Below are positions 1 through 46,927 of a stretch of DNA of 46,927 bases, piece by piece. Numbering within the stretch: the first letter of the stretch is position 1; every line of letters begins with the position of its first letter. The notes under the pieces were generated by a model that searched no databases, had not been told where the DNA came from, and saw nothing but the letters and a program-made list of their open reading frames with translations. Origin of the DNA: Methyloceanibacter sp. GTDB lineage: Bacteria; Pseudomonadota; Alphaproteobacteria; Rhizobiales; Methyloligellaceae. The position numbers were made by a program, and so were the translations under genes. The DNA lies in the NCBI GenBank assembly GCA_018067145.1, contig JAGPVD010000009.1, positions 1 through 46,927 on the forward strand, written 5' to 3'.

Positions 1-68
1 CGGATCCGTGGTCTGCGTCCGACTGAACAGCGGCGCTGTCTAAAAGCAGCCTTCGTGGAACTTTCTGA

Positions 69-863
69 GTGACCTGGGGGAGGGATGCTGTGGATACATC
101 AGGTGGGCTGCCTGCCGTAAGCACGATCGACGCGTGGGCACCGTTCAGGTGGTTGGGGGGCGCTTGGAGCGACCTGTGGAAGGCGCCTGGTCCCTGCTTC
201 GCCTACGGACTCATCGTGGCGCTGCTCAGCTTCGGGCTTTGCTATGCGCTCGTTGTCTCAGACGCGGAGTTCTGGGTTTTGGTGCTGACGATTGGTTTTG
301 TTTTCGTCGCGCCCATGCTGGCCATGGGACTTTATGAGGCCGGGCGATTGATCGAGCTCGGCGAGAAGCCCACGCTTGGGCAAATGCTCTATGTTCGCTC
401 AGCACTTCGACAGGACATTGCCTATCTCGGCCTTTTCTTGGTGCTGATCTATCTATTTTGGGGGCGCATTGCGCAAATCGTCTACGGCTTATCGACTTAT
501 CAATTGCACCGGACGGTGGAGGATTTCGCGGACTATGCCATCGGCACGCCGGACGGCCACAACATGCTGATGACCGGCTCAGTGGTCGGTGGGGTGATCG
601 CCTATCTCACCTATTGCCTAGTGGTTGTGTCGGCGCCGATGCTGCTCGATCAGAAGTCCAATGTTTTCGTTGCGATTGTCACGAGCGTCCGAGCCGTGCT
701 GGAGAATTTTTGGCCAATGACGCTTTGGGCTGCGATTATCGTGATCCTCACTCTTGCCACCGCGCCCACGGGTTTTCTCGCCCTTGTTGTCATATTCCCT
801 TGGCTCGGTCTCGCGAGTTGGCGTGCATACCGGGAGCTGGTGCCTGAGCCGCTGGCGGACTAA
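69..863 (+). CDS. DUF2189 family integral membrane protein
   Basis: This is a 264-residue polytopic membrane protein that I assign to the DUF2189 family. The recognisable part is the early segment with tryptophans and a DLWKAPGPCFAYG motif (about residues 34-48), followed by a strongly hydrophobic pair of helices. A later stretch ends in a WLGLASWRAYRELV-type motif that is typical of the family C-terminus. About six membrane segments can be seen. The start is a GTG that overlaps a TGA in another frame (GTGA), which suggests coupling to a gene lying mostly outside the window. No biochemical function is known for the family, and the neighbours give no clear hint. Confidence 0.8.
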   Translation: MTWGRDAVDTSGGLPAVSTIDAWAPFRWLGGAWSDLWKAPGPCFAYGLIVALLSFGLCYALVVSDAEFWVLVLTIGFVFVAPMLAMGLYEAGRLIELGEKPTLGQMLYVRSALRQDIAYLGLFLVLIYLFWGRIAQIVYGLSTYQLHRTVEDFADYAIGTPDGHNMLMTGSVVGGVIAYLTYCLVVVSAPMLLDQKSNVFVAIVTSVRAVLENFWPMTLWAAIIVILTLATAPTGFLALVVIFPWLGLASWRAYRELVPEPLAD

Positions 864-971
864 GCCGCTTGTGGCCTAAGGCGCTCAACGTCAACACGGG
901 CGCGTGTGCCTCGTGATGTCGGCTGTGGGCGCGGCTTTGCGGTAAGCTAAGAGCTTCGTGTCAGACTTTTG

Positions 972-989
972 CTTAGCCGAACGGCTAAG
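972..989. promoter_or_regulatory. 18-bp palindrome upstream of the carbonic anhydrase gene
   Basis: CTTAGCCG-AA-CGGCTAAG is a perfect inverted repeat of 8-bp arms, ending 22 bases before the carbonic anhydrase ATG. It has the size and symmetry of an operator for a dimeric regulator. It could also form a short hairpin in the 5' leader. I do not recognise the regulator. Confidence 0.35.
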
Positions 990-1011
990 ACGAATTTGAG
1001 GGAGAGATGCG

Positions 1012-1589
1012 ATGACCAAAACGCGCGACGTGGTGCTTGCGGCGAACGAGGCCTACGCGGCGGATTTCGGCGACAAGGCGAAGCTGCCAATGCCGCCGGC
1101 GCGCCGCTTTGTGGTGCTACCTGCATGGACGCGCGGCTCGATCCCGCCAAGTTCGCTGGCTTGAGCGAAGGCGACGCGCATGTCATCCGCAACGCAGGCG
1201 GCCGCGCCAGCGACGACGCCATTCGCTCGCTCGTCATCTCCCACAAGCTGCTCGGCACCAAGGAATGGTTCGTCATCCACCATACCGATTGCGGCATGGA
1301 GGCCTTCACCAATGAGGTGATGCGCGGGCTGCTCAACCAGAGCCTAGCTCCTGCGGAAGTCGGGCCGGACGGCTGGAAGGATGTCGGGGAGGGGCCAGGC
1401 TCCGACGCCGGCGACGAGATCGAATGGCTGACCATCAACGACCAGGCCGGGAGCGTGACCGAGGACGTGGCCACCATCAGGGCGCATCCCCTCGTGCCAA
1501 AGGACGTGGCGATCTACGGCTATATCTACGATGTGAAATCCGGCCGGCTGATCGAAGTGCCTGAGGCCACCGAAGCCGGTAAGGTTTGA
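1012..1589 (+). pseudogene. beta-class carbonic anhydrase, broken by a single-base frameshift
   Basis: Beta-carbonic anhydrases interconvert CO2 and bicarbonate with a zinc bound by Cys, His and Cys. The ATG at 1012 follows a GGGAGAG ribosome-binding site and opens a reading frame ending in RRFVVL. The rest of the protein, from [12 protein letters not shown] on, continues in another frame. The switch is at about 1117-1121, where one base of a Leu codon seems missing. With the frame restored the protein has 192 residues, with ligands C38 (motif CxDxR, D40, R42), H91 and C94 (HTDCG). As read, translation from 1012 loses all zinc ligands. An internal ATG at 1125 would lack the first Cys. It is either a recent pseudogene or a sequencing error; the downstream frame shows no other damage, which fits either. 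Confidence 0.8.
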
Positions 1590-1876
1590 CGGGCGGGCGC
1601 ACGGTGCGGAGCGGCGGTACATAAATAGGCGTTCGGGGCCGGGCTCTTCCGGTGCTTCAGTGGAGTGACTTGAGAGATGACGCTCTCCCAGAAGCCTTGT
1701 TGACGCGGGCGAGCAACAACCCCTCCTGCAAGCCGCCCATCATCACCGAAATAGCAAGTCGTTCCGATCTAAAGCCATTTATGGCAGTTTGGGGTCGTTA
1801 TTTCTGTTTGGGACGTCTAGATTCGGGTCTCGGCGCGCGCGCCGGCCAATTATTTGAAATCGTTTGGGAGAAAACC

Positions 1877-2143
1877 ATGTTGAAAGCCGGTATTTCAATC
1901 GCACTCTTCGCAGGCCTGATGTCGACGTCAGCCTTTGCCGCGCCCCCGACAGATGCGGAGACCAAATATTGCGCCCATGACTATCGGCAGTATTGCGGGG
2001 AGGACGGGATCGGCAGCAATCTGCTCACGCTCTGCATGCGCAAGCACGGCAAGGAGCTTTCGGGCGATTGCATCAAGGCGCTGGAAGCCGCCGGCGAACT
2101 GACCCCGGCAGAAAAATCCGAAGCCGACAAAGCCGGCGATTGA
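1877..2143 (+). CDS. small secreted cysteine-rich protein
   Basis: This encodes 88 residues. The start ATG at 1877 follows a GGGAG ribosome-binding site. A clear signal peptide runs to AFA (about residue 21), so the mature protein should be periplasmic. The mature part has four cysteines (C32, C40, C53, C65), with spacing that recalls the Cys-rich GLG1-type repeat: a YC pair, then LC, then DC. Two disulfides are likely. The frame stays open upstream, but the signal peptide and ribosome-binding site decide the start. The function is unknown, and no partner is evident next to it. Confidence 0.75.
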   Translation: MLKAGISIALFAGLMSTSAFAAPPTDAETKYCAHDYRQYCGEDGIGSNLLTLCMRKHGKELSGDCIKALEAAGELTPAEKSEADKAGD

Positions 2144-2150
2144 TCTTAAG

Positions 2151-2213
2151 GATGAGCGTCTAGGCGCATTGCGTCTGGACGCTTACTCCGCCGCCTTCGG
2201 GGCTACGCTCATC
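2151..2213. terminator. long inverted repeat between convergent genes
   Basis: GATGAGCGT at 2151-2159 pairs perfectly with ACGCTCATC at 2205-2213. The enclosed sequence offers a competing hairpin in which GCGTCTA at 2156 pairs with TGGACGC. It lies between two convergent stop codons, so it probably acts as a bidirectional terminator. No strong T-run is present on the plus side. Confidence 0.45.
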
Positions 2214-2214
2214 G

Positions 2215-2412
2215 TTAGCCCTTCCCCACCAACGCCTCGTGCTCCTTGAGCAGCGCGTCGAGCTTCGCCTGCTGATCGGCGATGCGGTCTGTGGCGCGCT
2301 CTTCGTCGGCCGCGCCGGAATAGGCGGCGGCCTGCTCGATCAATTCGCGCAAATTATCCTCGACGATCTGGATGCGCCGATTGATCTCGTCGAGCGCTGC
2401 CTGGTCAACCAT
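2215..2412 (-). CDS. small coiled-coil hypothetical protein
   Basis: This is a 65-residue, Ala/Glu/Gln-rich protein beginning MVDQAALDEINRRIQ. Heptad-like spacing of hydrophobic residues runs nearly end to end, so a helical coiled coil is expected. There is no signal peptide, membrane segment or cysteine. The start follows a GGAGACAACC leader, giving a plausible ribosome-binding site. Proteins of this size and look are common in Hyphomicrobiales genomes, but I know of no assigned function. It converges with the secreted Cys-rich gene and lies just downstream of the uvrA 3'-end remnant on the same strand. Confidence 0.65.
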   Translation of the reverse strand: MVDQAALDEINRRIQIVEDNLRELIEQAAAYSGAADEERATDRIADQQAKLDALLKEHEALVGKG

Positions 2413-2441
2413 GGTTGTCTCCTCGTGTCATGAAACGAAAA

Positions 2442-2624
2442 TCACTCTGCCGCTTCGCTCCGGGTAGGGCGGCCACGACTGGCGTTGCCGCTGGCGGCCT
2501 TGCCGCTCGCGATTGTGGCGACGCCACCACGCCGGTCCAAGAGCTGCTTGAGATAGTGGCCGGTATAGCTCTCGGTGGCTTTGGCGACCTGCTCAGGCGT
2601 GCCGGTGGCCACCACTTCGCTACC
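2442..2624 (-). pseudogene. remnant copy of the uvrA 3' end
   Basis: Read on the minus strand, these 61 codons give [18 protein letters not shown] followed by [14 protein letters not shown] and end in RPTRSEAAE-stop. This matches the last residues of the intact uvrA next door almost position for position. The match stops abruptly before the E of GGGEVVATG. The tail is longer than in the intact gene (VATIASGKAASGNASRG against KAKIASS) and the codons differ, so it is not a fresh tandem copy. There is no ABC domain or start, so no UvrA function is possible. The frame is open upstream only to the TGA that ends the zinc-ribbon gene. Confidence 0.85.
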
Positions 2625-2720
2625 CGAGCAAGAAGCGAAGTCGATCGCAACCCATTTCTGGTTAGGTGTCCCGCAGGGATCTCCAGGGAGAGTGCCGGCC
2701 GTGGGCGCAGCGTCTAGCGA

Positions 2721-2942
2721 TCAAAAGTTGATGTTTTTGATCGTCGGCCATCGGGCGACGCCTTGCAGCGATGCAGCTTTGCTCAGCGCCGCGGCCCGTT
2801 CGGGCTGAGAGGCGTTTTGAAATATGTCCCAGGTGGCACCAAGGATTTCGTAGTTGCCGCAGCGCGGGCACCCAATAACGTGACCATCGAAATTAGGCGG
2901 GGTGAGGTCTCTGGCCTCGCCGGCACAGACTAAGCATTGCAT
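2721..2942 (-). CDS. small zinc-ribbon hypothetical protein
   Basis: From the ATG at 2942 this gives 73 residues with two CxxC pairs (C3/C6 and C25/C28), a classic zinc-ribbon knuckle arrangement. A GGAG sits about 11 bases upstream of this start, whereas the next upstream ATG (2987) has none. The C-terminal half contains a helical stretch (FQNASQPERAAALSKAAS) and a short basic tail. Single zinc ribbons of this size usually bind nucleic acid or protein, but no role can be assigned here. It lies between the intact and remnant uvrA ends, in the same orientation as the following small gene. Confidence 0.6.
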   Translation of the reverse strand: MQCLVCAGEARDLTPPNFDGHVIGCPRCGNYEILGATWDIFQNASQPERAAALSKAASLQGVARWPTIKNINF

Positions 2943-3027
2943 GGTGGTTGTCGCTCCGGAGGTCGGCGCCCGTCGATCTTCAGGCATCGCCAAGGGCGGG
3001 CTGGCGCGGCGGTACGTTGACTTCGAG

Positions 3028-3237
3028 CTAGATCCGCTCGATCTCACTTTCCGCAATGGTGCGGAAGAACGGCTCGCAGCCGCTCTTTATGCGATATTGG
3101 AATTGTCCGTTCCGCGCAGGAAGCTGAGCAATCACTTTGTATGGACCAGGCGCGGCCTTTCGGGGCGGGTAGCGTCTGCTGAGCAGCACCTCATGCCCGG
3201 TGGGGAAGCCATGACCGGACGGCTCATCTTCGGTCAT
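3028..3237 (-). CDS. small conserved hypothetical protein
   Basis: The likely product starts MTEDEPSGHGFPTGHEVLLS and has 69 residues. It contains PGPYKVIAQLPARNGQFQYR-IKS and ends in RTIAESEIERI, a pattern I associate with short Hyphomicrobiales proteins of unknown function that look like a single small beta-barrel. The frame is open to 3294 upstream, but that extension is basic and Pro-rich and looks like leader sequence. No signal peptide or membrane segment is present. It lies upstream of the zinc-ribbon gene on the same strand, so the two may be cotranscribed. Confidence 0.6.
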   Translation of the reverse strand: MTEDEPSGHGFPTGHEVLLSRRYPPRKAAPGPYKVIAQLPARNGQFQYRIKSGCEPFFRTIAESEIERI

Positions 3238-3449
3238 TGTGAATCTTCTGCTGGGCGCTTGTCGCGGTGTCGGGACAGATTTGGGCGACGGCATGAAGGC
3301 GCTCCTGTTGGCAGGCGGGAGCGCAATTTACCTCTCTCAGCCACCGGGGGCCTGTGACGATCGCCCGATGATGCCCTTAGACATGCGCCTTACTGGCGCC
3401 GAAAGCGAGTCTTATAGTCAGTCGATGAATACAACGATGCCTTGGAGAA

Positions 3450-6356
3450 CTACTCCGCAGCCTCACTCCGGGCCGGGCGGCTACTGGCAATCTTCGCCTT
3501 GCCGCCGCGCCGATCCAAAAGCTGCTTGAGGTAATGGCCGGTATAGCTCTCGGTCACTTTGGCGACCTGTTCGGGCGTGCCGGTGGCGACCACTTCGCCG
3601 CCGCCGTCGCCGCCTTCGGGGCCGAGATCGACCACGTGGTCGGCAGTCTTGATGACTTCCAGATTATGCTCGATCACCACAACGGTATTGCCCTGGTCCA
3701 CCAGCTCGTGCAGCACTTCGAGCAGCTTGGCGACATCATGGAAGTGCAGGCCGGTGGTGGGCTCATCGAGAATATAGAGCGTGCGCCCGGTGGCGCGTTT
3801 CGACAGCTCCTTCGACAATTTGATGCGTTGAGCTTCGCCGCCTGACAGCGTCGTGGCTTGCTGGCCCACATGGATATAGCCGAGGCCGACGCGCTTCAGG
3901 GTTTCGAGCTTGTCGCGCACGGATGGCACCACCTTGAACAGTTCGGCGGCTTCCTCGACGGTCATGTCGAGCACGTCGGCGATGGATTTGCCCTTGAACT
4001 TGATGTCCAGCGTCTCGCGGTCGTAGCGCTTGCCCTTGCACACGTCGCAGGTGACGTAGATGTCGGGCAGGAAATGCATTTCGATCTTGATGACGCCGTC
4101 GCCTTGGCAGGCCTCACAGCGCCCGCCCTTGACGTTGAACGAGAAACGCCCGGGTTTGTAGCCGCGCGTCTTGGCTTCGGGCAGTTCGGCGAACCACTCG
4201 CGGATGGGCGTGAAGGCGCCGGTATAGGTCGCGGGGTTGGAGCGCGGCGTGCGGCCGATGGGGCTCTGGTCGATGTCGATGACCTTGTCGAGAAATTCAA
4301 GTCCCTCGATCTTCTTGTGCTCGCCGGGCAGCTCGCGCGCATTGTTCAGCTTGCGGGCCACGGCGCGATACAGCGTCTCCACAAGAAAACTCGACTTGCC
4401 GCCGCCCGACACGCCGGTGACCGCGGTGAACAGGCCGATAGGAATATCGACGGTGATATTCTTGAGATTGTTCTCCTGCGCGCCGACAACTTTCAGCCGC
4501 TTGCCCTTGGCGGCTTTGCGGCGCGCTTTGGGTAGGGGGATCTGCTTCATGCCGGTCAGATATTGCCCGGTGAGGCTTTCGGGGTTGGCCATGACTTGGC
4601 GCGGCGTGCCCTCGGCGACAACGCCGCCGCCATGGACGCCGGCACCGGGGCCCATATCCACCACATAATCGGCCTCGAGGATGGCCTCCTCGTCATGCTC
4701 CACCACGATCACCGAGTTGCCGAGATCGCGGAGCGCTTTCAGGGTTTCCAGCAGCCGCGCATTGTCGCGCTGATGCAGGCCGATGGAGGGCTCATCGAGA
4801 ACGTAAAGCACGCCGGTGAGGCCTGAGCCGATCTGCGAGGCGAGGCGAATGCGCTGGCTCTCGCCGCCGGACAGCGTGGCCGACCCGCGGGCCAATGTCA
4901 GATAGTCGAGACCGACATCGTTCAAGAAGTTCAAGCGCTCGCGGATCTCTTTCAAGATGCGCTCGGCGATCTCGTTCTGCTTCTTGGTGAGATTCTTAGG
5001 CAGCGCTTCAAACCAGGCGTGCGCCTGGCGGATCGACATCTCAGTGACCTGGCCGATATGTAAGTCGGCGATCTTCACGGCGAGGGCTTGCGGCTTTAGG
5101 CGATAGCCGTTGCAGGCCTCGCAAGGCTGGTCGGACTGATAACGCTCCAGCTCTTCGCGCACCCAGTTGGATTCGGTTTCGCGCCAGCGCCGTTCGATAT
5201 TGGTGATCACGCCTTCGAAGGGTTTGGCCGTCGCGTAGTGCCGCACGCCATCGTCGTAGACGAAATTGACTTCATCCAAGGTGCCGTACAGCACGATTTC
5301 GCGGAAATCCTCAGGCAGGTCCTTCCATGGCTTGGTCATGGGCTGGCGGTAATGCTTGGCCAAAGACTCTAAGGTCTGTGCGTAATAGGGCGACGTGGCG
5401 GATGTGCGCGTCCAGGGTGCGACGGCGCCACGCGAAAGGCTAAGCGTGTCGTTAGGCACGACCAATTCGGGCTCGAAGAACAACTCCGTACCGAGCCCGT
5501 CGCATTCGGGGCAGGCGCCATAGGGGTTGTTGAACGAGAATAGCCGCGGCTCGATTTCTTCAATGGTGAAGCCCGACACGGGGCAGGCAAATTTTGCCGA
5601 GAAGATCAGCCGTTCCGGCTCACCCTTTTTTGGGGGGTCGGCAAACTCGGCGGTGGCGAGACCATCACTGAGGGCGAGCGCTGTCTCCAGACTGTCGGCG
5701 AGCCGCGAGGCGATGTTCGGGCGCACCACCACGCGGTCCACCACAACGTCGATGTCGTGTTTGAATTTCTTGTTGAGCGTGGGCGCCTCGGCGATTTCGT
5801 AGAACTCGTTGTCGATCTTGACGCGCTGAAAGCCCTTCTTCTGCAGCTCGGCGAGTTCTTTTTTGTACTCTCCCTTGCGGCCGCGCGCGATGGGCGCCAG
5901 CAGATAGAGCCGCGTGCCCTCGGGCAGCGCGAGCGTCAGGTCCACCATCTGGCTCACGGTCTGGCTCTCGATGGGCAGGCCGGTCGTTGGCGAGTAGGGG
6001 ATGCCGACGCGCGCGAACAGCAGCCGCATATAGTCGTAGATCTCGGTGACCGTGCCAACCGTGGAGCGTGGGTTTTTCGAGGTGGTCTTCTGCTCGATGG
6101 AGATGGCCGGCGAAAGACCGCCGATATGGTCCACGTCGGGCTTCTGCATCATGTCGAGGAATTGCCGCGCATAGGACGACAGAGACTCCACATAGCGGCG
6201 CTGGCCCTCGGCATAGATGGTGTCGAAGGCGAGCGATGACTTGCCGGAGCCCGAGAGGCCGGTAATCACCACAAGCTCCTCGCGGGGCAGGTCCAGCGAG
6301 ACGTTCTTGAGGTTGTGCTCCCGCGCGCCGCGGATGGAGATGTGCTTCGAGGTCAT
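3450..6356 (-). CDS. uvrA: excinuclease ABC subunit A
   Basis: UvrA is the damage-sensing ATPase that loads UvrB in nucleotide excision repair. The product has 968 residues, normal for the family, from [18 protein letters not shown]. The first Walker A is GLSGSGKSS (residues 33-41) and the second is GVSGGGKSS. Both ABC signature motifs (LSGGESQRI and LSGGEAQRI) and both Walker B regions (LDEPSIGLH and LDEPTTGLH) are present. Zinc-binding pairs occur at CPECDG, CEACNG and CEACQG with CDVCKG. The frame is open to 6425, but the family start is the ATG at 6356. The nearest gene upstream is a helicase on the same strand, not ssb, so the usual divergent uvrA-ssb promoter arrangement is interrupted here. 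Confidence 0.98.
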
Positions 6357-6445
6357 GCTGTTTGGCAATGTCGGAAGGGATGAGGTCTGGCGAAAGGATT
6401 TAAGCCCTGGAAGCGGGCCGGACAAGGGCAGGGGCTGGCATTCAG

Positions 6446-8014
6446 CTAAATCAATTCCAGCTTTTTGAGGCGGGACCTGATGCCTCCCGCCTTCCGCCCC
6501 AGCCCCACGGCAATGGCCCCCACGGTCTCGCCCGCCTGGTAGCGCCGTTTAAGCTCATTCTCCTCGTCCTCGGTCCAAGGGGCATAGGCCTTGCCATGGC
6601 TCTCTCTGAGCTGCTCCACGTCGTAGGTCTTGGTGTCCTTGGTCGCCGTCCGGCGCTCAGCGCTCTCGCCCAGAAAATCTTTCTGCCGCTTGGCAACTTC
6701 GTCCGCGCCAAGACGCGCCAGAGCATCGAGGGCGTCGTCCGAGGCCCTGCGGAACTCGGCGTCCTTCTCGACCGCGATGGGATGCACCTGCAGGGCTCGC
6801 TCGTTCAGTCCCAACAGATGCAGGCCGGCGAGGCTGCGTAAGCGCGACAGTGCCACATAGCCCTGGCCATATTCGAAGGCGCGACTGAGATCGATCACGG
6901 CGTAGTCCATCGACATGCCCTGGCTCTTATGCACGGTGATGGCCCAGGCGAGGCGCAACGGAACTTGGGTCACGCTGGCGCGCTCTGTGCCGTTCTCTTC
7001 GATCTTCCAAGTGACCGGCTCGGCCACGATGCGTTTTCCCGTGCGGGTGCGCACGACCGGCGATCCGGACTGAGGATCGAAGTCCTCCACGATCCCAAGC
7101 GTGCCGTTTACGTAACGGCCAGCAGGATCGTTCTTGGTAAACATCACCACGGCCTGTTGCTTGACCTCTAAACGGTCCGGCGACAGACAGCCGCGCTTCA
7201 GCGCCTCTATGGCTGGCTTCTGGCCCTTGCCGGTCATGGGGAAGATGTGCGTTTCCTCGGGCAACTTGGCGAGCTGCTGCTGGTTGATCTCGTCAACGGC
7301 GGCGTTGTGGGTGAAGAGCCGCGTGCGGCTGGCCGGCAATTGGTCTCGCTCGATGATGCGCTCAAGCAGCTGTTCCCGGTAGATGCCCGTGCATGCATTG
7401 GCACGGATGGCGTCGAGGATTGCCAAGAATGGCTGATCGTTTTGGCGATGCTGCTCGGACAAATAGCAAACCGTCGGATCGAGATCCCGCCAGGCCGGGG
7501 AGGCGTGGGCGAACTCCGAACCAAAGCCGCCGTCTTCGTCGGCAAGCTGCAGCATGTCTGGGTCTTGTCTGCGGCGCAGCACGGGCGGCAACTGGAAGAA
7601 GTCGCCAACAAATACCACCTGCATGCCGCCGAAAGGTGCCTGCGTCGCCCTGATATGGCGACAGACCGTGTCCACCATGGTCAGGCTGCGTGAGGGCAAC
7701 ATCGAAATTTCGTCTATGATCAGGACGCTGGTCTTCTCGATGCGGCCAGCAAGCCGCCGATTGGCGGCGATCACATCCAGGTCGCGCCGGGTCAGTGCGT
7801 CGCGAATACCAATCCCGCTCCAAGCATGAATGGTGGTGCCGTGGCCGTGGGTCGCGGCGATGCCGGTGGAGGCGGTATAGGCGTAGTCGACACCGGAGCC
7901 CGCAAGCTCGCGGAGATAGCGGTTGACCGTATGGGTCTTGCCGCTGCCTGGCTGTCCGGTGAGAAATAGGCTGGCGCCGGTCTTCAGAAGTGCCAGCGCC
8001 TCGTCTTGGGTCAT
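6446..8014 (-). CDS. Pif1-like ATP-dependent DNA helicase with C-terminal Myb/HTH-like domain
   Basis: This superfamily 1B helicase unwinds DNA 5' to 3' in characterised relatives. From the ATG at 8014 it has 522 residues. Walker A is GQPGSGKT (residues 20-27), Walker B is LIIDEISML, and a GDFFQLPPV motif follows, which is diagnostic of the Pif1/RecD group. The C-terminal helicase motif includes [11 protein letters not shown]. The last ~45 residues ([17 protein letters not shown] to RSRLKKLEL) form a separate Myb/SANT-like helical domain that may bind DNA. The frame is open upstream to 8122, but the Walker-proximal ATG fits family lengths. It stands between uvrA and ssb and may share a role in repair; that is inference. 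Confidence 0.88.
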
Positions 8015-8115
8015 GGCGCCAAACTCACCCGGTGACGCGGTTCCGTCAAAGGATAAACGGCATTGGCTGTGGAGAGGGATGGTGGAGCGGCTCTCCGGAG
8101 TGCAAAGATGCGCGC

Positions 8116-8676
8116 GTGACACTTACCCGCACCCAGTTCCTCATCCTTGCCGCCATGATCGTCGGAACCGGCACCATCCTCTATGGGATGGGCCATCCGG
8201 TTATCTGCAAATGCGGTGACGTAAAATTCTGGTATTTCGACGCGGTGAGTCCGGAGAACTCACAGCACATATTCGACTGGTACACGCCCTCCCACGTCAT
8301 CCACGGCTTCTTGTTCTACTTCGTGTTGTGGCTGTTGGCCCCGCGGCTCTCATTCGGCACGCGGCTCCTTCTAGCGGTGGGGATCGAGGCGACCTGGGAG
8401 GTGGTGGAGAACACCGAGTTCGTCATCAATCACTATCGCGAGGTGACGATCTCCCTCGATTACTACGGCGACAGCGTGCTGAATTCGGTGAGCGACATTC
8501 TATTTATGGTCGTCGGCTTTCTTCTCGCTGCGTCGCTGCCGGTCTGGATCACCGTCCTGCTTGCGATCTCGCTGGAGCTATTCGTCGGCGTCATGATCCG
8601 CGACGGTCTCACCCTCAACGTCATCATGTTGCTGTGGCCGCTCGATTCGATCGCCCAGTGGCAGCAGGGACGGTGA
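8116..8676 (+). CDS. UPF0314 / DUF2585 membrane protein
   Basis: A GTG start at 8116 gives 186 residues, the usual size for UPF0314. Four or five membrane segments are visible, beginning FLILAAMIVGTGTILYGMG. Conserved acidic and aromatic positions include FSxH-like SQHIFDWYTPSHVIHGF, IEATWEVVENTEFVI and YYGDSVLNSVSDI. The family has no known biochemical role. It starts divergently from the helicase gene, with the possible upstream helicase leader overlapping its first codons, and converges with the MAPEG gene leaving only 14 bases. Confidence 0.85.
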   Translation: MTLTRTQFLILAAMIVGTGTILYGMGHPVICKCGDVKFWYFDAVSPENSQHIFDWYTPSHVIHGFLFYFVLWLLAPRLSFGTRLLLAVGIEATWEVVENTEFVINHYREVTISLDYYGDSVLNSVSDILFMVVGFLLAASLPVWITVLLAISLELFVGVMIRDGLTLNVIMLLWPLDSIAQWQQGR

Positions 8677-8690
8677 GGGGCAGTAGCGCC

Positions 8691-9326
8691 CTATAGCGGG
8701 ACGTGGATGCCGAAGATCATTCTCACCATGAGCCAGGCGAAGGCCGCTACGGTGGGATAGAAAGTCAGACCGAAGCCGAAGGCCCTCAGATACGGGTTCT
8801 TGTGGTAGCCGATCCAGAACAGAACGCGCCCCATCACGAAGAGCGTCGTGAGGATCGGCAAGGTCCGCGCCTGCTCCAGCGGGCAATATATAGCCAGACC
8901 TGCATTGGCGATGAAGAACGCGGTGAACTGCTCAAACGTGTTGAGGATGAAGCGCGTGTTGATGTCTAGCGACGAGTTCGGCTTGGCCACGCGCCCCACC
9001 CACATATTTGGATTGAGGCGTTGCGCGGCGACAATGCAAATGCCGATCACACCCGGCACAAGGGCGAAGACCGAATCCTTGATGACCAGTGCCAGCCGGT
9101 CGGCGATGCCCCAGGCCTCAGGCGTCCAGTCCCAGACATGTTTGCCAATGGCGAAGAAGGCGGCCGCGAACAGCCAGTTGCCCAGCAGCACGGCGATGAA
9201 CGGCAATTGCCGCGAGGTGAAGCCAAAAGTTTTCGTACGAGGGTCCCGCCGCTTGCCCCGTTTACGCTTCGTTGTCTGCCGCTGTTTGACGGACGTTGTC
9301 TGCCGCTGTTTGACGGACCGCTGCAT
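8691..9326 (-). CDS. MAPEG family membrane protein
   Basis: The 211-residue product has four membrane helices, and TRFILNTFEQFTAFF, GRVLFWIGYHKNP and LRAFGFGLTFYPT are typical of bacterial MAPEG proteins. That family includes glutathione transferase-like membrane enzymes, but the substrate here is unknown. The ATG at 9326 has a GAAGGTG ribosome-binding site; the open frame to 9380 is probably leader. The first 25 residues are very basic and contain an exact 8-residue duplication (SVKQRQTT twice) before KRKRGKRR. This extension is unusual for the family and points the N-terminus to the cytoplasm. Confidence 0.82.
   Translation of the reverse strand: MQRSVKQRQTTSVKQRQTTKRKRGKRRDPRTKTFGFTSRQLPFIAVLLGNWLFAAAFFAIGKHVWDWTPEAWGIADRLALVIKDSVFALVPGVIGICIVAAQRLNPNMWVGRVAKPNSSLDINTRFILNTFEQFTAFFIANAGLAIYCPLEQARTLPILTTLFVMGRVLFWIGYHKNPYLRAFGFGLTFYPTVAAFAWLMVRMIFGIHVPL
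9270..9317. repeat. 24-bp exact tandem duplication inside the MAPEG gene
   Basis: Two identical 24-base units (9270-9293 and 9294-9317) lie head to tail and add eight codons in frame. The lack of any mismatch points to a recent slippage event. Confidence 0.9.
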
Positions 9327-9597
9327 GTTCACCTTCGTTCCGGAATAGGGGGACCCCTCAAGTGCAGGGGACGCCGCCACTATGATCGCTTCGTGTTCTG
9401 TTCTTAGCCATAGGGCCCATGCTTTGAAAGCTCAAGGGGTCGAGATGCTAGACGGTCAAGAACAAAACGTGTACATATGTGCTTGTGCCCCTGGCCTGTG
9501 GACAGGACACCCAGCTCGCCTGGAAGCGGAGGCGCTGGGAGCGCTAAACTGCCGCCAAATTCAATTCGTGACGCACACCCGTGGGGAGGTCGAAAGC

Positions 9598-10095
9598 ATG
9601 GCCGGTTCGGTCAACAAAGTCATTCTGATTGGCAATCTCGGAGCCGATCCTGAAATCCGCCATACGCAAGATGGCCGCCCCATTGTGAATCTCCGAGTGG
9701 CCACGAGTGACAGTTGGCGGGACAAGGCGACCGGCGAACGGCGCGAAAAGACCGAGTGGCACCGCGTGGTCATCTTCAGTGAGGGCCTGGCCCGCATCGC
9801 CGAGCAATATCTGCGGAAGGGCTCCAAGGTTTACCTGGAAGGTGCGTTGCAGACTCGCAAATGGGAGGACCAATCCGGCCAGGAGCGCTACTCTACCGAG
9901 GTGGTGCTGCAGGGCTTCAATTCCACGCTGACGATGCTCGATGGCCGGCGTGACGGCGCAGGCGCAGGCGAGGGCGGCGCAGGCGAGGGCGGCTCAGGCG
10001 GTGGCGGCGATTTCGGCCGGTCGAAGCCTCTTGCCAGCAGCGGCGGTGGTGGCGGTGGTTTCAACAAGGAACTCGACGACGAGATCCCGTTCTAG
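9598..10095 (+). CDS. ssb: single-stranded DNA-binding protein
   Basis: SSB coats single-stranded DNA during replication, recombination and repair and recruits partner proteins through its tail. The 165-residue product has the OB-fold core in residues 4-110, including [19 protein letters not shown] and [11 protein letters not shown] Gly-rich linker with GAGEGG repeats follows, and the tail is the canonical acidic [16 protein letters not shown] ribosome-binding site precedes the ATG at 9598. In related genomes ssb sits between uvrA and gyrA, as here, but usually directly divergent from uvrA; three extra genes intervene in this window. Confidence 0.97.
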
Positions 10096-10162
10096 CCACG
10101 GCGCAGGGCTGTTGCCTTGAGGCTCCTTTAAGGGCGCCCAGGCGCGGTTTTTGGTCTCTTCT

Positions 10163-10186
10163 GGGGCAGCGGCCCCGAGAATTTTT
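10163..10186 (+). terminator. probable intrinsic terminator of ssb
   Basis: GGGGC-AGCG-GCCCC forms a short hairpin, followed by GAGA and ATTTTT. It lies about 70 bases after the ssb stop and before the gyrA promoter region. Confidence 0.45.
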
Positions 10187-10338
10187 CACCCAATTTGAGG
10201 CGTTCAGAGGGTTCGTTGGCTCGGGCTTTCGCGGGTCTGCGCGGCGTCCCCTCCCGAGGATTGAATAACCCATTTTTCTCCCCTGTAAGGCATTGAAAAG
10301 GAAGTCAAAAACAGCGCATGTATAGCCGCCCTGTCGGC

Positions 10339-10368
10339 TTGCAGTTGGGGTGGCAAATCAGCTATACA
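10339..10368 (+). promoter_or_regulatory. candidate sigma-70 promoter for gyrA
   Basis: TTGCAG and TATACA are separated by 18 bases, close to the housekeeping consensus. It points at gyrA with a leader of roughly 115 bases. Confidence 0.35.
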
Positions 10369-10488
10369 AAGCACTAGAAAAACCGACTCCACCGGCACGT
10401 TCGATCTCACGTGAGGGGCATTTTCTCCCTCTCGCGGCGAACTGTTTTTGCCGGGGTCTGACGTTCTCTTAAAAGGCATTCTCCTTCA

Positions 10489-13278
10489 TTGGCAGACGAC
10501 GAAAACACCGAGGTCAAGGGGCCAGCCCCTTCTGACGTAAGACCCGTCTCGCTCATCGACGAGATGAAACGGTCCTATCTCGATTACGCCATGAGCGTGA
10601 TCGTGTCCCGAGCGTTGCCGGATGTGCGTGACGGGTTGAAACCCGTGCATCGGCGCATCCTCTATTCAATGCGCGAGAATAACTATACGCCGGACAAGCC
10701 GTACAATAAGTCGGCGCGCGTCACCGGCGACACGATGGGCAAGTACCATCCTCACGGAAATCAGGCGATCTACGACGCGCTGGTGCGCATGGCGCAGGAC
10801 TTCTCCATGCGTCTGCCGCTTATCGACGGGCAGGGGAATTTCGGCTCTGTCGATGGCGACCCACCGGCCGCGGAGCGCTACACCGAAGTTCGCTTGGCCA
10901 AGCCGGCCATGGCGCTGCTCGACGATATCGAGAATGACACGGTCGACTTCCAGCCGAACTATGACGGTCGCGAGAAAGAGCCCGTCGTTTTACCGGCGAA
11001 GTTTCCCAATCTCCTGGTCAATGGCGCGGGCGGCATCGCCGTCGGCATGGCCACCAATATACCGCCGCATAATCTCAGTGAGGTGGTCGATGCCTGTATG
11101 GCCTATCTCGACGATCCTGAGCTGGGGGTCACCGAACTCGCCGAATACATTCGGGGCCCGGATTTCCCCACCGGCGGCCTGATTCTTGGACATACAGGCA
11201 TCCGCTCCGCCTATCACAAGGGCAAAGGCTCGGTCCTCATGCGGGGCCGCGTTGCCGTGGAGGAAGTGCGTAAAGACCGTGAGGCTCTGATCATCACCGA
11301 GATCCCGTATCAGGTGAACAAGGCGTCGATGGTCGAGAAGATTGCCGAGCTTGTGCGCGAGAAGAGAGTTGAGGGCATTTCCGACATTCGCGATGAGTCC
11401 GACCGTGAGGGCATGCGCGTCGTCATCGAGTTGAAGCGCGACGCGGTTGCAGATGTCGTTCTGAACCAGCTCTATCGCTTCTCGCCGCTGCAGACCTCGT
11501 TCGGCTGCAACATGGTGGCGCTGAATAGTGGCCGTCCGGAGCTGATGACGCTTAAGGATATGGTCCATGCGTTCACCGAGTTCCGCCAAGAAGTGGTCGG
11601 CCGCAGGATCAAGTATCTCTTACGCAAAGCGCGCGACCGCGCGCATGTGCTTGTTGGTCTCGCCATTGCCGTCGCCAATATCGACGAAGTGATTGCGTTG
11701 ATCCGCAAAGCTTCGGACCCGGCGACCGCGCGCGAGCAGTTGATGGAGCGCCACTGGCCAGCGACGGAGGTGGTTGCACTCGTGGAGCTGATCGCCGATC
11801 CGCGTCACAAGGTATCCGATGAGGGCGCCTATCGACTGTCCGAGGAGCAGGCGCGCGCCATTCTTGAACTTCGCCTGCAACGTTTGACCGCGCTTGGCCG
11901 AGACGAGATTGGCGATGAGTTGAAAGGGCTGGGCGACCAGATTTCCGAGTATCTTGAAATCCTTCGCTCACGTGCCCGAATCGTCGGCATCGTTAAAGAC
12001 GAACTCACCGCGCTAAAGGAAGAATTCGGTACGCCACGCCGCACCGATCTTCTTGAGATGATCGGTGAGGTTGACGACGAGGACCTTATTCAGCGTGAGG
12101 ACATGGTCGTCACGGTGTCTCATAAGGGTTACATCAAGCGCGTGCCGCTGTCCGCCTATCGTGCGCAGCGCCGCGGCGGTAAGGGCCGCGCCGGCATGGC
12201 GACGCGCGACGAGGATTTCGTCAGCCGCATTTTCATCGCCAACACCCACACGCCGGTGCTGTTCTTCTCATCGCGCGGGATGGTCTACAAAATGAAGGTG
12301 TGGCGCCTGCCCCAAGCTGCCCCTCAGGCGCGCGGCAAGGCCATGATCAATCTCTTCCCGCTCGGTAAGGACGAGACCATCACCACCATTCTGCCTCTGC
12401 CCGAAGATGAGGCTTCCTGGGGCGATCTCGACGTGATGTTCGCCACGAATGATGGCAACATTCGCCGCAACAAGCTCTCAGATTTCATCGAAGTGCGCCA
12501 GAACGGCAAGATCGCCATGAAGCTCGACGAGCGCAATCGCATCGTTGGCGTGGAGGTGAGTAACGAGCAGCAGGACGTGTTGCTGACATCGGCCGCGGGG
12601 CAAGCCATCCGTTTCCCAACCACCGACGTGCGCGTGTTCAAGGGGCGTGACTCCTCGGGTGTACGTGGCATCAAGCTCGACGGCGACGACGAAGTGATTT
12701 CCATGACCATTCTCGGTCATGTGGAGGCCGAGGCGCCAGAGCGCGCTGCCTATGTACGCCAGGCCAATCTCGTTCGCCGGGGAGGCACTGACGCCGAAGC
12801 GGAGGTCGATCCGGAGGCTGAGGATCGAGACACCGTGGCGCTCTCGACAGAGCGTTATGCCGAACTTGGCGCTCGAGAAGAATTCGTGCTGACCATCTCC
12901 GAGAACGGTTACGGCAAGCGGTCAAGCGCTTACGAGTTCCGGGTCTCGGGCCGTGGCGGCAAGGGTATTATCGGCATGGTCGTCAATCAGCGTAACGGGA
13001 AGCTGGTGGCGTCATTTCCCACCGAGGAAACCGATCAGCTCGTGTTGGTCACCGACCGTGGCCAGCTCATCCGTATTCCGGTCGCGGGCATCAGCATTGT
13101 CGGCCGTTCCACCCAAGGCGTGAAAGTGTTCGACACGGCTGACGGCGAGCGCGTGGTGTCGGTGGAACATATTCCCGATGAGGGGGGTGACGACGAAGAG
13201 GGCGACGTCGTCATCGACGTCCAGGACGATGATCAGGATAACGGCGATCAAGGTGACGGAGACACGCCCGAGGCGTGA
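10489..13278 (+). CDS. gyrA: DNA gyrase subunit A
   Basis: GyrA with GyrB introduces negative supercoils by breaking and resealing DNA. The 929-residue product starts at TTG ([17 protein letters not shown]). The catalytic tyrosine is Tyr131 in AERYTEVRL. The GyrA box QRRGGKG lies at about residues 560-566, and a beta-pinwheel C-terminal domain follows. An acidic insert before residue 790 and a very acidic tail ([17 protein letters not shown]) extend the protein compared with E. coli. The quinolone-determining region reads [10 protein letters not shown]: positions equal to E. coli Asp82 and Ser83 are Asn91 and Gln92, while the Asp87 equivalent is kept. The position downstream of ssb is conserved in relatives. 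Confidence 0.98.
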
Positions 13279-13380
13279 CGCCTCCGGCCATCGTTATGGT
13301 CTCACTGAGTTTCTAGAATGCGCTGTGTGAACGACTCAAAGCGGGCTAGCTCACGCCGTCATTCATTTAGTGACAGCTGC

Positions 13381-14160
13381 TCAGACAGTCGTGAATGGCG
13401 ACATTTCAGCTGTGCTTTGCCCATGCAGCGCCATAAGTGACCGTGCTGCCGGCGTCAATTTGGCGAGGTCGGCGATATCGGGGACTAAGGCCCGGTGCCG
13501 ATCGGGATGGCTGAGCAGGCCGCTAGACCTTAAGCGCGACATCGTTCTCGACAGCGTATCGGCATTGAGACCGAGATAGTCGGCCATATCGCGCCGGCTG
13601 AGCGGCACGTCGAATATCAGGCCACCGCATGAGGAGGGTGAGCCGGTGCGCAAAGCTAGTTCTAACAATAACGTCGCCATACGTTGCTGGCAGTCGAACC
13701 GGCCAACGGCCGCCATATGGATGGCTTGGCTTGCGTTCTGCCTAGCTATGGCGCTCGACATATAGTCTGTGGTTTCCGGGTCGCTGGAGGCCAACTCCGA
13801 GAAAGCGCTCCAACGCATACGAAGCACTTCACCGGGGCGCACGACCGAAAGCGTGGCGCCGGCATCGGATGGCGCGAAGGCTGAGCGAAATAGGTCCCCG
13901 GGATAGAAGAGGGAAACGACCTGGCGTAAGCCGTGGGGCAGAGTGACGGTCAACATGAGCGTGCCGGAGCGTACGACAAAGACGGCCTCGTTGCCGTCGA
14001 AGGCAAGGGCGATGGTCTCCCCACGGCGTGTATTTACGGTTGCGCCATGCGCGCCCAGGTCGGTCGGTATTGCGACGGGTGCAAACGGTCGCTTCTCCAT
14101 CCGGATCGTGCTTGCCGGAGGGATCGGATCCTGGGCCTTCAAGCTAGCTGTCATCACCAT
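13381..14160 (-). CDS. Crp/Fnr family transcriptional regulator (FixK-like)
   Basis: The 259-residue product has a cyclic-nucleotide-binding-type sensor fold (about residues 40-150) and a winged helix-turn-helix near the C-terminus (LSRRDMADYLGLNADTLSRT). The recognition helix keeps the S and R of the FNR/FixK ExxSR motif, with D in place of E, which suits TTGAT half sites. The N-terminal segment has no cysteines, so it cannot carry the FNR iron-sulfur cluster; it resembles FixK-type proteins without their own oxygen sensor. A perfect FNR box lies 64 bases upstream of its start, which suggests autoregulation or control by another FNR/FixK. It is divergent from an ompW remnant. Confidence 0.9.
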   Translation of the reverse strand: MVMTASLKAQDPIPPASTIRMEKRPFAPVAIPTDLGAHGATVNTRRGETIALAFDGNEAVFVVRSGTLMLTVTLPHGLRQVVSLFYPGDLFRSAFAPSDAGATLSVVRPGEVLRMRWSAFSELASSDPETTDYMSSAIARQNASQAIHMAAVGRFDCQQRMATLLLELALRTGSPSSCGGLIFDVPLSRRDMADYLGLNADTLSRTMSRLRSSGLLSHPDRHRALVPDIADLAKLTPAARSLMALHGQSTAEMSPFTTV

Positions 14161-14223
14161 AGCGTGCTCCCCCGCGCGAGGCTGTCGAAGTTCAAGCAGT
14201 CCTGCGAGGGGCCTTATCGCGCT

Positions 14224-14237
14224 TTGATATCGATCAA
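14224..14237. promoter_or_regulatory. FNR/FixK box upstream of the Crp/Fnr gene
   Basis: TTGAT-ATCG-ATCAA is a perfect 14-bp match to the TTGAT-N4-ATCAA consensus. It is centred about 70 bases before the regulator's ATG. Confidence 0.8.
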
Positions 14238-14363
14238 TTTGGCTAAGGAGCGCGACACCTTGTCTAGGTGGCGCGCCGCCCGCAACGGATTGGTCCAGTC
14301 AAAACTCCGTTACGTGACCGCAAAAGCGGCGAATTGATACGTACACGGCAGATCGCGGCCAAT

Positions 14364-14377
14364 TTGATCTAGATCAA
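14364..14377. promoter_or_regulatory. FNR/FixK box upstream of the ompW remnant
   Basis: TTGAT-CTAG-ATCAA is a second perfect FNR-type site, 140 bases from the first and on the ompW side of the divergent region. In E. coli ompW is known to respond to FNR, so this site probably belonged to the ompW promoter. Confidence 0.8.
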
Positions 14378-14512
14378 CGATTTCGTCGCATGGCCGCAAC
14401 AGTGGCTGATTGTTACGTACGCATCTGATTTCGAGCAGGAATGCCAGTCCGTCGGGACTGGAACAGTCGCCCAGATCGTTTCAGGATTAAGAGGGCAAGC
14501 TTGTCTCATTCG

Positions 14513-14707
14513 CTCGGTTGCGGCTGGTATCTCAACGCCGACGTGAAGAAGACCTTCATCGATACGAATATCCGTTGGAATGGCACTGGCGTCCGCGTTG
14601 ACACTGACCTGGACCCGTGGATTTTCTCGGCGGGGGTCGGCTATCGCTTCAATCTCAGAGATATTTTTGGCCATGGAGCACAGATCGTCTCAGTACCCAT
14701 AAAGTAA
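14513..14707 (+). pseudogene. C-terminal remnant of an OmpW family outer-membrane protein
   Basis: OmpW proteins are small eight-stranded outer-membrane barrels. Only the last three strands remain: GWYLNADVKKTFIDTNI, then VRVDTDLDPWIFSAGVGYRF, then a short tail ending SVPIK. The intact protein would be about three times longer. Upstream codons (the frame is open from 14441) do not resemble OmpW and no signal peptide precedes the fragment. The promoter-side FNR box is still present, so the middle of the gene was probably deleted. A terminator follows 20 bases after the stop. Export and folding of the fragment are very unlikely. Confidence 0.85.
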
Positions 14708-14726
14708 AGAAGAGAGTTGGGGTGGG

Positions 14727-14753
14727 CAGGGTCCGGCCCTGCCGGGCCCTTTT
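14727..14753 (+). terminator. intrinsic terminator after the ompW remnant
   Basis: GGGTCCGGC-CCT-GCCGGGCCC forms a 9-bp stem with one T-G pair and is followed directly by six T residues. Confidence 0.85.
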
Positions 14754-14900
14754 TTGTCCCGAGTTGCCCAGGCGGAACGCCTTTCTAGGAACGATGCGGC
14801 CTTGCCGATCAAGGTGCCGCACGGCTAGAAGGGGCTCTGATGCGTTGGCGCCCATCCATCGTGGATGCCGAGCCGATCAGCGCATGGGAGTGTGGGCGCC

Positions 14901-15395
14901 ATGCGCGTTGGTCTTTATCCCGGCAGCTTCGATCCCGTCACGCTCGGGCACGTCGATATCGTGCGCCGGGCCGCACATCTCGTCGACCGGCTGGTGATCG
15001 CCGTCGGCACCCATCATGACAAGCATCCGCTGTTCTCCGCTGAAGAGCGCGTGACGTTGGCCAATGAGGTCCTTCAGCCAATCGCCAAGGATGCGGAGCT
15101 TTCCCTGGACGTCACCACTTATGACAGCCTGACCGTGGAAGCCGCCAAGGCAGCGAACGCTACAGTGGTCATCAGGGGCCTGCGCGATGCCGGAGATTTC
15201 GACTACGAGATGCAGATGGCCGGCATGAACGCGGCACTTGCGCCTAAGATCGAGACAGTGTTTCTGGCGTCGTCGCCTGGCACCCGCTATATCGCCGCAA
15301 GTCTCGTCCGCCAGATCGCCGCAATGGGCGGCGATATATCGACCTTTGTGCCGCCCTTCGTAGCGGCGGCCCTCAAGCAGAAATTCACCCCTTAA
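14901..15395 (+). CDS. coaD: phosphopantetheine adenylyltransferase
   Basis: CoaD transfers AMP from ATP to 4'-phosphopantetheine, the penultimate step in coenzyme A synthesis. The product has 164 residues, the normal size. The nucleotidyltransferase TxGH motif is T14-H17 (PGSFDPVTLGHVDIV). VIRGLRDAGDFDYEMQMAGM and the ATP-site region IAASLVRQIA-MGGD are in place. The frame is open 36 bases upstream, but MRVGLYPGSFDP is the family start. It heads a row of plus-strand housekeeping genes reaching tgt. Confidence 0.96.
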   Translation: MRVGLYPGSFDPVTLGHVDIVRRAAHLVDRLVIAVGTHHDKHPLFSAEERVTLANEVLQPIAKDAELSLDVTTYDSLTVEAAKAANATVVIRGLRDAGDFDYEMQMAGMNAALAPKIETVFLASSPGTRYIAASLVRQIAAMGGDISTFVPPFVAAALKQKFTP

Positions 15396-15425
15396 GTCGG
15401 TTCTCATAACTCGCGAGGAGACCCC

Positions 15426-16073
15426 ATGAAGATCAGGGCCATCGTCCTATTCAGTGCCGCGCTGCTGTTCGGTGCCTTAAGCGTTGTCGGAATGGCGCAA
15501 GCCGGAAATGTCGGCGATCCGTCGTCGCTCAAAGAGAAGGCGCCAGCCACCTATAAGGCGAAGTTCGACACCAGCAAGGGCACCTTCGTCATCGAGGTGC
15601 ATCGCGCCTGGGCGCCCAACGGCGCCGATCGTTTCTACAATTTGGTGAAAAGCGGCTACTACAACGACGTGCGCTTCTTCCGCGTGATCAAGGGTTTCAT
15701 GGTGCAGTTCGGCATCAGTGGCAATCCAGACCTCAACGCCGTGTGGCGTGAGGCGCGAATCCCCGACGATGATGTGACTGAGAGCAATCAGCGTGGCTAT
15801 GTGAGCTTCGCCACCGGCGGGCCCAACACCCGCACCACCCAGGTGTTCATCAATTTCGGCAACAACTCCGGGCTGGACGGGCAGGGCTTCTCGCCGTTCG
15901 GCCAGGTCGTATCGGGCATGAATGTTGTCGATGCGCTTTACGGTGGCTATGGCGAAGGCGCACCGCGTGGCAACGGCCCCGACCAGGGACGCCTTCAGGG
16001 GCGAGGCAATGCCTATCTTAATGCCGACTTCCCCAAGCTCGATTACATCAAGAAGGCCACGATCGAGCAGTAG
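15426..16073 (+). CDS. periplasmic cyclophilin-type peptidyl-prolyl isomerase
   Basis: Cyclophilins speed cis-trans isomerisation of proline bonds during folding. This 215-residue protein starts with a signal peptide (MKIRAIVLFSAALLFGALSV to AQA), so it acts in the periplasm. The core has FYNLVKSGYYNDVRFFRVIK, FMVQFG, and QVFINFGNN, with the catalytic-site R in FFRVI and the F-x-Q-F-G substrate site. An AGGAG ribosome-binding site precedes the ATG. A second cyclophilin without a signal peptide follows 29 bases later, so the two form a compartment pair, likely in one operon. Confidence 0.93.
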   Translation: MKIRAIVLFSAALLFGALSVVGMAQAGNVGDPSSLKEKAPATYKAKFDTSKGTFVIEVHRAWAPNGADRFYNLVKSGYYNDVRFFRVIKGFMVQFGISGNPDLNAVWREARIPDDDVTESNQRGYVSFATGGPNTRTTQVFINFGNNSGLDGQGFSPFGQVVSGMNVVDALYGGYGEGAPRGNGPDQGRLQGRGNAYLNADFPKLDYIKKATIEQ

Positions 16074-16102
16074 CAACCGACAACAGACATTAGGAGGCCC
16101 AA

Positions 16103-16567
16103 ATGGCGGCAACCCCAGAAGACACGCTCATCCTCGAGACGAGCAAAGGCAATGTCGTGATTGAATTGCGTCCCGACCTCGCACCCAATCACGTGGCTCG
16201 TATCAAAGAGCTAGCCCGTCAGGGCTTCTACGACGGCGTGCCGTTTCATCGCGTGATTGACGGCTTCATGGCCCAGACCGGCGATCCGACTGGCACCGGC
16301 ACAGGCGGCTCCGGCCAGAAGCTTGCCGCTGAGTTCAACGCCGAACCGCATGTCAGAGGCATATGCTCCATGGCCCGGGCGCAGTCGCCGGACTCCGCCG
16401 ACAGCCAGTTCTTCATCGTGTTCGACGATGCAAGCTTCCTTGACCGGAAATACACGGTCTGGGGCCGCGTGATCGAAGGCATGGAGAATATCGACCAGAT
16501 TAACAAGGGCGAGCCGCCGGCAAGCCCGGACGCGATCGTTTCGGCGAAGATCGCCGCCGACGCGTAA
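16103..16567 (+). CDS. ppiB: cytoplasmic cyclophilin-type peptidyl-prolyl isomerase
   Basis: This is the 154-residue cytoplasmic partner of the preceding gene. It lacks a signal peptide and starts MAATPEDTLILETSKGNVVI. The family core is complete: FYDGVPFHRVIDGFMAQTGD, MARAQSPDSADSQFFIVF and WGRVIEGMENID. The catalytic Arg is in FHRVI and the substrate-site Q and F are in GFMAQ and SQFFI. AGGAGG precedes the ATG. The adjacent pair of exported and cytoplasmic cyclophilins between coaD and queA is common in this bacterial order. Confidence 0.93.
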   Translation: MAATPEDTLILETSKGNVVIELRPDLAPNHVARIKELARQGFYDGVPFHRVIDGFMAQTGDPTGTGTGGSGQKLAAEFNAEPHVRGICSMARAQSPDSADSQFFIVFDDASFLDRKYTVWGRVIEGMENIDQINKGEPPASPDAIVSAKIAADA

Positions 16568-16597
16568 GGCCTAAGGGCTAACAGAAGGTGGTATGCC

Positions 16598-17053
16598 ATG
16601 TCGGTTCAGGCCGTTCTATTCACGCTTGTTGCGCTCATCGCCGGTGGCATGATCGCCCTGCAGGCCCCCATCAATGCCGAGGCTGCAGGACGTCTCGGCA
16701 ATCCTCTCGCCGCCGCGACCATGTCGTTCTGCGTTGGCACGATTGCGCTCGTGGTGTTGATGGCGCTGTTCGCGCGACACAACACCGATCTCGGCGCGTT
16801 GAAGTCGATGCCCCTCTATATGCTTCTTGGGGGTGGCTTGCTCGGCGTGATCTACGTCACGGTCAATCTGATGTTGGCCCCGAGGATCGGCATCGCGGCG
16901 GTCATGGCGCTTGGTATCGCCGGGCAGCTGTTCGCCGCGCTTTTGATCGACCGCCTTGGGCTGTTCGATTTGCTGGAGCGAGAGCTTAGCGTCGGCCGGG
17001 TCGGGGGCGCCGTGCTGGTGTTGGTCGGCGCCCTTATGGTGCGGCTCTTCTAG
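16598..17053 (+). CDS. DMT superfamily YdcZ-like membrane protein
   Basis: The 151-residue product has five predicted membrane segments and matches the YdcZ/DUF606 branch of the drug/metabolite transporter superfamily. Evidence is the opening helix with [19 protein letters not shown], the central [18 protein letters not shown] and [20 protein letters not shown]. Single-unit members are half the length of two-repeat transporters and are thought to work as dimers. The substrate is unknown. AGAAGGTGG lies ahead of the ATG. It sits between ppiB and queA on the same strand, so it may be cotranscribed with them. Confidence 0.85.
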
Positions 17054-17067
17054 CCGTCATTCGTCCT

Positions 17068-18153
17068 TTGCGTACTGACCTTTTCGATTTTGATCTCCCC
17101 GAGGCACTCATCGCGTTGCGCCCAGCGAAGCCGCGCGACACGGCGCGGCTTCTGGTCGTCAGTGGAGATGTGAGCGAAGGGCTTGCCGATGAAGTCATGA
17201 CGGATTTGCCTGCGCTGCTGCAGCCGGGTGATGCACTGGTGTTCAATGACACACGGGTGATCCCCGCCGCCCTGAAAGGTAACCGAACAAGGGGCGAGGT
17301 GTCGGCACAAGTGTCCGTCACGCTGGCCGAGCGGCTCGACGATGCGCGTTGGCAAGTCCTGGCGCGGCCCGCCAAGCGCCTCGAAGTGGATGATCGTATT
17401 AAATTTGGAGATGGCGGAAATGTCTGTGGCCTTGGCGGCCTTGAGGCGACAGTCGAGGCCAAGGGCACGGAAGGCCAAGTGACGCTGGCGTTCGACCTTA
17501 GCGGTCCCGCGCTACATGACGCCATCGAGGCGCTGGGTGCTATGCCGCTGCCGCCCTATATTGCTGCGCGGCGTCCCGCAGACCAACAGGATCGCAGCGA
17601 CTACCAAACAATGTTTGCACGCGAGGAGGGGGCGGTGGCAGCGCCGACTGCGGGCCTGCACTTCACCGATGCGCTGATGCAGGCACTCGATGCGCGCGGC
17701 GTGTCTCGGCATTTCGTGACGCTGCATGTGGGCCCCGGCACGTTTCTTCCCGTGCGTGTCGATGAGACGGACGGGCACAAGATGCACGCCGAGTATGGCG
17801 TGATCAGTGCGGACGTGGCGGACGCTCTGAACGCCGTGAAGGCCAACGGCGGCCGCATCGTTGCGGTGGGAACGACCTCGCTTCGCCTCATTGAAAGTGC
17901 AGCGGACGAGGACGGAACGCTAAGAACTTTTACGGGCGAGACCGACATCTTCATCACGCCAGGTTATTGTTTCCGTTTCATCGATCGGCTGTTGACCAAT
18001 TTCCATCTGCCGCGCTCCACCTTGTTCATGCTTGTCGCCGCCTTCTCAGGACTAGAAACCATGAAGCGCGCTTATGCCCATGCCGTTGAGGACCATTACC
18101 GGTTCTATTCCTATGGCGACGCCTGCCTGCTCAGCCCAGCGGACTGCGCATGA
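17068..18153 (+). CDS. queA: tRNA preQ1(34) S-adenosylmethionine ribosyltransferase-isomerase
   Basis: QueA moves the ribosyl part of S-adenosylmethionine onto preQ1 in tRNA position 34, giving epoxyqueuosine. The 361-residue product starts at TTG ([20 protein letters not shown]), only 14 bases after the previous gene. Hallmarks are [46 protein letters not shown] and [17 protein letters not shown]. Nothing looks damaged. Its stop overlaps the tgt start by four bases (ATGA), so the two enzymes of the pathway are translationally coupled, although Tgt acts before QueA. Confidence 0.97.
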
Positions 18154-19286
18154 TCAAAGCGTTTTCATTCGCGCTCACGGCGCAAGATGGGCGCGCACGT
18201 ACGGGCGCCATATCGACGCCGCGCGGGGAAATTCGTACGCCGGCGTTCATGCCGGTGGGCACCGGGGCCACCGTCAAGGCAATGTTCCCCGAGGACGTCG
18301 CGGCGACCGGTGCCGACATCCTTCTCGGCAATACCTATCATCTGATGCTCCGTCCCGGCGCCGAACGCGTCGCCAAGCTCGGCGGCTTGCACAAATTCAT
18401 GCATTGGGACCGGCCCATCCTCACTGATAGCGGCGGCTTTCAAGTCATGTCGCTGGCCAAGCTTCGGCGCATCACCGAGGAAGGCGTCACGTTCCAGTCC
18501 CATATCGACGGAACCAAAATTAAGCTGACGCCGGAGCGGGCCATCGAAATACAATGCCTGCTCGGTTCAGACATTCAGATGGTGCTGGATGAATGCACGC
18601 CGTTCCCGGCGACGCGCGAAGAGGCGAAAGCGTCGCTCGATCTGTCCATGCGCTGGGCCGAACGGTCTAAGGCCGCGTTCACTGACATGAGTGCGCCTGG
18701 CCAAGCGTTGTTCGGCATCGTCCAGGGCAGCGTCTATCCCGATTTGCGCGAGATGAGCGCGCGCGGGCTGATCGAGATTGGCTTTCCAGGTTATGCTGTC
18801 GGCGGGCTCGCCGTGGGGGAGGGGCAAGAGGCGATGTTCGAGGTGGTCGAGCTGACCACCGATTTTCTACCCGAGGACCGGCCACGTTATTTGATGGGTG
18901 TCGGCACGCCACAAGACATGTTGGGCGCCATTGCGCGCGGCATCGATATGTTCGATTGCGTGATGCCCACGCGCTCTGGGCGCCACTGCCAAGCCTTTAC
19001 TTGGGGCGGCAAACTGAACCTACGCAACGCCCGCTTCGCCGAAGACATGAGCCCGCTGGACGCGGAGAGCAAATGCCCGGCCGCCCAGTATGAGCGTGCC
19101 TATCTGCATCATCTGGTGAAGTCAGGCGAGGCGCTGGGCTCCATGTTGCTAACCTACGCCAATGTCCAATTCTACCAAGAGCTCATGGGCCGAGCCCGCG
19201 CGGCCATCGCGCAAGGTACGTTCGCCGCCTTCGCCGAGGATGTGTGCCGCCGCTATGAGACGACGGGCGAGGAAGAGGCGGACTAA
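18150..19286 (+). CDS. tgt: queuine tRNA-guanine transglycosylase with degenerate zinc site
   Basis: Tgt swaps guanine 34 of GUN tRNAs for preQ1. The 378-residue product keeps the catalytic core: Asp93 in DSGGFQVMS and Asp269 in [14 protein letters not shown]. It also has [11 protein letters not shown] and GGLAVGEG. The usual zinc site is CxCxxC plus a His in a THN-type motif (Cys318, Cys320, Cys323 and His349 in Zymomonas). Here the segment reads [17 protein letters not shown], so the first Cys is Ser307, only Cys309 remains, and the third Cys is gone with a one-residue deletion. The His is Ala337 ([11 protein letters not shown]). The fold may be held without zinc, or this enzyme may be weakened. 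Confidence 0.95.
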
Positions 19287-19307
19287 GCGTCAACCCGTTC
19301 TCTTCGG

Positions 19308-19404
19308 TGTCATTGCCCGGCTCGACCCGGGCAATCCAGTAGTCACCGCGGCCTTTGGAGTCGCAAGGACGGGGTTACTGGATTCCCGCCTCCGCGGGAA
19401 TGAC
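19308..19404. repeat. REP-like bipartite palindrome after tgt
   Basis: Two hairpins face each other: ATTGCCCGG with CCGGGCAAT (19312-19335) and ATTCCCGC with GCGGGAAT (19382-19401). The whole unit is itself symmetrical: TGTCATT on the left edge mirrors AATGACA on the right, and inner CCAGTA mirrors TACTGG. Such units are dispersed in many proteobacterial genomes as REP or MITE-like elements. It sits between convergent tgt and the EamA transporter and may also terminate both. Confidence 0.75.
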
Positions 19405-19410
19405 AAGTCG

Positions 19411-20352
19411 CTAGACCGGGTCCACGTCGGACGCTGGCCCACCTTTGGCTCCGCCCAAACTCTTCCGCTCCCGCGCCAGCAGATAGAGGCCAGCCACAAT
19501 GACGATGGCGCCGCCGCCCAATGTCCAGGCGGTCGGGATGTCGCCGAAGACGAAATATCCCGCGAACGACATCCAGATGAGGCCGAGATACATGTAAGGC
19601 GCGAGCACTGGGGCCGGCGCAGCGCGGTGGGCCAGGATCAGCAGCCAGTGCCCGAGCCCGCCCCAAAAGCCGAGGCCTGCGAATAGCACCCACAGCCACC
19701 ACTCTTGTGGCCACTGCCAGGCCGCCAAGCCAAACGGCGTCATCACCAGCACGCCGACGAGCGGCGTATAGGTCTGCGTCACCGCTGGCGGATCGAAGGC
19801 GGCGAGATAGCGCGTGGAAATATTGTAGAGCGCGAAGCCGAGCGTCGCGCCGAGCACCAGCAGCATGGCCCAATGAAATGAGCCGATGCCGGGATGCATG
19901 ACCACCAGCACGCCAACGAATCCTGCGGCGATGGCCAACACCCGATGCCAGCCAACCCACTCCCCAAGAAGTGGCCCGGCCAACGCGGCGACAATCAGCG
20001 GTGTCAGAAAGAAGATCGTGACGTTCTGATCGAGCTGCAGATATTTGAGCGCGATGAAGTTGAGCAATGTGGTCGCGATCATGAAGCAGGAGCGCACCAC
20101 CTGGATCATCGGCTTGGCCGAGCGCAGCGATGGCCGGAACGCGAATGGCCAAAGCACGACGGCGCTGAACAACACATGCGTGGCGAAGCGGAGCCACGTC
20201 ACCTGCGCCACAGGGATGTTCGTCTCATCCACCAGATATTTCGCCGTGGCGTCGAGCGCAGCGAAGCAGACCGATGCCAGGACCATCAGGCCGATGGCAA
20301 TCAGTCTGTGGCGTGCATCGGAGGCTTTAGTGGTGGCGGGCTTAAGTGTCAT
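19411..20352 (-). CDS. EamA/DMT family transporter
   Basis: The 313-residue product has ten membrane helices in two EamA repeats. The first repeat shows LASVCFAALDATAKYLV and LLNFIALKYLQLDQNVTIFF, and ends with GVLVVMHPG. The second ends with GGGAIVIVAGLYLLARE. Members export or import small metabolites, and the substrate cannot be read from sequence. It is convergent with tgt across the REP-like element and divergent from the DHFR-like gene, with a promoter region of fewer than 70 bases between them. Confidence 0.9.
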   Translation of the reverse strand: MTLKPATTKASDARHRLIAIGLMVLASVCFAALDATAKYLVDETNIPVAQVTWLRFATHVLFSAVVLWPFAFRPSLRSAKPMIQVVRSCFMIATTLLNFIALKYLQLDQNVTIFFLTPLIVAALAGPLLGEWVGWHRVLAIAAGFVGVLVVMHPGIGSFHWAMLLVLGATLGFALYNISTRYLAAFDPPAVTQTYTPLVGVLVMTPFGLAAWQWPQEWWLWVLFAGLGFWGGLGHWLLILAHRAAPAPVLAPYMYLGLIWMSFAGYFVFGDIPTAWTLGGGAIVIVAGLYLLARERKSLGGAKGGPASDVDPV

Positions 20353-20417
20353 TCGCCTATGTGCACCAATCTTTTCCTCGACGCTATCCGTCGATAAAAG
20401 GAAGGGGCGATTTCTAT

Positions 20418-20837
20418 GTGGAGGACAGTGTGGCTGACATTCGCGCCATTTGCGCCATAGGCCTGAGAGGGCAATTGGGACTGAACGGCCAGCTCCCTTG
20501 GGAAGGGAACAAGGACCGGGAGTTTGTCGCTGACGTCGCGCGATTCTTCGACGTGACGCGTGGTCACGTCATCATCGCTGGGCCGGCGACGAGCGCGTCC
20601 TTCCCGGCATTCGTCCTGAAGGACCGCACCATCTGCGAGATTCGCTCTGACGATGCCCCGGAAGAGGTACTGGCCCGGTTTCCCAACCGCGTGGTCTATG
20701 TGGGCGGTGGCCCGCCAGTCTGGGACGTCTACGCGCCCTATATCCGCCATTGGGACATCAACAGGCTGCCTTATGACGGACACGCGGACCGTTGGTTCAA
20801 TCCGGCTTGGCTGGTGGCATCAGTCAATGGCGCATGA
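20418..20837 (+). CDS. short dihydrofolate reductase-like protein
   Basis: Dihydrofolate reductase makes tetrahydrofolate with NADPH. This protein shows the family start (IRAICAIGLRGQLGLNGQLPW), a HVIIAGPATS segment in the place of the usual GRxTWES, and the NADPH loop VVYVGGGPPVWDVY. It has only about 139 residues, against 160 or so for FolA, and the C-terminal strands look shortened. The acidic active-site residue after LPW is not in its usual setting (EGNKDREF). A GTG at 20418 follows AAGGAAGGGG at about 10 bases; a GTG at 20430 is an alternative. It could be a true divergent reductase or a paralogue with another substrate. thyA is not adjacent. Confidence 0.7.
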   Translation: MEDSVADIRAICAIGLRGQLGLNGQLPWEGNKDREFVADVARFFDVTRGHVIIAGPATSASFPAFVLKDRTICEIRSDDAPEEVLARFPNRVVYVGGGPPVWDVYAPYIRHWDINRLPYDGHADRWFNPAWLVASVNGA

Positions 20838-20987
20838 TGCAACGATATCGCCGTATTCCTCGACTATTTAAGCCAGCGAATAGATGTTTCGCCCTGGCAT
20901 GGTGGGGGCTAGCATTCGCCAATGCGCGACCGGGGGTGGAGCGCCGTCCGGCACACAGCCGTGAAACCCAAATTTTCCACTGATCTG

Positions 20988-21311
20988 TTGGAATGCGCCA
21001 CGCGGATAACCCGCAAGGAGATCACTATCGCCTCCGCTGAACCAGAATTCTCCTCCGAACAGGTCGGATTGCGTTTCGCGATCGGAACGATATTGCTGGT
21101 CGGCGCCTATGCCGCTTGGCCTATGATTCCGATTGTTTTGGCGGCTGATCTCGATCCGGGCGTCAAAGCTTGGCTATCGGGCTTGCTTGGGGCGACGCCC
21201 TTCCTGTCCAAGTTCGTGGCGATCCTGATCATGGGCCGCCCTGCGTATTATTTCCTGAAACGTACGGTCTACGACCGCATTCGCCGCAGAATTCAGCGCG
21301 AAAGCGTCTGA
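20988..21311 (+). CDS. small two-helix membrane protein, start uncertain
   Basis: The conserved-looking part begins at about SAEPEFSSEQVGLRFAIG and has two membrane helices (ILLVGAYAAWPMIPIVLAA and ATPFLSKFVAILIMG), then a basic tail (YDRIRRRIQRES). I do not recognise the family. The best ribosome-binding site, AAGGAG at 21015-21020, is six bases before an ATC codon rather than ATG. A TTG at 20988 and an ATG at 20922 are in frame but have no ribosome-binding site. Either an unusual start is used or the gene has lost its ATG. Confidence 0.5.
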   Translation: MECATRITRKEITIASAEPEFSSEQVGLRFAIGTILLVGAYAAWPMIPIVLAADLDPGVKAWLSGLLGATPFLSKFVAILIMGRPAYYFLKRTVYDRIRRRIQRESV

Positions 21312-21407
21312 GCCGATCTGACGGGCTATATGGGATGGTGCAGAGCAGGGACCATTCACGCTATTGCTGCGCGCGCCCCCCTAATTCCTTCAAATACATG
21401 CAAATAA

Positions 21408-21433
21408 CCCCGGCCGAGTAAACTCGACCGGGG
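21408..21433. terminator. shared hairpin between convergent small genes
   Basis: CCCCGG-C-CGAG pairs with CTCG-A-CCGGGG around a TAAA loop, giving an 11-bp stem with one mismatch. It lies 96 bases after the two-helix protein and 48 bases after the small lipoprotein, which converge on it. The minus side is followed by AT-rich sequence. Confidence 0.6.
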
Positions 21434-21481
21434 CTGGCATTTGCCGGAGAGATAGATCCCAAAGGGCTATCTCGTAGTCAA

Positions 21482-21592
21482 TTAGCCGAGCTTCAGCGGC
21501 TCCATGACAACGGCCTTCTCGTGGTGGCCGAAGCAGCCGCCGAGACCGATGGTCGCCGAAACGATAATGGCGAGAGCAATAAACAGACGCAT
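21482..21592 (-). CDS. 36-residue small lipoprotein
   Basis: The product begins MRLFIALAIIVSATIGLGGC and ends in VVMEPLKLG. The hydrophobic leader followed by GLGGC is a good lipobox, so the cysteine at position 20 should be lipidated and leave a 17-residue mature peptide (CFGHHEKAVVMEPLKLG). A GGGGGAC ribosome-binding site stands before the ATG, and a terminator-like hairpin follows. It resembles entericidin-sized peptides in architecture only. A His pair follows the Cys. The function is unknown. It lies downstream of tRNA-Lys on the same strand, 220 bases away. Confidence 0.6.
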   Translation of the reverse strand: MRLFIALAIIVSATIGLGGCFGHHEKAVVMEPLKLG

Positions 21593-21814
21593 GATTGAGT
21601 CCCCCGTTTCTTTCTGTCGAATCTGTCCCTGACTATATCCACTTCGCGGGAAAAAGCTGTGACGTTTGGGCCACAGTTATGACCTAAAAAGGCACAAGGG
21701 ACCGATTTTGCCGACTTCCTGCAAAAAGTACGTTTTTTGGCTTCAGGTCTCGTCTGCGAGGCTTCCGAGCCAAGTGGCAACGGTCGTCTCAAAGACCTAA
21801 GGACTTGATTAATA

Positions 21815-21890
21815 TGGTGAGCCCGCCGGGACTCGAACCCGGGACCCTCTGATTAAAAGTCAGATGCTCTACCAGCTGAGCTACAGGCTC
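21815..21890 (-). tRNA. tRNA-Lys (anticodon UUU)
   Basis: The 76-base gene folds into a full cloverleaf. The acceptor arm GAGCCTG pairs with CGGGCTC, the anticodon stem is TCTGA/TCAGA around CTTTTAA (anticodon TTT), and the T arm is CCGGG-TTCGAGT-CCCGG. The discriminator is A, and the 3' CCA is encoded. It stands alone, not in a tRNA cluster. Confidence 0.97.
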
Positions 21891-22070
21891 CCCACGGCGT
21901 CCATATGGGCCGGTAGCCTCGGGCAGGTCAACAAAACTTGGGCCTACGAGCGCGGGCCCATTGCCGCGTCCTTCACTTTCCGGGGCGTAAGCCCCAGAAA
22001 TAGGCCGTCGCGCTTCGCTTACGCATTCAGTATTGTCGTGCCCGATCCGAGGAATGGGGCGGGGGAAGTG

Positions 22071-22346
22071 ATGACGGACAAGGGCACAAAGGGGCATCTC
22101 GCGCGCTATTGGCCGCGATTCTTGCTCATCATCCCGTTCCTGCTCGTGATCTGGGTGCCGTTCTATAACCGGGTCGAGCCGGTCCTAGCCAATATTCCCT
22201 TCTTTTATTGGTACCAGCTGGCCGCGATTCTCATCGGCGCGGCCGTGGCGATCGCCGTCTACCTGCTGGAGGTGAGAATTGAGGGGACGGATTCAGGCGA
22301 CCCCGCCGACACCGATAGCTCAGGGACGCCGGGGGACATGCTTTGA
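22071..22346 (+). CDS. DUF3311 family small membrane protein
   Basis: The 91-residue product has two membrane helices (FLLIIPFLLVIWVPFYNR and FYWYQLAAILIGAAVAIAVY) with the family PFFYWYQL-type motif between them. DUF3311 proteins are usually encoded directly before a sodium:solute symporter and are thought to be its small accessory subunit. That is the case here: the next gene starts inside the last codons of this one. A GGGGGAAG ribosome-binding site precedes the ATG. A GTG one codon earlier is an alternative. Confidence 0.85.
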   Translation: MTDKGTKGHLARYWPRFLLIIPFLLVIWVPFYNRVEPVLANIPFFYWYQLAAILIGAAVAIAVYLLEVRIEGTDSGDPADTDSSGTPGDML

Positions 22347-23869
22347 GTTTGAACCTCGTTGCCGCCAGCGTCTTCGTGGCGCTCTTTCTGCTGGTCACCG
22401 GGCTGGGATTTGCCGCCGCGCATTGGCGCAAAGCAGACCTCAATCAGCTCCATGAATGGGGTCTCGGCGGCCGCCGCTTCGGTACCGTGGTCACTTGGTT
22501 CCTGCTCGGCGGGGATCTCTACACGGCCTACACCTTCATCGCTGTGCCGGCGCTGGTCTATGGCGCGGGCGCCGTCGGCTTCTTCGCCGTGCCTTACACG
22601 GTGATGATCTTTCCGATCCTCTATCTGATTTTCCCGAAATTCTGGGCCATTGCACGGGAACGGGGCCACGTGACGGCGGCCGATTATGTGCGCGACCGCT
22701 TTGGCAGCCGCCTTTTGGCCCTAGCCGTGGCCATCACCGGCATCTTTGCCACCATGCCTTACATCGCGTTGCAGCTCGTCGGCATGGAAGTGGTGATCGG
22801 CGCGCTCGGATTTCCGCACGGCGGCATCGTCGGCCATCTGCCGCTCATCATCGCCTTCGTGATCCTCGCCGCCTTCACCTATACGAGTGGCCTGCGAGCC
22901 CCGGCGCTCATCGCCGTGGTCAAGGACATCCTCATCTTCGTGACCATCTTCGCCGCCATAGTCATCATCCCGGCAAAACTCGGCGGCTATGCCGCCATTT
23001 TCGCCGCCGTGCCCCCGGAAAAACTGACGCTCACGCCACCATCTGGCGACACGTTGGGGAGCTATAGCGCCTACGCCACCTTGGCTCTCGGGTCGGCACT
23101 TGCACTGTTCCTCTATCCCCACTCCATGACGGGGATCTTGAGCGCCTCGAGCGGCAAGGTGATCCGCCGGAATGCCGCGGCGCTTTCGGCCTATTCCTTC
23201 GTGCTCGGACTGATCGCACTGCTCGGCTACATGGCCATCGCCGCGGGCGTTGAACAAAACCCGGCTTATGAGGCGGGATTCGCCCAATATGGCGCGACCT
23301 TCGCGGTGCCGGCCCTGTTCCTTGACTCGTTCTCCTCATGGTTCGTGGGCGTGGCCTTCGCTGCCATCGCCATTGGGGCGCTGGTTCCGGCGGCGATCAT
23401 GTCCATCGCTTGCGGCAACCTCTTCACCCGCAATCTCTACAAAGAGTATATGCGCCCGAACTGTAGCGACGCGGATGAGGCGCGCATGGCTAAGATCGTC
23501 TCACTGGTGGTCAAAATTGGCGCCGTCGTCTTCGTCCTGGCAATTCCGAAGGCTTACGCCATCCAACTTCAGCTGCTTGGCGGCATTTGGATCATTCAGC
23601 TCCTGCCGCCAATCGTGCTCGGCCTTTTTACGCGGTGCTTCAACGCCCATGCGTTGCTGCTGGGATGGGTCGCCGGGATCACAACAGGTACCTATATGGC
23701 CGCTACGCGGGGCTTCGTTTCGTCGATCTACCCGCTCGAGATCTTCGGCTTCACGCTCCCGGGCTATGCCGCCTTGTATTCGGTGGTGGTGAACATCCTC
23801 GTAGCCACAGCGGTAAATCTGCTCTTCAATCGCCTGTCGGAGCGGGGGCGGGTGTCCTCCGCCCAGTGA
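22343..23869 (+). CDS. sodium:solute symporter, monocarboxylate permease (MctP-like)
   Basis: The 508-residue product has about 13 membrane helices and belongs to the solute:sodium symporter family. The start HEWGLGGRRFGTVVTWFLLGGD and the HVTAADYVRDRFGSR segment are close to MctP, the rhizobial permease for lactate, pyruvate and some amino acids. The start codon is TTG, overlapping the TGA of the DUF3311 gene, which points to coupled translation and a two-part transporter. The substrate call is by resemblance only. No two-component regulator of the MctSR kind lies next to it. Confidence 0.85.
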   Translation: MSLNLVAASVFVALFLLVTGLGFAAAHWRKADLNQLHEWGLGGRRFGTVVTWFLLGGDLYTAYTFIAVPALVYGAGAVGFFAVPYTVMIFPILYLIFPKFWAIARERGHVTAADYVRDRFGSRLLALAVAITGIFATMPYIALQLVGMEVVIGALGFPHGGIVGHLPLIIAFVILAAFTYTSGLRAPALIAVVKDILIFVTIFAAIVIIPAKLGGYAAIFAAVPPEKLTLTPPSGDTLGSYSAYATLALGSALALFLYPHSMTGILSASSGKVIRRNAAALSAYSFVLGLIALLGYMAIAAGVEQNPAYEAGFAQYGATFAVPALFLDSFSSWFVGVAFAAIAIGALVPAAIMSIACGNLFTRNLYKEYMRPNCSDADEARMAKIVSLVVKIGAVVFVLAIPKAYAIQLQLLGGIWIIQLLPPIVLGLFTRCFNAHALLLGWVAGITTGTYMAATRGFVSSIYPLEIFGFTLPGYAALYSVVVNILVATAVNLLFNRLSERGRVSSAQ

Positions 23870-23968
23870 CGCAGAACCTGCATTATTGGGGCTTGGTGAC
23901 CTCGACCGCTCCCTGATTCGCCGGTAGATTGTTCAAGACGCGCCGATTCCATGAGAGGGAGGGACTCC

Positions 23969-24346
23969 ATGGCAATGCACAATCCGGGCAGCCGAACATT
24001 TCTAGCCATCGTCTTGGCTGGCATCGTGGTCGGTTTCGTGATCGCTGCATACTTCATGTATGGAGGCGATACCGATACCAAAGCCAAGATGGATGCGCCT
24101 GCTGCCGAGCAACCGGTTGCCGAACATCAAGCCGATGACGTGACGCCACCCGATGAAATGTCGGACGACATGACGCCTCCAGATGAGATGTCGGATGATG
24201 AGGCGATTGCCGATGACGGTTTCACGTCGCCGGACGAGATGCCCGACGACGCCATGCCTGATGAAGCGCCCGACGCGATGACGCCCGCGGAGAACCCGGA
24301 AGAGGCCGTATCCGAGGACCCGCCCCCAGCGCCATCGAATCCATAG
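23969..24346 (+). CDS. membrane-anchored acidic repeat protein
   Basis: From MAMHNPGSRTF the product has 125 residues. One membrane helix (LAIVLAGIVVGFVIAAYFMY) is followed by a tail made almost only of Asp, Glu, Pro, Met, Ala and Ser. The tail has a tandem decapeptide TPPDEMSDD and looser PDEMPDD copies. The C-terminus is proline-rich. The tail should be disordered and strongly negative, probably in the periplasm. It may bind cations or basic proteins, but no family is recognised. GAGAGGGAGG upstream supports the start. Confidence 0.65.
   Translation: MAMHNPGSRTFLAIVLAGIVVGFVIAAYFMYGGDTDTKAKMDAPAAEQPVAEHQADDVTPPDEMSDDMTPPDEMSDDEAIADDGFTSPDEMPDDAMPDEAPDAMTPAENPEEAVSEDPPPAPSNP
24141..24200. 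repeat. two 30-bp degenerate direct repeats encoding TPPDEMSDD
   Basis: Two adjacent 30-base units differ mostly at third codon positions and encode the same decapeptide core. The synonymous differences indicate an old repeat held by selection on the protein. Confidence 0.75.
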
Positions 24347-24824
24347 GCGCAGTTGACCTTGGGCGAAATAAACCCGCGGGCGAAATTAATAGGAGAGAGC
24401 TCGGCTGCTCGTCCGTACGCTCGGGAAGGGGGTTCGTTGGACAAACGGCTCGCGGTGGCGCGGCGAGGTCTAGAATGTGTGGGGTTATGTGCACAAAAGA
24501 AGAGCCCCGGCGCGGGGAGTGCCAGGGCTCGTACGCTTTACACAGAACGCAGTAACAACCCAGACCGAACAAAACTTGGCTCGAACAGATTGCCGCTGCC
24601 CCATTGCAGTCCGATGACAGTTCCTTGTCAGTATTGCTGAATAGCAACAAGGATTTGCAGGCTCGTTCTCACCCCAGACGGGGAATATATTTGCACCGAG
24701 TGGCGTGCGTCTTGTTAAGCAGGGGTTCCATTTCAGCGTCTGCCCTTAGCCTTGTGCGGCGCTGCCCCCCATGCACAATGTTCGAAGTTTCGGCAAGCAG
24801 CACGAATTCTAGGCGGGGGTACTT
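24347..24824. other. 478-bp intergenic region without a convincing gene
   Basis: No open frame here has recognisable motifs or a good ribosome-binding site. The one clear signal is a minus-strand terminator at 24491-24530. Since no minus-strand coding gene ends at it, a short non-coding transcript starting somewhere near 24600-24700 is possible. A short minus-strand frame (about 39 codons) ends inside the terminator but looks accidental. Confidence 0.5.
24491..24530 (-). terminator. orphan intrinsic terminator, minus strand
   Basis: GAGCCCTGGC pairs with GCCGGGGCTC (one mismatch) and is followed on the minus strand by TTCTTTTGTG. No gene on that strand is evident upstream. Confidence 0.6.
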
Positions 24825-25814
24825 ATGCGGTGGCGCGGCCAAAGACAAAGCCAGAATGTTGAGGACCGGCGTGGTCAGCGCCGCGGCTTTGGCTTTCCAT
24901 TTCCGGGTGGTCGCGGCGGCGGCTTCCGTTTTCCGAGCAGGGGCGGGTCCCCGCGACGTGGCGGCGGTATCGGCATCGTCGGCGTGCTCGTCGTTGTGGG
25001 CCTCATGCTGTTCTTCGGCATCGATCCCTCGGTGCTTATGCAGGGTGGTGGATCGGGTGGCGGCGCCCGATTCCCTGACATCACCATGCCGCAACAGAGG
25101 CCCGACGCGACACGCTTTCCGCAAGGAGGCGGGCAGGCGAGCGACATTCAGCGGCCAAAGACCGGCTCCGACGACGATCTCAAAAACTTCGTGGCCGTGG
25201 TGCTCGCCACCACCGAGGACAGTTGGGAGCATATCTTCAAAGGCTTCGGCCAGCGCTACCGCGACCCCAAGCTCGTGCTGTTCACAGGCTCGGTGCGGTC
25301 GGCTTGCGGAACCGGCATGGCCGCCATGGGGCCGTTTTATTGCCCTGGCGACGAGAAAGTTTACATCGACCTCGATTTCTATCGTGAGCTGAAGAACAAA
25401 TTTCGGGCGCCAGGGGACTTTGCCCAGGCCTATGTGATTGCCCACGAGGTCGGTCATCACGTCCAGAATCAGCTCGGCATTGCCGACAAAGTCAGCAGCG
25501 CTCGGCGCCGGATGGGCAGGGCTGAGAGCAACGCGTTGCAAGTCCGCATGGAGCTACAGGCCGATTGCTTTGCAGGAATTTGGGCCCACCAGATGCAAGC
25601 GGACAAGGGGCTCATCGAACGGGGCGACATTGATGAAGCGATCCGTGCGGCGGGCGCCATTGGCGACGACCATATCCAAAAGCGGACGCAAGGTTATGTG
25701 GTGCCGGATTCTTTCACGCACGGCTCGTCGGCTCAACGTGTCCGTTGGTTCCGCCGCGGTTATGAAAATGGGAACCTGAAACTCTGCGATACGTTCAATA
25801 GTGACAATCTGTGA
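24825..25814 (+). CDS. ypfJ: YpfJ-type neutral zinc metallopeptidase
   Basis: The 329-residue product begins MRWRGQRQSQNVEDRR, the hallmark of the YpfJ/KPN_02809 family. A Gly/Arg-rich segment comes next, then a single membrane helix (IGIVGVLVVVGLMLFFG). The catalytic domain has the zinc motif HEVGHH (residues 207-212) and a downstream ELQADCFAGIWA, which supplies a further ligand. The family is peptidase-like by fold, and its substrate is not known. The ATG follows a GCGGGGGT run. An unexplained intergenic region lies before it, and a livF remnant after it. Confidence 0.92.
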   Translation: MRWRGQRQSQNVEDRRGQRRGFGFPFPGGRGGGFRFPSRGGSPRRGGGIGIVGVLVVVGLMLFFGIDPSVLMQGGGSGGGARFPDITMPQQRPDATRFPQGGGQASDIQRPKTGSDDDLKNFVAVVLATTEDSWEHIFKGFGQRYRDPKLVLFTGSVRSACGTGMAAMGPFYCPGDEKVYIDLDFYRELKNKFRAPGDFAQAYVIAHEVGHHVQNQLGIADKVSSARRRMGRAESNALQVRMELQADCFAGIWAHQMQADKGLIERGDIDEAIRAAGAIGDDHIQKRTQGYVVPDSFTHGSSAQRVRWFRRGYENGNLKLCDTFNSDNL

Positions 25815-25877
25815 CTGTAAGACAATTATCTGTGGACGGACGGTCAACCTAAGCGCGTATGGCGTTGATGCACTTAG

Positions 25878-26132
25878 GGGATTCTGATCGACGAACCTTC
25901 GATTGGGCTTGAGCCCCGCGCCATCGACATGGTGTTCGAGACTTTGCGGGAACTGCGCGATGTACGCGGCAAAACTCTCATTCTCGTTGAGCAGAATGCC
26001 CGCAAAGGTCTTAGCTTCTCCGATGTCGGTTGCGTGCTTGCGGCGGGGCGGCTGGTGAGGGCGGGGGCGGGGTCCGAACTTCTCGATGATCCTGAGATGG
26101 GCCGTCTGTTTCTCGGCGGTCGGGCAACCTAG
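25878..26132 (+). pseudogene. C-terminal remnant of a LivF-like ABC transporter ATPase
   Basis: The frame reads LIDEPSIGLEPRAIDMVFET, then GKTLILVEQNARKGLSFSD and GRLVRAGAGSELLDDPEMG. That is Walker B with the D-loop, the switch His replaced by the branched-chain-type EQN, and the C-terminus of a LivF-type ATPase. Walker A and the signature motif are missing, and an in-frame TAG lies just upstream at 25875-25877. It cannot hydrolyse ATP. No permease or binding protein of the system remains nearby. The stop overlaps the convergent SPOR gene by four bases. Confidence 0.85.
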
Positions 26133-27106
26133 AGCGCATCGCCCGCGTAAACCGTCGCCGCGCATTTGCGGCCGGCCTTCTTGAACAGGGAGCAGGCGCC
26201 TTCGGCGTCTTGCGCGTTGGCAAACGGACCGGCAATCAGCCGCCATTTTCTGTCTGGCGCCAGGACGCGGCGTGGCTGCAGGCCGGCGACAAGCGCTGCA
26301 TGTTTGGTCAAGAGTTCACGCCATAGCGGGCGTAACCCATCGCGTTTTGAGACCGTGCCGAGTTCGATACCATAGCGGGTCGAACCATCATTGGCCGTGC
26401 GCGGCAGGATGGCAGGGTCGAGGGCGGCGATTTCCGCCGGCGCGACCGGCGCCGCTTCGACGACAGTTTCGGGCTCTGGAAGCATCGGGGCGGTGACGAC
26501 CGACGGCGGATCGACCACGACCGACGGCGGATCGACCACGGCCGGCGGCGGGGTCTCCACGACCGGATTCGGGTCTGGCATCACGAGTTGGGGTTCTGGC
26601 TTGGGTTCGGGTTCGCGTACGGGCAAGGGCTCAGGCTCACGAACAGGCGTGGTGTCCGCAGCCGCGATTTGCACCGGCGCTGCGACCGTCTCCTCGAATT
26701 CGGTCTCTTCGGTGACCACTTCAACAGGCACTTGTGCGGGCTCCGCCTCGGCAAGGGGTTCTGGCTTGGGCGGGCTCGTGTCTTGGGAGGCCTGCGGTGA
26801 TGCCCTCTCGGCAGGCTCCTCTGGAATTTCGACCGAATCCAGACGCGTATTGATCGCTGTGATCTGCTCGGAGAGGCTGGCAAGCGAACCCTTCAATCTC
26901 GTGACCTGGGCGGCGCTGAGTGGTCCGGTTCCGGATGGGATGGAGACCCCGCGCGCAAGGCCGCCGGTATAGGCGCCAAGGGCAGACGGGTCTGTGAACA
27001 GGGTTAAGAGATACAAGCTCGACAATCCGCCCAGCGCGATCCACATAAAGGCGAAGACGCCTCGCGCCCAATTTCGCGCGCCTTTTTGGCGACTTTTGAC
27101 GACCAT
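26129..27106 (-). CDS. membrane-anchored SPOR domain protein
   Basis: The 325-residue product has a short basic cytoplasmic start, one membrane helix (GVFAFMWIALGGLSSLYLLT) and a long Pro/Glu/Val-rich periplasmic linker (residues about 75-240). It ends with a SPOR-like domain containing two cysteines (EGACSLFKKAGRKCAATVY). SPOR domains bind denuded glycan strands at the division septum. The linker has repeats such as PSVVVDPPSVV and EPEPLPVREPEP. It is transcribed away from glmU, and a second SPOR protein lies just beyond glmS, so peptidoglycan context is strong. Confidence 0.82.
   Translation of the reverse strand: MVVKSRQKGARNWARGVFAFMWIALGGLSSLYLLTLFTDPSALGAYTGGLARGVSIPSGTGPLSAAQVTRLKGSLASLSEQITAINTRLDSVEIPEEPAERASPQASQDTSPPKPEPLAEAEPAQVPVEVVTEETEFEETVAAPVQIAAADTTPVREPEPLPVREPEPKPEPQLVMPDPNPVVETPPPAVVDPPSVVVDPPSVVTAPMLPEPETVVEAAPVAPAEIAALDPAILPRTANDGSTRYGIELGTVSKRDGLRPLWRELLTKHAALVAGLQPRRVLAPDRKWRLIAGPFANAQDAEGACSLFKKAGRKCAATVYAGDAL
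26498..26539. repeat. 21-bp exact tandem repeat in the SPOR protein linker
   Basis: Two identical 21-base units lie side by side, with a third degenerate copy up to about 26560. They encode the VVDPPSV repeat of the periplasmic linker. Confidence 0.85.
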
Positions 27107-27370
27107 GGGCTTTCGAGCCTCCGGAATGCGAGGTTTTTAGCGCAGAAGCGACGAGTATGAGGGCTTACTGTCAGATTGCCAGCCGCTTGGTTCGAAGATT
27201 ACTCGCTTCGCCCGCACGGTCAATTTCTGCGTAGCAATTTGGTGAGGTCTTTAGCTGAGAAGGCCTGTGGCCCTGGAGGGTTGTTTGGACTAGACAGTCC
27301 GCGTTTAGGGAAAGTTGGTACAGCCATGCCACCTTTGGCCTACGAATAAAGAGGCAACGTACAGAACCGA

Positions 27371-28726
27371 ATGACGCATTCATCTGCTCTCGCCATCGTC
27401 CTTGCCGCCGGTAAGGGAACACGAATGAAATCTGCGCTGCCCAAGGTGCTGCACCGCCTAGCGGGTGCGCCCATGCTAGCCCATGTGCTGAACGCGGCCG
27501 CTCAAGCCGGTGTTGGCCGTGGATGCGTGGTGGTAGGCCCCGGCATGGACGAAGTTGGGGAGGCGGCACTTGCCATTGATTCTCAACTCAAAGTCTTCGT
27601 CCAGCCCGAGCAATTGGGCACGGCAGACGCGGTGAAGGCCGCCAGTCCTGCGTTCGAGGGCTCCAATGGGTCCGTGCTCGTGTTGTATGGTGACACGCCG
27701 CTGCTCCGTGCCGAGACGCTGAAATCCGTCTTAGGTGAGTTAGACGCAGGCGCCGATGTGGTGGTGATTGGTTTCGAGGCAGCAAACCCGACCGGCTATG
27801 GCCGCTTGCTGCTTGACGGTAAGGGACGGCTCGCAGGCATTCGCGAAGAGAAAGAAGCCAACGATTCCGAGCGTGCGCTCACGCTCTGCAATTCCGGCAT
27901 CATGGCATTCCGTACGAGCGAGACACTGGCCTCGCTGCTCGCACAGATTGGAAACGACAACGCCAAGGGCGAGTTCTATCTCACCGACGCTGTGGCGTTG
28001 GCGCGGGAAGGCGGGCTTGAGGCGCGTGTTGTGTTGTCAGACCCGGAAGAAGTTCTCGGTGTGAACTCTCGCGCCGAACTTGCGATCGGCGAAGGCCTGA
28101 TGCAGCAGCGCCTGCGCGATGCCGTCATGGCGGGCGGCGCCACGCTGGTCGCGCCCGATACGGTCTTCTTCAGCGTTGATACGTCAGTCGGCCAAGATGT
28201 GCTGATCGAACCGAGCGTGGTGTTCGGTCCCGGTGTCATAATCGAAAACGGCGTCACCATCAAAGCCTTCTGTCATATCGAGCAGGCCAAGATCGGCCCT
28301 GGCGCGACCCTCGGTCCGTTTGCGCGGCTCCGCCCTGGCGCAGAGTTGGCCAAGGACGCGCATGTGGGCAATTTTGTCGAGATCAAAAACGCGGAGGTCG
28401 CTGAAGGCGCCAAGGTCAACCATCTCACCTATATCGGCGACACTGACGTCGGCGCTAAGGCGAATATCGGTGCGGGCACCATTACTTGTAACTATGACGG
28501 CTTCGCCAAACATCGCACTGAGATTGGCGCGGGTGCCTTCATCGGCTCCAACAGTTCCTTGGTGGCGCCGGTCAGGATTGGCGATGGCGCATTTGTCGGT
28601 TCCGGCAGCGTGATCACCAAGGACGTGCCGGCGGATGCGCTGGCGGTCACGCGCGCCGACCAAAAGAACCTAACCGGCTGGGCTGGAAAAATGCGGGCAC
28701 GGCGGACGCGCGACAAATCCAAATAG
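27371..28726 (+). CDS. glmU: bifunctional GlcNAc-1-phosphate uridyltransferase / GlcN-1-phosphate acetyltransferase
   Basis: GlmU makes UDP-GlcNAc, the precursor of peptidoglycan and lipopolysaccharide. The 451-residue product has the N-terminal uridyltransferase with LAAGKGTRMKSALPKVLH (residues about 12-29), VLYGDTPLL and NSGIMAF. The C-terminal left-handed beta-helix carries the acetyltransferase, with GPFARLRPGAEL, GNFVEIKNAEV and INAGTITCNYDG-type GAGTITCNYDG. Nothing is missing. glmS follows after about 100 bases on the same strand, so two steps of the pathway are paired. Confidence 0.98.
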   Translation: MTHSSALAIVLAAGKGTRMKSALPKVLHRLAGAPMLAHVLNAAAQAGVGRGCVVVGPGMDEVGEAALAIDSQLKVFVQPEQLGTADAVKAASPAFEGSNGSVLVLYGDTPLLRAETLKSVLGELDAGADVVVIGFEAANPTGYGRLLLDGKGRLAGIREEKEANDSERALTLCNSGIMAFRTSETLASLLAQIGNDNAKGEFYLTDAVALAREGGLEARVVLSDPEEVLGVNSRAELAIGEGLMQQRLRDAVMAGGATLVAPDTVFFSVDTSVGQDVLIEPSVVFGPGVIIENGVTIKAFCHIEQAKIGPGATLGPFARLRPGAELAKDAHVGNFVEIKNAEVAEGAKVNHLTYIGDTDVGAKANIGAGTITCNYDGFAKHRTEIGAGAFIGSNSSLVAPVRIGDGAFVGSGSVITKDVPADALAVTRADQKNLTGWAGKMRARRTRDKSK

Positions 28727-28833
28727 CAACCGAAACTGCGGGCCATTGACCGCAATAAAGAGACATAGCTCGTGAATTGCGACGCAGAGCGTTGCCAGCT
28801 AGGCAAACGCGAAGCTGTGAGGGAGTAGGGACG

Positions 28834-30654
28834 ATGTGCGGCATCGTGGGCGCCCTGAGTAAGGGTCCAGTTGCAGAATTGCTCGTCGATGCGTTGAAGC
28901 GCCTCGAATATCGCGGCTACGATTCCGCCGGCGTGGCAACGTTGGAGAACGGCCGGCTTGAGCGGCGTCGTGCCCAAGGCAAGCTGCGCAACCTCGAAGA
29001 ACTCCTCAAATCCGAACCGCTTCTCGGCAATACCGGCATCGGCCATACGCGTTGGGCGACCCACGGTAAGCCGAGCGAGATCAACGCCCATCCGCATATG
29101 ACCGATGACGTGTCGGTCGTGCACAATGGCATTATTGAGAATTTCCACGAGCTGAAGGCCGAGTTGTTGGCCGAAGGCGCGCCTTTCACCAGCGACACGG
29201 ATACCGAAGTGATCGCCCATCTCGTCACGCGCGAGCTGCGCGCGGGCAAAGACCCGGTCACGGCGGTCTTCCATATTCTGAACCGCTTGCAAGGTGCGTT
29301 CGCTCTGGCGATGATTTTCCAGGGCTATGAAAACCTGATGATCGTGGCGCGCCAAGGCAGCCCGTTGGCGGTTGGTTATGGCGACGGTGAAATGTTTGTC
29401 GGCTCCGATGCCATCGCGCTCGCACCGTTCACCGACAAGATCGCTTATCTCGAAGACGGCGACTGGGCCGTGCTTACGCGAGAAGGCGTCGCCATCCGCG
29501 ATCGAATGGGCGCCGGTGTGGAGCGTCCCGTATCGCAGTCACAGACTGGTGGTCTTGTAGTCGACAAAGGTAATTACCGGCACTTCATGGCCAAAGAGAT
29601 CCATGAGCAGCCGGAAGTGGTCGGCCACACGCTGGCGCATTATCTCGACCTGGCGAATTCACAAGTGAACTTGCCGGCGCTGCCTGTGGACTTCGCGCAA
29701 GTCAGCCGCTTGTCGCTGTCGGCGTGCGGCACTGCGTTCTATGCGTGCCTCGTCGCCAAATATTGGTTCGAGCGCTGGGCCAAGCTTCCCGTCGACATCG
29801 ATATTGCATCAGAGTTCCGCTACCGCGAGACGGCGATGCAGCCCGGTGGCGTGGCGCTGTTCGTTTCGCAATCGGGCGAGACCGCCGACACGCTTGCCTC
29901 GTTGCGTTACTGCCGTCAGCAGAACCAACAAGTGCTGTCCATCGTCAACGTGCAGGAATCATCCATCGCGCGGGAGTCCAACGCGGTGTTGCCGACGCTC
30001 TGCGGGCCGGAGATCGGCGTCGCCTCCACCAAGGCGTTCACCTGCCAGCTCACGGTGCTTGCGTGTCTCGCCATTGCCGCCGGCAAGGCGCGAGGCGTGA
30101 TCGGACCAGAGCGCGAGGCCGAACTGGTCAAGGCGCTGGTCGAGGTGCCGCGCCACATGGCGGCCATTCTGAACGACGAGCACGCTTACGAGGCGTTGGT
30201 GCATAGCCTTTCGAAGGCGCGCGACGTGCTTTATCTGGGGCGCGGCTCAAGCTTCCCAATCGCGCTCGAAGGCGCGTTGAAGCTGAAAGAAATTTCCTAC
30301 ATCCACGCCGAGGGCTATGCGGCGGGTGAGCTGAAGCATGGACCCATCGCTCTGATCGACGAGGAAGTGCCGGTCATCGTCATCGCCCCGCGAGACGAAC
30401 TCTTCGACAAGACCGCCTCCAACATGCAGGAAGTGGCGGCGCGCGACGGCAAGATCATCTTGGTCAGCGATGCGGACCCTGCGGCCACCGGCTGCGCGAT
30501 CCAGACGGCACTGTCAGTTCCGAGCGTCCACCCCTTCGTGACACCGTTGATTTATGCGGTTCCTGTCCAGCTCATCGCCTACCACACGGCGGCATTCATG
30601 GGCACGGACGTGGATCAGCCACGCAATCTCGCAAAATCCGTTACAGTAGAATAG
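28834..30654 (+). CDS. glmS: glutamine--fructose-6-phosphate aminotransferase
   Basis: GlmS converts fructose-6-phosphate and glutamine to glucosamine-6-phosphate, the entry step for amino sugars. The 606-residue product starts MCGIVGALS, with Cys2 as the glutaminase nucleophile. GHTRWATHGKP and the HNGIIENF motif complete that domain. Two SIS domains follow, with SLSACGTAFYACLVAKYW, SQSGETADTLASLRYC and YLGRGSSFPIALEGALKLKEISY. The end is LAKSVTVE, the canonical C-terminus. The frame is open upstream, but Cys2 must follow the initiator, which fixes the start. No glmS ribozyme-like element is seen. Confidence 0.98.
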   Translation: MCGIVGALSKGPVAELLVDALKRLEYRGYDSAGVATLENGRLERRRAQGKLRNLEELLKSEPLLGNTGIGHTRWATHGKPSEINAHPHMTDDVSVVHNGIIENFHELKAELLAEGAPFTSDTDTEVIAHLVTRELRAGKDPVTAVFHILNRLQGAFALAMIFQGYENLMIVARQGSPLAVGYGDGEMFVGSDAIALAPFTDKIAYLEDGDWAVLTREGVAIRDRMGAGVERPVSQSQTGGLVVDKGNYRHFMAKEIHEQPEVVGHTLAHYLDLANSQVNLPALPVDFAQVSRLSLSACGTAFYACLVAKYWFERWAKLPVDIDIASEFRYRETAMQPGGVALFVSQSGETADTLASLRYCRQQNQQVLSIVNVQESSIARESNAVLPTLCGPEIGVASTKAFTCQLTVLACLAIAAGKARGVIGPEREAELVKALVEVPRHMAAILNDEHAYEALVHSLSKARDVLYLGRGSSFPIALEGALKLKEISYIHAEGYAAGELKHGPIALIDEEVPVIVIAPRDELFDKTASNMQEVAARDGKIILVSDADPAATGCAIQTALSVPSVHPFVTPLIYAVPVQLIAYHTAAFMGTDVDQPRNLAKSVTVE

Positions 30655-30698
30655 TCTACAGCCTCGGATTTGCCTGATTTCTTTGATTGAGCAAGCAC

Positions 30699-31949
30699 AT
30701 GGCGGATCATCGGAAGTCCTTCCGGCCGCGCCGTCTTGCTTTTGACGGGCGCCTCTTTTCGCGCGGCTGCCTCTTGGGGGCCACGCTGGCACTGCTGTGT
30801 ACGGCGTTGCCTGCTGAAGCCCAGGATGCGGGCCTGAAGAACGGCGCGGCTTCGCTCAACTCTGGCAATTACAATGCGGCGGTGCGGCAGCTCTCTGCCG
30901 CGGTCAACGACAGGAATTCGTCGAAAGGCCAGGCGGCTAAGGCCCTGTATCTGCGGGGGGTCTCCTATCGCAAGCTCAGCCAGCCAGGCCGCGCCATCTC
31001 CGATCTCGGTGCCGCGATCTGGCTGGGTCTACCGCAGTCGGACAAGGTGAGGGCGCTGGTCAACAAGGGCCTGGCCTACAAGGCTGCGGGGCTCTCCAGC
31101 CAAGGCGATGCCGAACTTGCTCGGGCCCGTAGCGCCTCTAGCTCCGCGACGGTCCAGAGGCTGATCTCAGAAGATGGCGGCGCCGGAGCGGCGACCGCCG
31201 ATTCGGTAGAAGTCAGTTCCAGCGGCCAATCCCAATCGAGCGAGAGTCTGTGGAGCCGATGGGTCCCGAGTTTCGGTGGGGATGCCACACCAAGGCCAAA
31301 AGCAACACCGACACCGCCACCGGCTGCAGCGCCTGAACCATCATCGACCAGGACGGCTGCGGCAGCCCCTACCAGTGGATGGGGCGCACAGGTGAGCGAC
31401 GGGCCGCCAAAAAAAAGCAGCAGCGGCGTGGGCCGTTGGTTCGGGTCCATCACGGGCGACAGTGCATCTGCTCCGGTCGCCACAGTACCCTCATCGACAA
31501 CAACCGCAGCACCTAGGACCTCGGCGGCGCCAAAGAAGACCGCCGCACCACCGACTGCGGCCAGCTGGGCGGCCAATACAGAAACTCAGAAAGTGGCGTC
31601 GAAGAGCTCAGGTGGCGGTGGCATCGGCGGCTGGTTCGGAGGTTCGTCGAGTTCTAAGTCGAATGCACCCGCACCAGCGGCGGTACCGGCAGGCGGCGGT
31701 TACCGCGTACAATTGACTAATAGCCGTTCGCAGGGGGAGGCTAAGGCTCTGTGGAAGCAGGTGCAGGGCAAGAATAGCCAACTCGCCAGCGTTCAGCCGC
31801 AAATCGAAAAAGTAGACATTGGCAGTTTCGGCACGTTCTACAGCCTAAAGGTTGGGCCCTATGCTAGCCGGTCGCAAAGTACCAAGGTCTGCAACGCCCT
31901 GAAACGAAGCGGCACGGATTGCTCGGTCGTCTCGCCAGAGGGGCCGTGA
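30699..31949 (+). CDS. secreted TPR and SPOR domain protein
   Basis: From the ATG at 30699 the product has 416 residues. A signal peptide (GCLLGATLALLCTALPAEAQ) is followed by tetratricopeptide-like repeats (AASLNSGNYNAAVRQLSAAV, then KALYLRGVSYRKLSQPGRAI and ALVNKGLAYKAAG). A low-complexity Ser/Pro/Ala/Thr linker of about 200 residues has WxxWFG-type motifs (GRWFGSI, GGWFGGS). The end is a SPOR domain with GGYRVQLTNSRSQGEAKALW and FYSLKVGPYASRSQS. It should act in the periplasm on peptidoglycan. It follows glmS by about 45 bases and may be in its operon. A TTG four codons earlier is an alternative start. Confidence 0.85.
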   Translation: MADHRKSFRPRRLAFDGRLFSRGCLLGATLALLCTALPAEAQDAGLKNGAASLNSGNYNAAVRQLSAAVNDRNSSKGQAAKALYLRGVSYRKLSQPGRAISDLGAAIWLGLPQSDKVRALVNKGLAYKAAGLSSQGDAELARARSASSSATVQRLISEDGGAGAATADSVEVSSSGQSQSSESLWSRWVPSFGGDATPRPKATPTPPPAAAPEPSSTRTAAAAPTSGWGAQVSDGPPKKSSSGVGRWFGSITGDSASAPVATVPSSTTTAAPRTSAAPKKTAAPPTAASWAANTETQKVASKSSGGGGIGGWFGGSSSSKSNAPAPAAVPAGGGYRVQLTNSRSQGEAKALWKQVQGKNSQLASVQPQIEKVDIGSFGTFYSLKVGPYASRSQSTKVCNALKRSGTDCSVVSPEGP

Positions 31950-32098
31950 CTTAAAAAACAGATGCGATCTGAAAGTAGGCTTGCAAGCGCGCCTGCATTC
32001 AGCCATGCCTCATCCCAAAATCAGGCCCGGCTGGAACGGGCGCCCACCGAACCGTGTTAATCTGAGCAACTTCGTCTTCCAACATTTGCTAAGGCCGC

Positions 32099-32890
32099 AT
32101 GACCTCCAAAACGCCTCAAAACAAGGACCCGAAGTTGGGGTCCACGAAGCAAGACCCGAATCAAGACGAGGCCGGCCTATTCGGCGCGTTGGAACCGACG
32201 TCGTCGCATCTGGCTGCGCGGCTGCGCGGCTATTTCCTGACGGGCCTCATCATTGTCGGGCCGGTGGCCATCACGGTCTATGTGGTTTGGTGGTTCATCA
32301 ACCTGATCGATGGCTGGGTGAAGCCGCTCATTCCGCAGGCCTATCTGCCGGAGAATTATCTACCCTTCACGGTGCCCGGCGTCGGGCTGATTGTCGGCAT
32401 TTTTGCTCTTATGGTGATCGGCGCGCTGACTGCCAATCTGTTTGGCCGTACGATTGTCAGCTATGGCGAAATGATGCTCGACCGCATGCCCGTGGTACGC
32501 GGCGTCTACAAGTTGTTGAAGAAAATCTTCACCACTGTGTTCTCCAAGACCGGCACGTCGTTTAAGCGCGTGGGGCTCATCGAGTTTCCCCGGCGCGGGC
32601 TCTTCGCGGTTGTGTTCATCTCCAATGAGCCGCCGGACGAGGTGAAGGAGAAGGTGGGCAATGGCGAGGAGCTCATGACCGTGTTCCTGCCGAATGCGCC
32701 GAACCCAACCACAGGCTTCGTGCTGTTTATGCCGAAAAAGGACGTTACCCTGCTCGATATGACCGTCGAAGATGGCGCAAAGCTCGTGGTTTCTGCGGGA
32801 CTTGTTGCCCCGCCTCTAGAGGAGCTCGATCAATTGGCCGATGGCACCAAGGCTAATAAACCCACTCTTAAGGACGACTCAGCCGCGTAG
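32099..32890 (+). CDS. DUF502 family membrane protein
   Basis: The 263-residue product has a hydrophilic start, two membrane segments (GYFLTGLIIVGPVAITVYVV and GLIVGIFALMVIGALTANLF) and a soluble C-terminal domain. DUF502 landmarks include DRMPVVRGVYKLLKKIFTTV, FKRVGLIEFPRRGLFAVVFI and TVFLPNAPNPTTGF. No biochemical role is established. In relatives it lies near recG and mfd, as here. A hairpin overlaps its stop codon. Confidence 0.9.
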   Translation: MTSKTPQNKDPKLGSTKQDPNQDEAGLFGALEPTSSHLAARLRGYFLTGLIIVGPVAITVYVVWWFINLIDGWVKPLIPQAYLPENYLPFTVPGVGLIVGIFALMVIGALTANLFGRTIVSYGEMMLDRMPVVRGVYKLLKKIFTTVFSKTGTSFKRVGLIEFPRRGLFAVVFISNEPPDEVKEKVGNGEELMTVFLPNAPNPTTGFVLFMPKKDVTLLDMTVEDGAKLVVSAGLVAPPLEELDQLADGTKANKPTLKDDSAA

Positions 32891-32901
32891 GCGCGGCTGA
32901 G
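32878..32901 (+). terminator. hairpin overlapping the DUF502 stop codon
   Basis: CTCAGCCGCG-TAGG-CGCGGCTGAG is a perfect 10-bp stem whose loop holds the stop codon. No T-run follows, so it may pause transcription or protect the 3' end rather than terminate by itself. Confidence 0.4.
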
Positions 32902-32936
32902 TAGATCGAAATCCCGTCTCATGTCATGATCCCGGC

Positions 32937-33716
32937 ATGGACCTAGGACCCACACAGAAACCCCCGGTACGTATCGGCGGGCTCTCTTCCAAGCAGCTCA
33001 TGTTCTTGGGCATAGCGGGTGTGATTCTGGTTGTAGGCGTTGTCCTCCGTAACGTCGATTTTTCTGGTGAGCCAGACGGGGAGAAGGCAGCGCCGGTTGC
33101 GGTCGAGGCCACACCGTCCGAGCCCGCCGAGCCTATGGCCGACACGGCGCCAGTCGTGAAAAGGAACACCGAACGTCTTCCCACGACGGCGCCCGCCACG
33201 CAGGAAGCAGCAACCCCTCCGAGCCCACCGGTCGAGCAGAGCACAGATGCCGCTCAGCAGACCGGGGAGGCGGCCGAGCCGTCGCTGCCAGGCGAAGATA
33301 TGCTCCTGGTCGCCAGAAGGCCTGTCGAGTTGCTGGCCAGTCCATCCGCCGACGCGAGCGTCATGTTCGGCTTTCCAGCGGGCCGGCCGTTCCGTGTGAT
33401 CGGTGAGGAGGGAGGCTTTGTCCAAATCCGGGACGAGAAAAGTGGTGCGAGCGGCTGGATCGATAAATCCGCACTCGCGGCGGCGCCACCGCGGGTGCCA
33501 GTTGTCACAACACGCTCGCGGCCGAAGCCGGACGCAGGGGGGCGACGGTCCTCACCGAAGAAGCCGGACGCAGGGGGGCGAGGGTCCTCACCGAAACGGA
33601 ACGCGCGGCAGACCAATACTTCCATTGGCGACGAGCTTGAGTCGACCGTCAAGCCGCCGAAGCGCCCCGGATTGTTTGGCGGAGATGGCCTCTTTGGCGG
33701 AATTTTCCGCAAATAG
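32937..33716 (+). CDS. membrane-anchored bacterial SH3-like domain protein
   Basis: The 259-residue product has one membrane helix near the start (QLMFLGIAGVILVVGVVL), an Ala/Pro/Glu-rich linker and then an SH3-like domain (residues about 122-180). That domain contains ARRPVELLASPSADASVMFG, PFRVIGEEGGFVQIRD and SGWIDKSAL. The C-terminus is basic, with a 12-residue duplication (KPDAGGRRSSPK), and ends in Gly/Phe-rich FGGDGLFGGIFRK. SH3-like domains of this kind usually bind cell-wall peptides. It converges with recG, leaving five bases. Confidence 0.8.
   Translation: MDLGPTQKPPVRIGGLSSKQLMFLGIAGVILVVGVVLRNVDFSGEPDGEKAAPVAVEATPSEPAEPMADTAPVVKRNTERLPTTAPATQEAATPPSPPVEQSTDAAQQTGEAAEPSLPGEDMLLVARRPVELLASPSADASVMFGFPAGRPFRVIGEEGGFVQIRDEKSGASGWIDKSALAAAPPRVPVVTTRSRPKPDAGGRRSSPKKPDAGGRGSSPKRNARQTNTSIGDELESTVKPPKRPGLFGGDGLFGGIFRK
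33525..33596. repeat. 36-bp tandem duplication in the SH3 protein gene
   Basis: Two 36-base units lie head to tail and differ at two positions. They encode the repeated KPDAGGR(R/G)SSPK segment. Confidence 0.9.
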
Positions 33717-33721
33717 CGCGC

Positions 33722-35839
33722 TCAGCCTGCCCGCATCAACCGAACTGCATCGTCACGCTCGAACAGATAGAGTAGGAGCCGCAAAGCCTCAGCGTCCTTC
33801 TCTTTGAGCGTCGGGTCGTGTGAGAGTCGTAGACGTGCTGCATCGCGTGCCGCTTCCAAAAGGTCTCGATGTTCCGGCAGGACGGCAATGCGGAACGCGG
33901 GCAGGCCGCTTTGCTTCGTGCCAAGCATTTCTCCGCCACCTCTGAGCCGCAAATCTTCCTCGGCGATAACGAAGCCGTCCTCAGTTGTTCGCATCACCTT
34001 CAACCGTTCTCGCGCATTGTCGGACAGGGGCGAGCGGTAGAGCAGGATGCAGGAAGACTCTGCAGCCCCTCGTCCCACGCGGCCGCGCAATTGATGAAGC
34101 TGCGCCAAGCCGAAGCGCTCAGCGTGCTCGATAATCATGATCGTGGCGTTCGGCACGTCGACGCCGACCTCGATGACCGTGGTGGATACGAGAATGGAAA
34201 GTTCGCCGGACGCAAACCGCGCCATCACCGCGTCTTTGTCTTTGCCAGAAAGTTGTCCGTGCACCAGACCGACCTTTTCCCCGAACTTGGCGCGGAGAGC
34301 TGCATAGCGTTCCTCGGCCGCGGCGGCGTCGATCAGCTCGGACTCGGCCACGAGGGGGCAGACCCAATAGACTTGTGCACCCTCGGCCACCGCGCGCCCC
34401 ACGCCATCGACAGCCTCATCCAAGCGTTGCAGGGGCACGGTGCGCGTAACGATGGGCTTTCGTCCCGGTGGTTTCTCGTCAAGCCGCGAAACGTCCATGT
34501 CGCCATAGCTTGTGAGCAAAAGCGTGCGCGGGATGGGCGTCGCTGTCATCAGCAGAAGCTCGGCGCCGATTCCCGTGGCCTTGGCCTGCAACGCCAACCT
34601 TTGATGCACCCCAAAGCGGTGCTGCTCGTCAATCACCGCAAGCCCGAGATCGCGGAATTGGATCGTCTCTTGGAACAGCGCATGCGTGCCGATGAGGGTG
34701 TCGATGTCGCCTTCCTTCAGGGCTTCCAGGATCGCTTCGCGTTCCCGGCCACGCTCCCTGCCTGTGAGCAACGCCACGCGTAGATTTGCCGCTTCCGCGA
34801 AACTGCTGATCGTGGCGAGATGCTGCCGGGCAAGAAGTTCGGTCGGCGCCATGAGGGCTGTCTGCGTGCCGGCTTCAATCGCGCTTGCCATGGCCAGCAG
34901 CGCGACAACGGTTTTGCCACTGCCGACGTCGCCCTGGAGCAGGCGGAGCATGCGGTGGGGGCTGGCAAGATCGTCATCGATCGATGCGAGGGCATTCGCT
35001 TGAGCGCCCGTCAGAGCGAAGGGCAGGGCATCTTGGATTGTTTTGCGGATCTTGCCAGACGCCTTCAGCCCCCTCCCGGCGCGTTTCTTGAAGCGCTGTC
35101 GGACAATGGCGAGCGCAAGCTGGTTGGCCAAAAGCTCGTCATAGGCCAGCCGCGCCCGTGCTGTTGACGAAGGCAGAAGGTCGGCCTCGGTTTCCGGCGC
35201 ATGAAGCGCCTTGGTGGCTTCCGCAAAAGAAGGCCAATCATATTTTGAGAGAAGATCCGCATCGATCCACTCGGGCAGATCAGGAATCTGGGTGAGCGCC
35301 CCGGTGATCGCCTTGCGTAAGGTCATATTGGTGAGCCCCGCAGTCAGAGGATAAATGGGCTCGATGGGAGGTAACGTGTCTGGGCCATCCGCCGCCGCCA
35401 CGTGATCGGGGTGAGGCATTTGCAACGACCCGTCATAGGATTCGATCCTGCCCGAGATGATGCGCTTGCTGTTCACTGGCAGTAGACGCTTCAGAAAGGA
35501 ATGATCGGCCCTGAAATAGGTCAGCTCCAGGGCGCCGGACTCATCCTCGACCAGCACCCGATAGGGCGCCCGCGAATTCCGTCGGCTGCCACCTGGCCGA
35601 TGCTCCGTGACCGTCACGTCGAGCGTTGCCAGTTCCCCGACCGTGGCATCGGCGATTCGCGGAATAAGCGCCCGGTCCACGAGGCCCACGGGCAAATGCC
35701 ACAGAAGATCGACCGTCCGGGCATGGGCGCCCTGGTGCCGTGGGGCCACCAATCGGTTGAGCAGCCCTTCGATACGAGGCCCGACGCCTTTCAGAGCGCG
35801 GGCTGAGGCGAATAGAGGGGCTAAGCGAGGTGGACGCAT
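33722..35839 (-). CDS. recG: ATP-dependent DNA helicase RecG
   Basis: RecG remodels stalled replication forks and branched recombination intermediates. From MRPPRLAPLFASARALKGVG the product has 705 residues, the usual length. The wedge/OB domain is in the first 250 residues. Walker A is GDVGSGKT with Lys309, the DExH box is DEQH, and GTHALFQE, TATPIPRT and QLRGRVGRG follow. The frame is open 69 bases upstream, but that part has no family match. It is divergent from sdhE and mfd, with fewer than 100 bases between recG and sdhE. Confidence 0.97.
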   Translation of the reverse strand: MRPPRLAPLFASARALKGVGPRIEGLLNRLVAPRHQGAHARTVDLLWHLPVGLVDRALIPRIADATVGELATLDVTVTEHRPGGSRRNSRAPYRVLVEDESGALELTYFRADHSFLKRLLPVNSKRIISGRIESYDGSLQMPHPDHVAAADGPDTLPPIEPIYPLTAGLTNMTLRKAITGALTQIPDLPEWIDADLLSKYDWPSFAEATKALHAPETEADLLPSSTARARLAYDELLANQLALAIVRQRFKKRAGRGLKASGKIRKTIQDALPFALTGAQANALASIDDDLASPHRMLRLLQGDVGSGKTVVALLAMASAIEAGTQTALMAPTELLARQHLATISSFAEAANLRVALLTGRERGREREAILEALKEGDIDTLIGTHALFQETIQFRDLGLAVIDEQHRFGVHQRLALQAKATGIGAELLLMTATPIPRTLLLTSYGDMDVSRLDEKPPGRKPIVTRTVPLQRLDEAVDGVGRAVAEGAQVYWVCPLVAESELIDAAAAEERYAALRAKFGEKVGLVHGQLSGKDKDAVMARFASGELSILVSTTVIEVGVDVPNATIMIIEHAERFGLAQLHQLRGRVGRGAAESSCILLYRSPLSDNARERLKVMRTTEDGFVIAEEDLRLRGGGEMLGTKQSGLPAFRIAVLPEHRDLLEAARDAARLRLSHDPTLKEKDAEALRLLLYLFERDDAVRLMRAG

Positions 35840-35932
35840 GGAATTCCCGTGTATAACGGCACGGCGGAGCCGAGCTTTGAATCGGTCGGCTCGCACTCTG
35901 TAACCCACCGCTTAAGACTGAAAGCATGGATC

Positions 35933-36205
35933 ATGTCGAGTGATCTTGGAATGCGCCGGCGCCGGGCAGTATGGCGGGCGACTCACCGGGGCTCTAAGGA
36001 GATGGACCATCTGCTTGGTCATTATACCGAGCAAACCATCGACAGCATGAACGCTAATGAGATCGCCGTGCTCGAGCGTCTGATCGAGACCGCGGACCCT
36101 CAAATCGAGTTATGCTTATATGAGGGCTACACGCTCGACGACGCCGAGCTCGATGCGCTCATGGCCCGCATGCGGCGCTTCCACGGCCTGCCCAAAGCCA
36201 GCTAG
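35933..36205 (+). CDS. sdhE: FAD assembly factor SdhE
   Basis: SdhE helps attach FAD covalently to the SdhA subunit of succinate dehydrogenase. The 90-residue product has the family motif RGSKE (RGxxE, residues 19-23), followed by EMDHLLGHYTE and LERLIETADPQIELCL. The size is normal. The gene sits between recG and mfd, an order seen in many Hyphomicrobiales. It is far from the sdh operon, which is not in this window. The frame is open upstream, but the start at 35933 matches the family. Confidence 0.93.
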   Translation: MSSDLGMRRRRAVWRATHRGSKEMDHLLGHYTEQTIDSMNANEIAVLERLIETADPQIELCLYEGYTLDDAELDALMARMRRFHGLPKAS

Positions 36206-36231
36206 AGACGAGCTAGGCCCACGATATCGCC

Positions 36232-39200
36232 ATGAGTGCTGTGCCCAATCTTCCATCCTTGCCGGTCGATCTCCTCTTAAAGGGCTCGCGTACGATTGCG
36301 AGCGGCGTGCCCGAGGGCTTCGACGCGGTTCTGCTTGGCGAGCTGGCGCGACAGGCCGGTGCGCCGGTTCTGCATGTGGCCCGCGACGCCAATCGGCTCG
36401 CGACCCTGGCGGATGCGATTTCCTTCTTCGCGCCAGACCTCCAGGTGCTGAGCTTCCCGGCCTGGGATAGTGTTCCTTATGACCGCGTGGCGCCCAATGC
36501 AGAGATCATCGCGACCCGGATCGAAACGCTTGCCGCGCTGACCGAGCGTGCGCCCGACCACAAGTCGTCCCTGGTGTTGCTCACCACGGTCAACGCTGTG
36601 CTCCAGCGTGTACCGCCGCCCGCTTTCATCGCCGGGGCCAATCTCAACCTCCGGTCCGGCAGCGTCATGTCGATGCAGGACCTCATCGGGCGGCTGGAAA
36701 CTTCAGGCTATGGTCGCGCCGGCACCGTGACGGACCCCGGCCAATACGCCGTTCGCGGCGGCATTCTCGATCTCTATCCGCCGGGCGGACAGCCTGTGCG
36801 CCTCGATTTCTTTGGCGACACCCTCGAATCCCTGCGCGCCTTCGACCCGGATACCCAGCGGACCGAAACAAGATTGGATTCGATCCATTTTTTGCCCATG
36901 AGCGAAGTGTCGCTAACGCCGGACGTCCGGGCGAATTTCCGTCAGCGCTATGTGGAGCTGTTTGGCACCGTCAAAGGCGACGATCCGCTCTACGAGGCGA
37001 TCTCAGCAGGGCAGCAGCATCAAGGCATGGAGCATTGGCTACCGCTGTTCCACGACAAGCTCGCCACGCTGTTCGACTATCTGTCTGATGCGGTGGTGAC
37101 GCTCGACCCCCTCGTTGACGACGCGCGCGAGAGCCGGATCGAGCAGGTCGCCGATCACTATGATGCCCGCGCAGAAGCGCTTGAGCGCAAGGCCTTTGGC
37201 GCGCCGCCATATCATCCTGTCCCAGCTGACAGCATGTTTCTCACCGAGACAGACTGGCAGGGCGCGCTTAGCAGCCGCCAGGTGGTCGCGCTCGAAACTT
37301 TCGAGCGGCCGGAGGAGGGGTCTACGAATGTTGTCTCGTTCGGCGGGCGCCAAGGGCGCACGTTTTCAGCCGAACGGCAGACCGAGGACACCAATGTCTT
37401 CGATGCGGTTGTCGCTCATGCAAAGGGTCTGATCGGCAAACATAAGCTGGTGATTGTCGCGTGTTGGAGCGTTGGCGCGCGGGAGCGTCTCGCCACGTTG
37501 CTCGCCCAGCATGGCTTGACCGAGACAGTGCGGGTGGAGAATGTCACCGAAGCTGTCGCTGCGCCGCCAAATGCCACATCCGTCGCCGTGTTGCCGTTAG
37601 AGACGGGCTTCGAGGGGCCTGGTATCGCTGTCATTGGCGAACAGGACATTCTTGGCGACCGGCTGGTGCGCAAGGCGCGAGTCAAGAAGGCGAGCGACGC
37701 CCTGACCGAGGCCTCAAGCCTCAGCGTCGGCGACCTCGTTGTCCACGCCGACCATGGCATTGGGCGTTTCATTGGTCTGACAACGATCGAGGCGAACGGC
37801 GAGCCTCATGACTGTCTTGAGCTGCATTACCACAACAGCGACAAGCTCTATCTGCCGGTCGAGAATATCGAGCTTCTGACACGCTACGGGTCGGACGAGT
37901 CAGGCGTGCAGCTCGACAAACTCGGTGGTGTGGCCTGGCAGTCGCGCAAGGCCAAGCTGAAAAAGCGCATCCTCGACATGGCCGAGAAGCTCATCAAGGT
38001 CGCCGCTATGCGCGAGCTGCGCAAAGCACCGGTCTTCGAACCCCAAGACGGAACCTATAACGAGTTCGCGGCGCGTTTTCCCTATGAGGAAACCGAGGAT
38101 CAGCAAACCTGCATCAACGCGGTGCTCGAGGACCTGGCGAGCGGACGTCCCATGGACCGGCTGGTCTGCGGCGATGTGGGCTTCGGCAAGACCGAAGTGG
38201 CGTTGCGTGCCAGCTTGATCGCCGTTCTCGCCGGCAAGCAAGTTGCGCTTGTTGTCCCGACGACACTTCTTGCTCGCCAGCATTTCCACACCTTTACGGA
38301 ACGGTTCAGGGGGCTTCCGGTGAAAATTGCCCAAGCCTCGCGGCTAGTGAGCGGCAAAGAATTGATGGAGGCGAAAGACCAGATCAAGACCGGCGCTGTG
38401 GACATCATCATCGGCACCCACGCGCTGCTCGGTAAGGGTATTGAGTTCTCCGATCTTGGGCTGTTGATTATCGATGAGGAACAGCATTTCGGCGTGAAGC
38501 ACAAAGAGCGGCTGAAGCAATTGCGCGAGGACGTGCATGTGCTGACGCTGACGGCGACGCCGATCCCGCGCACTCTGCAGCTTGCGCTGTCGGGCGTGCG
38601 CGAAATGTCCTTGATCGCCACGCCGCCCGTCGATCGCCTCGCGGTGCGGACCTATGTGACGCCGTTCGATCCCATGACGTTGCGGGAAGCATTGTTGCGC
38701 GAGCGGTTCCGTGGCGGGCAAGCGTTCTTTGTGGTGCCGCGCATTTCCGATCTTGACGAGGCCGCCGCCTTCTTGAAAGAGCACGTGCCGGAGCTGCGCG
38801 TTGCGCGCGCTCATGGTCAGATAGCGAGCAGCGAACTCGACCAGGTGATGAACGCCTTCTACGACCGCAAATACGATGTGCTGCTGTCGACCACTATCGT
38901 TGAGTCTGGTCTCGATATTCCCTCGGCCAATACTCTGATCGTGTATCGCGCCGACATGTTCGGCCTGGCGCAGCTGTACCAACTACGTGGCCGTGTCGGC
39001 CGCTCCAAGGTCCGCGCTTATGCCTATTTCACCATTCGAGCCGACGCGCGACTGACGCCGGCGGCGGCGAAGCGACTGGAAGTGCTTCAGTCGCTCGATA
39101 CGTTGGGTGCTGGCTTCATCCTGGCGAGCCACGACCTCGACCATAGGGGTGCCGGCAACTTGTTGGGCGAGGAACAGTCGGGCCATATCCGTGAGGTCGG

Positions 39201-39741
39201 CTTCGAGCTTTACCAGTCCATGCTGGAAGAGGCAGTGGCCACGCTCAAGGGTGGCGACGGGGATGTCGAGGACCAATGGTCGCCGCGCATCAATCTCGGC
39301 ACGTCGGTGCTCATCCCCGAAGACTATGTGCTCGATCTGCAAGTGCGGCTTGGGCTCTATCGCCGTTTGGCAGCCGTGGAGAGTGCCGAGGCGATCGAGG
39401 GCTTTGCAGCGGAACTGATCGACCGCTTCGGGCCGTTGCCGGAAGAAGTGCACCATCTCCTCAACGTGGTTGAGATCAAGGGGCTATGCCGTCAGGCGGG
39501 CATCGAGCAGATCGACGCTGGGCCGAAGGGTGCCGTCATCGCTTTCCGCAACAACAATTTCGCCAATCCCGACGGTCTGATCCGCTTCATCAGCGTGGCC
39601 GGTAAGAAGGTGAAGCTCCAGCCCGACCACAAGTTGATCTACTACCACAATTGGCCGATCCCAGAGGATCGCCTGGCGGGCACACGCGACCTCCTGAAGC
39701 GTCTGGCGGCGATCGCTGACCCTGGGAAGCAGGCAGCTTAG
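36232..39741 (+). CDS. mfd: transcription-repair coupling factor
   Basis: Mfd pushes stalled RNA polymerase off DNA lesions and recruits UvrA, which is also encoded in this window. The 1169-residue product has the UvrB-like N-terminal module (FPAWDSVPYDRVAPNAEI, then GQYAVRGGILDLYPPG) and the RNA polymerase-interacting domain (VGDLVVHADHGIGRFIGL). The RecG-like translocase has Walker A GDVGFGKTEV with Lys653, DEEQ at 748-751, TATPIPRTLQLAL and QLRGRVGRSK. A C-terminal domain of the TRCF type follows. Nothing is missing. Its stop codon abuts that of the convergent peptide-binding protein gene, with no bases between. Confidence 0.98.
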   Translation: MSAVPNLPSLPVDLLLKGSRTIASGVPEGFDAVLLGELARQAGAPVLHVARDANRLATLADAISFFAPDLQVLSFPAWDSVPYDRVAPNAEIIATRIETLAALTERAPDHKSSLVLLTTVNAVLQRVPPPAFIAGANLNLRSGSVMSMQDLIGRLETSGYGRAGTVTDPGQYAVRGGILDLYPPGGQPVRLDFFGDTLESLRAFDPDTQRTETRLDSIHFLPMSEVSLTPDVRANFRQRYVELFGTVKGDDPLYEAISAGQQHQGMEHWLPLFHDKLATLFDYLSDAVVTLDPLVDDARESRIEQVADHYDARAEALERKAFGAPPYHPVPADSMFLTETDWQGALSSRQVVALETFERPEEGSTNVVSFGGRQGRTFSAERQTEDTNVFDAVVAHAKGLIGKHKLVIVACWSVGARERLATLLAQHGLTETVRVENVTEAVAAPPNATSVAVLPLETGFEGPGIAVIGEQDILGDRLVRKARVKKASDALTEASSLSVGDLVVHADHGIGRFIGLTTIEANGEPHDCLELHYHNSDKLYLPVENIELLTRYGSDESGVQLDKLGGVAWQSRKAKLKKRILDMAEKLIKVAAMRELRKAPVFEPQDGTYNEFAARFPYEETEDQQTCINAVLEDLASGRPMDRLVCGDVGFGKTEVALRASLIAVLAGKQVALVVPTTLLARQHFHTFTERFRGLPVKIAQASRLVSGKELMEAKDQIKTGAVDIIIGTHALLGKGIEFSDLGLLIIDEEQHFGVKHKERLKQLREDVHVLTLTATPIPRTLQLALSGVREMSLIATPPVDRLAVRTYVTPFDPMTLREALLRERFRGGQAFFVVPRISDLDEAAAFLKEHVPELRVARAHGQIASSELDQVMNAFYDRKYDVLLSTTIVESGLDIPSANTLIVYRADMFGLAQLYQLRGRVGRSKVRAYAYFTIRADARLTPAAAKRLEVLQSLDTLGAGFILASHDLDHRGAGNLLGEEQSGHIREVGFELYQSMLEEAVATLKGGDGDVEDQWSPRINLGTSVLIPEDYVLDLQVRLGLYRRLAAVESAEAIEGFAAELIDRFGPLPEEVHHLLNVVEIKGLCRQAGIEQIDAGPKGAVIAFRNNNFANPDGLIRFISVAGKKVKLQPDHKLIYYHNWPIPEDRLAGTRDLLKRLAAIADPGKQAA

Positions 39742-41556
39742 CTAGCGCTCGTCACCGCTGTCCGTATTGTCCTCGGGCTCAAGCCACCACGTGTCGAGCT
39801 GATAGCCATAGAGGGGCGTCTTCTCCGGCCGCTTCAATGTGTCCCAATGCGCCACCCATTGCCGGGGCAGATAAAACAAGGGCACGACGTAATCGCCTGA
39901 TACCAGCACGCGGTCGAGCGCACGGACTGCCGAGATGAAGCTCTTGCGATCCTTCGCCCGGAGCATCGCCTCGATCATAGCGTCGGCCGCCTCGCTTTTT
40001 ACACCCGGATAGTTGAACGATCCCTCGGTCGCCGCGGCTTGGCTGCCCCAGCGGAACGATTGTTCGTTTCCGGGCGATAGCGACACACCCCAGAAATTCT
40101 GGATCATGTCGAAGTCGTAGGTCTGTTTGCGCCGCTGATACTGCGCCGAGTCGACCTGGCGGATTTTTGCTTCGATGCCCACTTGCTTGAGCGCTCGCGC
40201 ATAGGTGAGGAGAAGCCGCTCCTGATCTCGGGTTGCGGCAAGAATTTCGAATTCAAAGGGCTCGCCTGATTTTTTGTTGACGAGCTTTCCGTCTTTCAAC
40301 TCGTAGCCGGCGTCCTGGAGGAGCGTTAGAGCTTCCACGCGGGCCTTCCGGTTTTGCCCGGTGTCGTCGCTCACCGGGAAGGAGAAATCGCCGTCCATGA
40401 CTGAAGGCTTCACAGCTTCGGGGAAGGGCGCCAGGAGCGCGCGCTCGGTCGCGTCTGCCGGATGGCCATGGGACGATAGCTCCGATCGCGCGAAGTAACT
40501 TTCTGTGCGCGCATATTGACCGTGATAGAGCGTGCGGTTCACCCATTCAAAGTCGAACAACCGAATAAGAGCCTGGCGCACGCGTGGGTCGGCAAAGATT
40601 GGCCGGCGCGTATTGAACACCAGCGCCGACATGCCGGCTGGTGTCTCCACGGGAAGGGACTCTTTGATGACCTCGCCATCGTGCATGGCAGGGAAGTCGT
40701 AACCCTCGGCCCAGCGCGTCGGGTCGGTCTCTTTGCGAAGCTGCACCAGGCCAGACTTAAACGCCTCGAACATGCTGCCCATATCGCGATAATAGTCGAA
40801 GCGTATCCGGTCGAAATTATAGAGGCCGCGATTGACCGGCAGGTCTCGTCCCCAATAATTAGGGTCCCGCTTGTAGGTGATGGTCTTGCCCGGATCGAGT
40901 TTCTCGATGACGTAAGGCCCGCTGCCAATGCGCGGCTCAAGCGTAGTCTTCTCGAAGGTCTCCGCACTCAGCAGGTGGCTCGGCAGGACCGGCATCAGGC
41001 CCATGATTAACGGCATCTCACGGTCGCCGGACCCATCAAAGGTGAAGCGGACTTTCCGTTCGCCCGTCTTCTCCACCTTCGCGACCTTTTTGTAATAGGA
41101 GCGATGGTTTGGCCGCCCATGGTCCCGCAGGACGCCATGGGAGAAGATCACATCTTCGACAGTGATTGGCCTACTGTCGGAGAATTTGGCCTCTGGGTTC
41201 AGCGTGAACTCCACATAACTCCGGTCTGGAGGTGTCTCGACGTCCTCAGCGATCAGGCCGTAAAGCGTGAAGGGCTCGTCATTAGCCCGCGCCAATAAGC
41301 TCTCATAGAGATACTCGCGCACGCCGTCTGCCGAGACGCCTTTTACAATCAATGGGTTGAGACTATCGAAGGAGCCCCGCACAGCGAAGGTGGCCCGGCC
41401 GCCTCTGGGGGCATCCGGGTTGGCATAGGGGAAGTGAGTGAAATCCTCGGCCTCGCGCGGCGCACCGTGCATGGCAAGCCCGGACGCAGCCTGCGCAGGA
41501 CCACCGGCCAAGATCAGTGCCATTGCCAAGGCGAGTAACGAAATTCGGGCTTTCAA
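39742..41556 (-). CDS. peptide ABC transporter substrate-binding protein (YejA-like)
   Basis: This family 5 extracellular solute-binding protein resembles YejA, which binds oligopeptides for import. The core has FTHFPYANPDAPRGG, GSFDSLNPLIVKG and the Trp/Gly-rich DFDMIQNFWGVSLSPGNEQ. I prefer a TTG at 41556 with AAGG just upstream, because it gives a compact signal peptide (KARISLLALAMALILAGGPA). ATG codons at 41598 and 41616 are in frame but lack a ribosome-binding site. From 41556 it has 604 residues. No permease or ATPase gene follows, so its partners must lie elsewhere. Confidence 0.88.
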   Translation of the reverse strand: MKARISLLALAMALILAGGPAQAASGLAMHGAPREAEDFTHFPYANPDAPRGGRATFAVRGSFDSLNPLIVKGVSADGVREYLYESLLARANDEPFTLYGLIAEDVETPPDRSYVEFTLNPEAKFSDSRPITVEDVIFSHGVLRDHGRPNHRSYYKKVAKVEKTGERKVRFTFDGSGDREMPLIMGLMPVLPSHLLSAETFEKTTLEPRIGSGPYVIEKLDPGKTITYKRDPNYWGRDLPVNRGLYNFDRIRFDYYRDMGSMFEAFKSGLVQLRKETDPTRWAEGYDFPAMHDGEVIKESLPVETPAGMSALVFNTRRPIFADPRVRQALIRLFDFEWVNRTLYHGQYARTESYFARSELSSHGHPADATERALLAPFPEAVKPSVMDGDFSFPVSDDTGQNRKARVEALTLLQDAGYELKDGKLVNKKSGEPFEFEILAATRDQERLLLTYARALKQVGIEAKIRQVDSAQYQRRKQTYDFDMIQNFWGVSLSPGNEQSFRWGSQAAATEGSFNYPGVKSEAADAMIEAMLRAKDRKSFISAVRALDRVLVSGDYVVPLFYLPRQWVAHWDTLKRPEKTPLYGYQLDTWWLEPEDNTDSGDER

Positions 41557-41675
41557 CGGCGACCTTGCATGGCTATAGATGCCCTCGAATTGCACCATGA
41601 GGCTTAAGGGTAACATCCCTGAGAATACAAACAGACGCCGCAGCCTATCTCCAAGCTAACGAAAAAAGGTTAGAA

Positions 41676-41705
41676 CTCAGGAGGAGCGGTCGAGAAACTC
41701 CTGAG
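41676..41705. promoter_or_regulatory. inverted repeat in the yejA-like/ialB divergent region
   Basis: CTCAGGAG and CTCCTGAG, with 14 bases between them, form a perfect 8-bp inverted repeat about 120 bases before ialB. It could be an operator or a hairpin. The regulator is unknown. Confidence 0.3.
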
Positions 41706-41824
41706 GCCCCGGTACATAGCCATTTCTACGCCGCATTTCGGGTATTGACCCTAGTACAACGAAGTGGGCACGGGGTATTTCCGGCAGGTCTAAACTAGCC
41801 CGCAAATAAGAGGAAGGTCGATTG

Positions 41825-42583
41825 ATGATCAGGTCCAAGGATCGTTGGAGCACGCTGAGCCGCAGCGCGGGTCGTTGGATGCTCGGTGCTGGCGCCGGCG
41901 CGCTGGCCTTTGCCCTCGTGGCTCCCGTTGCTCTCGCTCAACAGGCGCAGCCGAAATCCACCGCAGCGCCGAAGGCCGCCGCCGCTGTGCCGGCCGCCGG
42001 ACAGACGGCTGAAGATGCCTGGGTCAAGCTCTGCATGAAGAACGACCAGACAGGCGCCAAGGAAATTTGTCTGGTGAACCATGAGGGGCTCGAGCCGAAC
42101 ACAGGCATGGTTCTCATTGCCGCCGCCGTTCGTAAGGTCGAGGGCGACGACAAGCAGCAGCTTCTTATCAGGGTCCCGACTGCCTATGCGTTGGTGATCC
42201 CGGCCGGTGTGCAGCTCCGCATCGATGAAGAAAAGCCGATCCAGCTGCAATACTCGATCTGCTTCCCGACGAGCTGTCAGGTGCAGATGGAGCTGACCGC
42301 CGAGCTCTATGAAAAGATGCGCTCCGGCAAGCAGATGGTCGTCGCCGCCATGAACATTCAGCAGAAGACCATGGGCTTCCCCGTGCCGCTGACTGGGTTC
42401 AGCAAGGCTTATGACGGCCCAGCGGTCGACAACGCCGAATACGAGGCTCAGCGCAGTAAGTTGATGGAGATGTTCCGCAAGCGTCAGGCCGATCTGGTCG
42501 CCAAGGCGAAGCAGGGGCAGCCCGCAGCCGGCGCGCCTGGCAATGCGACTGCACAGCAAAAGAAGGCTCCCGCGCCGCAGTAA
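41825..42583 (+). CDS. invasion-associated locus B family protein
   Basis: The 252-residue product has a signal peptide (GAGAGALAFALVAPVALAQQ) and an Ala/Pro-rich stretch before the IalB domain. Domain landmarks are AWVKLCMKNDQTGAKEICLV, LIRVPTAYALVIPAGVQLRI and YSICFPTSCQVQMEL, with four cysteines that likely form disulfides. A charged helix and an Ala/Gln-rich end follow. IalB was named from Bartonella, but free-living Hyphomicrobiales carry many copies, so an invasion role should not be assumed. A GAGGAAGG ribosome-binding site supports the ATG. Confidence 0.92.
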   Translation: MIRSKDRWSTLSRSAGRWMLGAGAGALAFALVAPVALAQQAQPKSTAAPKAAAAVPAAGQTAEDAWVKLCMKNDQTGAKEICLVNHEGLEPNTGMVLIAAAVRKVEGDDKQQLLIRVPTAYALVIPAGVQLRIDEEKPIQLQYSICFPTSCQVQMELTAELYEKMRSGKQMVVAAMNIQQKTMGFPVPLTGFSKAYDGPAVDNAEYEAQRSKLMEMFRKRQADLVAKAKQGQPAAGAPGNATAQQKKAPAPQ

Positions 42584-42610
42584 GCGTCTGCATTTCTGGA
42601 GCTTAAAGAT

Positions 42611-42646
42611 TAAAAGGCCGCGCCGGGTACCCGGGGCGGCCTTTTT
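42611..42646. terminator. bidirectional terminator between ialB and hspQ
   Basis: AAAAGGCCGC and GCGGCCTTTTT enclose a GC-rich core with the palindrome CCGGGTACCCGG. T-runs are present on both strands, serving both convergent genes. Confidence 0.9.
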
Positions 42647-42676
42647 GCATGTCGTGAGGAGTCCAGTGTGTGCGCC

Positions 42677-43009
42677 CTAGTGTTCCGGCACGTAGCGGAA
42701 ACGATATACACCGCCTTGCAACTCTTCGAACATCTCCGGCACTTGCGGATGACGCAGGGGTTCGTCGGAGGGGTCGGGCACAAGGTTCTGCTCCGATACA
42801 TAGGCGACATACTCGCTGTCGGAGTTCTCGGCAAGCAGATGGTAGAAGGGCTGATCCTTCGCCGGTCTGACATCTTTCGGGATGGATGCGTACCATTCAT
42901 CGGAATTGGAGAAGATGGGATCAACGTCGAAGATGACGCCACGGAACGGATAGAGCCGGTGACGTACCACCTGGCCGATCTGAAATCGGGCGTTACGGAC
43001 AGTAGACAT
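42677..43009 (-). CDS. hspQ: heat shock protein HspQ
   Basis: HspQ (YccV) binds hemimethylated DNA in E. coli and modulates Lon protease in enterobacteria. The 110-residue product starts MSTVRNARFQIGQVVRHRLY, with AGGGA upstream, and has the family core PFRGVIFDVDP, DQPFYHLLAEN and YVAYVSEQNLV. The length is normal. An ATG nine bases earlier is too close to the ribosome-binding site. It converges with ialB and follows the acyltransferase gene on the same strand. Confidence 0.93.
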   Translation of the reverse strand: MSTVRNARFQIGQVVRHRLYPFRGVIFDVDPIFSNSDEWYASIPKDVRPAKDQPFYHLLAENSDSEYVAYVSEQNLVPDPSDEPLRHPQVPEMFEELQGGVYRFRYVPEH

Positions 43010-43082
43010 TACGCGCATCCCTGTTCTTTGCGACGATATGATCTTGGGTCACTGACAGTGTCAACGCAGATAAAGTGTCGTC

Positions 43083-44000
43083 TCAGAACCAGCGCCGGTT
43101 GGACCACATAAACTGCTCTGGCGTTTCACGAATCCACGTTTCAAAGGAACGTTGGATCGCCGCAGTGATGGCACGAATGTCCTCGGCCTGATTGGCAGTG
43201 CGGGGAATACGAAGCTCGTTGACGTTAATGTTGAAGCAGGCGCGGTTGCCGATGCGCACGCAACGCCCGATCCAGATACGCGCCCCAACCCGTCGGGCAA
43301 TCATTGCAGCGATCGGCATGCTCTTGGCGGGATAGCCAAAGAACGGCACCTCGACGCCGTTGGCGTCATAGAGATCGGAAATGAATCCGAGGCGCCCGCC
43401 TTGGCGCACATAGTCCATAATCAGCCGCGCGGTCTTCTGTGTCTCGTCCTGGCCCGCCGAGCGGCCTCGCCCGAACAGGCCTCCGGGATAGAGCGCCACG
43501 CGTTGGGAGCGGAGATAACGGTCCACATAAGGGTTCTTCACCTGGCGGTAGACACCGGCGGGTTTCACGCCCGCCAAAGTCACCGGCCACATGCCGATTT
43601 CCCAATTGCCCATATGCATGGTGACAATCAGGGCCGGCCCCATCTTGCCTTTGTAACGGGTGACCCAATCGGCGTTGGTCACGTGGAGCCGGCTCGGATC
43701 TTTAAGAATGCGATCGATATTCATGGTCTCGACCATGACCCGACCGAGATTGTCCCAGGCACCAAGAGCGATGCGCTCGCGCTCCTCGTGTGTCTTGTCG
43801 GGAAAGGCGCGCTCAAGATTCATCATCGCGCGCTTATGGCGCCGGTTGCGTTTGCCGAAGAAACGCCAAGCCTTGGCTGATATATTGCCGGCCACATCGA
43901 TCGGGAACAGGCGCACGAAGCCAGTCAGCGTCCTCAAGCCCGAATATTCGAGCCGGTAGCGCATATCCAGGGCGAAGGGCAGGTTGAAGCTATTGGCCAC
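43083..44000 (-). CDS. lauroyl/myristoyl acyltransferase family protein (LpxL/HtrB-like)
   Basis: LpxL-type enzymes add secondary acyl chains to lipid A. The 305-residue product has the catalytic HMGNWE motif (H129 to E134), followed by GVYRQVKNPYVDRYL, GGRLGFISDLYDANGVEVPF and the C-terminal WIRETPEQFMWSNRRWF, all typical. The N-terminus has only a weak membrane-association stretch. In Hyphomicrobiales, paralogues of this kind also exist for other lipids, so the substrate is not certain. A UbiH-like gene precedes it on the same strand. Confidence 0.88.
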   Translation of the reverse strand: MANSFNLPFALDMRYRLEYSGLRTLTGFVRLFPIDVAGNISAKAWRFFGKRNRRHKRAMMNLERAFPDKTHEERERIALGAWDNLGRVMVETMNIDRILKDPSRLHVTNADWVTRYKGKMGPALIVTMHMGNWEIGMWPVTLAGVKPAGVYRQVKNPYVDRYLRSQRVALYPGGLFGRGRSAGQDETQKTARLIMDYVRQGGRLGFISDLYDANGVEVPFFGYPAKSMPIAAMIARRVGARIWIGRCVRIGNRACFNINVNELRIPRTANQAEDIRAITAAIQRSFETWIRETPEQFMWSNRRWF

Positions 44001-44082
44001 AGAGGCGTCCTTTATTGGCTCTTCTTGGGGCTGGCGCAGCGGCGGCGGGTGCCCACCCTCATGGCCAAACTGGCGGTCACCG

Positions 44083-45354
44083 TCAAGCGCCGAGATGAGG
44101 CGCCTGGGCCAGATTTGCCTGCTCAGCCATGGGTCGCATCAGGCTTGGAAGCGCCGCCGGTGGCGCGAGACCGACTCGCATGACCATGCGCCGCAATGGA
44201 GGCAGCGCATTCAGCCCAGCGAGCACCAATCCACGCGCCGCTTGAACCGGCGGCAGGTTCGTCAGCAGTGAGCGGTTCAGAAGATCGACGCCCACCGTGC
44301 GCGACAGGATGTCGAGCTTGCGGGCCCGGACGTAAGCATTGAGCACGGCCTGGCAACCCGGGTCGTGACCGCGGCCGAGCGCAGCTGCTACGCAGTCGGC
44401 TAGAGCGGCGGCGTCACGAAGGCCAAGATTGAGACCTTGCGCGCCGATGGGCGGCATGATGTGGGCAGCTTCGCCGACAAGGGCGGTGCGGTTATGGGCG
44501 AGCTGCTTGGCGCTAAGTCCACCCACGGGAAAATTTGCGCGGGCCCCAACGTCTGAAACATTGCCGAGGACGTCACCAAGGCGGCTTTGCAGCTGGGCGG
44601 CGAAGTCCGAGTCATTACAAGCTATGAGCTCTTCTATCTCGGCCATGCTGGCCACCCAGATTAGGCTCGACGTGAAAGCGTCCGGCGTTGGAACCGAGGT
44701 CACCGAGCCGAGTTCCCGATGCAGCTCTGTGGATGTGCCCTCATGGGGAAGCGTATGGCGGAAGCTTGTGGCGATAGCACCCTGATCATAGAGGTGCGTG
44801 TCGATTCCGATCCCCGCAGCGGTGCGGCAGACCGACTTCCGCCCATCAGCACCGGCCACCAGTCGCGTAAAAATATGCGTACCGTCGCCGAGTTCAAGTT
44901 GCGCCTCGCTCTGGTTCAGTGTGATCTCGTTGACGGTTGTCGGCAGAACCGAAGGTAGGACTTCACGCGCGCGCTCGTAGAGCGTTTCCACCAGCACGGT
45001 GTTGGCGATGTTATAGCCGAAGGCCTCTAAGCCAAGTTCGCTCGCTCTGAAGGTGATGTCTGGCGAGCGAAGCAGGCTGCGCGAGGCATCGACGATGCGG
45101 ACGACTTTTAGTGAGGCGGCATGGGGAACGAGTGAATCCCAGACATCCAACCGTTTCAGGAAATCGACCGAGCTGGTGAGAAGTGCCGCCGTCCTGGTTT
45201 CGGGGCGCGCATCTGCGATCTTCGCAGGCGCCGGGCCAACCAGCGCGACCTTGGCGCCCAAATGGGCCAGCGCCAGTGCGGCGGCGATCCCGGCGGGGCC
45301 TGCGCCGACGACAGCGACGTCAGAATGCAACTCACCAGTCTTGAGGTCGGTCAT
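44083..45354 (-). CDS. UbiH/UbiF family FAD-dependent hydroxylase
   Basis: These flavin monooxygenases hydroxylate the ring in ubiquinone synthesis. The 423-residue product has the N-terminal dinucleotide-binding motif GAGPAG (residues 17-22) and the RTAALL segment. A LVAGADGRKSVCRTAAGI motif and the FAD-binding GEAAHIMPPIGAQGLNLGLRD follow. Which ring position it acts on cannot be told from sequence. The region around residue 205 (TLPHEGTSTELH) matches the usual H-x-G-T-A-E-x-F-type loop only loosely. It is divergent from modA, with 88 bases between them. Confidence 0.9.
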   Translation of the reverse strand: MTDLKTGELHSDVAVVGAGPAGIAAALALAHLGAKVALVGPAPAKIADARPETRTAALLTSSVDFLKRLDVWDSLVPHAASLKVVRIVDASRSLLRSPDITFRASELGLEAFGYNIANTVLVETLYERAREVLPSVLPTTVNEITLNQSEAQLELGDGTHIFTRLVAGADGRKSVCRTAAGIGIDTHLYDQGAIATSFRHTLPHEGTSTELHRELGSVTSVPTPDAFTSSLIWVASMAEIEELIACNDSDFAAQLQSRLGDVLGNVSDVGARANFPVGGLSAKQLAHNRTALVGEAAHIMPPIGAQGLNLGLRDAAALADCVAAALGRGHDPGCQAVLNAYVRARKLDILSRTVGVDLLNRSLLTNLPPVQAARGLVLAGLNALPPLRRMVMRVGLAPPAALPSLMRPMAEQANLAQAPHLGA

Positions 45355-45442
45355 GCGCTATCTATTGTCTCTTGAGGCGCGATAAGGCGATAGCGTAGCT
45401 CGGTTCGAGGGCCGTCGCTATCGGTGCGAGGAGTATCTTTGA

Positions 45443-46252
45443 GTGGCTGAGAGGCCCAAATCAGGGCGTGACATCGCGAGAGTCTTGGTTGCCGTTGTCG
45501 CCATGGCCATTTGTGTCCTGGCAGCGCCGTATCACGTCATGGCTGGCGACAAAGGTCCGACGGTGTTCGCCGCCGCGAGCCTCAAAACTGCGCTCGATGC
45601 GGTCGCTGCGGACTGGAAAGAGGATAGCGGCCAGACGGTGGTGATCTCCTATGCCGCAACATCGGCCCTGGCGAAGCAAATCGAGCAGGGGGCCGAGGCC
45701 GATATTTTCATCTCCGCCGACCAAGCGTGGATGGACTATGTGGTCGACCAGGATCTGATCGACGGTGGCTCTCGCTTTGATATGGTCGGTAACCGCCTCG
45801 TTCTGGTGGCCCCCAATGACTCGCAGTTGAAGGTCACACTTGAGCCGGGCACTCCGCTTGCCGCCTCACTCGGGGAAGGGCGCCTGGCCATCGCCAATGT
45901 GGAGGCAGTCCCGGCCGGGAAATACGGCAAGGCGGCACTTGAGAGCCTTGGGGTATGGGATCAGGTCAAGGGCAGACTAGCCCAGGCCGAGAACGTCCGC
46001 GCCGCATTGCGCCTCGTCTCTCGCGGCGAGGTACCTATGGGCGTCGTCTATGCCAGCGATGCTAAAGCGGACCCAAATGTCAAAGTTCTCGCCAGTTTCT
46101 CCGAACTCAGCCAACCGCCCATCGTCTATGCGGCGGCGAAGCTCAAACGTTCCGACCCGCCCGAGGCCAACGGTTTCCTCCAATATCTCCGTTCCCCGGA
46201 AGGAATCCGCCGATTCGTCGAAAACGGCTTCACCGTTCTCCATACCCGATAA
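45443..46252 (+). CDS. modA: molybdate ABC transporter substrate-binding protein
   Basis: ModA binds molybdate or tungstate in the periplasm for an ABC importer. The 269-residue product starts at GTG, with a signal peptide (RVLVAVVAMAICVLAAPYHV). The core has TVFAAASLKTALDAVA, ISYAATSALAKQIEQGAEAD, FISADQAWMDYV and GKYGKAALESLGVW, and the Ser/Ala oxyanion-contact positions are kept. modB and modC do not follow; the next gene is a porin. Either the rest of the system is elsewhere or modA has been separated from it. Confidence 0.92.
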   Translation: MAERPKSGRDIARVLVAVVAMAICVLAAPYHVMAGDKGPTVFAAASLKTALDAVAADWKEDSGQTVVISYAATSALAKQIEQGAEADIFISADQAWMDYVVDQDLIDGGSRFDMVGNRLVLVAPNDSQLKVTLEPGTPLAASLGEGRLAIANVEAVPAGKYGKAALESLGVWDQVKGRLAQAENVRAALRLVSRGEVPMGVVYASDAKADPNVKVLASFSELSQPPIVYAAAKLKRSDPPEANGFLQYLRSPEGIRRFVENGFTVLHTR

Positions 46253-46638
46253 CGTACACGGATTAAATCCACTGCGGCCTCCACGCCTCATCGTTGGCGC
46301 CAAATCGGCCAGTTTTTGCATGGGGTGAATCCCGGGGAATAGCCCCGCGCGCTCATTTCCCCAGTTCTCTCCGACGCCTAGAGTGAGCGAATGGGCGCCG
46401 AGGGAGCGGCTGGAGCATCGTCTTCAATCTCCGCGTGCCGTGGCCAATGAGCAACAGTAGATCACCAAATCCTCAACGTCGCCGGACTGTCACAAGCGCG
46501 TCATTGGCCGGGAAATAGAACGGTACGGGTCGCTAGCGGCAACGCGGCGGAACGATTTACGACGGGAGACAGAGAAATCTCCTAACGCGCTGAATGAACT
46601 GACAAAAGACGAAACGTTAACAGAGCGGAGACGGGGTC
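46253..46638. other. 386-bp intergenic region before the porin gene
   Basis: No coding frame here is convincing. The stretch holds a weak CGGGG-CCCCG hairpin soon after modA and the candidate Pho box at 46487-46504. The rest looks like a long porin leader. Confidence 0.6.
46487..46504 (+). promoter_or_regulatory. candidate Pho box upstream of the porin
   Basis: CTGTCAC-AAGC-GCGTCAT shows two 7-base direct repeats starting 11 bases apart, as in the CTGTCAT-N4-CTGTCAT PhoB site. The first repeat matches 6 of 7 and the second 5 of 7 positions. It lies about 135 bases before a phosphate-type porin, which fits phosphate control. Confidence 0.45.
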
Positions 46639-46927
46639 ATGATCGGGGGACTACGGAAAACTAGCGTCTATTTGCTCGCTGGGGCGAGCGCGCTTGGCAT
46701 TCTCGCTTTCGGTGGCGCGGATGCGAAGGCGGGGACGGTTCAGCAGCTTGAGGCCCAGATGCAGGCCATGCAGGCGCAGATGAGAGAGATGCAACGGCAA
46801 GTCAATAAGGCCAAGGCAGACGCCGCCGCCGCGAGAGGCAGCAGCGGCGATAGCATCGACCTGAAGGTCAAGTGGAAGGGTGCACCGGAACTATCGAGCT
46901 CTGACGGCAAGTTCAAGTTCAAGGTCC
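46639..46927 (+). CDS. phosphate-selective porin O/P family protein, 5' part
   Basis: The window ends inside this gene after about 96 codons. A signal peptide (YLLAGASALGILAFGGADAKA) is followed by a coiled-coil stretch (VQQLEAQMQAMQAQMREMQR). The first barrel segment is LKVKWKGAPELSSSDGKFKF. This layout is typical of OprP/OprO-like porins, which form trimers and pass phosphate or polyphosphate. AGCGGAGACGGGG precedes the ATG. The anion selectivity loop lies beyond the window, so the substrate cannot be checked. A candidate Pho box stands upstream. Confidence 0.85.
   Translation, partial: MIGGLRKTSVYLLAGASALGILAFGGADAKAGTVQQLEAQMQAMQAQMREMQRQVNKAKADAAAARGSSGDSIDLKVKWKGAPELSSSDGKFKFKV

Follow-up and report, generated by a model that had tools for sequence, protein, structure and literature searches.

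Bacterial tRNA-guanine transglycosylase (TGT, or Tgt) is described as a zinc-requiring enzyme. The consulted section of PMC9508795 states that TGT activity needs zinc and includes among its references Chong 1995, on the E. coli enzyme, and PMC6165067 names the zinc domain as a hallmark of TGT and the zinc site as part of the tRNA-binding scaffold. An aromatic cluster of F92, W326, Y330 and H333 is given as a hot spot of the TGT dimer interface in an excerpt of PMC5395182. Genetic data exist for Sinorhizobium meliloti 1021. According to the sections of PMC3568095 consulted, the tgt mutant shows no HeLa deformation in low-serum medium and has a profound nitrogen-fixation defect, preQ1 rescues queC and queF mutants on HeLa cells but not the tgt mutant, and a queA mutant has, surprisingly to the authors, little or no symbiotic defect. 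Another tRNA enzyme, bacterial glutamyl-tRNA synthetase (GluRS), lacks its zinc motif in many bacteria, and the zinc-free GluRS domain of Burkholderia thailandensis functions inside the E. coli enzyme, as reported in PMC4381286; GluRS is unrelated to Tgt and is a precedent only for dispensable zinc in a tRNA enzyme.

The window studied here is the whole analysed stretch of 46,927 nucleotides from a Methyloceanibacter sp. draft assembly (GCA_018067145.1, contig JAGPVD010000009.1). It carries a queA-tgt pair with the following features.

17068 to 18153, + strand: queA, overlapping tgt by 4 bases (open reading frame; NF001140 463 bits and TIGR00113 371 bits, both above cut-off)
18150 to 19286, + strand: tgt, tRNA-guanine(34) transglycosylase, 378 aa, retaining one of four zinc ligands (TIGR00430, PF01702, AlphaFold model)
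18426 to 18428, + strand: Asp93, equivalent to catalytic Asp102 of Zymomonas (alignment)
18954 to 18956, + strand: Asp269, equivalent to catalytic Asp280 of Zymomonas (alignment)
19068 to 19085, + strand: former CxCxxC motif, now S307-K-C309-P-A-A312 (alignment)
19086 to 19091, + strand: Gln313-Tyr314, with one residue missing in between relative to most aligned Tgts (alignment; common to the genus and to genus g3)
19158 to 19160, + strand: Ala337, where the ligand His stands (Zymomonas His349; alignment)

The tgt frame of 378 codons is intact, and its product matched TIGR00430 over its full length (residues 7-371; 483 bits against a cut-off of 306.75) and PF01702 with 518.2 bits (cut-off 26.3). 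An AlphaFold model from a 48-row alignment, built with 47 relatives, had a mean pLDDT of 92.0 overall and of 96-97 at the former zinc site (residues 301-320), values that cannot establish the stability of a metal-free fold. The predicted TIM barrel with its C-terminal sub-domain superimposed on Zymomonas mobilis TGT structures 1pud and 1q2r with Z scores of 56.3 and 56.6 and an rmsd of 1.2 Å over 369 and 372 residues, respectively. Profile, catalytic and pocket residues, predicted fold and dimer cluster are those of a bacterial tRNA-guanine(34) transglycosylase; in place of the CxCxxC and His of the canonical zinc-bound enzyme the protein reads S-C-A + A, with one of four ligands left. Judged by its sequence, the window Tgt is a bacterial Tgt variant that lacks the defining zinc site. 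Two further frames in the window drew attention. A 163-aa frame at 20346-20837 (+) resembles dihydrofolate reductase (23.6 bits, just below the Pfam cut-off of 25), and a 102-aa frame containing PVAQLVEHLTFNQRVPGSSPGG at 21789-22097 (-) covers a tRNA-Lys gene (21815-21890, -) and looks like translated tRNA rather than a protein gene.

Zymomonas TGT, the canonical zinc-bound form, shares the full-length fold and 63% identity with the window Tgt, and both have the catalytic Asp pair, the listed preQ1-pocket residues and the aromatic dimer cluster. Residue equivalences were taken from an alignment with Zymomonas TGT and agree with the names H319C, Y330F and H333F in PDB titles. Among the active-site positions compared, some of them presumed members of the preQ1 pocket, the window Tgt retains D93, D269, D147, C149, Q192, G219, L220, A221, Y247 and M249, and the sole change is Phe97 for Zymomonas Tyr106. 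The dimer cluster F92/W326/Y330/H333 corresponds to F83/Y314/Y318/H321, identical at three of four positions, with Tyr314 in place of Trp326. We take the Zymomonas zinc ligands to be C318, C320, C323 and H349. At the ligand positions the window Tgt has Ser307 (19068-19070), Cys309 (19074-19076), Ala312 and Ala337 (19158-19160), so that C318, C323 and H349 face S307, A312 and A337, and the window protein is one residue shorter at K325. The initial annotation had placed Ser307, Cys309, Ala337 and catalytic Asp93 and Asp269 correctly in an intact gene coupled to queA. Its count of three lost ligands also stands; its view that the third Cys was deleted does not, since alignment with relatives, which read S-x-C-P-A-A-R-D-Y-S-RAY, puts Ala312 at that position and the one-residue deletion just after it, between Gln313 and Tyr314.

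Sequencing error can be rejected as the source of these changes because the S-C-A + A state recurs, together with the shorter loop, in all 14 readable same-genus sequences and in both of genus g3. Brevundimonas sp. SH203 (L240) has independently shortened the same loop by one residue and has ligand positions I-G-S + H.

Nor is the change confined to the window, for zinc-site loss is order-wide. All four ligands were present in 167 of 275 Tgt sequences read and in none of the 56 readable Tgts of the window's order, counting its own, genus, family and order kin. These 56 comprise 54 sequences from 61 genomes (56 of them matching) and two from the same-class set; the row of G016, whose site is truncated or out of frame, and the fragments of G027, which end before it, lie outside the count. 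We call the order Hyphomicrobiales because it groups with named Pleomorphomonas, Mesorhizobium and Bartonella rows in a 97-row tree. Among the best 80 named loci (79 readable), the full set occurred in 0/11 Hyphomicrobiales, 0/7 Caulobacterales, 0/1 Hyphomonadales and 0/1 Parvularculales; in 31/31 Rhodobacterales, 8/11 Sphingomonadales and 3/3 Rhodospirillales; in the single representatives of Rickettsiales, Puniceispirillales and Acetobacterales; and in 9/11 loci without an order name. Same-class rows had all four ligands in 84 of 107 cases (106 of 171 matching genomes fetched, one giving two rows). For plasmid-collection records, of which 13 of 70 matches were fetched, the figure was 9/13, the exceptions being two Sinorhizobium, a Shinella and a Methylobacterium. 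Outside Alphaproteobacteria every one of 26 sampled Tgts had the full set: 20 same-phylum genomes (20 of 66 matching ones fetched, with eight order members new in that set left out) plus E. coli, Xanthomonas, Fusobacterium, Paenibacillus, Collinsella and Latilactobacillus. Magnetococcus, classed under Alphaproteobacteria, also keeps all four. The named and other sets may contain the same species twice, and four rows were dropped (L056 for its frame; L250, L057 and L017 because the site was cut). A scan of viral contigs found no relative. One same-phylum tgt (G291 contig 1, 689587-690659) was matched in two overlapping parts, with a TAA in frame in the second, and is either frameshifted or broken. 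The caution that a whole clade might share the change was well placed, and the clade exceeds one order.

To trace the history, ligand states were mapped on trees of Hyphomicrobiales homologues and other Tgts. In a 56-row tree computed without the ligand region, 26 main-clade rows, none with a full site, lay on one side of a branch supported by bootstrap 92 and SH-aLRT 96 and found in 90% of 200 bootstrap trees. That side comprised Hyphomicrobiales, Caulobacterales, Hyphomonadales, Parvularculales and near relatives. Its 56 rows were chosen after the 97-row tree had been seen, and some rows lacking the full site were omitted, including the long-branch L138, L148, L153 and L164 and also L150/L151. 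Adding 22 rows, of which 16 lack a complete site, gave a 78-row tree in which 37 rows lacking the full site, L058 and L079 included, grouped together with no full-site row inside (85/87, the bootstrap not settled). The quick 97-row tree, which includes very long rows, left the main clade in an unresolved fork with mostly full-site rows, and support for a single old loss is therefore only moderate. With four non-alphaproteobacterial rows as the outgroup, the change reads as a loss. Parsimony required five changes on 56 rows (two forced by well-supported branches, quick version), nine on 78 rows (five forced), 10 on 97 rows (four forced) and 15-16 on 246 rows.

The simplest account, with moderate support, is a single loss of the first and third Cys in a common ancestor of Hyphomicrobiales, Caulobacterales, Hyphomonadales and Parvularculales. 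The trees support to a similar, moderate degree the later disappearance, in the window's line, of the ligand His and of a loop residue as well. Separate losses in Erythrobacter, nested in full-site Sphingomonadales, and in L080/L106 and L126/L135 are better supported than the single old loss, and further separate losses are likely. Counts of states suggest an order of events. In 27 sequences (22 retaining the second Cys, five not) the first and third Cys were missing and His remained; 76 sequences lacked all three of these, and none of the 275 Tgts read had kept the first and third Cys and lost His. The second-ligand Cys was kept in 93 of 108 sequences missing at least one ligand. Caulobacter segnis, Phenylobacterium and Ponticaulis Tgts have, like the window, lost the first and third Cys and mostly kept the second; unlike the window, Caulobacterales-type Tgt and Ponticaulis keep the ligand His (typically S-C-S + H), in what looks like an intermediate stage.

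Early loss of queuosine synthesis had been offered as one explanation of the altered site. A decaying tgt, with ligand changes as early damage, would fit the disappearance of three ligands and one residue in an 82%-complete, 2.34-Mb draft genome, but we find it hardly credible. The same state is fixed in the 14 readable genus-mates, no order member has the full set, and the window matches the consensus in all columns that are filled in at least 80% of rows and at least 93% conserved. Moreover, tgt is under purifying selection: dN/dS was 0.070 against the nearest relative (dS 0.61; 0.028 over residues 285-345) and 0.105-0.157 against six further relatives, with residues 285-345 ranging from 0.028 to 0.150 across comparisons, several of the dS values being close to saturation.

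The pathway genes are present as well. A search for queC, queD, queE, queF and queG found them all in the same assembly. Contig C150 carries one cluster in the order queC (190 bits), queE (343), queD (84.0) and queF (129), of which queC, queE and queF exceed NCBIfam cut-offs and queD falls just below (84.0 versus 89.25 bits), and queG is split into two complementary pieces, each at a contig end, of which one exceeds the cut-off by itself. With these genes, queA and tgt all in place, decay of the pathway was rejected, and the proposal of early queuosine loss is not supported. A second complete tgt, which would have undercut the initial annotation, did not turn up: there was a single match in the window assembly (2.34 Mb, 82% complete) and one in each of the single-contig genus-mates G004 and G014. 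Most matching genomes of the order and same-class sets likewise had one tgt match, several had two, and some of the latter were fragments.

In 19 genomes chosen from the order, QueG exceeded the cut-off in 19, QueC in 16 and QueF in 18; G012 adds a seventeenth QueC, divided between two adjoining pieces, and the QueC matches of G033 and G044 are weak only. The QueF match of G057 (29.3 bits) resembles weak second matches elsewhere and may not be QueF. PF02592, which we take to comprise queuosine-precursor transporters of the YhhQ kind, had no match in the window genome or in any of the 10 genus-mates covered, and was matched in four of the 19 genomes. Because of this absence, the genus appears to depend on making queuosine itself. 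G033 and G044 are near-complete order members that have tgt and queG and no QueC above cut-off. In G033, QueF is absent too and PF02592 is matched, a combination that suggests queuosine-precursor salvage; G044 has QueF and no PF02592 match.

Zinc might still be bound at or near the old site through Cys309 and new ligands, candidates being His279, Cys136 and a residue contributed by the dimer mate. The frequent retention of the second-ligand Cys would suit such a rebuilt site, as would His279 (18984-18986), present in 91 of the 106 rows that lack a full site versus 7 of the 140 that have one (most full-site Tgts have Thr or Asn there), and Cys as the commonest letter at position 136 in rows without the full site (36/103). 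We nevertheless consider a rebuilt site unlikely. The His279 link ran in the same direction in only 1.7 of 8 independent pairs on average and follows one clade, and Asn or Thr persists at this position in Erythrobacter, L080/L106 and L126, which lost the site separately; the Cys/Gly/Ala class at 136 went with loss in just 2.0 of 8 pairs. Across His279, Gln143, Lys/Arg288 and the classes at 185 and 136, the averages were 1.7-2.3 of 8 pairs, so few that these positions track clades. An Asp after the loop Arg accompanied loss in 4.5 of 8 pairs and ran counter to it in 0.4 (median p 0.125). Repeated gain of this Asp beside the loop across independent losses is suggestive only, and it cannot be a general answer because the window genus has that very residue deleted.

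Evidence of function comes from a relative. The S. meliloti Tgt (strain Ak57, CP090106.1, L174) has ligand positions S-C-T + N and catalytic residues kept as in the window, to which it is 60% identical; it differs in having Asn rather than Ala for His and in retaining the loop residue. Two peptidylprolyl isomerase genes lie upstream of queA and tgt in the same order in both (15426-17053 in the window, 133-1240 in L174), with queA of CP090106.1 an unannotated 362-aa frame. In S. meliloti no annotated or apparent gene separates isomerase and queA, unlike the window, where a YdcZ-type exporter gene (16598-17053) sits between them. Genetic evidence in the consulted sections of PMC3568095 places this site-less type of Tgt downstream of preQ1 in S. 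meliloti, the sequence being that of strain Ak57, the phenotype that of strain 1021 and the evidence mutant genetics rather than tRNA analysis.

The clade's Tgt could instead have shifted to another substrate or a moonlighting role that does not need the zinc sub-domain. This would accord with the zinc site's place in the tRNA-binding scaffold of canonical TGT (PMC6165067) and with the S. meliloti queA mutant, which lacks most of the tgt mutant's symbiotic defect (PMC3568095, sections consulted); near-normal symbiosis of that mutant fits poorly with a plain queuosine role for the tgt phenotype. We regard a new role as very improbable all the same, given that the listed preQ1-pocket residues are retained, that queA adjoins and overlaps tgt, and that on HeLa cells the S. 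meliloti tgt phenotype matches those of queC and queF mutants, downstream of preQ1 (same sections of PMC3568095).

Our preferred reading, to which we assign a probability of roughly 0.84, is that the window Tgt functions with QueA in de novo queuosine synthesis and that its C-terminal zinc site was dismantled long ago. These odds and those of the clade-wide reading below were trimmed slightly because a single loss is only moderately supported and the S. meliloti queA result fits poorly. Conservation across the clade, purifying selection and the requirement for tgt in S. meliloti, whose enzyme is site-less, lend support in this sense, short of proof, to the zinc-independent variant proposed in the initial annotation. 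For the clade at large, Hyphomicrobiales, Caulobacterales and relatives have probably had a naturally zinc-free, fully active Tgt since their common ancestor. Dismantling of the site probably followed a recurrent sequence, in which the first Cys went along with the third, His followed and the second Cys usually survived; Erythrobacter and other lines have probably arrived at comparable losses separately. In the enzyme so envisaged, the small residues Ser307, Ala312 and Ala337 would fill the vacated ligand positions and the loop would pack directly on the helices, holding the loop-helix sub-domain, with the dimer contacts on it, without metal. The homodimer interface and tRNA-binding surface would thereby be retained, and base exchange at G34 through Asp93 and Asp269 would proceed as in canonical Tgt.

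A search of open-access PMC by title or abstract start found no report of a zinc-less Tgt; subscription journals were outside its scope, and such a report may be in print. Loss of the zinc site is ordinary for this window and moderately interesting as a clade-wide trait, since Tgt is described as zinc-requiring. If the reading is true, a few local changes would be enough for Tgt to do without the structural zinc it is said to require, and homology-based annotation of Tgt as a zinc protein would be wrong for this clade. The role of zinc in folding, dimerisation or tRNA binding would become testable by comparing natural full, partial and empty sites. The clade includes a model symbiont and Caulobacter, and many natural versions of Tgt are probably working without zinc.
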